Shown here: positions 1 to 64,000 of the stretch, in pieces
How positions within the stretch are numbered: position 1 is the stretch's first letter
Layout: every line of letters begins with the position of its first letter
Assembly: GCA_947628755.1 (NCBI GenBank)
Contig: CANRBC010000015.1
Location: 1 to 64,000, forward strand
Source: an uncultured Clostridia bacterium
GTDB lineage: Bacteria; Bacillota; Clostridia; Lachnospirales; CAG-274
DNA length: 64,000 nt
Direction of reading: 5' to 3'
Program-made: the position numbers and the translations under genes
The notes under the pieces: model-generated
Told to the model about the DNA's origin: nothing
Database searches by the model: none
What the model saw: the letters and a program-made list of their open reading frames with translations, nothing else

Positions 1-123
1 CTCAAGGAGGACTTCGCTGTCCTTCCCGCCGCTGTATGTTATTATCAATGGCTTGCCGTAATGCTGTAAACTCATTTCAGCGCCGACCTGCAATCTTTCT
101 ATTGCCTTTTGTTCCTTGTCCAT
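1..123 (-). CDS. PAPS reductase-like PP-loop protein, N-terminal part only
   Basis: The first 41 residues of a leftward gene cut by the window edge. They contain the PP-loop signature SGGKDSEVLL, the nucleotide-binding motif of the PAPS reductase/ATP pyrophosphatase superfamily. Start ATG at 123 has an AAGGTG ribosome site seven bases upstream and lies 11 bp after the stop of the preceding gene, so it belongs to the same early operon. Phages of Firmicutes often carry such proteins; some DNA sulfur-modification enzymes (DndC) share the fold. With only the N-terminus visible, substrate and role cannot be assigned. Confidence 0.75.
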   Translation of the reverse strand, partial: MDKEQKAIERLQVGAEMSLQHYGKPLIITYSGGKDSEVLLE

Positions 124-134
124 AATTCAACACC

Positions 135-467
135 TTAAGGTCTGTCCGTAAGCCCTAACAAAAAGTCGACAGAAGTATTATAATATTCTGCCGTCGTCCT
201 TATCACTGTTGCGAAAGTTTTTGCGTCGCATGTAAGGTCGCCGTATTCAAGTATTGCGCTCACCACGAAGGGAGGCAGTTTACATTCTCTGTGAATACAA
301 AATAGACCGTAATTTATTGTTTCTTTGTTTTCGGCGGCGAGGATCGCCACCCTTGCCGTAATAATCAAGCCGAAATTTGTCCTGCCCTTATCACAAACAA
401 CTATTGCTTCAGGGGATTTTGCAAAATGCCTGTTCAAAAATAATGTTATGTATCTTTTAATTTTCAT
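135..467 (-). CDS. Hypothetical phage protein (110 aa)
   Basis: No family recognised. The protein begins with a basic stretch and ends with YYNTSVDFLLGLTDRP, which resembles the last helix and tail of many phage XRE-type repressors, yet no complete helix-turn-helix is visible before it. ATG at 467 is preceded by GGAG at good spacing. It sits between the methyltransferase gene (15 bp upstream) and the PAPS-reductase-like gene, in the leftward early operon. A regulatory role is possible but only inferred from the C-terminal resemblance. Confidence 0.65.
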   Translation of the reverse strand: MKIKRYITLFLNRHFAKSPEAIVVCDKGRTNFGLIITARVAILAAENKETINYGLFCIHRECKLPPFVVSAILEYGDLTCDAKTFATVIRTTAEYYNTSVDFLLGLTDRP

Positions 468-482
468 TTTTCTGTACTCCTT

Positions 483-1121
483 TCAAATTCTTATAAGCGT
501 TGTATCGCCTTTGTAGCCTTTTTCCCATACAAACCAAGCGTAGAATTTTGCCGACGAAATCAGCCTAGCAGTTCCGTTTTTATCATAAATAACATTTCCG
601 TCCTTGTCTTTTGCCCTAAAGTCGCCGTTTTTGCCACAAAGCACCCGCTTCGTACATGTGTATATTTTTTTGACATTATATGTATCAAGCAGCTTTCGCC
701 TGCCTTCACTTTCCAAAAATTGAATAGGCAGAAATAAAGCAAGCTTCTTTCCTTCCGAAAGCAGTTTCATAGAGTGGAATACCCACTCTTTTGCAAAGCT
801 GTACGGGGGATTTGTAACAATGTTGTCGCCCAAAGAGGCAGTGCATTTGAAGAAATCAACATCGCCTACGCCGTAGCCTCTGTTGACAATATCTGTGCTT
901 ATGACATCATAGCCCAATTTTTCAAGTCGCTTTGCCATGTGCCCCCCCCCGCAAGCATTTTCCCATATTGTGCCTTCAAATTTCTCGTTATTGCATAATA
1001 GGTCAACTGCCGCAGGATCAGTCGCATAATAATCTTTATCAGCCCTTACTTCGGCAGAGTGATTACTTGCACATAACGCAGCAAAGACCGCTGCCTTATT
1101 CCCTGTCCAGTCATTCATCAT
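483..1121 (-). CDS. Phage-type N6-adenine/N4-cytosine DNA methyltransferase-like protein
   Basis: This 212-residue protein has the two hallmarks of an amino-methyltransferase: an AdoMet-binding loop ENACGGG (residues 54-60, followed by GYDVISTDI) and the catalytic NPPY motif at 104-107. The early DYYATDP segment (30-36) is typical of phage methyltransferases that act on DNA without a partner endonuclease. No restriction gene is nearby, so an orphan role in modifying phage DNA is the likeliest reading. ATG at 1121 has GGAGGG upstream; a second ATG follows directly. The gene starts 10 bp after the DnaC-like gene, consistent with one transcript. Confidence 0.82.
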   Translation of the reverse strand: MMNDWTGNKAAVFAALCASNHSAEVRADKDYYATDPAAVDLLCNNEKFEGTIWENACGGGHMAKRLEKLGYDVISTDIVNRGYGVGDVDFFKCTASLGDNIVTNPPYSFAKEWVFHSMKLLSEGKKLALFLPIQFLESEGRRKLLDTYNVKKIYTCTKRVLCGKNGDFRAKDKDGNVIYDKNGTARLISSAKFYAWFVWEKGYKGDTTLIRI

Positions 1122-1131
1122 ATTGCCCTCC

Positions 1132-1893
1132 TTAATTCGTATGATTTAACCTGTAATTCTTGGTAGGGTCTTTGTCAATTCCAAGCATAAATGTATTATT
1201 AGTATTTATCTTTATACGACCGTATATGGCTTCATCAAGAGCCTTCAACTCGGCAGGCGTATATTCACTGCTTATAATCGTTATTAAATTATTGTTTTCA
1301 CGATAATTCATTATTTCAAAAGCTATGGATATTTCGTATTCCGTAGGCTTTGTTTTAAATAAATCGTCTATGTATAGGACTTCACATGTCTTAAGAACAT
1401 TCAGCCTGCTTGTATCGCCTAAATTTGACTTTATTGTTCTTAAGTCGTCTATCCATTTCATATAAAAAAGCCTATAGCTTTTTTGCAAAAATCTGTTTGC
1501 TATTGCAGTGCATATATGGCTTTTGCCGCTGCCGCTCTGCCCGCCGATGTAGAGCCAGTATCGCTTATTGTCGGCTAGGGTATCAAGATATTTGACAGCC
1601 ATATTTTTTAAATACTTCTGAAATTCGGTATCTGTCTTAAAGCTTGCAAAAGTCTTACGCTTTATTTCGTTTGCCAAGCCGCTTCGCTCAATAGCGCTTT
1701 TCACTTCTTCGGCAGATACACATTTGCACCTTGCCAATGCAATATAGTAATCGTCGTCGGAAATTTGGCTGCGCAGCATTTTCGGTACTAGCTTCGTGTC
1801 GCCGCACTTCATACACAGACAATTTCCCTGCCGCCGACGTTCAATGTGTGCCAATTCAAGTGCGAGCCGTTTTTTGGCGTCCTCTTTCGTCAT
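1132..1893 (-). CDS. DnaC/IstB-like helicase-loader ATPase
   Basis: An AAA+ ATPase of 253 residues with Walker A GGQSGSGKS (117-125) and Walker B EVLYIDDLF (171-179), matching phage DnaC-like proteins that load the replicative helicase. An N-terminal Cys set (C25, C27, C30 and C56, C58) probably binds zinc, as in some Firmicutes phage loaders. Its ATG overlaps the stop of the upstream DnaD-like gene by four bases (ATGA), so the initiator and loader are translationally coupled, the usual arrangement of phage replication modules. Confidence 0.87.
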   Translation of the reverse strand: MTKEDAKKRLALELAHIERRRQGNCLCMKCGDTKLVPKMLRSQISDDDYYIALARCKCVSAEEVKSAIERSGLANEIKRKTFASFKTDTEFQKYLKNMAVKYLDTLADNKRYWLYIGGQSGSGKSHICTAIANRFLQKSYRLFYMKWIDDLRTIKSNLGDTSRLNVLKTCEVLYIDDLFKTKPTEYEISIAFEIMNYRENNNLITIISSEYTPAELKALDEAIYGRIKINTNNTFMLGIDKDPTKNYRLNHTN

Positions 1894-2651
1894 AACATTA
1901 TCACCCCTTCGTCAATGTCCGGTCCTATCGTGTCTACGTCTTCCCACATTCGTTCGGACAGCCACCTGCCTGCACTTGGAAGGTATTGCGTTGATGTTAA
2001 TTTGGTCTTGGCAATAAACATTTTAAGTGCTTTCATTATCGTGTCAAAAAGTCCATCGTCGATATTAATTTCATACCATGCCCTCTCGGCGGCATATCTG
2101 CCATACTTCTTCGGGTATAATTCAAAAAACTCGTTAAACATAACATCGGGTCTTTTTGTTTTTATTTTATTTTCTTTATTCTTATTTACTTTATTTTGTT
2201 GCGTTTCGTCGGAATTTACCCTTGTTTCGTCGGAATTTACCCTTGTTTCGTCGGAATTTACCCTTGTTGTTTGCACATTAATTAAAAGGTACTCTTGACG
2301 AATTTTTGAAAAGCCTTGTTTTTTAGCTTTGGCATACCGCTTCTGAATACCCTCGGAAGTCAGTATGCCATATTGCTTGAACATATAATCGTCAAATATA
2401 CCACGCTTAAGAGCGCAATCCACTATTTCGGAAACGACATTGCAATTTGTGTTATTTTTTTTCGCAAACAGCAACATAACTTCCTTGTCCCATTCACAGT
2501 AGTAACCATGATCTCCGTAAATCATTTGTAAAATTTTGACGACTACCGCAAACCCTTTAAGCCCGTATTGTGCTTCTAACAATTCAAACTTGGTATCAAG
2601 AGTAACATCAAGGGGAAAGTAGTCAATTCCGTCTTTAATAGGTCTTGCCAT
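1890..2651 (-). CDS. Phage replication initiator, DUF4373/DnaD-like
   Basis: The N-terminal 100 residues (FPLDVTLDTKFELLEAQYG..GFAVVVKILQMIY) match the Lin1244/Lin1753 (DUF4373) domain of phage replication proteins, predicted to be winged-helix. A C-terminal helical part (from about residue 168) is DnaD-like in position. Between them lies a linker with three exact copies of RVNSDET (130-150) followed by a Lys/Asn-rich stretch. It is directly coupled to the DnaC-like loader downstream. The start at 2651 has AAAGGATAAAGGG upstream. The origin is probably in or near this gene but no clear iteron set was found. Confidence 0.82.
   Translation of the reverse strand: MARPIKDGIDYFPLDVTLDTKFELLEAQYGLKGFAVVVKILQMIYGDHGYYCEWDKEVMLLFAKKNNTNCNVVSEIVDCALKRGIFDDYMFKQYGILTSEGIQKRYAKAKKQGFSKIRQEYLLINVQTTRVNSDETRVNSDETRVNSDETQQNKVNKNKENKIKTKRPDVMFNEFFELYPKKYGRYAAERAWYEINIDDGLFDTIMKALKMFIAKTKLTSTQYLPSAGRWLSERMWEDVDTIGPDIDEGVIML
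2204..2266 (-). repeat. Three perfect 21-bp in-frame tandem repeats
   Basis: Three identical 21-bp units (2204-2224, 2225-2245, 2246-2266) lie inside the DnaD-like gene and encode three RVNSDET heptads in the linker. Identity at the nucleotide level suggests recent slippage expansion. They could also be replication iterons, since phage initiators often bind repeats inside their own gene; that is inference. Confidence 0.95.
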
Positions 2652-2718
2652 ATTCCCTTTATCCTTTCTTGACTTGTTTTTTATGATATGATATAATTAT
2701 TATTTGTTTGTGTAAGGC

Positions 2719-2859
2719 TCACGCCTTACGGCTGCTGCCCTTTGCTTTATGCAGGGCAGCAATTTTTTTCTTACAGAGTTCGCACTTTATACCCTTTCTG
2801 CCGTCGTGTTCGGGCAGAATTGTTACAGGAGTGCCGCAGTAAAAGCATAAACCTGTCAT
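2719..2859 (-). CDS. Small CxxC...CxxC zinc-ribbon-like phage protein (46 aa)
   Basis: A 46-codon ORF, MTGLCFYCGTPV..., with two CxxC pairs (C5-C8 and C26-C29) separated by 17 residues, the pattern of a minimal zinc ribbon, then a basic tail. Its ATG overlaps the TGA of the preceding gene by four bases (ATGA at 2859-2856), strong support for coupled translation. Too short for most gene finders. Phages commonly encode such DNA- or RNA-binding zinc knuckles; no specific function can be given. Confidence 0.72.
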   Translation of the reverse strand: MTGLCFYCGTPVTILPEHDGRKGIKCELCKKKIAALHKAKGSSRKA

Positions 2860-3050
2860 TTGCTTCCGCCCCTTACAAAGTCGGGGATCAGCACTTTGCT
2901 GTCAAAGAGCTTGTCCCTTATTTCACAAGCCCTTATTGCCAATCCGTAAAAAGGCATAAATATTTCAATAAGTATGTCCTTGCCAAGCTGCACAACGGCA
3001 GCACCAACAGCCCTTACATCGTCTTTAATTGTTTTTGCTATCTTTTTCAT
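2856..3050 (-). CDS. Hypothetical small phage protein (64 aa)
   Basis: A 64-residue protein beginning MKKIAKTIKDDVRAVGAAVV, with an amphipathic N-terminal half and a hydrophobic centre (ILIEIFMPFYGLAI). No family recognised. It overlaps the 3' end of the upstream gene by 26 bp, has GAAAGGA before its ATG, and is coupled to the zinc-ribbon ORF downstream, so it is almost surely translated. Confidence 0.6.
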   Translation of the reverse strand: MKKIAKTIKDDVRAVGAAVVQLGKDILIEIFMPFYGLAIRACEIRDKLFDSKVLIPDFVRGGSK

Positions 3051-3399
3051 TTTGTTTTCCTTTCTTTAAAAACTCGTCAATGTCAACAATATTTTTACAA
3101 TCATTATTATTTTGAAGCGGCAGACTTGCTATAATATTTTCAAATGTACTGCCCTTTTTAAGTCTTATAAGGTCCATTTTTATTCGTCCGACGATACGGC
3201 TCAAGTCCTCATAATTTAAGTTTTTAATCGTAAAATCCCATACAATATCGGGCTTTTGGAGGAGTCCGTCCATAACACGGACAATAACGCTATCAGTTAT
3301 ATTTGAAAAAAAATATGTATACACCGCCGCCTTGCATCTGTATCTGTTTATATACGCTTGTAATTCAAACAGCATTTTCATTTTCTTGGCTGCTATCAT
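3025..3399 (-). CDS. Hypothetical phage protein (124 aa)
   Basis: A 124-residue protein with no recognised domain: an N-terminal helix (MIAAKKMKMLFELQAYINRY), a mixed middle, and a C-terminus rich in Lys/Asn/Asp. Its ATG overlaps the stop codon of the preceding frameshifted ORF (TAATG at 3401-3397), so it is part of the leftward early operon. No signal peptide or membrane segment. Confidence 0.6.
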   Translation of the reverse strand: MIAAKKMKMLFELQAYINRYRCKAAVYTYFFSNITDSVIVRVMDGLLQKPDIVWDFTIKNLNYEDLSRIVGRIKMDLIRLKKGSTFENIIASLPLQNNNDCKNIVDIDEFLKKGKQNEKDSKNN

Positions 3400-3634
3400 T
3401 ATTTCACCTTCCTGTAGACATAATTGTTATAATTGCTGCACTTTGTAATATAGTGCAGGCAAGTGGTATAGCCGCCCACATCAAAGCGGCAGCGAAACCA
3501 CCTTTCCCTTGTTTCAATTATGGTCGCTGATTTTTCAACGACCATTTTGTCGTCGGTACTTACGTCCCTTACTTTTATCCTATCGCCGACTTTAACCCCA
3601 AAGGGTTATGCGGCAGTACATTGACCTTACGCAT
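3399..3634 (-). pseudogene. Small phage ORF split by an apparent one-base frameshift
   Basis: Starting at ATG 3634 (AGGTGA at good spacing) the frame reads MRKVNVLPHNPL, then runs into a stop. From about 3602 a second frame opens and reads GVKVGDRIKVRDV... to a TAA at 3401 that overlaps the next gene's ATG. Adding one base in the CCCTTTGGGG run (about 3596-3604) joins the two into one 78-residue protein reading ...HNPFGVKVGDRIKV. The length modulo 3 agrees with a single missing base. A sequencing error, a real mutation or slippage are all possible. The GDRIKV segment hints at a small beta-barrel, but no family is recognised. Confidence 0.55.
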
Positions 3635-3638
3635 GACT

Positions 3639-3758
3639 TCACCTGTATTGTTCGGCAAAAAGGGCTAACATATATGCGCCCTTTCGCATTGCCTTGTCCT
3701 TCAATTCGGCAGTTGCGTATGTAGGTCGGCAATTAATTATCTTGTATGTTTTCATCAT
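3639..3758 (-). CDS. Hypothetical small phage protein (39 aa)
   Basis: A 39-residue ORF, MMKTYKIINCRPTY..., ending just before the start of the frameshifted ORF, whose ribosome site it contains. A strong GAGGTGG lies immediately upstream; the spacing favours the second of the two adjacent ATGs (3755). Such tiny genes are normal in phage early operons. No function visible. Confidence 0.5.
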   Translation of the reverse strand: MMKTYKIINCRPTYATAELKDKAMRKGAYMLALFAEQYR

Positions 3759-3798
3759 TACCACCTCAATAATATTTTTATGTTTTTTCAAGCTTGGA

Positions 3799-4170
3799 CT
3801 ATAAGCTCTTTAAAATGCTTTTGATTTGACAGAGCAGACTGTCAGCTGTCGCCTCGTCTAAGCCGAATATGTCGGCTTTGTAATAGTTATAGCCGACGAA
3901 TACGACATCGCCTGCAATTATACCCCCATACAGATATGTAGCAAACGTGTTAATTCTTTTACCTAAAATATATTTATCAACTAACATTACAACGCTATCC
4001 TTCGTCGGATCGGAAGGCTGCCCTAAGGCTGTGTAAAGCTTTATCGGCTTTACAACTTCATACCCTTGACAGTTCAGATATTCGCAAAGCTTATCGTTTA
4101 CATGCTCGTCGCTGCCCCGCGGGTATTCGTATGTAGCCACTTCATTATAAGGTGTTACCTTTATCAGCAT
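3799..4170 (-). CDS. DUF3846-like phage/plasmid protein (123 aa)
   Basis: The middle and end of this protein (VVMLVDKYILGKRINTF... and IIAGDVVFVG) resemble the DUF3846 family found on Firmicutes phages and conjugative elements, whose function is unknown. ATG at 4170 begins the leftward early operon, opposite the wHTH gene that starts at 4263. The resemblance is by eye only. Confidence 0.6.
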   Translation of the reverse strand: MLIKVTPYNEVATYEYPRGSDEHVNDKLCEYLNCQGYEVVKPIKLYTALGQPSDPTKDSVVMLVDKYILGKRINTFATYLYGGIIAGDVVFVGYNYYKADIFGLDEATADSLLCQIKSILKSL

Positions 4171-4191
4171 GTCCTATTTCGCCCCTTTCAC

Positions 4192-4220
4192 TTTACAATT
4201 TCATTTCCCTTTGCTATAAT
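4192..4220 (+). promoter_or_regulatory. Sigma-A promoter of the membrane-tailed wHTH gene
   Basis: TTTACA (4192-4197) and a perfect TATAAT (4215-4220) are separated by 17 bp, about 40 bp before the ATG at 4263. Confidence 0.75.
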
Positions 4221-4262
4221 TCACTTATCAGCACAAGCAAACTACAGAAAGAAGGAAACGAT

Positions 4263-4637
4263 ATGGATAACATAACTTTCAAGGATATTAAAATCCTTAA
4301 ATATGTAAAAAAACATTCCTGTAAGCCGTCTGAATTGCCTGCGTCGCTCGGCAAAACTGCAAAAGCCCGATTTGACAATTTATACGACTTAGGCTATTTC
4401 GCCCCCGCCTCATATGTCAAAAACGAATTTGGCGAAAAAACAAGCAGCGGCGTATATAAATTATCTTCCAAAGGAATTATTTTTTTAGAAAATCTTTGGT
4501 CAATCAAAATTGACAATTTAAAAGCATTCATAAGGAAAGAAATTGCCACGATAATAACCGCTTTTATAACTGCTCTGATAACATCAGCTGTAGCACATCT
4601 CGTTTTTCCGTCAATTATTAAATTGTTCTTACGCTGA
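4263..4637 (+). CDS. Winged-helix-like protein with C-terminal membrane segment (124 aa)
   Basis: Residues 1-75 (ITFKDIKILKYVKKH...ARFDNLYDLGYFAP...YKLSSKGIIFLE) look like a winged helix-turn-helix. Residues 93-120 (IATIITAFITALITSAVAHLVF) form one hydrophobic helix, so a membrane-anchored DNA-binding or sensing protein is likely. ATG 4263 follows GAAGGA and a consensus promoter. It is transcribed alone, between the early operon and the immunity region, and its last 20 bp overlap the end of a convergent membrane gene. Superinfection exclusion or regulation would fit the position; this is inference. Confidence 0.65.
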   Translation: MDNITFKDIKILKYVKKHSCKPSELPASLGKTAKARFDNLYDLGYFAPASYVKNEFGEKTSSGVYKLSSKGIIFLENLWSIKIDNLKAFIRKEIATIITAFITALITSAVAHLVFPSIIKLFLR

Positions 4638-4809
4638 TATATGCCATCACGAAAGCAACAAGCACCCCTGTAATAATTGATACTACGACCGTTGTAATAA
4701 AGTGTATAAGATACTCCCACGGGTGTGCTTTAATTTCGGGTATAATATTAAAGCAATCCAATATCCACCACAACTTAGGGTGTCTTTCCTTGAATTTTTT
4801 CTTTTTCAT
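4618..4809 (-). CDS. Small single-span membrane protein (63 aa)
   Basis: From ATG 4809 (GGAGCAAGGAT upstream) this protein has a basic N-terminus MKKKKFKERHPKLWW and a hydrophobic C-terminal helix (LIHFITTVVVSIITGVLVAFVMAYI). It is downstream of the Cro-like gene and probably co-transcribed. An extra near-copy of the phage operator at 4850-4863 lies 41 bp before its start. Small membrane proteins next to immunity genes often act in superinfection exclusion, which is only a suggestion here. Confidence 0.6.
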   Translation of the reverse strand: MKKKKFKERHPKLWWILDCFNIIPEIKAHPWEYLIHFITTVVVSIITGVLVAFVMAYISVRTI

Positions 4810-4834
4810 ATCCTTGCTCCTTCTTTTTATATCT

Positions 4835-5065
4835 TTATGCGCCTTCACCACACGTTTTGTGTAGTTTTTCGTCAAAAAAAAGTTCACCAACATTTACATT
4901 ATAAAGTTTTGCAAGTCGCTCTTTTGTTTCATCTCTTGGTACTCTTACACCTTTTTCATACATTTGCAAGGCAGAAACAGTCACACCGATATTGTCTGCA
5001 ACTTCTTTACGAGAGCGACTACCCCTTAATTCCGTCAGCTTTTTGCCGATTTTTTCTCTGTCCAT
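4835..5065 (-). CDS. Cro-like XRE-family repressor (76 aa)
   Basis: A compact helix-turn-helix protein: KIGKKLTELRGSRSRKEVADNIGVTVSALQMYEKGVRVP is the XRE/Cro-CI fold. It is transcribed divergently from the S24 repressor, the arrangement of a temperate-phage switch. ATG 5065 is preferred because GGTGG lies eight bases upstream; GTG codons further upstream are inside that ribosome site. Its promoter spacer contains an operator copy, so it should be repressed by one or both regulators. It lacks any protease domain. Confidence 0.85.
   Translation of the reverse strand: MDREKIGKKLTELRGSRSRKEVADNIGVTVSALQMYEKGVRVPRDETKERLAKLYNVNVGELFFDEKLHKTCGEGA
4850..4863. promoter_or_regulatory. Fourth near-perfect operator copy inside the cro-like gene
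   Basis: ACACGTTTTGTGTA repeats the immunity operator core (ACAC-5-GTGT) within the last codons of the Cro-like gene and 41 bp before the small membrane gene. A TTGACG lies just upstream on the minus strand, so it may regulate that gene. Confidence 0.6.
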
Positions 5066-5085
5066 TTTTTTCACCACCTTTCAAC

Positions 5086-5166
5086 TACACGTTTTGTGTA
5101 TTTATAATATAGCACACAAAACGTGTAGTGTCAATACATTTTTTAAAAAATCACACAAAACGTGTA
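5086..5166. promoter_or_regulatory. Three immunity operators in the divergent intergenic region
   Basis: The 14-mer ACACAAAACGTGTA occurs at 5114-5127 and 5153-5166 and inverted at 5086-5099. Each contains the dyad ACAC-N5-GTGT. A weaker relative (CACATAATGTG) lies at 5186-5196. The layout copies a lambdoid-style operator region: one site within the cro-like promoter spacer, one between it and the ribosome site, one close to the repressor promoter. Confidence 0.85.
5106..5134 (-). promoter_or_regulatory. Promoter of the cro-like gene
   Basis: On the minus strand TTGACA (5134-5129) and TATATT (5111-5106) are 17 bp apart. The operator at 5114-5127 fills the spacer, so binding would block RNA polymerase directly. 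Confidence 0.75.
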
Positions 5167-5174
5167 AATATTTC

Positions 5175-5203
5175 TTTACAAAAACCACATAATGTGTTAT
5201 TAT
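5175..5203 (+). promoter_or_regulatory. Promoter of the S24 repressor gene
   Basis: TTTACA (5175-5180) and TATTAT (5198-5203) with a 17-bp spacer, just before the strong GGAGGTGAGG ribosome site. The operator at 5153-5166 ends eight bp before the -35 box; a degenerate half-site overlaps the spacer. Confidence 0.7.
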
Positions 5204-5223
5204 CACAATAGGAGGTGAGGTTT

Positions 5224-5934
5224 ATGGCAAAAACAGGCGACATTATAAAGTCGTTACGAATTGAAAATAACATGACCCAAAAACAGTTAGCAGCCGCAAT
5301 AAAAGTATCTGAAAGCGCAGTTGGCATGTACGAGCAAAATCGTCGAGTGCCAAAATATGAAACATTAGAAGTTATTGCCGACTTTTTTAATGTAGACATG
5401 AATTATATTTTAGGCAAATCAGAAATTAAGCAGGCAACACCATTATGGAAGTATAAAATCATACAAGATTTAGACATGCTTGACAATTTAGCTCAACAAG
5501 AAGCAATGAACCGAGTAAATGAACTTCTTTATAAAAAGCCTGTTATTAAATCCAAACTTATTCCTATTGTCGGCGACGTTGCTTGCGGCAATCCTATCTA
5601 TGCAGAAGAAAACATACAGGAATATATAACTGTGCAGGAAAATGACAATGTCGATTTCGCACTTTATGCAAGGGGAAGCAGTATGAATAACTGCAAAATA
5701 GACAATGGCGACATTGTCTTTATAAAAAAGCAACCTATTGTGAATAATGGCGAAATTGCCCTTGTTCTTATAGACGACGAAGCGACCATAAAGAGATTTT
5801 ATGACCACGGCGACAGGGTAATATTACGCCCAGACAGCACAAACCCCGAATATCAAGAAAAAGAATATTCAAAAAAGGATCATACTATTCTCATTCAAGG
5901 TAAAGTCGTATTCATTAAAACATTTATATATTAA
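5224..5934 (+). CDS. CI-like prophage repressor with S24 self-cleaving peptidase domain
   Basis: 236 residues: an N-terminal XRE helix-turn-helix (about 5-60, MTQKQLAAAIKVSESAVGMYEQ) and a C-terminal LexA/UmuD-type S24 domain. The catalytic dyad is visible as Ser153 in RGSSM and Lys190 in ATIKRF, and the probable self-cleavage site is Cys121-Gly122, a Cys-Gly bond as in UmuD. This predicts RecA-triggered self-cleavage and SOS induction of the prophage. ATG 5224 follows a very strong ribosome site; an upstream GTG lies inside that site and is rejected. It is the first gene of a rightward run with the exonuclease-BRCT gene. Confidence 0.9.
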   Translation: MAKTGDIIKSLRIENNMTQKQLAAAIKVSESAVGMYEQNRRVPKYETLEVIADFFNVDMNYILGKSEIKQATPLWKYKIIQDLDMLDNLAQQEAMNRVNELLYKKPVIKSKLIPIVGDVACGNPIYAEENIQEYITVQENDNVDFALYARGSSMNNCKIDNGDIVFIKKQPIVNNGEIALVLIDDEATIKRFYDHGDRVILRPDSTNPEYQEKEYSKKDHTILIQGKVVFIKTFIY

Positions 5935-5946
5935 GGGGGAAATCAT

Positions 5947-6891
5947 ATGGAAATTATTTTTAAGACAAGCAACCAAAGAAAATATAAAGGAAAAAGCCTT
6001 ATATCATTTCCCGACAGCTATTGTATTATTGATTTAGAAACAACAGGGCTTGACCCTTTCTTTGATAGGATCATAGAGGTATCAGCCATTAAAATTTGTA
6101 ACGGAAATATTATTGATAAATTTACATCTCTTGCGAATATAGACAATGACGAATTAAGTAGCTTTATAACTCAGCTTACCGGAATAACTACTGAAATGCT
6201 TATCGACGCACCAAATTTAAATGATGTTCTCTCTGAATTTATAGATTTCATAGGCGACAATATTATAATAGGTCATAATGCAAATTTTGATATTAACTTT
6301 ATATATGATAATTGCATGACTTTACTTAATAAGCCCTTTACAAATGATTTTATTGATACATTAAGACTAGCTCGCAGACTGCTTCCAGAATTAAAAAATC
6401 ATAAACTTGTTACTCTAGCAAATAACTACAATATAAATTATTCAAATGCCCACAGAGCCTTGTCTGACTGTGAGATTACATATAATTGTTATATAAATTT
6501 AAAAAATGAAGCTCTACAAAAGTATGGCTCCATAGACGCTTTTATAAATTCCTGCAAATATCATAATTTAAAAGTTAGTGAAATAACTACCTCAAAAACC
6601 GAATTTGATACATCAAATCCTTTTTATAATAAGGTTTGCGTATTTACAGGAAAACTTGACAAAATGACAAGAGCTAATGCGGCACAAATGGTCGTTGATT
6701 TAGGCGGTATATGCAATAATAGTATAACACAAAAAACAGATTATTTAATTTTAGGCAATACAGATTATGCAAAAAACGTGAAAGATGGAAAGACAGCTAA
6801 ATTAAAAAAGGCTCAAAATTTAATATTGAACGGTTCTGAATTAGAAATTATTACAGAAAATGTTTTTTACGAAATGCTTTCAAATATATAA
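5947..6891 (+). CDS. DEDDh 3'-5' exonuclease fused to a BRCT domain
   Basis: Residues 22-185 are a DnaQ/PolC-epsilon-type exonuclease with DLETTGLD (D29, E31), HNANFD (D115) and HRALSD (H169, D174), the complete DEDDh set. Residues about 230-310 (VCVFTGKLDKMTRANAAQMVVDLGG...DYLILG) are a BRCT domain like that of bacterial DNA ligase. Exonuclease-BRCT fusions occur in Firmicutes and are thought to act in DNA repair or damage response. It starts 12 bp after the repressor stop, so it is probably expressed in the lysogen and may benefit the host or protect the prophage. Role inferred. Confidence 0.85.
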   Translation: MEIIFKTSNQRKYKGKSLISFPDSYCIIDLETTGLDPFFDRIIEVSAIKICNGNIIDKFTSLANIDNDELSSFITQLTGITTEMLIDAPNLNDVLSEFIDFIGDNIIIGHNANFDINFIYDNCMTLLNKPFTNDFIDTLRLARRLLPELKNHKLVTLANNYNINYSNAHRALSDCEITYNCYINLKNEALQKYGSIDAFINSCKYHNLKVSEITTSKTEFDTSNPFYNKVCVFTGKLDKMTRANAAQMVVDLGGICNNSITQKTDYLILGNTDYAKNVKDGKTAKLKKAQNLILNGSELEIITENVFYEMLSNI

Positions 6892-6941
6892 AATTTAAAG
6901 TAAATAAAAAGCCCCCTGCGCCAACAGGGAGCTTGCAAGCG

Positions 6942-7011
6942 TAAAATAAAGGATAAATCCTATATAATACACCGTAGCAAGTATATTATATATCATATCC
7001 TTTTATTTTGC
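6942..7011. repeat. Extended imperfect inverted repeat before the recombinase
   Basis: The left arm (about 6943-6970) and right arm (6981-7010) are complementary in two blocks: AAAATAAAGGATA with its inverse, and TATATAATAC with its inverse, around a 10-base centre. A G/C hairpin at 6910-6932 (CCCTG...CAGGG) precedes it and may end transcription from the exonuclease gene. The dyad could be a terminator, a regulatory structure or a recombinase-binding site. Confidence 0.6.
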
Positions 7012-7038
7012 AACATAAATTTAAAAGGGTGTGATACT

Positions 7039-8508
7039 ATGACTACAGCTATTTATGCCCGTCAGAGCATAAACAAAAAAGACAGCGTTTCAATCGAAAC
7101 GCAAATTGAAATATGCAAAAAAGAAATCAAAGACGGCGACGTCAGAATATATACGGACAAAGGCTTTTCGGGCAAAAATACCCTGCGCCCGTCCTTCCAG
7201 CAGCTTATGTCCGATGTGAAGGCAGGACTTATCAATAATATTGTCGTGTATCGGCTTGACAGGATCAGCCGCTCCGTAGTTGACTTTGCAAATATTGTCG
7301 ATGTTTTGAATAAGCACAATGTCGGCTTTGTATCGGCAAATGAAAAATTTGATACGACCGCCCCAGTGGGAAAAGCCATGCTATATATAGTAATGGTCTT
7401 TGCGCAGCTTGAACGTGAAACTATAGCCGAGCGCATAAAAGACAATTATTATATGCGGGGGACTGAAGGCGTATGGCTCGGCGGTCAAGCTCCCTTCGGC
7501 TTCCAAAATACCAAGACTGCCATAAACGGCAGGAAGGTCGCCACCATAGAGCCCACAGACGACCTGCCCCTCGTCGCTTGGATATTTAACGAATATATAA
7601 AAGAAGGTATGTCCCTCGGACAAATAGCCCACAAATTGACCGAAGAACGGAAAGAAATGTGGAATAATATAAAAGTCGGTCGTATTCTTCACAATCCTGC
7701 ATACGTCAAAGCCGACGCTGATGTCTATAATTTCTATCGGTCAAAGGGCTGCATAATTAAGAACGCCGTCGAGGACTTTAACGGCGAGAACGGTCTTAAC
7801 ATTTACGGCAAAAGGGACAGAGCGGCAGGGAAGTATAATAATCTTACGGACCACAATGTCGTAGTGGGACTTCACAAAGGTATTATTTCTTCCGACATAT
7901 TCCTTGCCGTGCAGGATAAGCTCGACGGCAACAAGCAGATATGCAACAACGGCAAAGGTAAACATACATGGCTTACGGGCTTGATAAAATGCGGCTATTG
8001 TGGTAAAGCAATGGTCGTAAGACAATATAAAGATACAAAATATTTCAACTGCTCCGGCAGGGCAATAGGAATATGTAGCGGCGACCCTGCCACCCACTAC
8101 GTCGCCGACATTGAAGCAGCTGTATACGGCGAGCTGAAGGAACATATAAAAGAATTTGAAAACTATACCCCCACAATATCAAGCGTGAACGAAACCGAAA
8201 TAAATAATTTAAAAATCAAAATTGTTAAAATTGACAATGAAATAAATAATTTAATAAACAGCTTGGCAGCAGGCAACACCGCCCTTATCGGCTACGCAAA
8301 CGAAAAAATATTAGAGCTTGACAAGCAGAAAAAGGACCTGTCTGCCGACCTTAACGCCCTTAACGTAAAAAAATCACGCAAGCCCGATATGCCCGACATT
8401 TCAAAATGGGACAGTAGGGACTTGGAATACAAAAGAAACCTCGCCCATATTCTTGTTGAAAAAATATCCCTCTACAACGACCACATCGAAATAAAATGGA
8501 AATATTAA
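7039..8508 (+). CDS. Large serine recombinase (phage integrase)
   Basis: 489 residues. The N-terminal resolvase domain has the nucleophile Ser10 in YARQS and the conserved YRLDRISRS block. It is followed by the recombinase domain (around 150-260), a zinc-ribbon domain with CGYCG...C...C near 318-350, and a coiled-coil segment rich in Asn/Ile/Lys (about 385-440). This is the architecture of large serine integrases, which recombine short attP/attB sites and need a directionality factor to excise. It is the last gene of the element, 60 bp from the inferred attachment site. ATG 7039 follows AAAGGGTGTG. Its terminator is at 8518-8552. Confidence 0.93.
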   Translation: MTTAIYARQSINKKDSVSIETQIEICKKEIKDGDVRIYTDKGFSGKNTLRPSFQQLMSDVKAGLINNIVVYRLDRISRSVVDFANIVDVLNKHNVGFVSANEKFDTTAPVGKAMLYIVMVFAQLERETIAERIKDNYYMRGTEGVWLGGQAPFGFQNTKTAINGRKVATIEPTDDLPLVAWIFNEYIKEGMSLGQIAHKLTEERKEMWNNIKVGRILHNPAYVKADADVYNFYRSKGCIIKNAVEDFNGENGLNIYGKRDRAAGKYNNLTDHNVVVGLHKGIISSDIFLAVQDKLDGNKQICNNGKGKHTWLTGLIKCGYCGKAMVVRQYKDTKYFNCSGRAIGICSGDPATHYVADIEAAVYGELKEHIKEFENYTPTISSVNETEINNLKIKIVKIDNEINNLINSLAAGNTALIGYANEKILELDKQKKDLSADLNALNVKKSRKPDMPDISKWDSRDLEYKRNLAHILVEKISLYNDHIEIKWKY

Positions 8509-8517
8509 ATTTACCCC

Positions 8518-8552
8518 AAAGCCTGTTAAATACTGCTTTAACAGGCTTTTTA
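8518..8552 (+). terminator. Terminator of the recombinase gene
   Basis: AAAGCCTGTTAAA and TTTAACAGGCTTT pair around a six-base loop, followed by T-rich sequence. It lies between the recombinase stop and the inferred attachment site. Confidence 0.85.
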
Positions 8553-8555
8553 TAT

Positions 8556-8592
8556 TTCATATCCAAAGTTGACAGTCTAGACTGGAAGGAGC
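8556..8592. other. Inferred right attachment site (attR)
   Basis: Deacetylase coding sequence becomes recognisable at about 8568 (VDSLDWK) directly after the recombinase terminator, so the crossover must be close by. The 12-bp perfect palindrome CAGTCTAGACTG (8573-8584) is a good candidate for the core, since serine integrases recognise near-symmetrical sites with a central dinucleotide. The exact crossover needs the left junction. Confidence 0.55.
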
Positions 8593-8846
8593 TTGGCGCA
8601 GACCACGAGATAAATCATGTGCTTAATCACAAGCATCTGGGCAACGGCTCTATAATACTTTTCCACAACGATGCGAAATATACTCCCGATGTGCTTGAGA
8701 CCATAATAAAGGGACTGAGGGACAAAGGCTATGAGATAGTGCCTATAGGTCAGCTTATACATAAAGAAAATTATTATATAGACCACGAGGGCAGGCAGAT
8801 ACCCTCTTCCGAAAATACTACGGAGCAAACATCGGCCGCGCAGTAA
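8568..8846 (+). pseudogene. 3' fragment of a polysaccharide deacetylase gene split by the element
   Basis: From 8568 the reading VDSLDWKELGAD...GSIILFHNDAKYTPDVLETIIKGLRDKGYEIVPIGQLI...IDHEGRQ matches the C-terminal third of NodB-type polysaccharide deacetylases of Clostridia, including the family's LFHND and GYEIVPI blocks. The N-terminal two thirds, with the metal-binding Asp and His residues, are absent. The only upstream start (8496) lies within the end of the recombinase gene. Many such enzymes modify peptidoglycan during sporulation or in the envelope. The missing 5' part is predicted at the other end of the element, so excision could restore the gene. Confidence 0.82.
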
Positions 8847-8861
8847 GCCGCGGCTCTGCTT

Positions 8862-8923
8862 AAGTCTCCTTTGAACAAATTTGCAGCACCTATTGCAAAG
8901 ATTTATCAAAGGAGGCTTTTTTT
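8862..8923 (+). terminator. Terminator of the deacetylase gene
   Basis: AAGTCTCCTTTGA pairs with TCAAAGGAGGCTT, with an inner TTTGC/GCAAA stem, followed by seven T. Confidence 0.85.
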
Positions 8924-8965
8924 AATGTTATCCCTTGTTTTTTATTACCATCATACTATATGCTC

Positions 8966-8994
8966 TTGACTTAAAGCCTGCTTTATATTATAAA
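8966..8994 (+). promoter_or_regulatory. Promoter of the moxR operon
   Basis: TTGACT (8966-8971) and TATAAA (8989-8994) with a 17-bp spacer, a few bases before the AAAGGAGG ribosome site of the MoxR gene. Confidence 0.7.
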
Positions 8995-9015
8995 ATATAT
9001 AAAGGAGGCGATATT

Positions 9016-9954
9016 ATGTACAGAGAAAAGGCTGAACAGCTGCTTAATAATATAAACAATGTAATATTGGGCAAGGAGGATATTATAAGAGAGGTGCTTA
9101 TTGCCCTACTGGCAGACGGTCATATTCTTCTTGAGGACTATCCGGGCGTAGGAAAAACTACCCTTGCCGTAGCCTTTGCCCGTTCTATGGATATGGAGAA
9201 CAAGAGGGTACAGTTCACGCCTGATGTAATGCCCTCCGACCTCACGGGCTTTTCCATATACAGAAAGGATACCGAAAAATTTGTATATCAGGAGGGTGCA
9301 GTATTCTGCAATATACTTCTTGCCGATGAGATAAACAGAACCTCTCCCAAAACTCAGTCTGCTCTTTTGGAGGTCATGGAGGAAAAGCAGGTAAGCGTCG
9401 AGGGCGTTACAAGAAAAGTGCCTCGTCCCTTCTGGGTGATAGCCACTCAGAATCCCTACGGCACAGGCACTCAGCGATTGCCCGTAACTCAGATGGACAG
9501 ATTTATGGTATCCATGTCGCTGGGCTATCCCGACGCTCTCAACGAAATAGAAATAGCAAAGCAGGTAACCTGGAGCAAGAAGGTAGACTCTCTTGCCCCT
9601 GTACTCAACAAGGATATAATATTCAGTATAAGAGATGAAATTGAGAAGGTATATATTGATGAAAATATATGCGAGTATATAGTGAGGCTTGTATCTGCCA
9701 CAAGGGACAACAAATATATAGAAATGGGAGCAAGTCCCAGAGGTACTATCGCTCTTGTCCGTCTTGCCAAAAGCTCCGCATGGCTCAAGGGCAAAGGCTA
9801 TGTGACCCCTGAGGAGGTTGACGAGCAATTTATATACGCAATAAGACACAGGATAGTCACAAACAGCAGCGCAGCTCTTGAAAACAGGAGCACGGACGAT
9901 ATTCTTGCCGATATACTCGGCGCAACGGACAAGCCGCTGCCCGGAAGGAAGTAG
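9016..9954 (+). CDS. MoxR-family AAA+ ATPase
   Basis: 312 residues from ATG 9016 (AAAGGAGG upstream; a longer in-frame extension has no ribosome site). Walker A GVGKTT (44-49), Walker B LLADEINR (about 101-108) and the sensor segment ATQNP are typical of MoxR ATPases, which act as chaperones for the assembly or activation of protein complexes. The gene is followed within 5 bp by a DUF58 gene and then a transglutaminase-like membrane protein. This trio is widespread and probably acts on an extracytoplasmic target, but its substrate is unknown in Firmicutes. Confidence 0.92.
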   Translation: MYREKAEQLLNNINNVILGKEDIIREVLIALLADGHILLEDYPGVGKTTLAVAFARSMDMENKRVQFTPDVMPSDLTGFSIYRKDTEKFVYQEGAVFCNILLADEINRTSPKTQSALLEVMEEKQVSVEGVTRKVPRPFWVIATQNPYGTGTQRLPVTQMDRFMVSMSLGYPDALNEIEIAKQVTWSKKVDSLAPVLNKDIIFSIRDEIEKVYIDENICEYIVRLVSATRDNKYIEMGASPRGTIALVRLAKSSAWLKGKGYVTPEEVDEQFIYAIRHRIVTNSSAALENRSTDDILADILGATDKPLPGRK

Positions 9955-9958
9955 GTAT

Positions 9959-10996
9959 ATGACAGCCATAGTTTACATTATAACGGCGCTTATAACCTTT
10001 TATGCAGGCGGTATATGCAGAAGCGCGCCTATTATGACACTTTCCGTCGTTGAAGGCATAGTATTTGCCCTTATGCTTATTCTCTGTATATTTCAGCTTA
10101 AAAATATAAGGTGCGTTTTTTCAAGGAATATAAGCGCAGGCTATAAAAACACAGAAATAAACGTTCCTTTAAAAATATACAACGGCTCGTTTATACCTCA
10201 GACAAATACCACACTGTATTGTAAATATCGCCAAAGCAATGATAAAAAAGGCAAAAAAATAAAAATAAAGACCTCCGTAAGCGGAAATTCCCACAAAAGT
10301 ATAAATGCAGTTGTGAAAGGTGAATACTGCGGTATAATACATCTTTACAGTCAAAAAATAAAGACGGGAGATCTCCTTGGCATATTCAGGCTGTCCAAAA
10401 AATGGCGCTCTGCCGCCGACGTACTTGTGCTGCCCGCTGAAAAGGCTCTTTCCATAAAAAGAAGCGGCAATACTCCTTATAACGACTTCGGCGAAAAATC
10501 ATCGGGTATAAACGGAGATTCCCGTGAAATACAGCAGATAAGAGAATACAGAAGCGGCGACAGCTTCAGAAACATACATTGGAACATATCCGCCAGAACA
10601 GACGAGCTGTATTACAAGGAATTCGGCAATACTCAAAGAGAGACCGTGACACTTGTTATAGATATTGACAAGGAGGATATAGCAGATACAAAAAATGCCG
10701 ACGCCTTCTACCGTATTTGCTCCGCCGTAATACTGGGTTTGTTTGAAAATATGGGTAACGTAAGCGTGCAGCTTTCCGACGGCGCTGCTCCCATGCTCAT
10801 GAGCAGCAAGGAGGATATGCGGGATATACTTACAAGGCTTTATTACCATAACCCCGACAAAACCATTTTTTCAAATGTCGAAAGCTGCTTTTTGCTGAAC
10901 AGCAAGCCGGAGCTTTATTCCGATAAAAGATTGATACACAGATTCAGCAGAGAAAATATTGAAAACGACATTGATACATTAAGGCTTTATATATAG
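9959..10996 (+). CDS. DUF58 domain membrane-linked protein
   Basis: 345 residues. Two N-terminal hydrophobic helices (about 3-20 and 28-48) are followed by a beta-rich region and the DUF58 core SGINGDSREIQQIREYRSGDSFRNIHWNISART, which carries the family's DxxxIREYxxGDxxRxIxW signature. DUF58 proteins have a von Willebrand A-like C-terminal part and work with MoxR ATPases. ATG 9959 is four bases past the moxR stop, so the pair is translationally linked. Function of the family is not established. Confidence 0.9.
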   Translation: MTAIVYIITALITFYAGGICRSAPIMTLSVVEGIVFALMLILCIFQLKNIRCVFSRNISAGYKNTEINVPLKIYNGSFIPQTNTTLYCKYRQSNDKKGKKIKIKTSVSGNSHKSINAVVKGEYCGIIHLYSQKIKTGDLLGIFRLSKKWRSAADVLVLPAEKALSIKRSGNTPYNDFGEKSSGINGDSREIQQIREYRSGDSFRNIHWNISARTDELYYKEFGNTQRETVTLVIDIDKEDIADTKNADAFYRICSAVILGLFENMGNVSVQLSDGAAPMLMSSKEDMRDILTRLYYHNPDKTIFSNVESCFLLNSKPELYSDKRLIHRFSRENIENDIDTLRLYI

Positions 10997-11005
10997 GTAT
11001 AACAA

Positions 11006-13135
11006 ATGAAAAGCGAATATAATTACGGTAAAAACAATAAATATTCGGTGCTTATTGCCCTTTTGTTTTATTTAATGGGCATTGCAGGCGTACTTCTCGG
11101 CTTTGCGGATGTATTCGGCGGCAGCGTACGCCTTTTTATAATACCTGTCATTATTGTGCTCTGTATTTTTATATTTGCCTTTTCCCACAGCAAAGGAGCT
11201 TATATTTTACATATATTGTTATTGCTTATCGCCTTTTGCCTTTTTGCTTATTTTTTCCGTGACAGGCTTATACAATATGCTGAAAACGTATTTTTTGCCA
11301 TTACAAAGGACAAAAGCCTAAGAAATTATGATATTACTTATATTATGCTTGCCCTTGCCCTGCTAAGCGGCGAGAGCATAGGACTTCTTTTAATACTGTT
11401 CAGAAAAACACGGCTTTGCTTTGTTATGCTTACGGCTGTTATTATACTTGCAGCTGTTTTCGCAAGAAGCGTTTCCACAAGCTCCGTTATGCTTATAATG
11501 CTTTCTCTGTGTGGACTTCATATTGCAAAAACAGGCGCAAAAGGCAGTATTATTCTGTGCGCTGCTTTCACAGTCTTGCTTTTAGCCGTATTTATGCTTT
11601 CGGCTTCGGCTGTCGGCAAAAACAACGAGCTTCTCTGCGATGCTGCCGACCAGGTGGAAAGCCTTATAAACGACAATATAAACAGAATAGTCTACAACAG
11701 AGGAAACAACTACGATTCGGGCAGAGTAAACAGAGGAAACAATCACCAGACGGGACAGGACGCCCTTGAGCTTTGGCTTTCCGATAAGCCGGAGGAGGAT
11801 TTGTATTTAAGAGGCTTTTCCGGAGGAGAATATACAAACGGTCAATGGTCTGAAGCTGACGAGTCGGAATTTTTCACACGTATTTCAACGGAAAGAGGCT
11901 GGAGCCGTTGGGGAAATCTTGTGGATACCACCTATAAGGAGATATATTACAATGCCAACAGTCTTTCCAACCCCGATGTACTTAGACGCGGCAAACGACT
12001 TACCATAAATCCCGTTACGGGCAGTATCAAAAACAGATATTATCCCTATATAGAACGCTGGGAGCGTCTTACAAGAAAGCAGAATATAGCTTATGTATAT
12101 TCATATTATGAACTTAAGGATTTGAATATAATACACGACAATCTTTTCGGACAGGTGCTGCGTGTATACGACGATATGCAGAAAAATTACGAGCCCTACG
12201 TATATGAAAAATATCTGAGTGTGCCTAACGGGCTTGACAGGCTGAAGGCTCTCTGCGACAGCGCCCATGTAAGCAGCGTCGAGGATGCCGTTGCCTTTGT
12301 GCAGAATACACTTGCGGAAAATGCCGAATATACATTAAAGCCCGGCATTGCGCCTCTTAACGATGATATAGTCGAATACTTTCTGTTTGAAAACAAAAGG
12401 GGCTACTGCGTTCACTTTGCTTCGGCAGGAACGCTTATGTTCCGTATGCTGGGCATCCCTGCCCGATATGTGACGGGATACAGAATAAACAAGGGACTTT
12501 TCTATAAGCAGGACGACGAGGACTACTATGCCAGAATATCCGACAGATACGCCCATGCCTGGCCGGAAATATATGTAAGAGATAAAGGCTGGATACCTGT
12601 TGAGGTAACGCCTTCGGCTTCCAACATAATAGCCTCTCAAGGCGGCGAAGACTCACGGGAGCAGGAAACCTCAACCGAAGGTGTGACTTCTGCTACGGAA
12701 GCGACAGAGGAGGATACCACCTACACAGCAGTAAACAGCGGCGGAAACAAAAATATACCTATCATACTCCTGTCTGTAATCGCGGTTCTTTTTGTCATTA
12801 TAAGGCGTATCGTAATTACGGAAAAAATCAAAAAAAGCCCTGTGCGCAGGCTTTTTGCCATAGAGCTGGATATTATCGGTTTTCACGGAGAAAAGCTGAC
12901 TGGACTTGAAAGGGACATTGCTCAAAGGCTTGCTATTGCAATACCTACCGTAAGCCATAAGGATGCCGAAAGGCTTGTCAAAGCAGTGTATGACGACGCC
13001 TACGGCGGTATTGAAGCCGACGAGGGCGAAAGAGCCTTTGCCCTTGATATGTATTATAATATAGCCGAATATGTATACAAAAGCTCCAACATTTTTAAAA
13101 AGCTATTTATAAGGCTTGTAAAGGTATGGTTATGA
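11006..13135 (+). CDS. TgpA-like membrane transglutaminase-domain protein
   Basis: 709 residues. The first ~210 contain six or so membrane helices. An extracellular transglutaminase-like domain follows, with Cys in NKRGYCVHFASAG, His in DRYAHAWPEIY and the GWIPVEVTPS end, where Glu stands at the usual Asp position. A Thr/Glu-rich linker, one more membrane helix (IPIILLSVIAVLFVIIRR) and a C-terminal cytoplasmic domain complete it. The layout is that of TgpA-like proteins found with MoxR and DUF58 partners. Likely a cysteine protease or transglutaminase acting on surface proteins; the substrate is unknown. Confidence 0.88.
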   Translation: MKSEYNYGKNNKYSVLIALLFYLMGIAGVLLGFADVFGGSVRLFIIPVIIVLCIFIFAFSHSKGAYILHILLLLIAFCLFAYFFRDRLIQYAENVFFAITKDKSLRNYDITYIMLALALLSGESIGLLLILFRKTRLCFVMLTAVIILAAVFARSVSTSSVMLIMLSLCGLHIAKTGAKGSIILCAAFTVLLLAVFMLSASAVGKNNELLCDAADQVESLINDNINRIVYNRGNNYDSGRVNRGNNHQTGQDALELWLSDKPEEDLYLRGFSGGEYTNGQWSEADESEFFTRISTERGWSRWGNLVDTTYKEIYYNANSLSNPDVLRRGKRLTINPVTGSIKNRYYPYIERWERLTRKQNIAYVYSYYELKDLNIIHDNLFGQVLRVYDDMQKNYEPYVYEKYLSVPNGLDRLKALCDSAHVSSVEDAVAFVQNTLAENAEYTLKPGIAPLNDDIVEYFLFENKRGYCVHFASAGTLMFRMLGIPARYVTGYRINKGLFYKQDDEDYYARISDRYAHAWPEIYVRDKGWIPVEVTPSASNIIASQGGEDSREQETSTEGVTSATEATEEDTTYTAVNSGGNKNIPIILLSVIAVLFVIIRRIVITEKIKKSPVRRLFAIELDIIGFHGEKLTGLERDIAQRLAIAIPTVSHKDAERLVKAVYDDAYGGIEADEGERAFALDMYYNIAEYVYKSSNIFKKLFIRLVKVWL

Positions 13136-13164
13136 TTGTCAGTCCGAAAATATTGTGATATAAT
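13136..13164 (+). promoter_or_regulatory. Promoter of the DUF5721-like gene
   Basis: TTGTCA (13136-13141) and perfect TATAAT (13159-13164) are 17 bp apart, starting directly after the stop of the transglutaminase gene. Confidence 0.75.
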
Positions 13165-13193
13165 TATATAAATATGTTATAGGGAGAATCACT

Positions 13194-13655
13194 ATGTATA
13201 GCTTTTATATAGACGGAGAAGACATCAGAACATTTATGAACGAGCTTATAAGAGGCGACAGCTTTGACAAATTTGAGGTAAGAGGCTGCGATATTACCAC
13301 CTTTGTAACATATAGCATCGACGGCAGGATAAACAAGGACTGGTATAACGAAGAAACAAACCGCTTCTTCTGTACCTGGAGGGAGCTTAAGCCCTATATA
13401 CATAATATTATAAAGGGCAGCAAAAAGCCCAAGTCCATGAAAATCGTGCTTGCTCTCAGCGAAAAAGCCGCAGCAATGGTACACCCTAACGGCAAGGCGT
13501 GTTTTATCAATATTGTGTTTGAGGAGGAAAGAGTTGCCATAGTTACCGGTACTGCTCAGATAGAATTTTCCCTTGACAAGAGCCTTGATTTGGCTTGGGA
13601 GGAGAGAGTAAAGGGATTTTTCAAAGGGCTGGGTATTGTACAGAACGTAAATTGA
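13194..13655 (+). CDS. DUF5721-like protein (153 aa)
   Basis: A soluble 153-residue protein whose start (IDGEDIRTFMNELI...FDKFEVRGCDITTFVTYSIDGRIN) resembles DUF5721, a family of unknown function common in Lachnospiraceae. It has its own promoter, and ends convergently with the lipoprotein gene 28 bp away. No membrane segment or signal peptide. The family match is by eye. Confidence 0.7.
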   Translation: MYSFYIDGEDIRTFMNELIRGDSFDKFEVRGCDITTFVTYSIDGRINKDWYNEETNRFFCTWRELKPYIHNIIKGSKKPKSMKIVLALSEKAAAMVHPNGKACFINIVFEEERVAIVTGTAQIEFSLDKSLDLAWEERVKGFFKGLGIVQNVN

Positions 13656-13682
13656 TATTCTGTACTGCTCAACGCAATAGGC

Positions 13683-14738
13683 TCACCCAAGATATATTCT
13701 TTTTTCCTCTTTATCAACGGTATAATTTACTACTGCCTTTAAATTGCTGTAATCCGTATCCGTACAGTCAGCGTCAAGAAGCAATGCCGTTTCGCTGCTT
13801 ATAATTGCCTTATCCCCTATAATATAGCCTATATAGGGAGTGCTGCAATAGTATCTGATGTCGGGCATACTGTTTACGGCATTTCCGTAGGCTGTCATTA
13901 TCCTGTCGCTTTCTGACAGACGGGAGCTGTATTTTCGCCTGCCCTCGTCATTTATGCTCAGACTTATATAATTTACCGCTCCTATATTGCTGTGGTCTGC
14001 GGCAAGAGAAAAAATATTGTCTATTTCGCTGCACGCCTCGTCTATGGCATAATTGCATCTGTCGTCTGTGAACACAGGCACGGCGGCGTTTACCATTACG
14101 GACTTATCCCTGTATATGTCGCACCACCTTGCTATGTTTTCATATTCCGAATCCACAGAGCCGTTGCTCATTTTCTCAAAGGCGTTTACGGCTATCCAGT
14201 CCATATTTTCACTCTTAGGCAGAGCATAGGTGTTTTTATCTGTGTCAAAGCCGTACACAAGAGCTGTCTTTGGCGCATATCCTCTGAAAAGTCTGCTGTG
14301 AGCATCGTACATTTCTATTTCGTTGTTATAATCCATTTCCACAAACATAGGCAAATCAAGGCTTCCGCAGTTAAGCGCTATTGTCATTACCTCCTCATAG
14401 CTGCTGTCGCCGCCCAGCACAAGCATAGGTATCCTGTTTTTGGCATAGCAGTCTATAACAAAGCTCATGGGAAAGTCCTCGCCTTTTTTTATATAATAAA
14501 TATATATATCGTTTTCAGCCTGTATTTTTTCCTCGAATTTATCTATTTCGTTATAGGGCATATCCTCATATATATACGCTCCGCTCATACATTTGTCCTT
14601 TTCCATTATTGCAGGCGTATGCTCGGATTCCACCCAAACGGCGCAGGGCGTACTCTCAATAGGCGTATGAACCGTCTTTTCGGCTTTTCCGCAGCCGCAC
14701 ATAGATATGCAAATCAGAAATACAAGGCTTTTTTTCAT
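13683..14738 (-). CDS. Lipoprotein of unknown function (351 aa)
   Basis: A short signal peptide ends in a lipobox-like SMCGC (residues 12-16: cleavage before a Cys), so the protein should be lipid-anchored outside. The rest has no family I recognise with confidence. Repeated beta-alpha patterns (MLVLGG, LPMFVEMD, TALVYGF, WIAVNAF, SVMVNAAVPVF, VNYISLSI) suggest a TIM barrel as in some glycoside hydrolases, but no catalytic motif is certain. It is the last gene after queG and recU, 3 bp from recU, so it seems to be in that operon by position only. Confidence 0.7.
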   Translation of the reverse strand: MKKSLVFLICISMCGCGKAEKTVHTPIESTPCAVWVESEHTPAIMEKDKCMSGAYIYEDMPYNEIDKFEEKIQAENDIYIYYIKKGEDFPMSFVIDCYAKNRIPMLVLGGDSSYEEVMTIALNCGSLDLPMFVEMDYNNEIEMYDAHSRLFRGYAPKTALVYGFDTDKNTYALPKSENMDWIAVNAFEKMSNGSVDSEYENIARWCDIYRDKSVMVNAAVPVFTDDRCNYAIDEACSEIDNIFSLAADHSNIGAVNYISLSINDEGRRKYSSRLSESDRIMTAYGNAVNSMPDIRYYCSTPYIGYIIGDKAIISSETALLLDADCTDTDYSNLKAVVNYTVDKEEKRIYLG

Positions 14739-14741
14739 AGG

Positions 14742-15272
14742 CTATTCCTCCGAAAGATATGTATTTACAGCCTCTAAATAATGCACAGGACAGCCGTTTT
14801 TGTTGTGTACCTTATATTTTTCCTCAAAGGCGGTATAGGGAATGGACTTTCTTCCGCCCTCCTGCGCCCCTTTCCAGTATTTTTCAAGCACCTCAAAGGG
14901 CAGGAAATAATACTCGTCCACATCCTGACAATGGACAAGCAAAAAGGCAACTCCTCCATGCTTCTTGAACTCCCGCATAAAATTTATCTGATGCTCATGT
15001 ACATTCTGCAGAGGAAGTCTGCCTTGATTGGTCTCCTTGGCGTCAAAGCAAATGGGTATACCCTGTGCTGCGCCTATATAGTCGATAGTGGACTTGCTGT
15101 CAAAATAGGCAAGCGTTATTACATTTTTGCCCTTATCCAGCTTTATAGGCGTAATAGGCGTAGGTATTTTCTGTATTATTGCCAAATCCCTTTCCATATA
15201 TACCTTATTTGTCATATTTATCATATCCTCAAAGGCGCTGCCTCTGAGACCTCTTGTATTCCAGTATCCCAT
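14742..15272 (-). CDS. recU: Holliday junction resolvase RecU
   Basis: 176 residues from ATG 15272 (AGGAGGATTAAT). The family core is visible: NTRGLRGSAFEDMINMTN at the start, then TIDYIGAAQGIPICFDAKET with the nuclease Asp and Glu-x-Lys-like acidic centre, and HQINFMREFKKHGGVAFLLV. RecU resolves Holliday junctions in Firmicutes and helps chromosome segregation. It follows queG by one base, unlike the common recU-pbp1 pairing. Confidence 0.9.
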   Translation of the reverse strand: MGYWNTRGLRGSAFEDMINMTNKVYMERDLAIIQKIPTPITPIKLDKGKNVITLAYFDSKSTIDYIGAAQGIPICFDAKETNQGRLPLQNVHEHQINFMREFKKHGGVAFLLVHCQDVDEYYFLPFEVLEKYWKGAQEGGRKSIPYTAFEEKYKVHNKNGCPVHYLEAVNTYLSEE

Positions 15273-15273
15273 A

Positions 15274-16257
15274 TTAATCCTCCTCAATTTTTTCAAGGGC
15301 GTATTCCGCAGCCGCTCTTATGTCCTCTCTGTCGTCCTTAGTGAATTTTTCTATGGTATCCTTCATTTTTACCGCCTTCATATTTCCAAGGGCGATAAGG
15401 GCGTTTCTCTGCAATATCCTTTTTCCTCTCCAGCCTGCGGCGGTATGTCTGTATACTCTGTCAAAGTCCCTGTTTGTCATGGTCAGAAGCTCTTCTGTAT
15501 CCGGATACGCATATTGACTGTACGCCCTTGTAAAGTCCTTATTATAGGGGCATACTCTCTGACAAATATCGCAGCCGTATATCTGTATGCCCATGGCGGC
15601 GCATTCCTCTCTGCTGAGTACGCCTTTTTTTTGCGTAATATAGGATATACATTTTTTATATAGGCATTTTCCGTTTTCAAGAGCATTTCCCGGGCAGGCG
15701 GATATACACTTGCGGCAGTCTTTACACTTATCCTTTTTTTCAGAGGGTACGGGAGAATTCCATTTTTCATAGTCTATGTCGGTCAGCATATAGCCTATAA
15801 AAAACATACCTCCTATATCGTCATTAATAATACTGAGGTTTTTTCCGCATACTCCCAAACCGCATCTAAGCGCCACCTCTCTGTCTGCAAGAGGTCCTGT
15901 GTCGGTATACATCATGACACTGCTGTCTTTTAGCAGTTCATTTCTTATTACCTCCAGCTTTCTCATTACTATTCTGTGATAGTCCTCGCCTACCGCTCCC
16001 GCAGATATAACTCCCCTGTATTTTCCGTCGTCTATATTGTCGTAGACCACATTATAGGGCAGACCTACAGCCACAAGGCTTCTGACCTCCGCCATAGTTA
16101 CGGATGGCTCTGTCCTTTCCTCAAGAGAGCTGCTCACAAAGGGAACGATTCTGCCTTTGAGCCTTTCCTTCAGCTCGTAAAAAGGCTCTGCCCTTCCCAC
16201 TCCCGCTATTATATTTTCCGCCTTGGCTATAACCTGAAGCCTTTCATACATAGTCAT
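15274..16257 (-). CDS. queG: Epoxyqueuosine reductase QueG
   Basis: 327 residues. The DTGPLADREVALRCGLG block (cobalamin-binding region) is followed by CKDCRKCISACP and CGDICQRVCP-type cysteine clusters ([4Fe-4S] x2; second reads YGCDICQRVCPYN), then a C-terminal HEAT-like repeat (DTIEKFTKDDREDIRAAAEYALE). QueG makes queuosine in tRNA from epoxyqueuosine using cobalamin. AAGGTG precedes ATG 16257. No other queuosine genes are in the window. Confidence 0.93.
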   Translation of the reverse strand: MTMYERLQVIAKAENIIAGVGRAEPFYELKERLKGRIVPFVSSSLEERTEPSVTMAEVRSLVAVGLPYNVVYDNIDDGKYRGVISAGAVGEDYHRIVMRKLEVIRNELLKDSSVMMYTDTGPLADREVALRCGLGVCGKNLSIINDDIGGMFFIGYMLTDIDYEKWNSPVPSEKKDKCKDCRKCISACPGNALENGKCLYKKCISYITQKKGVLSREECAAMGIQIYGCDICQRVCPYNKDFTRAYSQYAYPDTEELLTMTNRDFDRVYRHTAAGWRGKRILQRNALIALGNMKAVKMKDTIEKFTKDDREDIRAAAEYALEKIEED

Positions 16258-16402
16258 AATATCACCTTAATGGTATTTTACCATATTTTCATTAATTTGT
16301 AAGTATTTTCTGCTTGCAATTATAGGGTTTTTACATTATAATTATAAATTGTAATATAATTGAAATATTAGACTTTATTGACATAGATAAGGAGTGTGCT
16401 TT

Positions 16403-17521
16403 ATGCCGCCTGTAAACAGAACCAACAAACCCTTGAGGTTCAAGGAAAAGTCATCAAAACCCATGATATTTCCCTTGCAGCCCGACAATATGTCCGGAGC
16501 ATATACCAAAAAAAGCCGCCGTCGTCCAAACGGCAGACCTATAATAATACTTGTGATATTGCTTGCCATAATAGGACTTTGCGCCTATGTTATGCTTTAC
16601 AAAAATGCCCTTGCCATACAGATAAACGGCGAGACAGCAGGCTATATAAAGGATATGGATACCACAGAGCAGGAGCTTAATTCTCTGATACTTGCAAAGC
16701 TCAGGGAGGAGGCAGGCAACAATCTTGAGATAACCGACACCATTACACTGCGTCCCGTAAATAGCCTTTTCAGAAAGGTATCCAGAAATACGGAGCAGGT
16801 GATAGCCGAGGTATGCAATTCTGTCGGCTACAAGCAGGAGGCTACCACTATACTTGTTGAAAACAAGGAAATGGTCATAGTTTCCAATGTTGAAAAGGCA
16901 AGAGAGGTGCTTAATACCATACTTGACAACTATCAATGTCCTGCAGGCACATCAGAGCCTCAGTTTGCCGTTAAGATAAACACAGGCTCTACATTTGTGG
17001 ACTCCGAGGAGGTCAGCTCTGTGGAAGAGGCTGTTAAGCTCCTCAGCACTACAAAAACCGTTGAAAGAGAGCATACCGTCGTATCCGGCGACAGCTTCGG
17101 CATGATAGCTTCCATGGCGGGCATGACTGAGGATGAGCTTCTGGCAGCCAATCCCTCCATTACCAACGAGACAAAGACAAAGCTACAGATAGGACAGAAA
17201 ATAAAGACCATTGCCACAGTACCTTCCCTTGCCATAAGAACCTTCAAGGTAACTACGGAAACTCAAGATGTACCCTATAAAACAACGACAAGGGAAAACA
17301 GCTCACAGCCCTCCTCCTATTCAAGGGTGATACGGGAGGGTAAAAACGGCAAAAAAGAGGTTTCTACCAGAACACCTTATGTAAACGGAGAACAGATAGG
17401 CGAGCCTGTAACTAGCGAAAAGACTATTGAAGAGGCTGTGAACCGCATTATTGAGGTCGGCACTTATACGCCAAGAGACACAAGCGACAGCTCTGAAGGC
17501 TCCGAGGATACTGAGGAATAA
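16403..17521 (+). CDS. Membrane-anchored LysM-G5 cell-wall protein
   Basis: 372 residues from ATG 16403 (AAGGAGTG). A basic cytoplasmic N-terminus, one membrane helix (PIIILVILLAIIGLCAYVML, about 46-66), a region typical of the YabE/YoaR-like part, a LysM domain (HTVVSGDSFGMIASMAGMTEDELLAANP, about 225-270), then a G5 domain (TTETQDVPYKTTTRENS...) and an acidic tail. Related proteins usually end in an M23 or 3D peptidase; none is present here, so it probably binds peptidoglycan rather than cuts it, or activates a partner. Confidence 0.85.
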   Translation: MPPVNRTNKPLRFKEKSSKPMIFPLQPDNMSGAYTKKSRRRPNGRPIIILVILLAIIGLCAYVMLYKNALAIQINGETAGYIKDMDTTEQELNSLILAKLREEAGNNLEITDTITLRPVNSLFRKVSRNTEQVIAEVCNSVGYKQEATTILVENKEMVIVSNVEKAREVLNTILDNYQCPAGTSEPQFAVKINTGSTFVDSEEVSSVEEAVKLLSTTKTVEREHTVVSGDSFGMIASMAGMTEDELLAANPSITNETKTKLQIGQKIKTIATVPSLAIRTFKVTTETQDVPYKTTTRENSSQPSSYSRVIREGKNGKKEVSTRTPYVNGEQIGEPVTSEKTIEEAVNRIIEVGTYTPRDTSDSSEGSEDTEE

Positions 17522-17599
17522 ATATTTATGATTGGGGGGTTGTTATACGCAGCCCCTTATTTATTTTAATTCAATTTAATTTAATTTGGAAGTGATACT

Positions 17600-18973
17600 A
17601 TGCAAAACAGAGAGGATATTAAAAAAATATATCTTTTTGAAAAAATGCCTGTGCCAAGGTCAGTAGCAGTCCTTGCCGTACCCACTATTATAAGCTCTCT
17701 CGTAATGGTGATTTACAGCCTTGCAGACACATGGTTCGTAGGGCTTACGAACGACCCTGTGCAGAATGCCGCCGTAGCTCTTGCCGCTCCCGTGCTTCTT
17801 GCCTTTAACGCCATAAACAATCTTTTTGGCGTAGGTACTTCCAGTATGATGAGCAGGGCTCTTGGCAGAAAGGACTACGACACCGTATACAGAAGCTCCT
17901 CCTTTGGCTTTTACTGTTCTCTTTTCTTTGCGCTTATATTTTCATTTCTGTATATCGTTTTCCGTTCACAGCTTCTGGACATACTTGGCGCAAAGCCGGA
18001 TACGCTTTCTGCCACAAGCAGGTATTTAAAATGGACAGTCGCCCTTGGCGCAGCCCCCGCCATACTCAATGTGGTATTCGCATATCTTGTGCGTTCGGAG
18101 GGCTCTGCTCTTCACGCAGGTATAGGCACAATGAGCGGCTGTCTTCTTAACATTGCGCTTGACCCTATATTCGTGCTGCCATGGGGACTTAATATGGGCG
18201 CTGAGGGAGCTGGTCTTGCTACATTTATATCCAACTGTGTTGCCTGCATTTATTTCCTTGTGCTGCTCTATATAAAAAGAGGAAGAACTTATGTATGTAT
18301 AAGTCCTTCCAAGTTTGGCTTCAAAAAGGAAATTATAATAGGGATATGCGCAGTAGGCATCCCTGCCTCTATACAGAATTTACTCAATGTAACGGGCATG
18401 ACAATACTCAACAACTTTACATCGTCCTACGGCGCAGATTCCGTTGCGGCTATGGGTATAGCCAACAGAATAAATCTTGTGCCTATGTATATCGCTCTCG
18501 GTCTTTCACAGGGCGTAATGCCCCTTATAAGCTATAACTATGCCAACAAAACCTATAAGAGAGCAAAGCACGCCATAGTATTCTCATCAAAAATTTCCGT
18601 GGGAATGTTGGGCATAGTTACTGTTATATTCTATATTTTTGCAGCCAATCTTATGGGACTATTCATAAGCAGCAGCACCATTATTTTATACGGCGCGCAG
18701 TTTCTTAGAGGTCTGTGTCTGTCGCTGCCCTTTATGGGAATGGATTTCCTTGCGGTAGCCGTGTTCCAAGCATGCGGCATAGGCAGACTTTCTCTGCTCT
18801 TTGCCATACTCCGAAAGATAGTGCTGGAAATACCCTTCCTTTTTATACTCAACTATCTTTTCCCTATGTACGGTCTGGCATACGCCCAGTTTTCGGCAGA
18901 GCTTATACTTTCAATCGCTGCGGTAATTGCCCTTAGCCGTATATTCAAAAAACTTATGTCAGAGGTTATATAG
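17600..18973 (+). CDS. MATE-family multidrug/cation exporter
   Basis: 457 residues with about twelve membrane helices in two similar halves. The family blocks VPTIISSLVMVIYSLADTWFVG and the second-half PASIQNLLNVTGMTILNNF are visible, as is DPIFVLPWGLNMGAEGAGLAT. These place it in the MATE family (MepA/NorM-like), which exports drugs with Na+ or H+. Transcribed alone; substrate unknown. Confidence 0.92.
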   Translation: MQNREDIKKIYLFEKMPVPRSVAVLAVPTIISSLVMVIYSLADTWFVGLTNDPVQNAAVALAAPVLLAFNAINNLFGVGTSSMMSRALGRKDYDTVYRSSSFGFYCSLFFALIFSFLYIVFRSQLLDILGAKPDTLSATSRYLKWTVALGAAPAILNVVFAYLVRSEGSALHAGIGTMSGCLLNIALDPIFVLPWGLNMGAEGAGLATFISNCVACIYFLVLLYIKRGRTYVCISPSKFGFKKEIIIGICAVGIPASIQNLLNVTGMTILNNFTSSYGADSVAAMGIANRINLVPMYIALGLSQGVMPLISYNYANKTYKRAKHAIVFSSKISVGMLGIVTVIFYIFAANLMGLFISSSTIILYGAQFLRGLCLSLPFMGMDFLAVAVFQACGIGRLSLLFAILRKIVLEIPFLFILNYLFPMYGLAYAQFSAELILSIAAVIALSRIFKKLMSEVI

Positions 18974-18983
18974 GTGTCAAAGG

Positions 18984-19667
18984 CTACTGTACAGAGCTTT
19001 CATTTGCGCATATATTGCCGTCTATTGATATTACGATTACATTGACGTCAATATCCTTGCCGCTTTCCTCCACAGCCTTTTTTATGTAATATTCCATACC
19101 TCCGCAGCATGGCACCTCCATTCTTGTAAGAGTAATGCTTTTTATATTATTATGCTTTATAATATCGCACAGCTTTTGTGAATAATCCAAATCGTCTAAT
19201 TTAGGACAGCCTATAAGGGTTATGTGGTCTCTCATAAAGGCGTTATGAAAATTGCCGTAAGCGTAGGCGGTACAGTCGGCGGCTATAAGCAAATCCGCAT
19301 TTTCAAAATAAGGCGCGTTTACAGGCGCCAGCTTTATCTGTACAGGCCATTGTGAAAGCTGTGAGCCGACTACTCCCATGCTTTCATTGACCTCCATTGT
19401 TCTCTGAGCGCTTCCGGGACACGGCGTACTCTCGGCTCTGTGAGCTCTCACAGCCTCCTCGTCATAGGGCATTGCCTCTCTTTCCACAAATGAAATAGCG
19501 TTCATGGGGCATACGGGCAGACAGTTGCCAAGACCGTCGCAGTAGTCGTCTCTTATAAGCCTTGCCTTGCCGTCTATCATGGCAATAGCTCCCTCGTGAC
19601 AGGCGTCTGCGCACAAGCCGCAGCCATTACACTTTTCCTCGTCTATAATTATTATTTTTCTTATCAT
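18984..19667 (-). CDS. Two-cluster 4Fe-4S ferredoxin-domain protein
   Basis: 227 residues. The N-terminus has CNGCGLCADACHEGAI and the second cluster GLGNCLPVCPMNAI (C-rich, slightly altered spacing). The remainder, with ADLLIAADCTAYAYG, IGCPKLDDLD and VPCCGG motifs, matches the ferredoxin-like proteins of Clostridia often linked with hydrogenase or sulfur metabolism; the CCGG site may bind another cofactor. Single gene, ends convergent with the MATE gene. Confidence 0.85.
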   Translation of the reverse strand: MIRKIIIIDEEKCNGCGLCADACHEGAIAMIDGKARLIRDDYCDGLGNCLPVCPMNAISFVEREAMPYDEEAVRAHRAESTPCPGSAQRTMEVNESMGVVGSQLSQWPVQIKLAPVNAPYFENADLLIAADCTAYAYGNFHNAFMRDHITLIGCPKLDDLDYSQKLCDIIKHNNIKSITLTRMEVPCCGGMEYYIKKAVEESGKDIDVNVIVISIDGNICANESSVQ

Positions 19668-19693
19668 AATATAGCCTCCTTATATATTTTATC

Positions 19694-19722
19694 TTGACAT
19701 TTTTAAAAAGATATTTTATACT
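19694..19722 (+). promoter_or_regulatory. Promoter of tRNA-Arg
   Basis: TTGACA (19694-19699), 17-bp spacer, TATACT (19717-19722), eleven bases before the mature tRNA 5' end. Confidence 0.85.
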
Positions 19723-19733
19723 ATTATTGCTGC

Positions 19734-19805
19734 GCACCTATAGTTAAACGGATATAATAAGCCCCTCCTAAGGGTTAGTTCCGGGTTCGATTCCCGGTAG
19801 GTGTA
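19734..19805 (+). tRNA. tRNA-Arg (anticodon CCU)
   Basis: A full cloverleaf of 72 nt: acceptor GCACCTA/TAGGTGT (one G-U closing pair), D arm GTTA/TAAT, anticodon stem AGCCC/GGGTT with loop CTCCTAA giving anticodon CCT, T arm CCGGG/CCCGG with TTCGATT. CCA is not encoded. Reads the rare AGG codon. Confidence 0.93.
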
Positions 19806-19822
19806 TTCCTATATTTCTTATT

Positions 19823-19865
19823 AAAAGCCTTCTGCGTTACCAAGTAATTCAGAAGGCTTTTGCTT
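19823..19865. terminator. Terminator after tRNA-Arg, shared with aroA
   Basis: AAAAGCCTTCTG and CAGAAGGCTTTT form a 12-bp stem with T/A runs on both sides, so it can end both the tRNA transcript and the convergent aroA transcript. Confidence 0.85.
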
Positions 19866-21139
19866 TATAAACTTTCCAGCTTTTCGTAAAAATCGGGGAA
19901 TGAAATTCCCACACAGTCTGCGTCTGTTATTACGGTATCTCCGTCGCCAACAAGAGCGGCAACGGCACAGCTCATGGCTACTCTGTGGTCAAGATGTGAA
20001 TACACCGTACCTGCGCTTATATTCTGATTGCCTTTTATTATCATTCCGTCGTCGGTCTCTTCTATTACGGCGCCAAGCTTGCCTAATTCCTCGCTCATTG
20101 TGGCTATTCTGTTGGATTCCTTTACCTTAAGCTCTTCGGCGTCCTTTACGACAGTGGTACCCTCTGCGCAGAGAGCCGCAACTGCAAATACGGGAATCTC
20201 GTCTATCATTCTGGGTATTATATCGCCCTCAAGAGTAGTCGCCTTTAGACTTGAGGTCTTTACCTCTATATCCGCAACAGGCTCTCCTCCGGAGCTTCTT
20301 TTATTTATTATATTCACATAGCCGCCCATAGCCTTAAAGGCATCTATTATGCCTGTTCTGGTAGGATTGATACCTACATTCTCTATAATAATATGAGAAT
20401 CGGGAACAATAAGCCCCGCCGCCATGAAAAACGCTGCCGACGAAATATCTCCCGGCACTTCTATATCCTTTGCATAAAGCTCATCAACGGGAGCGCTTGT
20501 AATAACGCCGTTGTTATTTTTAATATCAGCGCCGAAGTAATTGAGCATTATCTCAGTATGGTTTCTTGAGGCGACAGGCTCGTTAATAACAGTAGTACCC
20601 TCTGCAAAAAGGCTTGCCAGAAGTATAGAGGACTTTACCTGGGCGCTTGCAACAGGCATGGTATATTCTATGGCTTTCAGCCTTCTGCCGTGTATTGTAA
20701 GGGGAGCGTAGCCGTTATTTGTGCTTTCTATATCTGCGCCCATAAGTGAAAGAGGCGTTATTATCCTCTTCATGGGTCTTTTCTGTATAGAGGCGTCGCC
20801 GTTCAGCACACAGTCAAAGTCCTGAGCCGCAAGTATGCCCGAAATAAGCCTTATTGTAGTACCGCTGTTGCCTACGTCAAGCATATCCCTTGGCGCAGCA
20901 AGTCCCCTAAGTCCCTTGCCGTGTACCGTTACGTTTTCGCCGTTGACCTCTATATCTATGCCCAGCTTTTTAAAGCAGGATATTGTAGACATACAGTCGT
21001 TGCCCGTAAGGAATCCCGTTATATTGGTATCGCCCTTTGCTATTGAGCCGAACATAACCGCTCTATGGGATATGGACTTATCCCCGGGTATCCTTATTCT
21101 GCCCCTCAGAGCCTTTTTTGCGCTTATTATCTTATCCAT
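19865..21139 (-). CDS. aroA: 3-phosphoshikimate 1-carboxyvinyltransferase (EPSP synthase)
   Basis: 424 residues, normal length. Starts IISAKKALRGRIRIPGDKSISHRAVM with the GDKSISHR substrate site, then LDVGNSGTTIRLISG, and ends with DHRVAMSCAVAALVGDGDTVITDADCVGISFPDFYEKL. Catalyses the sixth shikimate-pathway step. It lies 10 bp after tyrA, so the two form an aromatic amino-acid operon. Confidence 0.96.
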   Translation of the reverse strand: MDKIISAKKALRGRIRIPGDKSISHRAVMFGSIAKGDTNITGFLTGNDCMSTISCFKKLGIDIEVNGENVTVHGKGLRGLAAPRDMLDVGNSGTTIRLISGILAAQDFDCVLNGDASIQKRPMKRIITPLSLMGADIESTNNGYAPLTIHGRRLKAIEYTMPVASAQVKSSILLASLFAEGTTVINEPVASRNHTEIMLNYFGADIKNNNGVITSAPVDELYAKDIEVPGDISSAAFFMAAGLIVPDSHIIIENVGINPTRTGIIDAFKAMGGYVNIINKRSSGGEPVADIEVKTSSLKATTLEGDIIPRMIDEIPVFAVAALCAEGTTVVKDAEELKVKESNRIATMSEELGKLGAVIEETDDGMIIKGNQNISAGTVYSHLDHRVAMSCAVAALVGDGDTVITDADCVGISFPDFYEKLESL

Positions 21140-21149
21140 GATACTCTCC

Positions 21150-22223
21150 TTATTTATTGAAAACCGTGTAATTCATCGATTTTAAAATGCAAATTGCCTT
21201 TTCCATATCTTCTTTTTCGTTGAATATTATCTGTAATGCGCCCTCGCTGTAATCTCGGCTGTTTACTATACCTATATTTTTTATATTGATATTGTTGTGG
21301 CTGAGTATAACGGCTATAACGGCAATAGCGCCGGGCTTGTCGGTTATATCCACGCCAATTTCGTAATGAGAGGAGGCTGACCTTCTGGAATTAAATGTAT
21401 TTCTGTAATCCCTTGCCTCCTCAAAAAAGCCGTAAGGGTCTCTCTCTGTTTTCAGAAGCCCTTCTATATCCGAAAGTATGCTTCTGAACTTTCCGAGAAC
21501 ATCTATTATCTTTTCTCTGTTGTCCTCGCATATACCCGACCAGACCTCGGGAGAAGAGCTTGCTATTCTTGTAATATCCTTAAAGCCTCCTGCCGCAAGA
21601 GAGTGCATATATCGGTTTTCATCATCAAGCTCTTTTACAGTATTTACAAGAGCTGCCGCTATTATATGGGGGACATGGCTTATAGCCGCCACTATCCTGT
21701 CGTGATATTCGGGAGAAAGCACAAGGGGTATAGCGCCAAGAGTTTTCACAATATCTATCATAGATTCAAGCATATCCTCCGTAACGTTTTTGCCCGGAGT
21801 GAGGATATAATAGGCATTTTCAAAAAGGTGAGCCTTTGCCGCCCTATATCCTGTCTTTTCACTGCCTGCCATAGGATGACCGCCTATAAAATTGATATTG
21901 TCAAATTTAAGCATTTCATTGTATATTACCTCCTTGGTGCTGCCTACGTCGGTAATTATACAGTCCTTACCTATAACGGGAATAAGCCTCTCCACATAGG
22001 CGGGTATTTTATCCACAGAGGTGCATACAAACACAATATCCCTATCCTCGAATATACTTATATCGTCAAGAGAATACTCTCTTATATCTCCGTTTTCCTT
22101 TGCGTCGATTAAAGACTGCTCGCTTCTGCTCATGGCAACTATATCGCAGCTTGTCTTTTCCCTCAGACATTTGGCAATAGAGCCGCCTATAAGTCCAAGT
22201 CCAATTATACCTATTTTTTTCAT
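21150..22223 (-). CDS. tyrA: Prephenate dehydrogenase with ACT domain
   Basis: 357 residues. The NAD-binding start KKIGIIGLGLIGGSIAKCLRE and GGHPMAGSEKTGYRAA identify prephenate dehydrogenase; the last ~70 residues (YEIGVDITDKPGAIAVIAVILSHNNINIKNIGIVNSR) form an ACT domain that likely senses tyrosine. It makes 4-hydroxyphenylpyruvate for tyrosine. First gene of the tyrA-aroA pair. Confidence 0.95.
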   Translation of the reverse strand: MKKIGIIGLGLIGGSIAKCLREKTSCDIVAMSRSEQSLIDAKENGDIREYSLDDISIFEDRDIVFVCTSVDKIPAYVERLIPVIGKDCIITDVGSTKEVIYNEMLKFDNINFIGGHPMAGSEKTGYRAAKAHLFENAYYILTPGKNVTEDMLESMIDIVKTLGAIPLVLSPEYHDRIVAAISHVPHIIAAALVNTVKELDDENRYMHSLAAGGFKDITRIASSSPEVWSGICEDNREKIIDVLGKFRSILSDIEGLLKTERDPYGFFEEARDYRNTFNSRRSASSHYEIGVDITDKPGAIAVIAVILSHNNINIKNIGIVNSRDYSEGALQIIFNEKEDMEKAICILKSMNYTVFNK

Positions 22224-22317
22224 ATTAACGCCTTATTTCTTATAAAATTTATTTCTATATATTTTACCATTTATATATAATTTGGTCAACCGAATAAATA
22301 AAAAAAATAATACGAAA

Positions 22318-22342
22318 AATCGGAAAAGTCACTTTTCCGATT
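22318..22342. terminator. Perfect 12-bp palindromic hairpin
   Basis: AATCGGAAAAGT and its exact complement surround one base. On the minus strand it runs into a T-rich stretch, so it may be a second terminator for the sirtuin operon, or an operator ahead of tyrA. Confidence 0.6.
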
Positions 22343-22358
22343 CGCATATTTTTTTATT

Positions 22359-22403
22359 AAAAAAACAGAGATATGTCCTCATCAAGAGGAAAACATATCC
22401 CTG
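22359..22403 (-). terminator. Terminator of the sirtuin operon
   Basis: On the minus strand a stem formed by 22386-22403 and 22366-22380 is followed by seven T (22365-22359), directly after the sirtuin stop codon. Confidence 0.8.
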
Positions 22404-22410
22404 ATTGAAT

Positions 22411-23280
22411 TTATAAAATTTCCGTCAATATTTTGCAAATATCTCCGTTTATGCAAATGCTTCTCTCAGCTATTTCATCGGGTGAATATGCCTCGCCAAA
22501 ATTCAGGCAGGCATAAACCGCATTTTGATTTTGAGCAGTCATTTTCCAAAACGGATATTTTATGATAACAGGCGTGTTGTAGCCAACGCCAAGCTCTAAA
22601 TACAAAACGTGCCGATTTGTTTGCTTTTGTAAAAATTCTTCGTAACGTTTTGCCGCACAATGCCAACCCTCCGGCTCTACAAATTTGTCATCGCTCCGCA
22701 AATTCATAGTCATAGGTTTTCCGCATTCGGGACATTTTGGAATAAGCTCTGTGGGAATCCTCATGTTTTCTTGAAATTTGAGCATATCCTCTATAATTTT
22801 TTTATTGTCATAAGTCTTTTGGTGACAGGGTACAGAACATTGAAAAAGTCCGTAATCGCCCTGTGTATAGAAAAGTCTTGATTTTTCAAAACCGGATTTT
22901 TGAAAACAGTGGTCAACATTTGTGGTAATTACAAAATAATTTTTATTTTTCATAATTTCAAAAAGATTTTTATATGTGCCGTTGTCAACCTCCATATAGC
23001 GATTTATGAATATATACCGTGACCAGTACGCCCACATTTCTTCAGATGCTTCAAAGGGGAAAAAGCCTCCCGAATACATATCGTGAAAGCCGTATTTTTC
23101 CTCAAAATCACTAAAATATTTTTTAAATCTTTCTCCGCTGTATGTAAATCCTGCCGCTGTGGAAAGTCCTGCTCCTGCGCCAATCACTATTGCATCGGCA
23201 GTGTCAATTTCTCTTTTCAGACGGTCAATTTCCGCCAAGTAACCGCCTGTATATTTCATAGTCCCTTTCTGTAAAGACAT
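22411..23280 (-). CDS. Class M sirtuin (SirTM), predicted protein ADP-ribosyltransferase
   Basis: 289 residues of SIR2 fold: NAD motif GAGAGLSTAAGF (34-45), TTNVD (119-123) and zinc Cys residues including CPECG (183-187). Where deacetylase sirtuins have the catalytic His, this reads YTQGDY with Gln140. Asn121 plus Gln140 are in step with the Asn/Gln pair reported for class M sirtuins, which ADP-ribosylate proteins instead of deacetylating them. ATG 23280 has GAGGTG seven bases upstream, so it overlaps the macrodomain gene by 56 bp. The next gene upstream encodes the zinc macrodomain partner, the hallmark of SirTM operons. Confidence 0.9.
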   Translation of the reverse strand: MSLQKGTMKYTGGYLAEIDRLKREIDTADAIVIGAGAGLSTAAGFTYSGERFKKYFSDFEEKYGFHDMYSGGFFPFEASEEMWAYWSRYIFINRYMEVDNGTYKNLFEIMKNKNYFVITTNVDHCFQKSGFEKSRLFYTQGDYGLFQCSVPCHQKTYDNKKIIEDMLKFQENMRIPTELIPKCPECGKPMTMNLRSDDKFVEPEGWHCAAKRYEEFLQKQTNRHVLYLELGVGYNTPVIIKYPFWKMTAQNQNAVYACLNFGEAYSPDEIAERSICINGDICKILTEIL

Positions 23281-23995
23281 TGAAAATCACCTCGATACCA
23301 TTATGAGATTTAAGAAAATTTTCTGCCGTTTTCACCGCAATTTCCGCCGCTTTTTCCTGCGGAAAGCCGAATACTCCCGTTGAAATGCAGCAAAACGCAA
23401 CGCTTTTTATTTTATTTTTGACTGCAATTTCAAGACAGCTTTTGTAACAGCTTTCAAGCAATCTGCAATGCTCCTCTGTGAGCCTTCCGCCAACAATAGG
23501 ACCGACCGTATGTATCACATATTCACACGGCAAATTATAGGCAGGTGTAATTTTTGCCCTGCCCGTAGGTTCTTCATGTCCCTGCGCCTGCATAATTTCA
23601 TTGCATTTATACCTTAGACGCACTCCTGCAAAAGTGTGAATACAGTTGTCTATACAGTTGTGACAAGGCTGGTAGCAGCCGGTCATTCCCGAATTTGCAG
23701 CGTTTACGATTGCGCCGCATTTAAGCATGGTAATATCGCCTTTCCAGAGATAAATACTATCTTTAAGCGGCGTTAAATCGGCAATATCCGTAACGCCCTT
23801 TATTTTTGTAAATTCCGTGAGAAGCTCGTCCTCAGCCTGTAAAAAATTCTCATCTGCCTTTACGGCAGGACGTATATTAACAAGGCTTCTGTAAAGACGA
23901 AATTTATCATTTTCATGTTCGGGAATTTTTATTTTTTCAATATCATTTCTTTCCGAAATAAGATAATTTATTAAAAAATCAAGCTTACCATTCAT
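23225..23995 (-). CDS. Zinc-containing macrodomain protein-ADP-ribose hydrolase
   Basis: 256 residues from ATG 23995 (GGGAGG). The macrodomain core has GDIT (86-89), IVNAANSGM (96-104) and the ISTGVFGFP loop. The inserted segment GCYQPCHNCIDNCIH (106-120) carries the Cys/His zinc ligands of the Zn-macro subclass. Members linked to class M sirtuins remove the ADP-ribose the sirtuin adds, so the pair should form a reversible switch. It overlaps the upstream flavo-ferredoxin gene by 11 bp and the sirtuin by 56 bp: tight translational coupling. Confidence 0.9.
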   Translation of the reverse strand: MNGKLDFLINYLISERNDIEKIKIPEHENDKFRLYRSLVNIRPAVKADENFLQAEDELLTEFTKIKGVTDIADLTPLKDSIYLWKGDITMLKCGAIVNAANSGMTGCYQPCHNCIDNCIHTFAGVRLRYKCNEIMQAQGHEEPTGRAKITPAYNLPCEYVIHTVGPIVGGRLTEEHCRLLESCYKSCLEIAVKNKIKSVAFCCISTGVFGFPQEKAAEIAVKTAENFLKSHNGIEVIFNVFTERDYEIYRRLLGGN

Positions 23996-24617
23996 ATTTT
24001 TTCCTCCCAACTGCACCAACAGGACAAATCTCCGCACAGTTTCCACAGCGCAGGCAGTTCTGCTGACGAATAACCGCTTTTTTATCCACAATATCAATAC
24101 AGCTCTGCGGGCAATTAAAAATACAAGAACCGCAGCCGATACAACTATCTGTCACAAAATATCCGCTTGGCATATTTTCAGCACCGCCGAAGGAAAAGCT
24201 GTCACGCTCGATAGGTTTCTTTGACAAATCAAACCACTCACCGGTACCCTCATATATCTGAAATACCGTAAGAGCCTTTCTGCTTTCATCAGTCGAATAA
24301 ATTTCAAACATATAAGGATTTTTTTCAAGCAGGAGCGGGAGCATATCCGCACCCCTCTCCCTTACTTTGCCACGGATTGACAAAGCGGCGCATTTCATGG
24401 TATTTTCGCCTTTCATACCGGATAATGCGATATAGCCATTATCCTTTAACCGCTGATAGAAATTCTTTCCCTTTGCGGTCAGAAAGTAAAGCCCGTTCTC
24501 ATCTGCATACATCATATCTATTACGCAGGTGACAGGCAGACCGCTTTTATCAACCGTTGCCGCAACTGTTGAATGTATATGCTCAACAATGAATTTTAAA
24601 TAGTCATTCGCCCTCAT
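23985..24617 (-). CDS. Flavin split-barrel (PNPOx-like) protein fused to a 2x[4Fe-4S] ferredoxin
   Basis: 210 residues. Residues 1-150 resemble pyridoxamine-5'-phosphate-oxidase-like FMN-binding split barrels (IHSTVAATVDKSGLPVTCVIDMMYADENGLYFLT...GYIALSG). Residues 158-205 are two ferredoxin clusters, CIGCGSCIFNCP and CLRCGNCAEICP. An electron-transfer oxidoreductase using FMN is expected. It stands between an Rrf2 regulator and the ADP-ribosylation pair, so it is either the redox partner or the modified target of that system. In described operons the target is a lipoylated GcvH-like protein; none is present here. Confidence 0.82.
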   Translation of the reverse strand: MRANDYLKFIVEHIHSTVAATVDKSGLPVTCVIDMMYADENGLYFLTAKGKNFYQRLKDNGYIALSGMKGENTMKCAALSIRGKVRERGADMLPLLLEKNPYMFEIYSTDESRKALTVFQIYEGTGEWFDLSKKPIERDSFSFGGAENMPSGYFVTDSCIGCGSCIFNCPQSCIDIVDKKAVIRQQNCLRCGNCAEICPVGAVGRKKYEW

Positions 24618-24657
24618 AATATCCTCCTGTGGAAAAATACGTCAGCGTGCTCTGTTT

Positions 24658-25095
24658 TTATTCCTCATCAATTATTTTTCGTGTGTCAGCAACAACATCT
24701 GCAAGAGTAGTTCCTTTCAGCTCGTTTTCAAGAGCCGTCTGCACAGCTCGGAGTCTGCCGTCCATGACCTTGTGAATATTCCGTCCGACAGGGCAATCTG
24801 CATTCGGGTTTTCGTGAAAGTGGAACAATCCCTCGTCATCTATGCAGTCCACAGCCTTATACACGTCATACAGAGTTATCTCACAAAGCGGTCTTGCGAG
24901 ATTTGCCCCTCCGCTGCCCTGACGGGTCTCAACAATTCCCGATTCTCTGAGTTTTCCGAGAACATTTCGTATAATAACGGCATTGACCCCTGTGCTCCCC
25001 GAAAGAAAATCACTTGTAACTCTGCGTTCCTTTCCGAATATATCAATACAAATCAATATATGTACTGCTACTGTAAATTTGCTTGTAATCTGCAT
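24658..25095 (-). CDS. Rrf2-family transcriptional regulator
   Basis: 145 residues. The winged-helix FTVAVHILICIDIFG...VTSDFLSGSTGVNAVIIRNVLGKLRESGIVETRQGSGGANLARPL matches Rrf2 regulators, closest in pattern to the YwnA type. Only one Cys (in NADCPVG) lies where Fe-S-binding Rrf2 proteins have three, so a full IscR-type cluster is unlikely. First gene of the operon and the likely autoregulator of the sirtuin module, under the promoter at 25276-25304. Confidence 0.88.
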   Translation of the reverse strand: MQITSKFTVAVHILICIDIFGKERRVTSDFLSGSTGVNAVIIRNVLGKLRESGIVETRQGSGGANLARPLCEITLYDVYKAVDCIDDEGLFHFHENPNADCPVGRNIHKVMDGRLRAVQTALENELKGTTLADVVADTRKIIDEE

Positions 25096-25156
25096 AGACG
25101 CTCCTTTCTGTTTACTCTATTACAACGCTGATAGGCTGCTGAATATGATTGCCTTT

Positions 25157-25240
25157 TTATATCTCATCAACCATTGAAATAGCATAGTCTGCATAGCTAA
25201 TGATACTATCGCCTTTGGCGTTCAATGTTGATTCTTTGCA
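25157..25240 (-). pseudogene. Remnant of an NmrA/YwnB-like NAD(P)-binding protein gene
   Basis: On the minus strand, LNAKGDSIISYADYAISMVDEI-stop is the typical end of NAD(P)-binding YwnB-like proteins, which usually sit next to YwnA-type Rrf2 regulators. Only about 28 codons remain, cut by an in-frame stop upstream. It now lies in the leader between promoter and the Rrf2 gene. Confidence 0.55.
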
Positions 25241-25275
25241 AAGTTGTAACAATTATTATTTCAGCTTTCAAACAT

Positions 25276-25304
25276 ATTATAATGTAATTTCCTAAACTTG
25301 TCAA
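25276..25304 (-). promoter_or_regulatory. Consensus promoter of the Rrf2-sirtuin operon
   Basis: On the minus strand TTGACA (25304-25299), exactly 17 bp, TATAAT (25281-25276): a perfect sigma-A promoter about 170 bp before the Rrf2 start, leaving a long leader that includes the YwnB-like remnant. Such a strong promoter fits repression by Rrf2. Confidence 0.85.
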
Positions 25305-25511
25305 TATAAATATTACAACTTTAAAAATATATATATGGATATAATCTTACAGACTTTTATACATAGCCTAGAAATAGTTGAAAAAGTTCGCCTTTGCGGT
25401 GTAAAATGTACGCTGAGCTAACAGGGGTAGATTTATTCACGATTTTGTGGTATGATTTATTATGCGGTTGATATTTCCGCCCATTAAATCGGTAGCTGTG
25501 GAGGACTAACT

Positions 25512-25952
25512 ATGGAAATACGGAATATGCAATTTGATGACTATGATAGCGTATATGCCCTATGGCTGAGTTGCCCCGGTATGGGATTAAATAATTTGGA
25601 TGATTCACGGGAAGGTATTACAAAGTACCTCGCTCGGAATCCTGATACCTGTTTTGTTGTAGTGGAACAGGGCAATATCATTGGCGCAATTCTTACAGGA
25701 CATGATGGTCGTCGCGGCTATATCAGCCACACAGCAGTATCTCCTGCCTACCGGCGGCAAGGTATAGGTAAGCAAATGGTCGAAACGGCTCTAAGCGCCT
25801 TGAAAGCTCAAGGTATCAATAAAGTCAACTTAGTTGCTTTTGCCTGCAACGAAAAAGGTAACGCCTTCTGGGAAAAAATGGGTTTTACCCAACGACCGGA
25901 TTTGATATATCGGAATCGAACTCTTGTAGAAATGGAACGTATTGATACTTAA
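25512..25952 (+). CDS. GNAT-family N-acetyltransferase
   Basis: 146 residues. The acetyl-CoA motif SHTAVSPAYRRQGIGKQMVETAL carries the RRQGIG P-loop of GNAT enzymes, with CFVVVEQGNIIGAIL before and FWEKMGFTQRP at the end. RimI/YpeA-like in size. Substrate unknown. The AT-rich gap 25305-25511 before it holds a possible TATGAT -10 at about 25450 but no clear full promoter and no gene. Confidence 0.88.
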   Translation: MEIRNMQFDDYDSVYALWLSCPGMGLNNLDDSREGITKYLARNPDTCFVVVEQGNIIGAILTGHDGRRGYISHTAVSPAYRRQGIGKQMVETALSALKAQGINKVNLVAFACNEKGNAFWEKMGFTQRPDLIYRNRTLVEMERIDT

Positions 25953-25983
25953 CGAATTTTCGTTTATAGAAATGAACAAACAG

Positions 25984-26020
25984 AAAAAAAGGACTTACGC
26001 ATACCGCATAAGTCCTTTTT
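25984..26020. terminator. Bidirectional terminator between GNAT and DUF6465-like genes
   Basis: AAAAAAAGGACTTA...TAAGTCCTTTTT is a strong stem with A/T runs on both sides, serving both convergent genes. Confidence 0.85.
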
Positions 26021-26040
26021 GAAATTTACTTAATCAAAAA

Positions 26041-26244
26041 TTAAATTTCAAAGAAGCTGTCGTCTGAACCTTCGCCATTAAATACATAATAGCATCTGCC
26101 TTCCTCAGGCTTATAGTAAAGGTCAACAGTCTTAAGATCCTTAACCTTATTTCCATCTGACTTCCAGATCTCTTTAGCCATGTCTAAAAGATGTGTATCG
26201 TCTACATCGTGACCCTGATACTGAACTGTTAATACGCTTTTCAT
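26041..26244 (-). CDS. DUF6465-like small acidic protein (67 aa)
   Basis: A small soluble acidic protein reading MKSVLTVQYQGHDVDDTHL...DLKTVDLYYKPEEGRCYYVFNGEGSDDSFFEI. The VDLYYKPEE and YYV core resembles DUF6465, a conserved family of unknown function in Lachnospiraceae. It has GGAG before the ATG and a strong terminator after. The upstream gap to the OB-fold gene is AT-rich and contains no other ORF. Confidence 0.75.
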   Translation of the reverse strand: MKSVLTVQYQGHDVDDTHLLDMAKEIWKSDGNKVKDLKTVDLYYKPEEGRCYYVFNGEGSDDSFFEI

Positions 26245-26393
26245 TTGTAGTTATCTCCTTTCTAAAATTACTTTAATTAAGTAATTCACCCAATTGACTT
26301 TATTATAATACTATTTTTTTCAGCGTTTGTCAACATTTTATGTAGTATCTGTAAGATTTCAACAATTAAAATTGCCAATACTGCAATTTTTTA

Positions 26394-27032
26394 TTAAATT
26401 TCATCAACAAAATCGCTGAAAATTTCTATTTTTGATACCGAAACCTCGTAAGCTGTTTTTTCAATTATCTCCTCTTCGGATATTTTTTTCTGATAATTTC
26501 TGGACTGTATTCTTCCCGAAATAAGAATATTATCTCCCACTTCAAGACTTTTTGCAAATTTGGCATTTCTTCCCCAGCATATAATGGGGATATAATCGGA
26601 TTTATTATATAATCTGTTTACTGCAAGAAGTATGTCTGCTATTTCTCTGCCAAAGGGTGTTTTTCTGTATACGGTAGGCTTGCATATATATCCATTTAAA
26701 AATATCGAATTAATGTCCGTATCCGAGGGCGGGTCTATTTCTATTTCTTTTGCAAATACCGTAAGTATGAGATGGGTCTTGCCGTCGGAATAGCTGTTGT
26801 ATGAACGGAGCTGTCCCTTTATTTCCGCTCTGTCTCCTGTCTTTGCCTCATTATCTATAAGAAGTCTTTCAGACACAGTAACGGGCAGAATATCCCGCGC
26901 AGAGCTAAGTCTTTGACATTCCAGCATAAATGTATAGAATGCCTCTCCGTGAGCGCTGTGGCTGAATGTGAATTCGGATATTATTTTTCCGCTTAAATGC
27001 ACGTCGTTATTTTTATCATAGTTATTTTCCAT
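26394..27032 (-). CDS. Duplicated SSB-like OB-fold protein (212 aa)
   Basis: Two similar halves, each like a single-stranded DNA-binding OB fold: VHLSGKIISEFTFSHSAHGEAFYTFMLECQR (from 11) and SIFLNGYICKPTVYRKTPFGREIADILLAVNR (from 109), the latter close to SSB's conserved start. No acidic C-terminal SSB tail with DDDIPF is present. It is probably not the main SSB; a role in recombination, repair or plasmid/phage defence is possible. Transcribed divergently from trpD. Confidence 0.78.
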   Translation of the reverse strand: MENNYDKNNDVHLSGKIISEFTFSHSAHGEAFYTFMLECQRLSSARDILPVTVSERLLIDNEAKTGDRAEIKGQLRSYNSYSDGKTHLILTVFAKEIEIDPPSDTDINSIFLNGYICKPTVYRKTPFGREIADILLAVNRLYNKSDYIPIICWGRNAKFAKSLEVGDNILISGRIQSRNYQKKISEEEIIEKTAYEVSVSKIEIFSDFVDEI

Positions 27033-27113
27033 TTGTTTTGCTCCTTTCTTAAGTTACCCTTATTATTTTTATTCACATAAGCAGTAGTTTAGAATAAAAA
27101 AGTAAAATATCTG

Positions 27114-27142
27114 TTGCAATATTGATTGTGAGGTGGTATCAT
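27114..27142 (+). promoter_or_regulatory. Probable trpD promoter
   Basis: TTGCAA (27114-27119) and TATCAT (27137-27142), 17 bp apart, about 35 bp before the trpD start. Confidence 0.45.
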
Positions 27143-27178
27143 ATAAAATAAATAATTATGCACGAAAGGACGAATAAT

Positions 27179-28201
27179 ATGAATATAACTATGAAAGACG
27201 CTATCAAAAAGGTAGTCGAGGGAAACAATCTTACTATCGACGAAGCAAGGGGAGTTATGGAGCTTATGCTTAAGGGCGAAGCCACAGAAGCTCAAATGGG
27301 CAGCTTTCTTACGGCGCTCAGAATGAAGGGTGAAACTATTGACGAGATAGTCGGCTTTGCCACACTTATGCAGTCTGTTGCAAAGCACGTTAAGCCAAGC
27401 ACCGAAATTAACTATATAGATTTGGTCGGCACAGGAGGAGACGGAGCAAACACATTTAATATCTCCACTACATCCGCTTTTGTAGCGGCAGGCGCAGGCG
27501 TGCCTATTGCAAAGCACGGCAACAGAGCCATTTCCAGCAGAAGCGGCGCAGCAGATGTGCTTGAAGCTCTCGGCATAAATATTATGCTTGACGCTGACAA
27601 GGTAGAAAAATGTATAGAAGAGGTAGGCATGGGCTTTATGTTCGCTCCTATGTTTAACCCTGCCATGAAGAATGTAGGCAAAACAAGAACCGACATAGGC
27701 ATAAGAACGGTATTCAATATATTAGGCCCTGTTTCCAATCCAAGCAACGCCAAGGGCGCTCTGATAGGCGTATTTACAGACAGTCTTACAGAGCCTCTTG
27801 CAAAGGCTATGCAGGGTATGGGCGTTGAAAGAGCCATGATAGTATGCGGAAACGGCTCTACCGACGAAATAACAAACATAGGCACAACTCATGTAAGCGA
27901 AATAAAGGACGGCAGCGTTACCTCCTACGATATTTCTCCTGCCGACTTTGGCATCGCTATTGCAAGTCCCGAGGACATTAAGGGCGGCACAGGAGAGGAA
28001 AATGCCGTAATACTCAAGGACATTCTTTCCGGCGTAAAGGGACCTAAAAGAGATATAGTGCTTATGAATGCCGGCGCAGCAATATACGTATCCGGAATTG
28101 CAAAAACCATGGCGGAGGGCATAAGGCTTGCCGAGGAATCCATAGACAGCAAAAAGGCAATTGAAAAGCTCGATTCACTTATTGCTTTTACAAATAAATA
28201 A
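27179..28201 (+). CDS. trpD: Anthranilate phosphoribosyltransferase (solitary)
   Basis: 340 residues, normal length. Motifs DLVGTGGDGANTFNIST (PRPP site), AKHGNRAISSRSGAADVLEALG and NILGPVSNP identify TrpD. ATG 27179 follows AAAGGA; an upstream in-frame ATG has no ribosome site. It transfers phosphoribose to anthranilate in tryptophan synthesis. No other trp gene is nearby, which is unusual and may mean a scattered pathway or a related role (TrpD2-like) on another substrate; the GTGGDG motif argues for true TrpD. Confidence 0.92.
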   Translation: MNITMKDAIKKVVEGNNLTIDEARGVMELMLKGEATEAQMGSFLTALRMKGETIDEIVGFATLMQSVAKHVKPSTEINYIDLVGTGGDGANTFNISTTSAFVAAGAGVPIAKHGNRAISSRSGAADVLEALGINIMLDADKVEKCIEEVGMGFMFAPMFNPAMKNVGKTRTDIGIRTVFNILGPVSNPSNAKGALIGVFTDSLTEPLAKAMQGMGVERAMIVCGNGSTDEITNIGTTHVSEIKDGSVTSYDISPADFGIAIASPEDIKGGTGEENAVILKDILSGVKGPKRDIVLMNAGAAIYVSGIAKTMAEGIRLAEESIDSKKAIEKLDSLIAFTNK

Positions 28202-28241
28202 GCCGTACACAAACTTTACACAAAATTTAAAAATAACCAAG

Positions 28242-28267
28242 ACCGCAGTTTTTCTGCGGTTTTTTTT
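28242..28267 (+). terminator. Terminator of trpD
   Basis: ACCGCAG...CTGCGGT stem followed by eight T. Confidence 0.9.
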
Positions 28268-28343
28268 GTCTAAAATATCCAGTAAATTTTTTTCGATTGT
28301 ATATTTTACTAAAAAAAGTCAAATAATAATTGTGAATAAATGG

Positions 28344-28372
28344 TATAACAAATTTTTTCCGAATTTGTTATA
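28344..28372. promoter_or_regulatory. 11-bp perfect inverted repeat upstream of carD
   Basis: TATAACAAATT and AATTTGTTATA flank seven bases, about 70 bp before the carD start. It is not followed by a T-run and overlaps the expected promoter zone, so an operator is more likely than a terminator. Confidence 0.6.
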
Positions 28373-28439
28373 TTAATATCATGGATTAAGTATCTGAACC
28401 AGATGTAACCTTATATGTTGATATGAGAAAGGAGGGAAA

Positions 28440-28922
28440 ATGGTGTTCAATGTAGGTGACAGGGTAGTATACCCTATGTATGGAGCAGGAATAATCGAAG
28501 GGATTGAAGAAAGGGTTATTGACGGTAAAAGTCTTACTTACTATGTGCTTAACATATCGGTAGGGAATCTTAAAATAATGGTATCTAAGGATAAGGCTGA
28601 AAAAGGCGGTCTGAGAAATATATGTCCCGCCGACGAGGTTCGCAATATACTTAACGGCGCAAGACCCATAGAAATGTCTGACAATTGGAATCTCAGATAC
28701 AAGAAAAATATGGAAACGCTTAAGACAGGCGATTTGACCAAAATAATGGAGGTCTTTAAGACGCTTATACTGAGAGAGAGAAACAAAAGCCTTTCCAGCG
28801 TGGAGAAAAAGCTCATGGGTACGGCAAAGCAGATAATATTGAGCGAAATCATATTATCCCAGAATATAGACAAGCCGTGCGCCGAGGAGCTTCTTATGAA
28901 CGGCGTTGCCGTATCTCTGTAA
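28440..28922 (+). CDS. CarD/CdnL-family transcription regulator
   Basis: 160 residues. The N-terminal Tudor-like domain MVFNVGDRVVYPMYGAGIIEGIEERVIDGKSLTYYVL is the CarD/TRCF RNA-polymerase-interacting domain; the C-terminal ~90 residues are helical as in CdnL. Such proteins bind RNA polymerase beta and stabilise open complexes, often at rRNA promoters. AAAGGAGGGAAA precedes ATG 28440. Single gene with a terminator behind it. Confidence 0.92.
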   Translation: MVFNVGDRVVYPMYGAGIIEGIEERVIDGKSLTYYVLNISVGNLKIMVSKDKAEKGGLRNICPADEVRNILNGARPIEMSDNWNLRYKKNMETLKTGDLTKIMEVFKTLILRERNKSLSSVEKKLMGTAKQIILSEIILSQNIDKPCAEELLMNGVAVSL

Positions 28923-28962
28923 TATAAAATATAAAACAAGAGCGAAAATAACTTATTTAAAT

Positions 28963-28991
28963 GGGAGCTGTCGTATTGACAGCTCCCTTTT
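28963..28991 (+). terminator. Terminator of carD
   Basis: GGGAGCTGTC and GACAGCTCCC form a 10-bp stem followed by TTTT. Confidence 0.88.
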
Positions 28992-29024
28992 GACGCGCAT
29001 ATAAAATTAACAGCTATAAGGCAT

Positions 29025-30581
29025 TTATTCTGCCTTTATTACTCCGTTTTCTTCAGTGAGATTTATAGTTTTACCCGTTTTCATATCATATATTACAGCG
29101 CCCTTCATATCGTATACATTGCCCGGAGCGCCGTCTGCGTCAACAATAATGGCATATCGCTTATCCCTTTCCCTTGTAACTCTTTTCATTCCCGCTTCAT
29201 CGCCGTACTCGTATACGCCTCTGCCAAAGAGCAGATTAACATAGCCTCTTACTCTCAAGCCTCTTATGCTTACACATGAATCGCTGTAATTTTCGTTTAT
29301 ATAATCGGCTAATGCCTTATTGCCGTCGTAATAATCGACCTTCCACCTATATACATCGCTACTGAGATATGAGCCTAAGTTTATTATACTTATCGCCACG
29401 GTAAGTCCAAGTACAGCCGCAGCTGTTCTTTTGCCCTGTGAATATTTCATAAGCTGCTCAGCTAAAACGCAGATTACAAAAGAGAGCAAGAATATTCCTT
29501 TCATTCTGTCGTAAGAATATTCCACAGCGTGCTGCTTCATAATAATATTTTCCACAAGGGGAAAGGCAAGCAGAAATAAAACCAAACCGTATCTGCATTC
29601 TATTTTTTTGCTTCTGATACCGTTCCATATAATAAGTATTATAAACAGTACCCAGTTAAACAGAAACGAAGCCGCATATCTTCCAAACAAGGTCGAATAT
29701 TTTTCACCGGACTCCAGTCCTCTGCCTAAAAACCTATCCTTAATTGCCTTGAAATAGGAAACGGAATCTATTCTCAGAATATATTGCAAAGAAAACAGCA
29801 GAAACGCAAGTAATGTTATATTAAATATAGCCGATGCCTTTATAAGCGAGCTTTTAATATTTTCCCTGCCGCCCATTATTATTTCCGCCGCAATAAATCC
29901 CATATTTGCCACATAGCCTGTCCATTCCGTAAAGGGATTAAACAGCACAAGAAGCCAAAAAACTATCTTTGCCCTTTTGGAATTATTTTCATTCATAGCC
30001 AGAAAAGCCATTATCTGAATAGGAAGAGTGACCTGTAATATTGACTGATGCCAGTACACTATTCCCATTCCGTGAAGCAGCTCCGGAGAAGAAGCATAGG
30101 TAAACAGACCTATAAGGGCAAGAATATATTTTTTGTCGGAGCGAGCAAATATCCTGAGCAAAAACAATACCCATACTGCCGCAGACAAGCTGAACAGCAA
30201 GGAATTAAATATATACAGCGACTTTTCGCAGATTTTCAGATTGAATATCTTCATAAAAAGCCACGGTAAAAAATATCCTGCCGATGAAAATGACGTATAG
30301 AAGTAATTGCCCTTTTCGTCCGGCACGGTTGCTCCCCACGGTATAAATTTATCTTCCTGCTCTCCCAAAGTGACTATGGGTAAAAACAGATGCTCCGAAG
30401 CCGGCGTTTCGTTATACGCCTCTATTGTAAGCAATGTATGCCATGTGGCGTCGGAGTTATAGTAATTTACATCGCCGCGGGGAAATCTTACCACAGATAT
30501 TATCGCTGTAAGTATGACTGCCAAAAAAAGTATTCTGACCTTATAATTTGCTTTATCCTTGTTTCCTGTTTCGTTCACCAT
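29025..30581 (-). CDS. Polytopic membrane protein, GT-C glycosyltransferase-like
   Basis: 518 residues with about ten membrane helices and a large first outside loop containing YYNSDATWHTLLTIEAYNE, where acidic residues stand where GT-C (PMT/ArnT-type) enzymes keep their catalytic Asp. A small soluble C-terminal domain follows (about 405-518). GT-C enzymes move sugars from lipid carriers to acceptors outside the cell. No neighbours share the theme, so this is a fold-level guess. It has no homologue I can name. Confidence 0.6.
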   Translation of the reverse strand: MVNETGNKDKANYKVRILFLAVILTAIISVVRFPRGDVNYYNSDATWHTLLTIEAYNETPASEHLFLPIVTLGEQEDKFIPWGATVPDEKGNYFYTSFSSAGYFLPWLFMKIFNLKICEKSLYIFNSLLFSLSAAVWVLFLLRIFARSDKKYILALIGLFTYASSPELLHGMGIVYWHQSILQVTLPIQIMAFLAMNENNSKRAKIVFWLLVLFNPFTEWTGYVANMGFIAAEIIMGGRENIKSSLIKASAIFNITLLAFLLFSLQYILRIDSVSYFKAIKDRFLGRGLESGEKYSTLFGRYAASFLFNWVLFIILIIWNGIRSKKIECRYGLVLFLLAFPLVENIIMKQHAVEYSYDRMKGIFLLSFVICVLAEQLMKYSQGKRTAAAVLGLTVAISIINLGSYLSSDVYRWKVDYYDGNKALADYINENYSDSCVSIRGLRVRGYVNLLFGRGVYEYGDEAGMKRVTRERDKRYAIIVDADGAPGNVYDMKGAVIYDMKTGKTINLTEENGVIKAE

Positions 30582-30622
30582 TAGCTTATATCCTCTTTTG
30601 CTTGTTATTTATTCTTAAATAA

Positions 30623-31852
30623 TCAAATTGTATAAAATTTCAGAGTACCCTTGTCCAGCAGCTTCTGAACAGACTCGGTAGCCGTAATAACATTATTCTT
30701 TTCATCTGTAAATGTTATCTTATATTCATCGTCGAATATACACTCGGCTTCGCCTTCCTTTGTTATCCTTGCAGTACCCTTTGTAATAATGTCCTTGCCG
30801 TTTGACTCTATTATCTGATAGTCAAAGGAGGTGGCTGTCAGCTTGCTTATAACAAGTGTCTTTGCAGCAGCTGACGAACCGCTTGAATATGTGCCTTCCT
30901 TAAAGACTGAGGCAGCAGTTGCGGGAGCGTTTATGTCCTCCTGCTTATAGAGAGCCTTACCGCTTGGTATCTGCAATCCCTTTGCCTCATTTATGGTTAT
31001 TTCGTCGCCGTCTATATGGAACTTTACAATATCAAGCTCTGTTGCGTTATATGTAGCGTCGTTGCCGGAAACAGAGGCGTGTCCCTCCGCAACGGTCTTA
31101 TCATCTGCGTTAAGGAGCTTGAAGTCAAAAGCAACGTCGGTAGCGTTTGAAACTATAAGAGTTACAGGGTCGTCGGAGTTTGTAGCGGATGTAGGCTGAA
31201 GTATAAACCTGCCGTCATACCATGAATTGACGATAATGCTTGTCTTTACCTCTGACGCCTCCTTTAAATACATAGCCTTGCCGCTCGGTATCTGAAGTCC
31301 CTTTGCCTCGTCTATTGTTACTGTATCTCCGTTTGCGGTAAACTTAAGTACATCCAACTCAGTAGCGTTATATGTAGCAGTATTGCCGCTTACTATTGCT
31401 TTGCCGCTCAGCTTTACAGTACCGTTTATATCCAAAAGCTGGAAATTGAAGCCTTCGTTTGTAGCGTCGGTAATAACAAGGGTCTTAGGGTCTTCCGTAT
31501 TTGTAGTGTTAGTGGTTTGAAGAGCAAATCTGCCGCTTGTCCACAGAGGCGCTGCCGGCTTAGACTGTTCAACAGATGCTGATGCTTTTGGCATACTTAT
31601 AGAAGCCGTCTTTGTAGCGGCGTCATAGTTGACAGTCGCGCCTAAATTCTCTGTTACAGCTCTTAAAGGCACATAGGTAGTGCCGTTGTAAAGCAGGGTT
31701 TCTGAAGGGGACGGCTGTCCGTTTATAATGAGCTTTACTCTGTTAAAAAAGGCTTCTATATTCTGTCCGCCCTCTGCATAGGAAAGTATAGGCGCAGCAA
31801 TAAGCGCCGCCGTTACCATACCTGCCAAAAAGCCTTTTAAGGTCTTTATCAT
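30623..31852 (-). CDS. Secreted stalk-domain (copper amine oxidase N-like) protein with duplicated repeats
   Basis: 409 residues. A signal peptide (GFLAGMVTAALIAAPILSYA) is followed by a stalk domain (KLIINGQPSP...LLYNGTTYVPLRAVTENLGATVNYDAATKTASI, about 39-90). Then come two similar ~100-residue repeats, starting at about 103 (W.SGRFALQ) and 208 (W.DGRFILQ), each ending IPSGKA(M/L)Y, and a third shorter one near 310. The repeats look like beta-sandwich units of unknown function. Probably a surface or envelope protein. Monocistronic. Confidence 0.8.
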   Translation of the reverse strand: MIKTLKGFLAGMVTAALIAAPILSYAEGGQNIEAFFNRVKLIINGQPSPSETLLYNGTTYVPLRAVTENLGATVNYDAATKTASISMPKASASVEQSKPAAPLWTSGRFALQTTNTTNTEDPKTLVITDATNEGFNFQLLDINGTVKLSGKAIVSGNTATYNATELDVLKFTANGDTVTIDEAKGLQIPSGKAMYLKEASEVKTSIIVNSWYDGRFILQPTSATNSDDPVTLIVSNATDVAFDFKLLNADDKTVAEGHASVSGNDATYNATELDIVKFHIDGDEITINEAKGLQIPSGKALYKQEDINAPATAASVFKEGTYSSGSSAAAKTLVISKLTATSFDYQIIESNGKDIITKGTARITKEGEAECIFDDEYKITFTDEKNNVITATESVQKLLDKGTLKFYTI

Positions 31853-31910
31853 AAAATTCCTCCTCGCAAAAATTTGGGGCAGACATAATCTGCCCCAAAG
31901 GTATTAACAA

Positions 31911-33308
31911 TTAAAGTCTGAAATACTTTGCTGCATTGTTGTAGCAAATATCTGCTACCAGCTTGCCTGCAAACTCAATATCGTCGGCATATTCGCCGTC
32001 CTCAATCCACTGACCTATAATGTTGCAGAGTATTCTTCTGAAATATTCATGTCTTGGATATGAAAGGAAGCTCCTGGAGTCTGTAAGCATACCTACGAAC
32101 TTGCCGAGAACGCCTAAGTTACCCAAAGCCTTTATCTGGGCTTCCATACCGTCCTTGTTGTCGTTGAACCACCATGCAGTACCGAACTGTATCTTAGAAG
32201 CAGCCTCAGTGCCCTGGAAGCAGCCCAAAATCGTGCCGAATACCTGATTGTCGGCAGGATTGCCTGCAAATAACAATGTCTTTGGCAAAGCATTCTTATA
32301 GTCAAGAGCGTCTAAAAGGTTTGTAAGACCTTCAACCGTTGACCAGTCGGAAATACAGTCAAAGCCTGTATCGGGACCCATTTTCTCGAACATTCTTGTG
32401 TTGTTGTCTCTCTTGATGTTCATGTGTATTTCCATAGCCCAGTCTCTCTTGTGGTATTCCTCGCCTAAGAAGAGCATAAGAGCCGTTCTGTACTTCTCGC
32501 CCTCGTCCTTTGTAGGAGCTGTGCCTGAAAGAGCCTTGGCAAGTATAGCGTCAATTTCAGCCTCGGAAGCCTTGTTATAAGGCACATAGGTAAAGGCATG
32601 GTCTGATGCGCGGCAGCCTAATTCCTCAAATACTGCCATTCTCTTGAGAAGAACCTCCTTAAGGTCGGCAAATGTCTTTATTTCCTTGCCGCCGACCTCG
32701 CCCAGCGTCTTAATATAATCGGCAAATGTAGGAGCGTCTATATTAAGAGCCTTGTCGGGTCTCCATGCGGGATATACCTTGAATCTGGTCTCCTCGGCAG
32801 CTATTTTCTTATGCCACTCAAGACTGTCTGCAGGGTCGTCTGTGGTGTTGATAGCGTTTACATTTGACTTTACTATAAGCTCTCTTACTCTGAAATCGGG
32901 CTTTGCAAGCATTTCATTTATCTTGTCGTGGATCTCAACTGCATTGTCCTTTGTAAGAGGCTCGTGTATGCCAAAGTATCTCTGAAGCTCAAGGTGAGTC
33001 CAGTGATATAAGGGATTGCCAATAGCGTACTGAATAGTTTCAGCCCACTTTACAAACTTATTGAGCTTATCGGCATTCTTGCCTGTGATTTCCTCTTCGG
33101 GAACGCCCAATGAACGCATTGCTCTCCACTTGTAATGGTCGCCTCCGAGCCATACGTCGGAAATATCCTCGAAGTTCTTGTTCTCATATATTTCCTGTGG
33201 ATTAAGATGGCAATGGAAGTCGTAAATAGGCTCGTCCTTTGCATACTTGTGGAATAATGTCTGTGCGGTTTTTGTCTTTAATAAGAAATTTTCGTCAATA
33301 AAACCCAT
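31911..33308 (-). CDS. uxaC: Glucuronate/galacturonate isomerase
   Basis: 465 residues from ATG 33308 (GGAGG). Reads FIDENFLLKTKTAQTLFHKYAKDEPIYDFHCHLNPQEIYENK..., the UxaC signature with metal-binding HCHL, and ends LSYPRHEYFRRILCNIIGQWIEDGEY. Converts D-galacturonate to tagaturonate and D-glucuronate to fructuronate. Last gene of uxaB-uxaA-uxaC, so the cell can degrade pectin sugars. The KDG kinase and aldolase are not in the window. Confidence 0.95.
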   Translation of the reverse strand: MGFIDENFLLKTKTAQTLFHKYAKDEPIYDFHCHLNPQEIYENKNFEDISDVWLGGDHYKWRAMRSLGVPEEEITGKNADKLNKFVKWAETIQYAIGNPLYHWTHLELQRYFGIHEPLTKDNAVEIHDKINEMLAKPDFRVRELIVKSNVNAINTTDDPADSLEWHKKIAAEETRFKVYPAWRPDKALNIDAPTFADYIKTLGEVGGKEIKTFADLKEVLLKRMAVFEELGCRASDHAFTYVPYNKASEAEIDAILAKALSGTAPTKDEGEKYRTALMLFLGEEYHKRDWAMEIHMNIKRDNNTRMFEKMGPDTGFDCISDWSTVEGLTNLLDALDYKNALPKTLLFAGNPADNQVFGTILGCFQGTEAASKIQFGTAWWFNDNKDGMEAQIKALGNLGVLGKFVGMLTDSRSFLSYPRHEYFRRILCNIIGQWIEDGEYADDIEFAGKLVADICYNNAAKYFRL

Positions 33309-33369
33309 GTTTAATTCCTCCAATCTTTTTGTAAAATTTATTTTGTCCGTTATTACAGAGTTTATAACA

Positions 33370-34842
33370 TTAAAGAGTTACGCCGTTTTTGAATATGGCT
33401 ATCTCTCTGTAGTCGTTTATTTCGTTCTTTGTCTTGGTCCTGTCTGATGCAACGTCCAGTATGAATTTAAAGAATTCCTCTGCATACTCGTCCATTTTCT
33501 TGTCCTCTATAAGTCTGCCTGCATTCCAGTCTATCCAATTCTTCTTTCTGTTGGCAAGGTCGGAATTTGTAGCTATCTTTATAGTGGGAACAGGTGAGCC
33601 TACGGGAGTTCCTCTGCCTGTTGAGAAAAGTATAACATGGCAGCCGCTTGCCATCATACCGCTTATGGCAACTATATCGTTGCCCGGTCCCTGCAAGAGT
33701 GAAAGACCGTCTGCTGTCGCCTTGTCGCCATAGAGAAGAACACCGTTTACATTGGAAGTACCGCCCTTCTGAGTACAGCCGAGGGACTTATCCTCAAGGG
33801 TGGTAATACCGCCCTTCTTGTTGCCGGGAGAAGGATTCTCGCCTACGGGCTCGCCGTGGCTTAAGAAATATTCCTTAAAGTTATTTACAAGACTTACCGT
33901 CTTTTCAAATGTGGCTTTGTCCTTGCATCTGTCCATAAGTATAGTTTCTGCGCCGAACATTTCGGGAACTTCGGAAAGCACCGTCTTGCCGCCGTTGGCA
34001 ACCATTATATCTGATATTCTGCCTATAAGGGGATTTGCCGTAATGCCTGAAAGTCCGTCTGAGCCGCCGCACTTAAGACCGATTACAAGCTTGCTTGCGG
34101 GAACCTCCTCCTGCTTGAACTGAGAAGCGTATTCCACAAGCTGACCTATTACCTCTACGGCCTCTTCAACGTCGTTCTCATGCTCCTGACATATAAAGAA
34201 CTTAACTCTTTCCTCATCGTAATCGCCAAGAACCTTCTTGAATTCGTCTACGTTGTTGTTTTCACAGCCAAGGCTGAGTACAAGCACGCCTGCTGCGTTG
34301 GGATGCCTTACCATGCCTGCAAGGAGCTTCTGAGTATTCTCGTGATCCTCGCCAAGCTGAGAACAGCCGTAGGGGTGAACGAAGTTGTAAATACCCTCGA
34401 CCTTATCGCCGTATCTCTTGTTAGCCTCCCTGACAATGGCATTTGACACGCCGTTTACACAGCCTACGGTATTTACTATCCATATTTCGTTTCTTATACC
34501 GACTTCGCCGTTCTTTCTGACATAACCCATAAATGTGTCGTGTCTTGTAACGGGAATGTCCTTATGCTTAGGTGAATAGGTGTACTCCAGTGTAGAGCTT
34601 AAGTTGGTCTTTACATTGTGAGAGTGTACCCACTCGCCTGCCTTTATGTTTCTTGTGGCATGACCTATGGGATAGCCGTACTTGATTATATTTTCGTTTT
34701 CGGGAATATCCGTTATAGCCATTTTGTGACCTCTGTCAATATTTTCAAGAGCGGTAACGCCGTATATCTCCTCGCCCTTTGAAATATTGTCTATGGCAAC
34801 TACCACATTGTCGTTATCATTGATTTTAATATACTTTTCCAT
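33370..34842 (-). CDS. uxaA: Altronate dehydratase
   Basis: 490 residues with the N-terminal SAF-like domain (ISKGEEIYGVTALENIDRGHKMAITDI) and the large dehydratase domain (HPYGCSQLGEDHENTQKLLAG; GLKCGGSDGLSGITANPLIG). Conserved Cys/His residues bind iron. Dehydrates altronate to 2-keto-3-deoxygluconate. The spacing (61 bp to uxaC, 21 bp from uxaB) fits one transcript. Confidence 0.94.
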   Translation of the reverse strand: MEKYIKINDNDNVVVAIDNISKGEEIYGVTALENIDRGHKMAITDIPENENIIKYGYPIGHATRNIKAGEWVHSHNVKTNLSSTLEYTYSPKHKDIPVTRHDTFMGYVRKNGEVGIRNEIWIVNTVGCVNGVSNAIVREANKRYGDKVEGIYNFVHPYGCSQLGEDHENTQKLLAGMVRHPNAAGVLVLSLGCENNNVDEFKKVLGDYDEERVKFFICQEHENDVEEAVEVIGQLVEYASQFKQEEVPASKLVIGLKCGGSDGLSGITANPLIGRISDIMVANGGKTVLSEVPEMFGAETILMDRCKDKATFEKTVSLVNNFKEYFLSHGEPVGENPSPGNKKGGITTLEDKSLGCTQKGGTSNVNGVLLYGDKATADGLSLLQGPGNDIVAISGMMASGCHVILFSTGRGTPVGSPVPTIKIATNSDLANRKKNWIDWNAGRLIEDKKMDEYAEEFFKFILDVASDRTKTKNEINDYREIAIFKNGVTL

Positions 34843-34863
34843 AATATCCTCCTCTGATACGGC

Positions 34864-36408
34864 TTATTTCAAAACTGCCTCAACCTCTGATACAACGCCA
34901 TTGTTGAGAATATTGTAAAGATGCCCCGTTACGATTTCGGGGAAATTGCCCAAGCCGCTGTTAAGGTCGGCGCCAAGCCAGAAGTCCTTGTTTGCGCAAA
35001 CCTTCTTTACGACCTCTGCAATCTGAGCCTTGTCCCCGGCGTCAACACCCGTCCATACATTCTTATAGAATTCAAGAACTTCGGGGCTATCCTTAACGGG
35101 ATATTCTTCTGCTCCTCTGTGTCCTATAAGGGCGCCGTCCTTAATCTCAGTACCTCTATAAAATGCAAGGTAAGCTGCAAAGGAGAATGTAAGAATTTTC
35201 GGGAGCTTGCCGTTTGCTGCATAGTATTCCTGAATAGTATGGAGCACTCTTGCCTCAAACTTGGATGTTGAGTTAAGAGAAATATCCATGAGCTTATGCT
35301 TTATGAAAGGATTCTGGAATCTGTCAAAAACAGCGTCTGCAAAGCTCTTTAAATCGTCGTGAGTAAGCTCGGGGCTTTCTATGGCGGGGATTATCTCCTC
35401 GTCAAGAGCCTTTACAAGATAGTTGTAGAACATCTTGTCCGCCATCATTTCGCCTACAAGGTTATGACCTGAAAGATAAGCCGCAAGTACAGAGCAGGTA
35501 TGAGCGCCGTTAAGTATTCTTACCTTACGCTTCTTATAGGGCTTAACATCGGGAGTGAATATTACCTTAAGTCCTGCTGACGGGAACGGAAGCTCCTTCT
35601 CAAGCTCTGCAGGACCTTCTATTACCCATGTATGGAATATTTCGCTTGTGTCAATAGCGTTGTCCTCATAGCCGAACTCCTCGCAAAGCTCCTTTGCCTC
35701 GTCACGGGGATAGCCTGTAACTATTCTGTCTACAAGAGTGCTTGTAAATACGCAAGCCGTCTCTATCCAGTCGATAAACTCTGAGCCAAGACCCCAATTC
35801 TCAGCGTGCTTTAAAACATACTTCTTTAATGTCTTGCCGTTGTCGTCTATAAGCTCGCAGGGGATAAACACAAGGCCCTTGCTCTTGTCGCCGTTGAACG
35901 CCTTGAATCTCTTGTATAAGAAATTAGTGACCTTGGCAGGGAATGAATCCTGTGGCTCGTTGTCTATCATAGGCTCGTCCTTCCATGAAATACCTGCCTC
36001 TGTGGTGTTGGATACAACAAATCTCAACTCGGGATTAGATGCACACTCGTTATAGGTATCAAGGTCTACATAAGGATTGATACATCTCTTTACACAGGTG
36101 ATAAGGCGCTTGTCTGAAACCTTCTGACCCTCCTCGCGGCCTCTTGCTATGAGAGTGTAAAGACCCTCCTGCTCGTTAAGTATATTTCTTAAAAAGTCGC
36201 CGCCGGGAATAGGCTGAATAAGAGTGATACCGCCCTTGAACAGACCCTGGGCATTTATTTCGTCAAACATATAGTCAACGAAAGCTCTGAGGAAGTTACC
36301 CTCGCCGAACTGTATGACCTTTTCGGGTAAAGCATCCTTAGTGCCTATAGTTAAATCATCATTGAACTTAAAGCCGTTTGTTAAAAGTTTTCTGCTTAAT
36401 TTTTCCAT
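34864..36408 (-). CDS. uxaB: Tagaturonate reductase
   Basis: 514 residues. The mannitol-dehydrogenase family blocks QFGEGNFLRAFVDYMFDEIN, VDRIVTGYP and KVRILNGAHTCSVLAAYLSGHN identify a UxaB/UxuB-type NAD-dependent dehydrogenase; context with uxaA and uxaC favours tagaturonate reductase. First gene of the operon, preceded by GGAGG and the promoter at 36458-36486. Confidence 0.93.
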   Translation of the reverse strand: MEKLSRKLLTNGFKFNDDLTIGTKDALPEKVIQFGEGNFLRAFVDYMFDEINAQGLFKGGITLIQPIPGGDFLRNILNEQEGLYTLIARGREEGQKVSDKRLITCVKRCINPYVDLDTYNECASNPELRFVVSNTTEAGISWKDEPMIDNEPQDSFPAKVTNFLYKRFKAFNGDKSKGLVFIPCELIDDNGKTLKKYVLKHAENWGLGSEFIDWIETACVFTSTLVDRIVTGYPRDEAKELCEEFGYEDNAIDTSEIFHTWVIEGPAELEKELPFPSAGLKVIFTPDVKPYKKRKVRILNGAHTCSVLAAYLSGHNLVGEMMADKMFYNYLVKALDEEIIPAIESPELTHDDLKSFADAVFDRFQNPFIKHKLMDISLNSTSKFEARVLHTIQEYYAANGKLPKILTFSFAAYLAFYRGTEIKDGALIGHRGAEEYPVKDSPEVLEFYKNVWTGVDAGDKAQIAEVVKKVCANKDFWLGADLNSGLGNFPEIVTGHLYNILNNGVVSEVEAVLK

Positions 36409-36457
36409 GGGAAATACCTCCGTTTTTATATTTTATTCAGTATAATTACCTAATAAT

Positions 36458-36486
36458 ATAATACTATAAAATCAGGGGTAAATCAA
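36458..36486 (-). promoter_or_regulatory. Probable promoter of the uxaBAC operon
   Basis: On the minus strand TTGATT (36486-36481), 17 bp, TATTAT (36463-36458), about 50 bp before uxaB. No clear operator palindrome. Confidence 0.5.
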
Positions 36487-36561
36487 TAATATTTTTACAT
36501 ATTTTACAAGAATATTAAATTAACATTTCAAAGAATAAGCATTATTACTAAAATAAGGTAC

Positions 36562-36590
36562 AAAAAAGAGGTATCCGCAGACACCTCTTC
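36562..36590 (-). terminator. Terminator of the DD-carboxypeptidase gene
   Basis: On the minus strand AAGAGGTGTC and GATACCTCTT pair around four bases, followed by TTTTTT. Confidence 0.85.
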
Positions 36591-36596
36591 AAATTC

Positions 36597-38201
36597 TTAT
36601 TTTCTGTGCTGCGCCCTACGTCTTTTAGGTACGCCGTACATATCATAATCGTAAGTTTTTTTATTTGTATTCGTTCTGCTTCTGCGAAGCTGCGCCTCGT
36701 CGGGGCGCTGGGGTCTTTTCTTTTTGCCGTCGCTTGCTCCTGCAGGTCTTTTTTTCTTTTTAGGAGGAGAGCCGTTTCCCGTTTTTGTGGGAGATGCGGG
36801 TCTGCCCGAACTCTTTCTTTTCTTCTTTCTGCGTTTTTTCTTTCTTTTCTTAGGTCTGAACAGCTTTCTTACAGCGTCTATAAGAAGCACAAGTATAAAC
36901 AAACCGAAAACGCATACAAACAGCTTGCCTGAGAATATTATAAATCTTCTGGCATTTGCCTTAAGCTCCATAAAGCTCAGCTCCTTCTGTGAAAGAGCTG
37001 CAACATCGCCCATAGCCAAAATATCCGTAGAGCCTAAAAGGTAATCATTATAGTATACATTTATAGTGCCTACGGCAGAGCCTGCGGTAACGGGAGCTGT
37101 GAGCTTGTCCGCCATTTCAGGCGTTACCGTTATTTTATCCGCCGTTACGAACTTAGGCAGCTTTGTGCTGATATTGCCAGCAGCCGCCAGCTCTACGCTG
37201 CCTACCGTGTATTCCTTGCCGTTATACTCCTGTACAACGGGAACTGTATTATTGTAGCTTTCTCCGTTGTATATCTCCTTGTCCTCATAGAGGGTGAAGC
37301 CGTAATCCAAAAGCGTCTTTGTATCGGCGTAAGCAAAATTGCCGCTGTCGTCCTTCATAGTAACGGCAATAAGGTTTATACCGTCCTTTTCACCGTAGGT
37401 AACAAGGGTATGACCTGCCTCGTCATGGAAGCCTGTCTTTCCACCTCTGGCATATTCATAATAGAAATCTGATGTGGGACGCAGCATTTTGTCCTTATGG
37501 TGCAGATACCTTGCCACATTTTTGTTTGTAGGCGGTATATTGTGACTTACCGTACCCCATATCTGACTGAAATCGGGATTCTGTATAGCTGCCCTTGCAA
37601 TAAGGGACATATCGTAGCAGTTGGTATAGTGATTAGGGTCGTGGAAGCCGTGAGGATTTGCAAAATGGGTATCGGTACAGCCAAGCTCCTTTGCCTTGGC
37701 GTTCATCTTTTCCACAAAGGCGGGGATACTTCCGCTCAGATGCTCGGCTATTGCTCCGCACACCTCGTTGGCAGACTCCAACATAACGCCGTAAAGTCCG
37801 TCCTCAAAGGATACCTCTTCTCCCGGGACAAGACCGATATTGCTGCCTCCGTCGCCCATAGTGTCATAGGCAGTCTGGGATATTGTAAGAGTGTCGTCAA
37901 AATTGCCCTCCTCGCAGGCAATATAGCCCGTCATTATCTTTGTGATGCTGGCGGGGAAAAGCCTTTCCCTTGAGTTTTTCTCATAAATCACAACGCCTGT
38001 ATCCGCATCAACAAGTATACAGGCTCTTGAGCCTATCTCAAGCTGCTTTGAGCTTTCTGCATAGTTGTTTATAACGGAGGGCGCTTCCGTTGTAGTCTCC
38101 GTGGAGGCATCTGTAACGGGTTCTGCAAAAATATTGCAAAAAAATATTGTGAAACAGGTCAGAAGTATGATAAAATTAAATAAAACTATTTTGCGTTTCA
38201 T
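36597..38201 (-). CDS. D-Ala-D-Ala carboxypeptidase (DacF/PBP5-like) with long basic cytoplasmic tail
   Basis: 534 residues. Signal peptide, then the penicillin-binding catalytic set: SITK (85-88, after LFPA), SAN (143-145) and KTG (255-257). A PBP5-type C-terminal beta domain follows (about 300-400), then one membrane helix (about 415-440) and an ~85-residue tail that is extraordinarily rich in Lys and Arg. PBP5-type enzymes normally end in a short amphipathic anchor, so the membrane helix and tail are unusual. Role: trims peptidoglycan stem peptides. Start 38201; terminator at 36562. Confidence 0.88.
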   Translation of the reverse strand: MKRKIVLFNFIILLTCFTIFFCNIFAEPVTDASTETTTEAPSVINNYAESSKQLEIGSRACILVDADTGVVIYEKNSRERLFPASITKIMTGYIACEEGNFDDTLTISQTAYDTMGDGGSNIGLVPGEEVSFEDGLYGVMLESANEVCGAIAEHLSGSIPAFVEKMNAKAKELGCTDTHFANPHGFHDPNHYTNCYDMSLIARAAIQNPDFSQIWGTVSHNIPPTNKNVARYLHHKDKMLRPTSDFYYEYARGGKTGFHDEAGHTLVTYGEKDGINLIAVTMKDDSGNFAYADTKTLLDYGFTLYEDKEIYNGESYNNTVPVVQEYNGKEYTVGSVELAAAGNISTKLPKFVTADKITVTPEMADKLTAPVTAGSAVGTINVYYNDYLLGSTDILAMGDVAALSQKELSFMELKANARRFIIFSGKLFVCVFGLFILVLLIDAVRKLFRPKKRKKKRRKKKRKSSGRPASPTKTGNGSPPKKKKRPAGASDGKKKRPQRPDEAQLRRSRTNTNKKTYDYDMYGVPKRRRAQHRK

Positions 38202-38308
38202 TTATACGGCACCCCTAAGCTAAAAAAATATACTATAATGATAACATATCTTTGCCGTATATTCAAGCGAAAAATGATGAAATTAAGGATTGGAAGGCGA
38301 AAGAAACT

Positions 38309-38707
38309 ATGAAAAGAAAAATATATTATATTGCTGTGCTTGCGGCATTTGCAATATTCGGCACATGGTATTTTATAAATTACGGCGCAATATCGGGCAG
38401 AAAATACACCTTTTCTGACAAAGCCGATGAAAAGAGCGAAAATATATCTCACGATAGTATTGACAAATCTGTAATTTCGTCGGAAAATAATAGTGAGGAT
38501 ATTTATGAGGATAAAATAAATATCAATACCGCCGATAAGGCAGAGCTATGCTCTCTTGAGAACATAGGACCTCAGAAGGCGGAGGATATAATAAGTTACA
38601 GACAAACTCACGGAGCTTTTTCCGCCATCGAGGATATTATGAAGGTCAGCGGTATAGGAGAAGGTACGTTTGGCAAAATAAAGGAGCATATTACCATTAA
38701 GGGGTGA
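38309..38707 (+). CDS. ComEA-like helix-hairpin-helix DNA-binding protein
   Basis: 132 residues from ATG 38309. One N-terminal membrane helix (YYIAVLAAFAIFGTWYFI), an acidic linker and a C-terminal ComEA domain: INTADKAELCSLENIGPQKAEDIISYRQTHGAFSAIEDIMKVSGIGEGTF. ComEA binds incoming DNA at the outer membrane face during transformation. It begins a rightward run to comEC-like and holA, with a two-component system in between. The usual SLBB domain is absent. Confidence 0.85.
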   Translation: MKRKIYYIAVLAAFAIFGTWYFINYGAISGRKYTFSDKADEKSENISHDSIDKSVISSENNSEDIYEDKININTADKAELCSLENIGPQKAEDIISYRQTHGAFSAIEDIMKVSGIGEGTFGKIKEHITIKG

Positions 38708-38712
38708 AGGAC

Positions 38713-39402
38713 ATGGCTAACAGAATATTGGTCGTAGACGATGAAAAATTAATAGTAAAGGGCATAAAGTTCTCTCTTGAAAAAGAGGGTATGGAAATAG
38801 ATGCGGCTTATGACGGCGAGGAGGCATATAATCTGGCAAGGGCAAACGATTATTCCCTTATTCTCCTTGACGTAATGCTCCCCAAGATAGACGGTCTTGA
38901 GGTATGCCGTATGATAAGAGAATTTTCCGACGTTCCCATTATAATGGTAACGGCAAAGGGCGAGGATATAGACAAAATAATGGGTCTGGAATACGGCGCA
39001 GACGACTATATCACAAAGCCCTTCAATATACTTGAGCTTAAGGCAAGGATAAAAGCCATATTAAGGCGAAGCATAAAATCTGCGGCGGCTCACGAGCCTA
39101 AGAGCAATATTATAAAGGCAAGGGATATGGAAATAGACCTTGAGAGCCGACGCTGCTTTATAAACGGCAGAGAAAAGAATCTGACTGCCAAGGAATTCGA
39201 CCTTCTGGAGCTTCTTGTAAAGAATCCCGGCAAGGTATACAGCAGAGAAAATCTGCTCAATACAATTTGGGGCTACGGCTATCCCGGAGATGCCAGAGCC
39301 GTTGACGTACACGTAAGAAGGCTCAGAGAGAAAATAGAAATGACGCCAAGCGAGCCTCAGTATATCCATACCAAGTGGGGAGTTGGTTACTATTTCCAGT
39401 AA
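38713..39402 (+). CDS. OmpR-family response regulator
   Basis: 229 residues from ATG 38713 (five bases past the comEA stop). Receiver domain with VVDDE, phospho-acceptor Asp in LILLDVMLPKIDG and KPF; C-terminal winged helix (LTAKEFDLLELLVKNPGKVYSRENLL...DARAVDVHVRRLREKIE). Close in pattern to WalR/PhoP-type regulators. Overlaps the kinase gene by 20 bp. Confidence 0.93.
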   Translation: MANRILVVDDEKLIVKGIKFSLEKEGMEIDAAYDGEEAYNLARANDYSLILLDVMLPKIDGLEVCRMIREFSDVPIIMVTAKGEDIDKIMGLEYGADDYITKPFNILELKARIKAILRRSIKSAAAHEPKSNIIKARDMEIDLESRRCFINGREKNLTAKEFDLLELLVKNPGKVYSRENLLNTIWGYGYPGDARAVDVHVRRLREKIEMTPSEPQYIHTKWGVGYYFQ

Positions 39403-40816
39403 GCTGAAAAGTCTGAGAAGCATTAAGTTCAAAATGCTTATAAGCTATCTCGTTATAGGTATAATACCTCTTTTATTCTATTCCTTCAATTTAAGTCAGA
39501 CGCTTCAGAATTACTTTGAGGATACAAATGAAAAAGAGGTGCTTTATCAGGCAAATAAAATTGCAGGCTCTATACAGAAGGCAGACTACCTTACGGACAA
39601 AAGCAAGCAGGAGATGTTCTGGAACGAGCTTAGCGAAAAAAGTATAGAAGAAAATTTCAGAATAATAGTGGTAGATGCCAACGCCGTCGTAGCGGCGGAT
39701 ACCAATAACATGGCGATAGGTCAGATATATATGGTGCCGGAGATACTCGTAGCTCTGGCAGGACGTGACGAAGCCAATCTCAGAAAGGACGAGGAGGCAA
39801 TATACGCCTCTGCCTATATCGAGGACGACGCCTCCCATAAAATAGGCGCTGTGCTTGTAATATCCTCATTCAGCGAGGTATATCAGCTTATATCGGAGCT
39901 TTACCGCAAGTGGATATTTATGACTATCGTTATAGGCGTAATTATAATCGCCCTTGTTGTATTTATGTCACAGGTAATATTCGACCCTCTTAAGAATATA
40001 CTTGCCACCATAAAGAAAATATCCTCGGGACAGTTCCACCAGAGAATAGAGCTGAAGGGCAAAAACGAATTTACCGAGCTTGGCGAGGCTGTCAACACAA
40101 TGACACAGCGCCTTGAGGAGGTAGACAAATCCAGACAGGAGTTTGTGTCAAACGTATCCCACGAGCTTAAGACACCCTTAAGCTCCATAAAGGTACTGAG
40201 CGAGGCAATGCTCTTACAGGACAATATACCCGAGGAGACCTATAAGGAATTCCTGCTGGATATAAATTCCGAAGTAGACAGAATGACCGACATAGTAAAC
40301 GACCTTCTTGCTCTTGCAAGGCTTGAAAACAATGAAAACAGCCTTCACATAAGGGAAGTGGACGTCAATAAGATGCTGAGAGATATTATAAAGAGGCTTC
40401 AACCTCTTGCAGAGACCAAAAATATCGACATATCCTTTGAAGCGGCAAAGGAAGTAAAGGTAGACGCCGACGAGGTCAAGCTGAGCCTTGCCATATCCAA
40501 TCTTGTTGACAACGGTATAAAATACACTCCCGTAGACGGAAAGGTAAAGGTTTCCGTAGACGCCGACAATCAGGACTGCTTTATTACGGTACAGGATTCG
40601 GGTATAGGCATAAGCGAGCAGGAGCAGAGCAGGATATTTGACAGATTTTACAGAGTAGACAAGACCCGTGACAGAGAAACAGGCGGTACAGGTCTGGGTC
40701 TTGCTATTACACATTCTATAATAATGCTGCATAACGGCTCTGTTAAAATAATAAGCGGAGAGGGCGAGGGCGCGACGTTCATAGTGCGTATGCCCCTTAA
40801 GCTAAAGCAGGATTAA
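39383..40816 (+). CDS. Membrane sensor histidine kinase
   Basis: About 477 residues. Two membrane helices flank a ~140-residue outside sensing domain; then HAMP (QVIFDPLKNILATIKKISSGQFHQRIE), HisKA with the phospho-His in VSNVSHELKTPLSSIK, and HATPase with NLVDNGIKYTP, DSGIGIS and GGTGLGLAI. WalK/PhoR-like layout without PAS. The start is uncertain: TTG 39383 overlaps the regulator gene, and a later ATG 39434 would still keep the first helix. Forms a pair with the preceding regulator. Confidence 0.92.
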   Translation: MVTISSKLKSLRSIKFKMLISYLVIGIIPLLFYSFNLSQTLQNYFEDTNEKEVLYQANKIAGSIQKADYLTDKSKQEMFWNELSEKSIEENFRIIVVDANAVVAADTNNMAIGQIYMVPEILVALAGRDEANLRKDEEAIYASAYIEDDASHKIGAVLVISSFSEVYQLISELYRKWIFMTIVIGVIIIALVVFMSQVIFDPLKNILATIKKISSGQFHQRIELKGKNEFTELGEAVNTMTQRLEEVDKSRQEFVSNVSHELKTPLSSIKVLSEAMLLQDNIPEETYKEFLLDINSEVDRMTDIVNDLLALARLENNENSLHIREVDVNKMLRDIIKRLQPLAETKNIDISFEAAKEVKVDADEVKLSLAISNLVDNGIKYTPVDGKVKVSVDADNQDCFITVQDSGIGISEQEQSRIFDRFYRVDKTRDRETGGTGLGLAITHSIIMLHNGSVKIISGEGEGATFIVRMPLKLKQD

Positions 40817-40830
40817 GGAGAGTGTTTATT

Positions 40831-41766
40831 TTGAAAAATATAAAACAAATGCTCATATATACCGTACTTGCGGCTATGATAATAATTGTGGTCGTGCTTA
40901 TATTCGTACACACAAAGAATATAAAGCTGGCAGAGGGCACAGGCACATACAATATGTACTATATCAACGCAAGCACCAATACTCTCGAGGCTGAAAAGCG
41001 TGTTGTCAACCTTGTAAACGACAATACACTTATGTTCAACTCCATTGTGGACGAGTATGCAAGCGGACCTAAAAACAGCAATTCGGAGCTTATACTTCCT
41101 CCCGAAATAAAGATAGCCGACAAGAGATATATGGACAACACTGCATATATCAATCTGGGAGAGGGATACAATTCCCTTGCTCCCAATCTTAAGGTACTGT
41201 GTACCGGCGCTATGGTATACACTCTTACGGATCTTAGCTTTATAGACAACGTATGTATAAGCGTAGAGGGCGTTCCCATTAAGGACAGCACCGGCGAAGC
41301 CTTTGTTATGAACAGGGATAATGTAAAAAACAATCCGTCAATAGACCCCGAAAAGATAAACCGTCAGACCGTTAAGCTGTACTTTGCCGACAATTCCGGC
41401 AAGCTGGTGGCGGAGGAAAGGCTTATAGAGGTAAAGCAAAGCCTTACACTTGAAAATCAAATAGTGGAGCAGCTTATAGAAGGACCGGAGAAAAGCACGC
41501 TTTCTCCCGTCATACCCTCCTCTACGCAGATAAAGGATATAAAGACGGAGGACGGTATATGCTATGTGAATCTTACACAGGCGTTTATACGCAATACCTC
41601 TCCCTCTACTGAGAAAATAACAATATATTCCATAGTCAATTCTCTTACTGAGCTGGACAATGTAAATAAGGTACAGTTTCTTATAGAAGGCGAAAAGCTC
41701 AGCGAATACGGCGGAGATATAGATTTCAGCAAACCCTTTGAGAGAGATGAAGCATTAATAAGATAG
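40831..41766 (+). CDS. Membrane-anchored GerMN-domain protein
   Basis: About 311 residues. One N-terminal membrane helix (MLIYTVLAAMIIIVVVLIFV) then two GerMN domains (about 70-160 and 200-300; motifs LNIVNSLTEL and VNLTQAF in the second, AYINLGEGYNSL in the first). GerMN occurs in spore GerM and in LpqB partners of two-component systems. TTG 40831 is preferred: AAGGAG lies ten bases upstream, but only one base before the alternative GTG 40822. It follows the kinase gene, as lpqB follows mtrAB in actinobacteria, so it may modulate the kinase. Confidence 0.82.
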   Translation: MKNIKQMLIYTVLAAMIIIVVVLIFVHTKNIKLAEGTGTYNMYYINASTNTLEAEKRVVNLVNDNTLMFNSIVDEYASGPKNSNSELILPPEIKIADKRYMDNTAYINLGEGYNSLAPNLKVLCTGAMVYTLTDLSFIDNVCISVEGVPIKDSTGEAFVMNRDNVKNNPSIDPEKINRQTVKLYFADNSGKLVAEERLIEVKQSLTLENQIVEQLIEGPEKSTLSPVIPSSTQIKDIKTEDGICYVNLTQAFIRNTSPSTEKITIYSIVNSLTELDNVNKVQFLIEGEKLSEYGGDIDFSKPFERDEALIR

Positions 41767-41770
41767 CGTT

Positions 41771-43195
41771 ATGAAAAGACCTTTAGTTTATATACTCTTA
41801 TTTCTTATATTCGGAATGATTGGAGGACAGCACCTTGGCGCTATGGGTGTTGTCCTTTTTATGCTCATTGCTCTTGGGGCTGCCCTTGTAATAATAAAAA
41901 TATATGCTCTCGACAGCGCAGTACTTCTTGCTGCCGTCGCTCTTATCGGCTTTGTACTGGGGCTTAAATCCGTCAGCTGTACCAACATGGAAATAGATGC
42001 CCTTGCAGACACAGGCGCCAAACCCTATATGAGCTGTACGGTGCTTTCCATAGACGCAAGATACGATTATTACAATCGGTATACCGTAAGGCTAAGAAGC
42101 CTTGAATACCAAAACAAGACCTATAATGACAGTATTAAGCTAAATCTCCTTTCCTCCTCCGACCTTGTACCTGGCGACATTATTGCCATAAAGACAAATA
42201 TAAGCCACGGCTCAATAAAATACAACGAGGGAATGAGAATGCTGAGCCGACATACAGAATACACAATGAAAGGCTACGCCTTTAAAACAGGCTATGAGAA
42301 AAGCCTCAATACATATATGTACAGAGTAAGGGAAAAGGCAGCTTTTATATATGACAGCATACTTCCCCACAGAGAAGCGGGACTTATGAAGGCTATAATA
42401 CTGGGAGACAGGCTTGATATAGAAGCCGATGTGTATACTCTTTTCAAAAACGCAGGCATAGTCCATATAATAGCCATATCGGGACTGCATATATCTATAC
42501 TTGCGTCGGCGCTTATGCTTATACTGAGCAAGCTGGGCAAAAATTTCGCAAGGCTGTCCGTACTGACAGGACTGGCGGTATACGCCATATTTACAGGCGG
42601 CGCGCCCTCTGTTGTAAGAGCCGTGATTATGATGTATATACTGACCATAGGAAATATACTGGGGCGGGATTACGATATAATAAGCTCCTGCTCCCTTGCC
42701 TGTATACTTCTTTTGCTTTACAGTCCCTGCTATATTTATGACGCAGGCTTTCAGTATTCGTTTATGGCGGTGTACTGCATAGGAATGACATTGGATATAC
42801 TCCAAAGATATAATATAAAGAACAAATACATTTCGGCTCTTATTGTTTCAATAGCCGTATGCTACGGCGTAAAGCCCATAACGCTTCATTATTTCGGCTA
42901 TATTAATTTTACAGACTTTATAGTAAATATAATAACGGTATGGCTTATGGGAATACTTGTGCTTTTCGGCGGCATAGCGGGAATTATAGGCATCTTTTCA
43001 CTTAAGGCGGGTATATTTGCCGTGGGTCTGCCTTACGCTATTTTAAGAGCTATTGAATATATGTGCGAGGAAAGTCTTAGGCTGCCCTTTTCAAGTGTAA
43101 GCGGAAGTCTTAACGGAATGTGTACTGTTGCAATTTATATTATTATTGTTATAATATATCTGTATGCCATGAACAGAAAAGCTGTAAGGAGGTGA
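41771..43195 (+). CDS. ComEC/Rec2-family competence membrane protein, no nuclease domain
   Basis: 474 residues: N-terminal DUF4131-like region and the Competence domain with ~8-10 membrane helices and the family core AGIVHIIAISGLHISILASALML and FTGGAPSVVRAVIMMYI. Full-length ComEC continues with a metallo-beta-lactamase domain, absent here, since the gene stops at the ribosome site of holA. It may form only the DNA channel, or have a separate partner. Start 41771. Confidence 0.88.
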   Translation: MKRPLVYILLFLIFGMIGGQHLGAMGVVLFMLIALGAALVIIKIYALDSAVLLAAVALIGFVLGLKSVSCTNMEIDALADTGAKPYMSCTVLSIDARYDYYNRYTVRLRSLEYQNKTYNDSIKLNLLSSSDLVPGDIIAIKTNISHGSIKYNEGMRMLSRHTEYTMKGYAFKTGYEKSLNTYMYRVREKAAFIYDSILPHREAGLMKAIILGDRLDIEADVYTLFKNAGIVHIIAISGLHISILASALMLILSKLGKNFARLSVLTGLAVYAIFTGGAPSVVRAVIMMYILTIGNILGRDYDIISSCSLACILLLLYSPCYIYDAGFQYSFMAVYCIGMTLDILQRYNIKNKYISALIVSIAVCYGVKPITLHYFGYINFTDFIVNIITVWLMGILVLFGGIAGIIGIFSLKAGIFAVGLPYAILRAIEYMCEESLRLPFSSVSGSLNGMCTVAIYIIIVIIYLYAMNRKAVRR

Positions 43196-43200
43196 CCTGC

Positions 43201-44187
43201 ATGAAGGAGCTTGACAAGGATTTAAAGACAAAAAAATTCAAGAATGCCTATCTGCTTTTCGGCGAGGAAAGGTATCTCATCAATTCATACAAGGAAAAGC
43301 TGCGCGCGGCAATAGTTGACAAAAGCACGGAGCTTATGAATCTGAATATATACGACGGTCAGAGTACAGATGTAAAGGATATTATAGCCCAGGCAAATAC
43401 CGCGCCTTTTTTCAGCGATTACAGGCTTATAATGGTATCCGATACGGGACTTTTCAAGGAGGGTCGAAAGGAGGATTCCTCGGCTATGGCAGAGGCTGTC
43501 AAAAGCTGTGACAAAAGCTGCGTATTTCTTTTTTTCAATGAAAAGGTGGATAAGAGAAATGCTCTCTACAAGGCTGTGAAAAAATACGGCTACTGCTGTG
43601 AAATAAACGAGCTTAAGGAGCAGCAGCTCGCTCAATGGCTCACCGAATATTCCGACGGCAGGCTTAAAGGCTCAGACGCCGTATACTTTGTAAGAAACAT
43701 AGGTACAAGCCTTGAGAAGCTCACTCAGGAATATGACAAGCTCATTGCTTACGCAGGGGACAGCAAAATAAAAAGAGAGTATATAGACATAGCCTGCAGC
43801 AAATCCGACGAAATGAATATATATGATATGGTAGACGCCATAGGTGGCAAAAATACCGAAAGAGCCTTGGATATTTACAACAATATGCTTTTTGCCAAAA
43901 ACGAGCCTGTTGCCATAATGGGTATGATTTCAAGACAGTTCAGGCTAATACTTAAGTGCAAATATCTTCAAATACAGAAAAAATATAATTACAGGCAAAT
44001 AGCCGCAGAGCTTAGAATGAACGAATTCGTGGCTATGAAATGCACCTCCCAGGCTAAAAACTTCAGTATCAAAACTCTTATGTCTGCCATTGAGGACTGC
44101 GCAAAATGCGACAGCGATTTCAGACAAGGACTTATAGATATAAGGCTCGGTGTGGAGCTTATTATAATAAAGTATTCAAGAAAATAA
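43201..44187 (+). CDS. holA: DNA polymerase III delta subunit
   Basis: 328 residues from ATG 43201 (GGAGGTGACC upstream, inside the comEC end). NAYLLFGEERYLINSYKEKL at the start and LEKLTQEYDKLIAYAG...FDMVDAIG-type helices with SRQFRLILKCKYLQ are the HolA pattern. It opens the sliding clamp in the loader complex. comEC-holA adjacency is common in Firmicutes. Confidence 0.92.
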   Translation: MKELDKDLKTKKFKNAYLLFGEERYLINSYKEKLRAAIVDKSTELMNLNIYDGQSTDVKDIIAQANTAPFFSDYRLIMVSDTGLFKEGRKEDSSAMAEAVKSCDKSCVFLFFNEKVDKRNALYKAVKKYGYCCEINELKEQQLAQWLTEYSDGRLKGSDAVYFVRNIGTSLEKLTQEYDKLIAYAGDSKIKREYIDIACSKSDEMNIYDMVDAIGGKNTERALDIYNNMLFAKNEPVAIMGMISRQFRLILKCKYLQIQKKYNYRQIAAELRMNEFVAMKCTSQAKNFSIKTLMSAIEDCAKCDSDFRQGLIDIRLGVELIIIKYSRK

Positions 44188-44225
44188 ATGACGATATGGG
44201 TATTATCTGAATTATAATATTAAAA

Positions 44226-44530
44226 ATAAAGCTGTCACGTTATGACTTTTTTATCAATATGTCATAATGCGACAGCTTTGGTTGATTTAGGGGTGAATTT
44301 TTGTTTAGGCGACAAAGTATCGCTTTTACCAAGGGTAAAGGTTCTGGCAGTCCCGACCCTTCCACCGCCTACCGGCGGTCCCCCTCCCCTCCGACGCCCT
44401 GACGGGCTAGGGGAGGCTGGGTTGTGAGAGAGGGCTGGCTTTTCCGTAGGCAAAGTGCTGACCATGCGAAGCATGGTGGAAGGGTCGTTATGAAGCAAAA
44501 TAAAGCCAACATTACGTTAAACAAAACTTC
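44226..44530. repeat. Dispersed palindromic repeat, copy 1
   Basis: No gene is seen between holA and valS. The block starts with a 19-nt imperfect stem (44228-44246 with 44261-44279), then end A (AATTTTTGTTTAGG, 44296-44309) and finishes with end B (TTACGTTAAACAAAACTT, 44512-44529), whose inverse shares TTTTGTTTA with end A. Inside are GC-rich stems (44370-44420) and GGGTCG/CGACCC motifs. A second copy in opposite orientation is at 61437-61815. It may be a non-coding mobile element of MITE type or a widespread intergenic repeat. Confidence 0.8.
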
Positions 44531-44550
44531 AACACAACGACCCTTTATAT

Positions 44551-47178
44551 TTACCCTATTCTTGCTATTTGCTCCTCGACATTTTTAAGCATAGTGCTGT
44601 ATTTTTCCAGCTTAGCTCTTTCTTCATTTATTACCTTTTCGGGAGCTTTTGAAACGAAGCCTTGATTTGAGAGCTTCTTTTCAACTCTTTCTACCTCTTT
44701 AACGAGCTTATCTCTTTCCTTGGCAAGTCTTTCCTTTTCCTTGGCAATATCCACAAGCTCTGCAAAGGGCATATATATCATACCATTGTGAATAACGGCT
44801 GAAACGGCGTCGTCGCCTATGCCCGTCTTGTCGGACTGTACTATTACCTCGCTTGCATAGGCAAGAGGCACAAAGAACACCTTGCCCTTTTCAAATATAG
44901 ACTGTACATCAGCGTTTTCGCTTACTACGAATACCTTTGCCTTTCTGCTTGGAGCAACGTTCATATTTGCTCTTACGTTTCTTATTGACTTGATAGCCTC
45001 TTTCATAAGCTCTATGTTCTTTTCATCTGCTTCAAAGTTATATTCCTCTGTGTATTCAGGCCACTTGGAAAGCATTATTGTCTCCTCGTCGCTCTGTACG
45101 GAGGTAAATATTTCCTCTGTAACAAAAGGCATAAAAGGATGAAGCAGCTTAAGAGCGTTTATAAGAACTGTCTTAAGCGTCCATAAGGCTGCATTTCTGG
45201 TAGTATCCTCCTTGTTGTAAAGTCTTGGCTTTACCATTTCTATATACCAGTCGCAGTATTCGTCCCATATAAAATCGTATACATTCTGAACGGCTATACC
45301 CAATTCATAGGCATCCAGATTAGCGGTAACATTTTTGGCAAGAGAATTTACCTTACTGAGTATCCACTTATCCGCAGATGTAAGCCGGGAAATATCGCAG
45401 CTCGGCTCGTCGTCGCCCATATTCATCATTACAAACCTTGTGGCATTCCACAGCTTGTTTGCAAAGTTTCTGCTGTTTTCAACTCTCTCATTATAGAATC
45501 TCATATCGTTTCCCGGAGCGTTGCCTGTAATAAGAGTAAGCCTTAAGGCGTCTGCGCCGTAGTCCTTTATTATCTCAAGAGGGTCTATGCCGTTTCCAAG
45601 GGATTTACTCATCTTTCTTCCCTGACTGTCTCTTACAAGACCGTGTATAAGAACTGTTCTGAAAGGTACCTCTCCCATTTGCTCCATAGCTGAAAATACC
45701 ATTCTTACTACCCAGAAGAATATGATGTCATAGCCTGTTACAAGCACGCTTGTAGGATAGAAATGCTCCAGCTCAGGCGTCTTTTCCGGCCAGCCAAGTG
45801 TTGAAAACGGCCAAAGAGCTGATGAAAACCATGTGTCAAGGCAATCCTCGTCCTGTACTATATGAGTGCCTCCGCACTTGGGACAGACCTTGGGAGCTTC
45901 CGTGCTTACTATTACCTCGCCGCAGTCGCAGTAGTAGGCAGGTATTCTATGACCCCACCACAGCTGTCTTGAAATACACCAGTCATGTATGTCCTCAAGC
46001 CAGTGAGTGTATATCTTGCCGAAGCGGTCGGGAACGAATTTAAGGTCGCCCTTGTAGTAGGCGTCAAGAGCAGGCTTTGCAAGCTCGTCCATTTTAACGA
46101 ACCATTGCTTTTTAATAAGCGGCTCTATTACGCTTCCGCATCTGTCGTGAGTACCTACGGCATGATTGATTTCTTCCTTCTTTATGAACAGACCCATTTC
46201 GTCAAGCTCTTTAACTATCTGCTTTCTTGCCTCGTATCTGTCCATGCCTGCAAATTTTCCGCCGTTTTCATTTATAGTGCCGTCGTCGTTTAATATATTT
46301 ATTTTAGGCAGATTATGTCTTTCGCCTACCTCAAAGTCGTTAGGGTCATGAGCAGGAGTTATCTTAACTACGCCTGTACCGAATTCCATATCAACATAGC
46401 TGTCCTCTATAATAGGTATCTCCCTGTTCACAAAGGGCAGTATACATACCTTGCCTACAACATCCTTATATCTTTCGTCATCGGGATTTACGGCAATAGC
46501 AGTATCGCCAAGCATAGTTTCAGGTCTTGTGGTAGCAAACTCCAGGAATCTGTCAGTACCCTTTATGGGATACTTTATATGCCAAAAGCCGCCCTGCATA
46601 TCCGTATGCTCCACCTCTGCGTCGGAAATGGTCGTCTGACAGGTAGGACACCAGTTTATCAGCTTTTCACCGCGGTATATATAGCCCTTTTCATAGAGTC
46701 TGCAAAATACAGTAAGCACTGCGTTGGAAAGACCCTCGTCCATTGTGAAACGCTCTCTTTCCCAGTCACAGGAGGAGCCCAGCTTCATAAGCTGATTGAG
46801 TATAGTGCCGCCGTACTCTCTTTTCCACTCCCACGCTCTTTTGAGGAATCCCTCTCTGCCTATATCCTCCTTGGTAATGCCCTCCTCGCGCATTTTGTTC
46901 ACTATTTTTACCTCGGTGGAAATAGCCGCGTGATCCGTACCCGGAACCCAGAGAGCATTATATCCCTGCATTCTCTTCCATCTTATGAGTATATCCTGCA
47001 GCGTTTCGTCAAGGGCATGACCCATGTGAAGCTGTCCAGTTATATTCGGCGGAGGTATAACGATTGTAAAGGGCTCTTTGCTCTTGTCTACCTCGGCGTG
47101 AAAGTATCCCTTATCGAGCCAGTTTTTATAAATTCTGTCCTCAATAGAGGGGTCGTAGTTTTTAGCCATTTCTTTCAT
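44551..47178 (-). CDS. valS: Valyl-tRNA synthetase
   Basis: 875 residues, normal length. Class I signatures: HMGHALDE (HIGH-type, about 46-53) and [13 protein letters not shown]-terminal coiled coil ([28 protein letters not shown]) as in ValRS. Charges tRNA-Val. Controlled by the T-box leader at 47241-47482. Confidence 0.97.
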
Positions 47179-47240
47179 AATAGCTGTCCTCCTGTATGGT
47201 TTTATGAATTTATGATTTATAGATATTATTGTCCGTTAAA

Positions 47241-47482
47241 TTAAAAAGGATACTTTCGTCAACTAAAGGACGAAAGTATCCGTGGTACCACCTTAATTCC
47301 TGCATAGGCAGGCGCTCTTGGTCCTGTAACGCAGACCATACGCTCCGCTTAAATCTCTTCGGCGGAAGGACTCCGAAGCTACCTTCGGCAACACTTACGG
47401 CAAAGCGCCTTTCAGCTCATAAGCGCTTCTCTCTTTGAGGTGATATTGCCTACTCCTCTTCTTCTCTGTCCGTATTATTATA
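47241..47482 (-). promoter_or_regulatory. T-box riboswitch leader of valS
   Basis: The T-box core AAGGTGGTACCACGG is exact (47294-47280). It overlaps the 5' arm of a strong terminator whose stem is 47281-47268 with 47260-47248, followed by T-run, giving the terminator/antiterminator switch. Upstream hairpins with AG-rich bulge fit Stem I; a GTA within GAAGGTAGC (about 47380) could be the valine specifier. TATAAT at 47482-47477 is the probable -10. Confidence 0.92.
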
Positions 47483-47725
47483 TCAGCTTAAGAAATCAAC
47501 TATTGCTTCACAAGCATTTGCCTCATCTGAGCCCTCGGCAGTAATTTCCACCTTATTGCCGGAAAGAGAGCCGATAGATATTACGCCCATAATGCTCTTA
47601 AGGTTAATTTCCTTATTGTCCATCTTAAGGCGTATAGAGCTGGCATACCTGCCTGCTGTCTGTACAAGCATAGGTATAGGCCTTTCTATCATGCTTGAGC
47701 CTACTGTAATCGTTTTCTTAACCAT
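47483..47725 (-). CDS. HPr-like (Crh-type) protein lacking the active-site histidine
   Basis: 80 residues with HPr fold. The position of HPr His15 is occupied by Ile13 in SSMIERPIPM, so it cannot carry the PTS phosphate, whereas the regulatory Ser (Ser44 in NLKSIMGVISIG) is kept. That is the pattern of Crh. The context rapZ-whiA-HPr-like plus hprK upstream matches the Bacillus yvcJ-yvcK-whiA-crh arrangement. Predicted to be phosphorylated by HprK and to work in carbon control. Overlaps whiA by 8 bp. Confidence 0.87.
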   Translation of the reverse strand: MVKKTITVGSSMIERPIPMLVQTAGRYASSIRLKMDNKEINLKSIMGVISIGSLSGNKVEITAEGSDEANACEAIVDFLS

Positions 47726-48635
47726 AGTTATTGTCCCCCTTGAGTTTATCTGCGATATCGCATATTTTCTTTAATCTGTGATTGACACCTGACTTACCGA
47801 CAGGCGGAACCATTTTTTCTCCCAGTTCTTTTAAGCTGGCGTCTGCGTACATAATACGCATTTCCGCCATTTTCTTAAGATTATCGGGCAGATAATCAAG
47901 CCCTTTGCTCTTTGAAATGTAGTTAATCGCTTCTATCTGTCTAAGAGAAGCCGATACGATCTTGCCGAGGTTGGCCGTTTCGCAGTTCACAAGTCTGTTG
48001 ACATTGTTGCGCACACCCTTGAGCACTCTGAGATTTTCCAGTTCGAGAAGAGCCCTGTGCGCCGACATGACATTGAGCAAATCGACTATAAGCTCGGCTT
48101 CCTTGCAGTAAATCACAAAATGATTTTTCCTCTCGACTATTTTCATGGTTATACCAAAGCTGCCTATAAGCTCCTTAAGACTGCGGGCATGGTCATAGTC
48201 ATTGTCCACAAATTCTATATGGTAGTGCTTATTGGGGTCGCTTACAGAACCGCAGCATATAAATGCCGTTCTTATATAGGCTCTCTTGCAGCAGTTCCTT
48301 GATACAACACTTAAATTTATAGGGGAGTCGATGCTGAAATCCGTATCACAGACAACGCCTGTGGCGTCAAGTATTTTATCTACAAGCGCCTCGTCGTCTA
48401 TTGTTATATTTCCCTTTTGACAGCTTACGTCAGCGCCGAACAGCCTTTTAATAAAAGACTTGGTCATATCGAGCACGGCTGAATTTTCATTATGTATCAT
48501 AATGAGCCTTCGCCCATTATAAGTGCCGGTAAAACCGTTTGTATTTATTACGGCGGCCAGTGCGGCTATAAGACAATGCCCGTTCTTATAATCGTATGCG
48601 AATAATTCCTTTTTTACATCTGAAGAAAATGACAT
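47718..48635 (-). CDS. whiA: WhiA sporulation/division regulator
   Basis: 305 residues from ATG 48635 (GGGGAG). N-terminal LAGLIDADG-like part (SFSSDVKKELFAY...AALAAVINTNGF) and C-terminal helix-turn-helix (LPDNLKKMAEMRIMYADASLKELGEKM...GKSGVNHRLKKI). WhiA influences cell division in Firmicutes. Coupled to the HPr-like gene. Confidence 0.94.
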   Translation of the reverse strand: MSFSSDVKKELFAYDYKNGHCLIAALAAVINTNGFTGTYNGRRLIMIHNENSAVLDMTKSFIKRLFGADVSCQKGNITIDDEALVDKILDATGVVCDTDFSIDSPINLSVVSRNCCKRAYIRTAFICCGSVSDPNKHYHIEFVDNDYDHARSLKELIGSFGITMKIVERKNHFVIYCKEAELIVDLLNVMSAHRALLELENLRVLKGVRNNVNRLVNCETANLGKIVSASLRQIEAINYISKSKGLDYLPDNLKKMAEMRIMYADASLKELGEKMVPPVGKSGVNHRLKKICDIADKLKGDNNYG

Positions 48636-48722
48636 ATATCTCCCCGACATAATGTATTAATCACAGGCATAAGATATGTGAACATGGCATATATAGTAAG
48701 CTATTTACCATAAACAAGTATA

Positions 48723-49592
48723 CTACCTCTTTCCATCTTTGTCAATATCTCTGTGAGCAATTATAACACTATGCCCAACTCTTTTTAAATTATTGTACAG
48801 TTCATTGGCTAAAGTGACACTTCTATGCTTTCCGCCTGTGCAGCCTATGGCAATAACTAACTGATTTTTGCCCTCCTTTATATAATTGGGTATCAAAAAT
48901 TCACACAGATCGGTGAGCTTGTTTCTGAACTCCGCAGCCTCCGGCCACTTCATAACATAGTCCCTTACAGCCACATCGTTGCCCGTAAGCTCCTTAAGCT
49001 CCGCCACATAAAAGGGATTGGGTATGAACCTTACGTCGAATACAAGGTCTGCGTCGGGAGGCAAGCCGTACTTAAAGCCAAAGCTGAGTACCGTGACCAT
49101 AAGGCTTTTAAAATCCTTGCCCTCAAGGAAGATTTCGCCAAGCTGCACTCTCAGCTGTCTTGTCAGCATATAGGTGGTGTCTATTATATAATCGGCTCTG
49201 TTCTTTATTTCCCTTAGTATTTCTCTTTCCTTCCTTATGCCGTCAATAAGTCTTTCGCCCTTGGCATTAAGAGGATGATTTCTTCTGGACTCCTTATATC
49301 TCTTGAGAAGTATACTGTCCTCACAGTCAAGGAAAAGTATTTCAAAGCGGTTATGCTCGCTTTCTATCTCCGACAAAAAGCTGAAAAGCTCGCCGAAAAG
49401 GCTTCCGCCTCTTATGTCTATACCCAAGGCAACGTTTTCGTTGTCAAAGGAGGGATTTTCACAAAGCTCTATAAACTTCGGTATAAGACCCGGAGGAAGA
49501 TTGTCTATGCAAAAAAAGCCTACGTCCTCCAGAAATTTAAGCACCGTACTTTTTCCCGCGCCGGACATTCCCGTAACAATTACAAATCTCAT
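48723..49592 (-). CDS. rapZ: RapZ-family nucleotide-binding protein
   Basis: 289 residues. Walker A VTGMSGAGKST (5-15), FLDCEDSILLKRYKESRRNHPL and the C-terminal IGCTGGKHRSVTLANEL block are typical of YvcJ/RapZ. Binds GTP/ATP; in E. coli it controls GlmZ RNA and amino-sugar synthesis, in Bacillus its role is less clear. The neighbour yvcK is not present. About 90 bp of leader precedes whiA. Confidence 0.94.
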   Translation of the reverse strand: MRFVIVTGMSGAGKSTVLKFLEDVGFFCIDNLPPGLIPKFIELCENPSFDNENVALGIDIRGGSLFGELFSFLSEIESEHNRFEILFLDCEDSILLKRYKESRRNHPLNAKGERLIDGIRKEREILREIKNRADYIIDTTYMLTRQLRVQLGEIFLEGKDFKSLMVTVLSFGFKYGLPPDADLVFDVRFIPNPFYVAELKELTGNDVAVRDYVMKWPEAAEFRNKLTDLCEFLIPNYIKEGKNQLVIAIGCTGGKHRSVTLANELYNNLKRVGHSVIIAHRDIDKDGKR

Positions 49593-49609
49593 ACCGCTTT
49601 CCTCCTTAG

Positions 49610-50512
49610 CTACTCCCCTATTATCCTTACCTCCGGTTCAAGCATTACGCCGAATTTATCATAAACTGTTTTACGCACATGGTCTATAAGCTCAATAACC
49701 TCTCCTGCCGTTGCTCCGCCGTTATTTACCACAAAGCCACAGTGCTTTGGGCTTACCTGAGCCTGACCTACGCTATACCCTCTCAGACCGCTGTCGTCTA
49801 TGAGCTTGCCCGCAAAATAGCCCTCGGGTCTTTTAAATGTACTGCCTGCGCTGGGCAGCTCTACAGGCTGCTTTGAATTTCTCTGTTGGGCAAGCTCAGC
49901 CATTTTTGCTTTTATATCCTCGTAATTTCCCTTTTCAAGCTCGAATACCGCTTCCAGCACAGTCATGCCCTCTCGCATTATACTGCTCGTTCTGTAGCCG
50001 AATTGAGAGGAGGCGTTGTCTATGGTTTCCACATTTCCGTTTACAAGCACCTTGGCGGAAACAAATATATCCTTGATTTCTCCGCCGTAAGCTCCCGCGT
50101 TCATACACACAGCGCCGCCTACGGTGCCAGGGATACCGCTGAGACATTCCATACCTGTAAGAGAACAGTCCAGAGCCTTTTTAGCCACAGAAGAAAGCAG
50201 CGCTCCGGCTCCTGCCCTAATTATATTGTCCTCGGCATTTATATAGCTTAAGCCCTTGTATATCTGTATTATTATTCCTCGGAAGCCTTTATCCCTTACA
50301 AGAAGATTGCTGCCGTTCCCTATAAAATAATAGGGCAGTCCGCTTTCCTCCGCCAATCTGACGGCTCTGCATACTCCCTCGATACCTTGGGGAGTTACGA
50401 ATATATCGGCATTTCCCCCTATTCGGAAGGTAGTGTGCTTGCCCATAGGCTCGTCGAGCAATACGTTTTCCTCACCCAGAGCCTCTCTGAATTTGCCTGT
50501 AATTTCTGTCAT
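49610..50512 (-). CDS. murB: UDP-N-acetylenolpyruvoylglucosamine reductase
   Basis: 300 residues. FAD-binding THTFRIGGNADIFVTPQG-type start (reads KHTTFRIGGNADIFV), GTVGGAVCMNAGAYGGEIKD, and PSAGSTFKRPEGYFAGKLIDDSGLRG. Type IIb MurB. Makes UDP-MurNAc for peptidoglycan. Confidence 0.96.
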   Translation of the reverse strand: MTEITGKFREALGEENVLLDEPMGKHTTFRIGGNADIFVTPQGIEGVCRAVRLAEESGLPYYFIGNGSNLLVRDKGFRGIIIQIYKGLSYINAEDNIIRAGAGALLSSVAKKALDCSLTGMECLSGIPGTVGGAVCMNAGAYGGEIKDIFVSAKVLVNGNVETIDNASSQFGYRTSSIMREGMTVLEAVFELEKGNYEDIKAKMAELAQQRNSKQPVELPSAGSTFKRPEGYFAGKLIDDSGLRGYSVGQAQVSPKHCGFVVNNGGATAGEVIELIDHVRKTVYDKFGVMLEPEVRIIGE

Positions 50513-50523
50513 AGCCGCTCCTT

Positions 50524-51468
50524 TTATTTTCTGCCAAGCATTGCAGCGCCTACAATACCTGCGTCGTTGCCAAGCGTGGCAATTTTAAGCTCCGTTTTGT
50601 TATCTCCGCCGTATACCTTTTCGTCAAGTATTTTCTGTATAGGCTTTATCACTCTGTCCCCCTGGGCGCATACTCCGCCGCCTATGACAACAGCCTCGGG
50701 CTGGAATATATTTACAAGATTTACAATACCTATAGCAAGATAGTTTATATATCTGCCAAGTATGTATTCTGCAACCTCATCTCCCAAATCTGCCGCGTCA
50801 AATACAGTCTTGGCGTCTATGAGCTTTATATTGCCGTCTACAATATCGTATATCTTGCTGCTTGGATATTTGGCGGCGGCAATTCTTCCCTCGCGTCTGA
50901 GAGCAGAAGCCGAAGCATAAGCCTCCCAGCAGCCCTTACGTCCACAGCTGCACGTTTCGCCGTCGGCAACTATGACCATGTGACCTGCCTCTCCTCCGCC
51001 ACCGAAAGAGCCTGAAAATACCTTTCCGTTTATAATTATGCCTGCGCCTACGCCTGTACCTATGGTAACATATATAATATTCCTGTTGCCGTGAGCAGCG
51101 CCGCATACGTTCTCGCCTATTGCCGCGCAGTTGGCGTCGTTTTCTATATATACGGGCAGACCTATTCTCTTGTTCATTTCCTTTACTATATTTACATTCT
51201 TGAAGGTAAGATTGTTGGCGTAGAGAAGTATGCCCTTTTTCTTATTTATGATGCCGGGCACTCCAAGACCAAGAGCTTCTATATCCTCGAAGCCTATATT
51301 CAACTCCTCTGCCAGCTTGTTGCACAAAGCCGCCATATCGTCCAGAATATCCACGGCTTCCCTTCCGTTCATAGTAGGTGTAACTGCCTTTGCCAGTATT
51401 TCTCCACTTTCGTTTACTATTCCTGCGGAAATATTAGTTCCGCCCAAATCTATTCCAAGATAATACAT
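50524..51468 (-). CDS. ROK-family glucokinase
   Basis: 314 residues from ATG 51468 (GGAGGGTGATATT). ATP motif DLGGTNISAGI, substrate part ENDANCAAIGE and zinc motif CSCGRKGCWEAYAS. Probably glucokinase (GlcK); ROK members can also be N-acetylmannosamine or fructose kinases. In operon with hprK, placing sugar phosphorylation with catabolite signalling. Confidence 0.9.
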   Translation of the reverse strand: MYYLGIDLGGTNISAGIVNESGEILAKAVTPTMNGREAVDILDDMAALCNKLAEELNIGFEDIEALGLGVPGIINKKKGILLYANNLTFKNVNIVKEMNKRIGLPVYIENDANCAAIGENVCGAAHGNRNIIYVTIGTGVGAGIIINGKVFSGSFGGGGEAGHMVIVADGETCSCGRKGCWEAYASASALRREGRIAAAKYPSSKIYDIVDGNIKLIDAKTVFDAADLGDEVAEYILGRYINYLAIGIVNLVNIFQPEAVVIGGGVCAQGDRVIKPIQKILDEKVYGGDNKTELKIATLGNDAGIVGAAMLGRK

Positions 51469-51491
51469 AATATCACCCTCCTGTGACAATT

Positions 51492-52418
51492 TTAATTGCC
51501 CTTCATGGCGCTGTTCATAATAGCGTCGTTAAGAGCCTGCGCCGCATTGTAACCCATTTTCTTCTGACGGCAGTTTACAGCGGCAGATTCGCATATAATG
51601 GCAAGGTTTCTGCCCGGACGTACCGGAATGGAATGACATATTACCTTATTGCCCAATATGTCCATATATTCCTCCTTTATTCCCAGTCTGTCGTATGCCT
51701 TGCCCTTTTCCCAGTATTCCAGCTTTATTACAAGGTCTATCTCCTGAGTGTCCTTTACGGACTGAACGCCGAACATCTGCTTTACGTTTATAATGCCTAT
51801 ACCTCTTACCTCTATGAAATACCGTATAAGCTCCGGACAGCTGCCCACAAGTACATCGTGGGAAACCTTCTTTATCTCAACGGCGTCGTCGGCAACAAGT
51901 CTGTGACCTCTTTTTATAAGCTCAAGAGCCGCCTCGCTTTTACCTATACCGCTTTCGCCCGTAATAAGAACGCCCTCGCCGTATACGTCTACAAGTACGC
52001 CGTGTACGGTAGTCCTGGGAGCAAGCTCTACCTTAAGCCATTTCAGAAGCTCGCCTGTAAACTCGGATGTGGTTTCCTGGGATTGGAGTATCGGTATTTT
52101 CCTCTCCTTGGCATAAAACAGCATCTCGGGATGGGGTTCAAGCCCTCTGCAAATAACTACGCAGGGCATATCGTACTGAAAAATCTTTTCGAGAGTTTCC
52201 TGTCTGAATTCAGGGGTTAGCTTGCACAGATAGGTATACTCCACTATGCCTATTACCTGTATTCTCTCGCTGTCAAAATAATCAAAAAATCCTGCCAACT
52301 GTAATGCAGGTCTGTTTATTCCGGGGGATTCTATATAAATTTCCGAAATGTCAATATCTTCCGTCAAATTCTTAAGAGAAAATTCCTTTGCTATCTCCTG
52401 TAAGCTGACTGAGTACAT
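51492..52418 (-). CDS. hprK: HPr kinase/phosphorylase
   Basis: 308 residues. N-terminal receiver-like domain, Walker A GESGIGKSE, and the C-terminal signature EVRGIGIINVKQMFG. Phosphorylates HPr and Crh at the regulatory Ser in response to fructose-bisphosphate. First gene of the six-gene operon that ends with the HPr-like gene, so kinase and target are co-expressed. Confidence 0.96.
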   Translation of the reverse strand: MYSVSLQEIAKEFSLKNLTEDIDISEIYIESPGINRPALQLAGFFDYFDSERIQVIGIVEYTYLCKLTPEFRQETLEKIFQYDMPCVVICRGLEPHPEMLFYAKERKIPILQSQETTSEFTGELLKWLKVELAPRTTVHGVLVDVYGEGVLITGESGIGKSEAALELIKRGHRLVADDAVEIKKVSHDVLVGSCPELIRYFIEVRGIGIINVKQMFGVQSVKDTQEIDLVIKLEYWEKGKAYDRLGIKEEYMDILGNKVICHSIPVRPGRNLAIICESAAVNCRQKKMGYNAAQALNDAIMNSAMKGN

Positions 52419-52546
52419 ATCGTACCTCCTATTGGGTTTTACTTTATTATCTGTATGTTATTCAAAAAAATCCATAATTAATAATAACTCATTTTTCCAT
52501 ATATTTCAATTAATATTTGAAATTTTAAGATAATTGAAATATAAAA

Positions 52547-52838
52547 GCTGCCGCACGGCAGCGCAGCAGCGCATACTGTCGAAAAAACAATATTTTGACA
52601 GTAAATATGAATTAAAATAAAGAACAGTCTGTAAAAAAGCGTCGCAGACTTTAATCCGCAGGAGGAATTCACTTCCTCCGAGGACAGGAACTTTTCTGTA
52701 ATTTAGGCATTTATGCCTAAATTGCGGAAAACACGGCTGGTTCCTACCTTAGCTAACTGAAAGAAATGCCAAAAAGCATTTCTTTCAAGCGTGTCGATTT
52801 ATCGACACGCAGAGCTGCTGCACGGCAGCGCAGCAGCG
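52547..52838. other. Structured intergenic block flanked by 25-bp direct repeats
   Basis: There is no credible gene between hprK and the SMR genes. A 25-bp sequence at 52547-52571 recurs at 52814-52838 with one mismatch; each copy is itself partly palindromic. Between them lie consecutive hairpins: 52576-52601, 52700-52723 (11-bp perfect stem), 52759-52786 (11-bp perfect stem) and 52789-52810 (10-bp perfect stem), plus weaker ones near 52620-52690. This could be a non-coding RNA, a mobile repeat unit, or stacked terminators. Confidence 0.7.
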
Positions 52839-52850
52839 TAAATATAAGCC

Positions 52851-53186
52851 TCAGCCTCCTGCCGAAATAAGGCAGAGACCCGCTATTATAAATATTATTC
52901 CGCCTATTTTAAGCCTTGTTATCCTTTCGGAAAGTACAAAATAGGAAAGAAGCATTGTCCATATATATGTAACCGAAGTCATGGGAAGCACCGTTGAATA
53001 ATCCAAATATCTGAGAAGTATTATATTGAGTATTGCCGATGTGAAATACAGCGCGCCGCCCAAATATAAATCAAAGCTCCTGAGCATACCGCCTATACCC
53101 CCTGCGCCTGACGCCTTTTTAAGAAAAAGCGAGCCGCAAGCTCCTAAAAGCGTCATTACAAGAACAGCGGGAATAAATTTTATCAT
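52851..53186 (-). CDS. SMR/EamA-type small membrane transporter subunit B
   Basis: 111 residues, four membrane helices. The pattern GSLFLKKASG ... LRYLDYSTVLPMTSVTYIWTMLLSYFVLSERIT is like EmrE-fold proteins and ArnE/ArnF. It overlaps the preceding gene by four bases, the second of a pair. Paired SMR proteins next to a polyprenyl-phosphate glycosyltransferase are good candidates for a lipid-linked sugar flippase. Last gene of the glycan operon. Confidence 0.83.
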   Translation of the reverse strand: MIKFIPAVLVMTLLGACGSLFLKKASGAGGIGGMLRSFDLYLGGALYFTSAILNIILLRYLDYSTVLPMTSVTYIWTMLLSYFVLSERITRLKIGGIIFIIAGLCLISAGG

Positions 53187-53524
53187 TCTCCGTCACCTCC
53201 CGCTATCATGCAAACGCCCAGCACTATCATTGCCACGCCGAGACATTTTACCATGGTAATGGTCTCTCCCAGCACAAGAGCCGCCAAAATCACGCTTATT
53301 ACATAGTTAAGGCTCAGAACGGGCTGAAGCACCGAAAGTCTGCCGTACCTATAAGCTATTATCATTATAAGAGCGCCTGCTCCGTATATGGCAAAGCCTA
53401 TAAGCAGAAAAAATATATTTCCCTCTGCCGCCAGCTTCCAGAAAAGCTGACCTACGCATACGCAAAGAGATGACAATATCATAAGCATTATGCCTTTTTT
53501 ATTTTTGCGAAAGGATTCTGTCAT
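53183..53524 (-). CDS. SMR/EamA-type small membrane transporter subunit A
   Basis: 113 residues, four membrane helices with the same fold: SLCVCVGQLFWKLAA and YRYGRLSVLQPVLSLNYVISVILAALVLGETIT. It overlaps both neighbours by four bases. Two different subunits fit a heterodimeric transporter such as ArnE-ArnF, which flips lipid-linked aminoarabinose. Confidence 0.83.
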   Translation of the reverse strand: MTESFRKNKKGIMLMILSSLCVCVGQLFWKLAAEGNIFFLLIGFAIYGAGALIMIIAYRYGRLSVLQPVLSLNYVISVILAALVLGETITMVKCLGVAMIVLGVCMIAGGDGE

Positions 53525-54330
53525 GGCATATCTTCCTTTTTGGGTCTGTACATTCCCAGCATGTTTTTGAAAAGCACTGACAAAAGCTGAGAATTGCCCT
53601 TGAAAAAGCTGATTTTTGTAGGCGTTTTTCCCTTTTTGGGATAAGCTCTTGTCACGGGTATCTCGCAGGCATTATAGCCAAGCTGAGTCGCCCTTACGGA
53701 CAGATAGGCAAGAAGCTCGTATCCCATAAATACATCCCGCAGGGGAGCAACTCTTTTGTCAAGGAGATACCGAGCTGAATAGGCTCTGTATGCATTTGTG
53801 GTATCGGTAAACCAATGCCTTGCCGTAAGGCTTATTACAGGAGCATGAATAAGCCTTACGGAAATATATCTTATAAGAGGTGTATTTATTGCCCTTCCGC
53901 CCTTTACAAAGCGTGAGCCTTGTACAAGGTCATAGCCCTTTCTGAGCTTTTCAATAAAGGCAGGCACGTCCTCTATGCTGTCCTTGTCGTTTCCGTCAAT
54001 AGTTATAATTCCCTTATATCCTCTTTTCAGCGCCCATGAAATTCCCATTCTGAGCTGAGCGCCCTGTCTGCCCTCATCTCTTTTTATGAGAAGCGTATTT
54101 ACCTTAAGCTGACGAAGTCGGCTTTCCTCCATACTTCCGTCCTCAGAACCGCCGTCGCATATAACTATATCGCCATATTCGTATATACATTGTTTACAGG
54201 CTCTCTTAAGCTCGTTTATTATTCTTTCTCCCTCGTTGATAACGGGAATAAGTATAGCATAATCCTTTGTCTTTTCGTTGTACTCAAAGCATTCATATCT
54301 CGGAACACCCTTTTCTCTTTCCTGTATCAT
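53521..54330 (-). CDS. Family 2 glycosyltransferase (DPM1-like)
   Basis: 269 residues. The GT-A fold is marked by AILIPVINEGERI, VICDGGSEDGS and the catalytic GIITIDGNDKDS. Sequence YEPFG-like features are absent, and there is no membrane segment in the C-terminus. Likely transfers a sugar from a nucleotide donor to a polyprenyl phosphate, whose product the SMR pair would flip. Four-base overlap with both neighbours. Confidence 0.85.
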   Translation of the reverse strand: MIQEREKGVPRYECFEYNEKTKDYAILIPVINEGERIINELKRACKQCIYEYGDIVICDGGSEDGSMEESRLRQLKVNTLLIKRDEGRQGAQLRMGISWALKRGYKGIITIDGNDKDSIEDVPAFIEKLRKGYDLVQGSRFVKGGRAINTPLIRYISVRLIHAPVISLTARHWFTDTTNAYRAYSARYLLDKRVAPLRDVFMGYELLAYLSVRATQLGYNACEIPVTRAYPKKGKTPTKISFFKGNSQLLSVLFKNMLGMYRPKKEDMP

Positions 54331-55118
54331 GAGAAGACCTCCGCAACATATTTCATAGCCTTTTCCATAACGGATACCTCCGTTTCGCCCATTTCAACGG
54401 AAATATAGCCCTTATAGTTCTCCTTGCGGAGAATTTCGTTAATATCATTATGGAGCTGTCTTCTTTCCACAGGACGAAGATGAGGCTCGCTTATATGCAC
54501 ATGATTTATATATCTGACATTGCCCGAAAGTATATTTGCGTCTTCAGAGTTTTCCACCATTGTGCCTATATCCAGATTGAGCAGAAAGCCCTTTGAACCG
54601 ACCTTATCTATAAGCTCCAGAGCAGACGGCGTATCGTTAATGAAATTCGTATTATATATAGGTGGATTTGCCTCCATGCCTATTACTGTATTATGCTCTG
54701 CCGCAAAATCCCCCGTTTCCTTGAAAAACGGTATTATTTCCTCGGCGGAGCTGCCCTCGGGCATATTTCTGTTGCGGGGACAGCCGAACACAAGATTTTT
54801 ACAGCCTATTGCCTCGGCAAAGAGTATTGCATTTTTCATATAGCTTTTGAGAATATCCCTTTCCTCCCTGCTTCCGAAAAGGCTCTCGCCTCTGCCGTAC
54901 CATATAGACTGCATAGAGGGTATTTCAAAGCCGTATTCCTCATTTATTTCATTATACCACTCTCTGACCTCGGCTATATGGGCGTAGGGCTGAGTAGGTA
55001 TTATTTTTGTAGGAGCTATTTCAAGACCCGTAAAGCCATATTTATTCATTTTTTCGTATACGGCTCTGTTATTTTGTATACTCCAGCCTATATTGGATAC
55101 AGACAGCTTCATTTTCAA
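54327..55118 (-). CDS. Xylose isomerase-like TIM-barrel sugar isomerase/epimerase
   Basis: 263 residues of the AP-endonuclease-2/xylose isomerase superfamily: metal ligands appear in GMEANP (Glu), LLNLDIGT (Asp), INHVHISE (His) and ISVEMGE (Glu). Such enzymes isomerise or epimerise free or phosphorylated sugars, or act on keto-sugars. Position inside the glycan operon suggests it makes the sugar to be transferred. Substrate unknown. Confidence 0.85.
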   Translation of the reverse strand: MKMKLSVSNIGWSIQNNRAVYEKMNKYGFTGLEIAPTKIIPTQPYAHIAEVREWYNEINEEYGFEIPSMQSIWYGRGESLFGSREERDILKSYMKNAILFAEAIGCKNLVFGCPRNRNMPEGSSAEEIIPFFKETGDFAAEHNTVIGMEANPPIYNTNFINDTPSALELIDKVGSKGFLLNLDIGTMVENSEDANILSGNVRYINHVHISEPHLRPVERRQLHNDINEILRKENYKGYISVEMGETEVSVMEKAMKYVAEVFS

Positions 55119-58100
55119 TCGCCCTCCAGTATATCTACCTTTGCATCATATTCTTTCAGCCTTATATCGCTTTCAATTTTTACAGCGTTTATTTCGTCGC
55201 TATACCAACTGTATTCTGAACTTGCGCGAACAATATATTTTTCTTCGCCATACTTAAGTCGGAATCTGTATGAATATTTTTCCGTAAATTCACCATTTTC
55301 ATCAAGTATACCGAATCTCATAACTACATAATTATATGACCGGTTGCCGGCAACAAAACCGGGTATAGTCAGCAGAGCATAATTTCCCTTTGTCTTGTCT
55401 ATTTCTCCGCTTGACTTGCTAAGACGCAGCATACCGTTTTCCTTATCTATCATATCCGATGTGGCAACAACGGTATTTTCGGCAGATTTTTCCTTATCCT
55501 TATTTGCCCATATATAAGGCAAGAATTCCAGACTGCTTTCATAGCTTGTTTCAGGATAATCCGCAGCGTCAAAATCAAACACAAGTCTTTTCGCAGCCAC
55601 AGAGTTCTCAAGCCTGCTCTTTATATCCTCATATCTGTCCTCAGAAGTCCATACGGCATATTTGGGATTATTGTTGGCGCATACAGGGACGTAATTTTGA
55701 TAGAGGTACTCGGATACCTTATAATATCTGTAGTTAGTTACAAGACCATCCAGAGTTATTCTGCTAAGAGGCATAAACACTATGGCTATCTTATCCTTGG
55801 CAGCTTCCAACTGCTTTATAAATTCCTCCTGTGAAAAATCACCTGAAAGCTGAAGAGGTGACTGTGAAACATATACCGGAGACTCTATATCCATATCAGC
55901 GTATAAATTAGAAACATTTATATAATCGACAAAGGTCTCTCCCTCGCCAACAGCCGCGTCGAGTATTTCAGAGTATGTCTTAAGAGAATTTCTAAGCTTT
56001 ATGTCAGGTTGCATACGGTCAGCCGCTTTATTGTCCTTTTTAATGCTTTCGTAGTAGGTATCATCTCCATCGTACTCAGCCGTCCATTTCCTTACGACCT
56101 CTCCTGTATGCACCATGGCGCTGTCGGTCACGGACTCATCATTAACATTATTATTTGATAAAAGCACCGAATTCATAATAATCAGCGCAACAAGAGGTAT
56201 CGCAAACCATCTTCCGTCTTTATTTTTGCAGAAGCATATAAATGCAGAAATAAATATATAGCTTGCCCATACCGCAAACCTTGTGGTATTTTCCATAAGA
56301 CTGTGCCTTACAATTCCTCGCGGAAAATTGATGAAAATGGAAAAACCGATAATGAGAAGCAATACCCATTCCACATTATTGATACGTTTTCTGAAGCCTG
56401 TTGAAAATACAATATACAAAAGGAGTATTTCCACAGTCGCAGGTATCAGTATATATGCCCATGAGAAAACACTCAGTTCCGTATGCCCTATGCCATAATA
56501 TGCCCAGTTTAAATTAGAAGCGCTTATTTCTATAAACTCTCTCAGCCTTGTCAAAGGTGAAATATCCTTAAGCATACATATAGCAAACCATGAAGCAACT
56601 CCTATAACCCCTACTATTGCCAATGTGACAAGCAGCTTTAACGCCGCCCTTTTGTTTTTATCCGCAATACAATAAATCGCCAACGCAATAACTGCGCCCA
56701 GAGTAAAGGCATAGCCCAAATCCAAACGGTCAAGTATACATAAACCTGAAGCTAACCATATAAGAATGGCTCTGGGATATGTGTTCTTTTTTACAAATGA
56801 CATGGCAGCAAAGCATATAAGCATACCAAAACTTATGGTCTCCCAACGCAGATTTCCATTGAAGGGTATGAACAATACGGTATATAAAGCCATATCCTTG
56901 TTCCACAGCCGTTTTACAAGCAAATATAAAAGTACCGCTCCGAATACCTCATGGTAAATGCTATATGGTGAATATATTGCGCCTGCAAAGTCATTGTTTA
57001 TAATACCGTAGGTCACGCCGCCCATAAATCTCGAAAGCATGTGTCCGCCGTAGTGCTCCACTACAGGTATTTTGCCATATCTGAGAAAATCGTTTATAAG
57101 CACGCTACTGTTGGCAAGTTCATAATCATGATTCGGTTGTAGGTTTACAAGGTCAAGCTGCACGGTAAAGGAAACGATACCCAGTATAAGCAGAATATAG
57201 CCTACATTTTTCCAGTCAATGGTATCTGTTTTTCTTAGCCTTGAAGCAAAATAAATTATTGCCGTGCCTATTGCTATAACGACAACCGTGGTTATTAAGT
57301 AGGTGTCCCTCACAGCCGCTACAAATATACTATACTGATTAAGCACATTTACTGCTTCAATATATAATGATGTAACAAGCGGAATCGCGCAAAGCATTAT
57401 TATAAAGCAGTTCATAAGATTCTCATGTTTGTCCTTGCCGCCTGCCAGTCCCAAAAATACTGCGGCTATCATAAGCGCTATAAGCACCGCCCATATTGCA
57501 ATGCAAAGCCTTCCGTCGCTTCTTGCCCACACTTCGGGAACAGTCAGCGCAAAGGCAACGCTCAGTCCAAATAAGGCGGTGATATATTTAATATAATTCT
57601 GAGGGGAAATTTTCTTATCCATCTCCGTCAGCAGATATACAAAGCCTGACGCTACAATTATAAAAAGCATATAAGAAGAGCAAAAGCCGCCCGTATTTTC
57701 CGTCTCGCCGTTTTTGAAAAACATTATTGCCTTAAGTATGCAGTTTATTGCGCATATAACTATTACATTATCCAGATATTTCCATACCTGCATATTTGCC
57801 TCAGATGTCCTTGTGTTTTTAAGATAGTTTACGCCAAGGCACAAAATTCCCGTAAGCGCTCCGAAGGCAACAAAGCATATATTGAAATTCCTTATTACCT
57901 TCTGGCAGTCATAATCATTTATAACACCCTGACCAATTATCCTCTTAAATTCCGTAACTGTAATCAGCTCGGGCATAAGAGGATTAAAAAGAGACAACAC
58001 AAAAAATGCTCCACACACAGCATATAATATTGTGTAGGCATTCTTTTTATCTTTAAAGGATTTCCATACCCTTTCTGAATTAAATATTGTATAGAAAATA

Positions 58101-58261
58101 AACAAAAACAGCGTAAGAACAAATACACCCTTTAAAGCAGGAGCCGAATTCTCTGAAAGAAGACCGGTGAAATAAGCCCCTGCTCCCGCTATAAACGTCA
58201 ATACACATAAAACGAGCTTTATTATAATGATGAATTTTTTATTTTCAATTATTGTTTTCAT
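55115..58261 (-). CDS. Very large polytopic membrane protein (~1048 aa), GT-C glycosyltransferase-like
   Basis: From ATG 58261 (GGAGTTTGTGTATA upstream). About 16-18 membrane helices fill residues 1-650, including DLVNLQPNHDYELANSSVLINDFLRYG, a loop with Asp/Glu residues where GT-C enzymes have their catalytic site, and HYGGHMLSR. A large soluble C-terminal part (about 700-1048) has several beta-rich stretches. No close family is recognised. It overlaps the SDR gene by 17 bp and the TIM-barrel gene by four. The likeliest role is the sugar transfer to an acceptor outside the membrane. Confidence 0.72.
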   Translation of the reverse strand: MKTIIENKKFIIIIKLVLCVLTFIAGAGAYFTGLLSENSAPALKGVFVLTLFLFIFYTIFNSERVWKSFKDKKNAYTILYAVCGAFFVLSLFNPLMPELITVTEFKRIIGQGVINDYDCQKVIRNFNICFVAFGALTGILCLGVNYLKNTRTSEANMQVWKYLDNVIVICAINCILKAIMFFKNGETENTGGFCSSYMLFIIVASGFVYLLTEMDKKISPQNYIKYITALFGLSVAFALTVPEVWARSDGRLCIAIWAVLIALMIAAVFLGLAGGKDKHENLMNCFIIMLCAIPLVTSLYIEAVNVLNQYSIFVAAVRDTYLITTVVVIAIGTAIIYFASRLRKTDTIDWKNVGYILLILGIVSFTVQLDLVNLQPNHDYELANSSVLINDFLRYGKIPVVEHYGGHMLSRFMGGVTYGIINNDFAGAIYSPYSIYHEVFGAVLLYLLVKRLWNKDMALYTVLFIPFNGNLRWETISFGMLICFAAMSFVKKNTYPRAILIWLASGLCILDRLDLGYAFTLGAVIALAIYCIADKNKRAALKLLVTLAIVGVIGVASWFAICMLKDISPLTRLREFIEISASNLNWAYYGIGHTELSVFSWAYILIPATVEILLLYIVFSTGFRKRINNVEWVLLLIIGFSIFINFPRGIVRHSLMENTTRFAVWASYIFISAFICFCKNKDGRWFAIPLVALIIMNSVLLSNNNVNDESVTDSAMVHTGEVVRKWTAEYDGDDTYYESIKKDNKAADRMQPDIKLRNSLKTYSEILDAAVGEGETFVDYINVSNLYADMDIESPVYVSQSPLQLSGDFSQEEFIKQLEAAKDKIAIVFMPLSRITLDGLVTNYRYYKVSEYLYQNYVPVCANNNPKYAVWTSEDRYEDIKSRLENSVAAKRLVFDFDAADYPETSYESSLEFLPYIWANKDKEKSAENTVVATSDMIDKENGMLRLSKSSGEIDKTKGNYALLTIPGFVAGNRSYNYVVMRFGILDENGEFTEKYSYRFRLKYGEEKYIVRASSEYSWYSDEINAVKIESDIRLKEYDAKVDILEGD

Positions 58262-59165
58262 TATACACAAACTCCTTTATGCTTTTCATAATTTCATCCT
58301 TAGATGCTATATAGCCGTTTTTACCGCCGAAAATACTGTCGTATACCGTTCTGAAATCATAGTATGCGGGAGGAGCGGAAAGCTCGTTTACAAATTCCTG
58401 TCCCGTAAGATACCTGTATATTTCCGAAGCCGATACAGGCTCTGTTGCCAAATGGAGAAGCCTTATATTATTTTTAAGAGCAAGCTCTATATCCTTCCAC
58501 AATCTTGAAAGGGGATAAAACTGGAATACGCTCCTGCTGTCGGTAAAGGCAAGAGCCGTAAAGCCTGCTTTCTTAAAGCGCTCCTTAAGAGCAGCCCTTT
58601 CCTCCCCTGTAATATCCCCCAGTCTGTAGAAGCCGTTATCCTGCAGTATATAGCGGCTCTTAATATAGTCGTCGTCAAGCTCCTTCATTTTTTCTTCCTT
58701 TATCATAAAGGGTATAACGTTTATAAAATCATATATAAAATTCTTTTTAAGATTCTTGCCGAAAAGTCCCGGCAGCCTTACTATAAGAGCGTCGGGGTAA
58801 TTTTCCCTTACCCATTTTTCAAGCTGGAGCCTGTTGTAGCCATAGGCATTTTTTTCCTCCTGAACTACATTTGTATTTTCATCGGCAAGCCTTGAATCCT
58901 TAAGCACATCTATTGTGGATATAAGCACAAGCCTTTCGGGAGATATGCGTTTTATATTTTCCTCCGCCTGTATTATGGAGTCCATATCCTTTTGGGGGAA
59001 ATTGTTGGCAATATACTTTTCCGCCCGCACGCCCGAATATATAAGAAGCTCGGGACAAAGCCCATAGGCGTCTTCAATATTCTTTGAATTAAAAAGATAC
59101 TCAAATTTTTCCTTGTCGCAAATATTGCTTCCTACGAAGCCTGTATATCCCACTAATGCTTTCAT
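58245..59165 (-). CDS. NAD-dependent epimerase/dehydratase-like (SDR) protein with altered catalytic Lys
   Basis: 306 residues. GYTGFVGSNI is the Rossmann nucleotide motif, LVLISTIDVLKD the Ser/Thr strand, and NAYGYNRLQLEKW the YxxxK site, where the Lys is replaced by Arg (YGYNR). Residues 200-240 keep typical extended-SDR sequence (RLPGLFG). Enzymes such as this modify nucleotide sugars. The Arg could still work, or the protein may be a regulatory or altered-specificity variant. Confidence 0.8.
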   Translation of the reverse strand: MKALVGYTGFVGSNICDKEKFEYLFNSKNIEDAYGLCPELLIYSGVRAEKYIANNFPQKDMDSIIQAEENIKRISPERLVLISTIDVLKDSRLADENTNVVQEEKNAYGYNRLQLEKWVRENYPDALIVRLPGLFGKNLKKNFIYDFINVIPFMIKEEKMKELDDDYIKSRYILQDNGFYRLGDITGEERAALKERFKKAGFTALAFTDSRSVFQFYPLSRLWKDIELALKNNIRLLHLATEPVSASEIYRYLTGQEFVNELSAPPAYYDFRTVYDSIFGGKNGYIASKDEIMKSIKEFVYNENNN

Positions 59166-59176
59166 AGCCTTCTCCT

Positions 59177-60112
59177 TTATTTTGTCAGCTTTTCTATACT
59201 TTCAAAGCTGTACTGTTTTCTTCTGAATATAAGATTAACGATTATCTGCAAATATTTTATAATAATGGCAAGTACGCAAAACAGTCCGAAAAACGCCGCC
59301 GACATAAACAATATGGTAGTCGTCCAACCCTCTATGGGACTGCTGCGGAAGTATATGCAAAAGCTATACACCGCCATAAATATGCCCAGTACCATCATAA
59401 GGCACGCCATACCTATGGAAAATCTGTAACCTACGTCGGTAAAGAGTATAAGAGAATTGGCAGCCAGCCCTAGGTTGTACTTTTTCTCTTTGCCCGTTCT
59501 TTTCTTGCCGGAATCGTTTACGGCGGTATATTTTACATTTGCCGCCTTAAGACCGCAGTTTGCATAGACCGCCTTTCTGTATGGTATAGTCTTGTTAATG
59601 CTGTCTATTCTGTTTAACGCTCTTCTGCTGAGTATTCTAAAGGTTTCAGAATTAAGTCTTTCTATTCCGTTTGAGAATTTGTAAAGCAGACTGTAAAACA
59701 GCGATGAGCTGAACTTCTGAGGTCTGTCCGCAGAGGCGCTTACAATATCGTAGCCTGTAAGAGCCTTTCTGTATATGTTCATTATTTCCGAGCTGTCGTA
59801 ATCGCATACCGCCCTGTCGAACTCAAATACAAAATCGCCTATTGCCAAATCGTCTCCTGCTGCCATGGCGCTTTCCGGTCCGTGAAAATAGCTCATGTTG
59901 ATTAATGAAACTACTGTGTTTTCATTGCTCTGAGCAGCTCTTTTTATTTCGTCGCAGCTTTTGTCAGACGAAAAATCATTTACACATATTATCTCGGAAT
60001 GTTCAAAGTTGTCCGTCAGAACTCCCATAAGCATTTTCAAGAAATCATATATATTTTTTTCCGCATTGTACACATATACAACGGCGGATATAAAATTTTT
60101 TTCCTTATACAT
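59177..60112 (-). CDS. Family 2 glycosyltransferase, GtrB/DPM-like with membrane helices
   Basis: 311 residues. Cytoplasmic GT-A domain (AVVYVYNAEKNI, ICVNDFSSDKS, VFEFDRAVCDYDSSE) followed by two membrane helices near 222-245 and 260-290. This is the polyprenyl-phosphate glycosyltransferase layout (GtrB, DolP-mannose synthase). Here the usual DADLQ motif reads EFDRAV, so the metal site is not canonical. It is the second gene of the operon. Confidence 0.83.
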   Translation of the reverse strand: MYKEKNFISAVVYVYNAEKNIYDFLKMLMGVLTDNFEHSEIICVNDFSSDKSCDEIKRAAQSNENTVVSLINMSYFHGPESAMAAGDDLAIGDFVFEFDRAVCDYDSSEIMNIYRKALTGYDIVSASADRPQKFSSSLFYSLLYKFSNGIERLNSETFRILSRRALNRIDSINKTIPYRKAVYANCGLKAANVKYTAVNDSGKKRTGKEKKYNLGLAANSLILFTDVGYRFSIGMACLMMVLGIFMAVYSFCIYFRSSPIEGWTTTILFMSAAFFGLFCVLAIIIKYLQIIVNLIFRRKQYSFESIEKLTK

Positions 60113-60113
60113 T

Positions 60114-61241
60114 TTAGCTTAACACCTCGTCCAAATCGTAAACTGTATTTATCTTTCCCGACAAAACTCCCACACAGGTAGGCTCTTTGGAATACACACG
60201 CACTACCGTCGGTCTTGAATCGTCTATTTCCGAGCTCATGAGTATAGGCTTCATTGAATAGAGAGAGCCTCTGTAACTGAACTGATAATCGTCCTTAAGA
60301 TATTTCCTCGCAAGGTTCGCCATATATGGGAAGGCGCTTTTCGGCTTGGCAATACAATCGTTGCAGTTGCCCAGATGCGTCGGTGAACAGTAGCCTTGGC
60401 TGTTTTTCTGACAGTCGAAGGTAGGCAGCTCTTCAAAGCAGGACTGGTGGGGAGTAAATGTAACGGAGGTCAGCGAATGTATTCCCGTTTTGCCAAAGGG
60501 CATAATTGAAAAAAACGGTCCGTCCATTATCGTAAAGCCATATTCGTTCAGCTTATCATTAACATCGCAAAGTATTATTTCACACAGCTCGTATTTTATC
60601 TTGAATTTGTCATAACCCAGCATATCAAGTATCTGATTTGTAGAGGCGTATGTGGAATTGAGGAGAAAGCCCGTTTCAAGGCTGCTTTTCCCTTCCTTGT
60701 CCGATGTGGTTATAACATAGGAATCATCCGTTTTGTCTATACGTTCTATAAGCGTGTTGTATCTTATCTCTACATTTTTGAGAGCAGACAGCTTGTCCAG
60801 ATAATACTCCTTCAGTATTGAAGCGTCATAGGTATATTCCCTCGTAAGGAAAGCTCCGTCGCACATTCCCTTTTTAAAAAAGCGCTCGGGGTGAAGCTCC
60901 TCGCAGAAAATACCGGCTGCGGCGCAGAATTTCTTGAACTGCTCTCCGCTTGACCATGAATATTCACTTGACGTAGCATATATTTTAGTGAATTCACGAT
61001 TGATACAAAAGTCAAAATCTCTGTTGAATCTTTCAAAATATCCTGCCGATTTCATAGCGGTAGATATGGATCTGGGATAATGATAGCCCTGATGAACTCT
61101 CGCCTGATTTATATAAGTGGCTCTTTTAAAAGGAGCGCTGTCGCACTCCAACACAAGAATATTTTCTCCTTTTTCCCCGCAGAACAAGGCTGAATACAAT
61201 CCATAAAGCCCCGCTCCTATAATTATCTTATCATATTTCAT
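60114..61241 (-). CDS. FAD-dependent oxidoreductase (DAO-like)
   Basis: 375 residues. The N-terminal dinucleotide fold KIIIGAGLYGLYSALFCGEKG and the second FAD contact FLLNSTYAS are the D-amino-acid oxidase/glycerol-3-phosphate dehydrogenase pattern. HLGNCNDCIAKPKS and CEIILCD carry several Cys that could form disulfides or bind metal. First gene of the glycan operon, directly under the promoter at 61338-61366; one base separates it from the glycosyltransferase. Probably oxidises a sugar or a lipid-linked intermediate, or a small metabolite; no known enzyme matches exactly. Confidence 0.78.
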   Translation of the reverse strand: MKYDKIIIGAGLYGLYSALFCGEKGENILVLECDSAPFKRATYINQARVHQGYHYPRSISTAMKSAGYFERFNRDFDFCINREFTKIYATSSEYSWSSGEQFKKFCAAAGIFCEELHPERFFKKGMCDGAFLTREYTYDASILKEYYLDKLSALKNVEIRYNTLIERIDKTDDSYVITTSDKEGKSSLETGFLLNSTYASTNQILDMLGYDKFKIKYELCEIILCDVNDKLNEYGFTIMDGPFFSIMPFGKTGIHSLTSVTFTPHQSCFEELPTFDCQKNSQGYCSPTHLGNCNDCIAKPKSAFPYMANLARKYLKDDYQFSYRGSLYSMKPILMSSEIDDSRPTVVRVYSKEPTCVGVLSGKINTVYDLDEVLS

Positions 61242-61337
61242 TATAATTCTCCTGACCTATATTATTTGACGAAGCCGCCGCCTATATAATTATCAGGGAA
61301 CAAATATCCCCATTTTTGTTATTTTAGTTTATGCTTA

Positions 61338-61366
61338 ATTATACTTTATAATTCAGATTATGTCAA
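61338..61366 (-). promoter_or_regulatory. Consensus promoter of the glycan operon
   Basis: On the minus strand TTGACA (61366-61361), 17 bp, TATAAT (61343-61338), both perfect, about 95 bp before the FAD oxidoreductase start. Confidence 0.88.
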
Positions 61367-61436
61367 TATACTTGGTTTTTCAAACCGCCTCTTTTCAAGC
61401 GTATGGCACGGAAATGCCCTGTTGATTTTTGTCTTA

Positions 61437-61815
61437 AAATATAAATAGGGGGAGAAATTTTTGTTTAACGTAATAGAGTCGACCCTATCGGCAGCCCAAT
61501 GCAAAGGTATTTTTAACTCATAGAAATGGTTGGGCTGCCACTTCCCCTTCTCTGAAGGGGAAGCTCAGGAATACGTTCGTCTCGTTTCTTAGTAAGCAAT
61601 AAAGCTAATTTTTCAACATTATTAAAGCCTTTGGAAAGCATATACCTAAGGCTTCCCTTCAGAGAAGGGAAGCTGTCAGCGCAGTCAAAGACTCTGAAAC
61701 AATAAAACTTTGAACTGCGCTGACTGAAGGGTCGATATTCACCTAAACAAAAATTTATAAACCAAATAAAGCTGTCCCATCATGATTCTTTTCATAAATC
61801 ATAACGAAACAGCTC
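61437..61815. repeat. Dispersed palindromic repeat, copy 2
   Basis: Inverted relative to copy 1: end B (AAATTTTTGTTTAACGTAA, 61455-61473) comes first, end A (CACCTAAACAAAAATTTATAA, 61740-61760) last, then the outer stem (AGCTGT 61770-61775 with ACAGCT 61809-61814). Interior pairs: 61538-61566 with 61647-61673 (a CTTCCC/GGGAAG arm), and GGTCGA with TCGACC near the ends. No gene is visible in 61242-61841 beside this. Confidence 0.8.
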
Positions 61816-61841
61816 ATAATTTTATATATTTTGTGATAATC

Positions 61842-62963
61842 TTATTTACCGTAATGCTCTGCGACCTTTTTAAGATTTTCTATTATAGGCAAGTGCTGAG
61901 GACATACGGCTTCGCACTGTGCGCAGGCTATACACTGAGACGCCTTGCCGAATTTGTCATTGAGAATATCGTAGTTTGTAAAATTGGCAGTCCAGCCCTT
62001 TTCCTCAAGTCTTTCTCTCATATCCTCGTTGTATAGTGAAAAATACTGAGGTATAGCAATATGCTGTGGACAGCCCTCGGTACAATAGCTGCAGCCTGTA
62101 CAGGGTATTGCGATTTGAGAATTTATTATTTCAGCCGCCTTGAAGCACAGCTCTGTTTCCGCCTCGCTCAGAGCCTTGAAATCCTTCATATAGCTGATAT
62201 TGTCCTTCATCTGCTCAAGGCTTGACATTCCCGAAAGCACCACCATTACTCCGGGCAGACCTGCCGTAAAGCGTATTGCCCAGCTTGGCAGGCTCATATC
62301 CGGCGCATAGTTTTTCAGAAGCTCCTCTGCCTCCTGGGGCATTGAAGCAAGTGTGCCGCCCTTGACAGGCTCCATAACTATAACGGGTTTATTGTGCTTT
62401 ACCGCCGTTTCATAGCAGCCTCTTGAATGTATCCATGGACTTTCCCAGTCCAGATAGTTGATTTGTAGCTGAACGAATTCCATTTCGGGATGCGCGGTAA
62501 ATATTTTGTCGAGAAGCTCGGGAGTATCGTGGAAAGAAAAGCCGATATGCTTTACAAGTCCCTTTTTCTTCTTGTCAATAAGCCAGTTAAAGCAGTCGAA
62601 TTTTTCATACTTGGGATACATGGCCTCCTCTATGCCGTGAAGAAGATAATAGTCAAAATAGCCTGCTCCCGTTTTTTCAAGCTGGGCGTTGAATACCTTA
62701 TCTCTGTCCTCAAGAGAATCGAAAAAGCCTGCATGGAGCTTAGTCGCCAATGTAAAGCTGTCCCTTGGATAGCGCTCTACAAGAGCCTCCTTTGCAACAT
62801 TTTCGCTGGCAAAGCCGTTGTACATCCATGCGGTATCGAAATATGTAAATCCGTTTTCCATAAACAAATCCACCATTTTTTTGACCTGCTCCACATCCAC
62901 AGCCGCAGGGTCTGTATTATCCGTCTGCGGCATTCTCATTAATCCGAAGCCTAATTTTTTCAT
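61842..62963 (-). CDS. Aldo/keto reductase with C-terminal ferredoxin clusters
   Basis: 373 residues. AKR barrel with the catalytic Tyr in DTAWMYNG and HIGFSFHD; the C-terminal ~100 residues carry CTGCSYCTEGCP and CIACAQCEAVCPQHLP, two 4Fe-4S sites. This Fe-S AKR type is common in anaerobic Firmicutes. Reduces aldehydes or ketones using ferredoxin-linked electrons; substrate unknown. Single gene, starts at 62963. Confidence 0.92.
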   Translation of the reverse strand: MKKLGFGLMRMPQTDNTDPAAVDVEQVKKMVDLFMENGFTYFDTAWMYNGFASENVAKEALVERYPRDSFTLATKLHAGFFDSLEDRDKVFNAQLEKTGAGYFDYYLLHGIEEAMYPKYEKFDCFNWLIDKKKKGLVKHIGFSFHDTPELLDKIFTAHPEMEFVQLQINYLDWESPWIHSRGCYETAVKHNKPVIVMEPVKGGTLASMPQEAEELLKNYAPDMSLPSWAIRFTAGLPGVMVVLSGMSSLEQMKDNISYMKDFKALSEAETELCFKAAEIINSQIAIPCTGCSYCTEGCPQHIAIPQYFSLYNEDMRERLEEKGWTANFTNYDILNDKFGKASQCIACAQCEAVCPQHLPIIENLKKVAEHYGK

Positions 62964-63032
62964 AGCAGAGAACCCCCTTTATTTTTGTACTGATTATATT
63001 CTATATTAAAAGCGCTGTCTCTGTCAATTATT

Positions 63033-63509
63033 TTATTCAAGAGAAAAGGTCACCTTTACATTTCCCTTGCCCAGAGCCTTTCTCAATTCATTTTCATTTA
63101 CATTGTGTATTTTTCCTATCGGTGTAAGACTCCATGAATTGGTATCATAGTATATAACAAGCGTCCTGCCCTGATAGAGTATAATATCGCCGGGCTTAGC
63201 GTCTATATGCTCGTCGTTTCTTGGCAAAGAAACGTCAATGTCAGCGCCCTTTTCCATGCCTGCGTAATCGCTCATAACAAGTGTAAGAGGCTTATCTGCC
63301 ATAAGTCCTTTCAGAGCCTCCACAGAGGAATTGTCTGCAAGAGTTGCCGTAAATTCCTTATCTCCTATATATATTTTCATATTGTTCTCCTCCTTGTTTT
63401 CCTGTACTGTCTCAACGATCTCTGCTTCCGTATCCCTTACAGGCGTTTCCTTGCAGCCCGAAGCCGCAATAAGAGCGGCTATAAAGGGAGCTATAAACAA
63501 CAGCTTCAT
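63033..63509 (-). CDS. Cyclophilin-like lipoprotein
   Basis: 158 residues. Signal peptide with lipobox ASGC (Cys at 19), a Glu-rich linker, then a domain reading MKIYIGDKEFTATLADNSSVEALKGLM...GDIILYQGRTLVIYYDTNSWSLTPIGKI, the cyclophilin-like (PF18050-type) fold known from Firmicutes and Bacteroides lipoproteins. Function unknown; it sits 15 bp after the DUF3737 gene, so may be co-transcribed. Confidence 0.85.
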   Translation of the reverse strand: MKLLFIAPFIAALIAASGCKETPVRDTEAEIVETVQENKEENNMKIYIGDKEFTATLADNSSVEALKGLMADKPLTLVMSDYAGMEKGADIDVSLPRNDEHIDAKPGDIILYQGRTLVIYYDTNSWSLTPIGKIHNVNENELRKALGKGNVKVTFSLE

Positions 63510-63524
63510 ATTTATCCTCCTTTA

Positions 63525-64000
63525 CTATGCGCAGCATATACACTTTCTTATGCCCGTTATGACCCTGCCTTTGGCTCTATCATCGTCCATTATTATATCG
63601 CCTACCTCCGGAGCATATATATGCCCTGCAAGGGGATTTTTAATACTGTCCACTCTTGTTGTAATATCCGCCTCGACCTCGGATTTTTCAAAGGCAAGGT
63701 CCGTATCCGTCATTTCACAGTTTATGAGCATAAGATTTTTGCAGTAGCACAATGGCTGAGTACCCGTTATTTTGCAATTCACAAGTTTAAGACCGTTGGA
63801 ATACCAGCCAAGATATTCGCCCTTTACAATGCTGTTTCTGACGGTTATATTTTCGCCGTGCCAAAAGGCGTCCTTTGTGTCAAATACACAGCTTTCAAAA
63901 ACAGCATTTTTTATATACTGGAATGAATACTTGCCTGTAAAAATTACGTTTTTAAAGCGAAGATTTTCGGAGCGGAGCATAAAATATTCGCTTTTGGCTC
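63525..64000 (-). CDS. DUF3737-family right-handed beta-helix protein, 3' part
   Basis: At least 158 residues; the frame is open to the right window edge (AKSEYF before ML...), so the start lies outside. The repeated short strands (FEYIKNAVFESCVF, ENITVRNSIVKGEYLGWYSNGLKLVNCKITGTQPLCYC, MLINCEMTDTDLAFEKSEVEADI) match DUF3737, a pectate-lyase-like beta helix of unknown function. Also ends with a Cys-rich tail (CICCA). Confidence 0.85.
   Translation of the reverse strand, partial: AKSEYFMLRSENLRFKNVIFTGKYSFQYIKNAVFESCVFDTKDAFWHGENITVRNSIVKGEYLGWYSNGLKLVNCKITGTQPLCYCKNLMLINCEMTDTDLAFEKSEVEADITTRVDSIKNPLAGHIYAPEVGDIIMDDDRAKGRVITGIRKCICCA

Follow-up and report, generated by a model that had tools for sequence, protein, structure and literature searches.

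The window, a 64,000-nt stretch of DNA from an uncultured Clostridia bacterium (genome G000), opens with part of an intervening element that ends within a pdaB-type sporulation deacetylase gene. In our reading, to which we give a probability of roughly 70%, the element is temperate-phage-like, entered a single-copy pdaB-type gene by means of the large serine recombinase that it encodes, and would by its excision rebuild pdaB in the mother cell. We infer the excision itself, its mother-cell timing and a place for the 5′ exon of G000 at the unassembled left end of the element. Judged from the sequences compared, elements of this kind have repeatedly settled in the pdaB of this family, at precise codons.

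The window element and the deacetylase 3′ exon

Base 1 of contig C15 of G000 is also the first base of the window, and the left end of the element therefore lies outside it. Positions 1–8567 hold the right-hand part, with phage-type replication, repressor and integrase genes, and the remainder is off the contig. On the minus strand we found the genes of a DnaC-like helicase loader (1132–1893; phrog_50, E 2e-44) and of a phage replication initiation protein (1890–2651; phrog_2562, E 3e-54; PF14297), the latter with an in-frame tandem repeat of three TRVNSDE units (2200–2275, minus strand). The plus strand encodes a CI/LexA-like phage repressor (5215–5934; phrog_4, E 2e-39; HTH_3 and Peptidase_S24), a DnaQ-like exonuclease with a BRCT domain (5947–6891) and a large serine recombinase, or integrase, of 489 aa (7039–8508; phrog_95, E 1.5e-98), whose resolvase, recombinase and zinc-ribbon domains (PF00239, PF07508, PF13408) all score over cut-off. 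The recombinase gene sits 60 bp from attR, so that the element has its own site-specific recombinase. Given the genes to the left of it (exonuclease, CI/LexA-type repressor, replication initiator, DnaC-type loader), the element has the look of a temperate phage; structural genes would fall off the contig. The 2.5-Mb genome of G000 carries eight large serine recombinases.

The initial annotation had placed the C-terminal third of a deacetylase in frame within about 20 bp of the recombinase terminator, followed by a terminator of its own, and this arrangement was confirmed. The recombinase terminator (8518–8549, plus strand) consists of a 13-bp stem and a T-rich tail (z −5.9), and the deacetylase gene terminator lies at 8862–8925 of the same strand (−23.9 kcal/mol, z −4.8). 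Homology to deacetylases sets in with the GTT codon at 8568, some 19 bp past the recombinase terminator stem, and continues to the stop at 8846; the open frame (8496–8846) begins within the recombinase gene and is deacetylase only from 8568 on. The resulting 3′ exon (8568–8846, plus strand) has 92 codons plus stop and covers positions 128–191 of the 191 of TIGR02764, the model for the sporulation deacetylase PdaB (E 1.3e-16), that is, the last third of the gene, beginning inside the fourth catalytic motif (VDSLDW). The phage P arm is joined to the pdaB B′ arm in attR (8540–8595, plus strand), with a putative att core, GTTGA, at 8568–8572. The deacetylase assignment stood, and the label NodB-type gave way to the better-fitting PdaB-type. 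As an intact close homologue scores 213.4 against the TIGR02764 cut-off of 237.4, the best result among all deacetylase models, we use the name PdaB-type and do not call the protein a PdaB equivalog. The fragment is not a chance match, since the 3′ piece recurs at about 50–92% identity in dozens of relatives.

The same annotation proposed that excision may restore the interrupted gene. In favor of this are the sporulation-type gene, the SpoIVA of the host and the 5′ half that lies colinear and in register at the far end in relatives. Neither an intact deacetylase on the other side nor a different attachment site was seen: the window fragment is the sole such piece in G000, the one intact polysaccharide deacetylase found there being a PdaA-like paralogue about 30% identical, and the breakpoint is the same in relatives. 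The 5′ half expected at the other end of the element did not turn up; that end is off the contig, and the 5′ and middle parts of pdaB were not found in the 98%-complete G000 assembly by two queries, down to E≤10. A search for the 5′ contig by flanking-gene synteny did not locate it, as neighbors differ even between G000 and its genus mate G002. With the 5′ half missing from the assembly, restoration in this genome is something we infer.

It may instead be that in G000 alone the 3′ piece is an orphan, its 5′ half truly deleted and the gene dead here though developmental elsewhere, which would be compatible with our main reading for the family. The searches of the assembly point this way, as do G002, with a 3′ exon only, and G001 of the same genus, in which no trace of a pdaB-type gene was found though SpoIVA is present. 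Against it, contigs of relatives commonly break at such elements, the window 3′ exon is intact and about 91% identical to that of G002, and the genus mates G003 and G004 hold 5′ exons on other contigs; we regard a deletion in G000 as rather unlikely. The window recombinase is 95% identical to its G002 counterpart over 371 residues, and the attR P arm is nearly identical in that genome. Between G000 and G002 the recombinase dS (0.42) is far under the exon dS (2.4), indicating that the window phage came after the split of the two species or passed between them. Conservation of the 3′ exon could thus predate the insertion, and is no proof that the gene still works here.

Split pdaB-type genes across the family

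The 3′ piece was present in most of 60 relatives searched, with many genes intact and many cut at one codon, QWD|VDSLDW. Among 48 family genomes we determined three break points, site A in SFDAAWGA, site B in WDVDSLDW and site C in LYRPPFGE, all on catalytic-motif codons. The 80 named loci (Anaerotignum, Tyzzerella and relatives) comprise 39 intact genes, 30 split at B, six at A and one at C, and four undecidable at contig edges; the gene is thus split in 37 of 76 classifiable loci, and the codon cut in the window is that of site B. Intact homologues occur beside species in which the gene is broken at the site B codon. The endospore marker SpoIVA was found in 42 of the 48 genomes, G000 among them, and the hosts are probably endospore formers; endospores of the ASF356 type have been reported in the mouse gut (PMC9543051). 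In two genomes (G009, contigs C30/C14; G050, C15/C29) contigs end at or near site B, possibly where the assembly branched between integrated and excised DNA; these ends were not used as evidence of such a mixture, the overlaps being too short to settle the matter.

When the 5′ and 3′ sides were aligned in gene coordinates, a short core common to both appeared at identical codon positions; it is TGGGGNGC at site A and lies around GATGTTGA at site B. The element arms at site A are the inverted repeats TTCTTATATTACC and GGTAATATAAGAA, matching the expectation for a serine-integrase attP. When exon pairs were joined by script, 40 of 41 gave stop-free frames aligning with intact PdaB, the exception being a degenerate 5′ fragment in G004. 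In the window attR alone is readable, and the in-frame rejoining at the att core is that of the exon pairs of relatives. As such rejoining is the mechanical outcome of precise integration, it is alone no proof of function.

At least 15 relatives, several MAGs among them, have the two halves on a single contig, always colinear and in the same orientation. The inserts between them range from 2.6-kb recombinase segments to apparent prophages of 35–40 kb. Those of A. lactatifermentans An390 (39 kb) and Clostridia UC5.1-1D10 (35 kb) occupy the site used in the window and resemble, judged by eye, whole prophages in size and ORF order, while NSJ-143 has 12.5 kb and the complete genome of Clostridium sp. 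MD294 (ASF356) 14 kb at site A. The inserts of about 2.6 kb (L182, L183, L186) contain only the recombinase and an ORF taken by eye for a CwlD-like amidase. Two or three elements can share one gene, which is in three pieces in G018 and G086 and in four in G021, with every piece kept. In one locus (G069, L093) the insert is 1.5 kb, no recombinase was found in it, and the DSLDW motif is lost though the frame is open, which we take as a decayed case. In ASF356 and two relatives (L223, L224), ligA and the adjoining pcrA (L222:6292-10486 in ASF356) lie between the site-A halves in conserved order, and none of these genomes has another full-length ligA. Excision there would be tolerable only in a terminal cell without descendants; a frozen insert, which runs counter to our main reading, would also fit the essential genes that ASF356 carries there.

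The phylogeny of the recombinases indicates that each of the three pdaB sites is served by its own recombinase lineage. All 26 site-B enzymes, that of the window included, fall in one clade (support 100/100), the two site-C enzymes group together, and seven site-A enzymes do so as well (93/88), the eighth being a bystander. In G086 and G021 the enzymes within one gene fall in separate clades by site. A recombinase beside the 5′ fragment on contig C6 of G004 was rejected as a bystander, nearly identical to another recombinase of its own genome. Site-B recombinases that are close relatives of each other (L235 and L238; L103 and the window's) can be encoded on the 5′ side of the insert in one genome and on its 3′ side in another; inserts of a single lineage thus occur in either orientation. 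No matches came from IMG/VR when it was scanned with the integrase of the window, with two patterns for the att arms and with the protein of an intact pdaB. An integrase profile retrieved 80 loci there, two of them with pdaB pieces near the integrase: in these viral contigs (L242, L321) a related integrase lies near the 3′ or the 5′ piece of the pdaB of more distant hosts, ending at site B.

Selection on the pieces and the proposed excision

Orthologous inserts with conserved gene order form three sets (G081/82/83/74 at site B, G072/85/86 at site A, and L182/183/186 at site B); in these three lineages the insert has been passed on vertically. Both exons are without internal stops and under strong purifying selection, with dN/dS of 0.005–0.13 by the Nei-Gojobori method, values that are rough because exons are short and synonymous sites near saturation in several pairs. 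The recombinases of the same sets have dN/dS of 0.14–0.25. The 5′ exons keep their start codons. Among 33 3′ exons, about 29 lack any start codon paired with a ribosome-binding site (Shine-Dalgarno). A 3′ exon that is usually untranslatable alone and yet long conserved argues for its fusion to the 5′ exon, that is, for reconstitution of the gene.

These data bear on the view that pdaB is a plain prophage hotspot, in which catalytic-motif DNA offers a conserved attB and the insertion just destroys a dispensable gene. The position of all three sites on catalytic-motif codons is what a choice of attB by sequence conservation predicts, in-frame restoration follows mechanically from any precise integration, the phage of the window is recent, and G069 has decayed. 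Such a view does not readily explain why long-inherited split genes stay undecayed around vertical inserts of conserved order, why genes in three or four pieces retain them all, or why 5′ exons keep start codons and, in arrays, a promoter-like block upstream; we therefore consider it improbable. That the pieces are instead expressed separately from a frozen split gene and assemble as a split enzyme, with no DNA rearrangement, would account for the conservation of both pieces and for the essential genes in an insert, but is very hard to reconcile with 3′ exons lacking translation starts, with recombinases under purifying selection and with a break that stays at the exact att codon.

We favor excision in the mother cell during sporulation. 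There the recombinase, probably together with a directionality factor, would recombine attL with attR, the intervening DNA would leave as a circle and the exons would fuse in frame. PdaB would then be made in a cell that has no descendants.

Some genomes contain arrays of 5′ exons. In the largest (G023, contigs C38, C47, C64, C134 and C6; L096-L101) a block occurs in eleven copies, each made up of a promoter-like region, a ribosome-binding site, the first ~71 codons, the core and a P′ arm, the same after each copy. The frame is open in all copies (pairwise dN/dS about 0.18). Where blocks share a contig they are several kb apart, and the cargo between them includes type I-C and I-B cas genes, Gabija and AbiL-like genes. 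Smaller arrays were found in G004, G062, G016 and G065. Homologous recombination between blocks is one route by which cassettes could be added.

More tentatively, we propose an extended form of this reading, which we hold at somewhat less than even odds. Here pdaB would consist of as many as four exons, which two or three orthogonal recombinases put together in the mother cell alone. The DNA between the exons would have become a stable genomic niche, able to house essential genes (ligA, pcrA) along with defence cassettes in growing arrays. Every cassette would begin with a spare promoter plus 5′ exon, and any one of these could end up joined to the only 3′ exon. Programmed chromosome deletion would be routine in spore formation. 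If our reading is true, developmental rearrangement in spore formers would be a family-wide, multi-site and long-kept system and not a set of isolated cases, a bacterium could routinely drop essential genes from the chromosome of its terminal cell, and sporulation genes would serve as safe harbors for phages and defence islands. The analysis also yields three site-specific recombinase families with mapped targets, and ASF356 as a cultured test organism.

Comparison with known systems

In heterocystous cyanobacteria, XisF acts in the developmental excision of the fdxN element in a terminal cell. XisF is the best NCBIfam match of the window recombinase, which reaches 142 bits against an equivalog cut-off of 375 and is thus not an XisF equivalog; host and gene also differ. 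SCC-type cassettes (CcrA/B/C) are similar in that the site-A recombinase matches Ccr models and that arrays of att repeats with cargo resemble stacked cassettes. Yet the Ccr score is far under cut-off (113 of 900 bits), and the repeat here is a promoter-like region with a 5′ exon.

Closer parallels are found in sporulation genes. The skin element in sigK of B. subtilis and C. difficile is excised in the mother cell by a serine recombinase, which reconstitutes the gene, with a directionality factor in C. difficile (PMC5025042). It resembles the present elements as a sporulation gene split by an element carrying a serine recombinase. The differences are another gene with up to three sites in it, inserts from prophage to minimal, some with essential genes, and an excision that is here proposed from sequence. 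SP-beta of B. subtilis is likewise a temperate phage that encodes a serine integrase, and it occupies spsM, a gene for spore-envelope polysaccharide (PMC4191935), whereas in our case one gene takes many different cargoes at three sites across a family. Other elements that carry recombinases and interrupt sporulation genes, whether or not they resemble prophages, are gin in gerE (PMC5595907) and vfbin in spoVFB and yin in yabG (PMC10747680); a split into several exons and 5′-exon arrays were not found described. No report of a pdaB rearrangement was found in the open-access literature, subscription papers being mostly uncovered. By every sequence test made, the elements of the relatives behave like the known sporulation gene-intervening systems, and pdaB is apparently a new gene for a known kind (skin/sigK, SP-beta/spsM, vfbin, gin), one that is multi-exon and sometimes equipped with defence-laden 5′-exon arrays.
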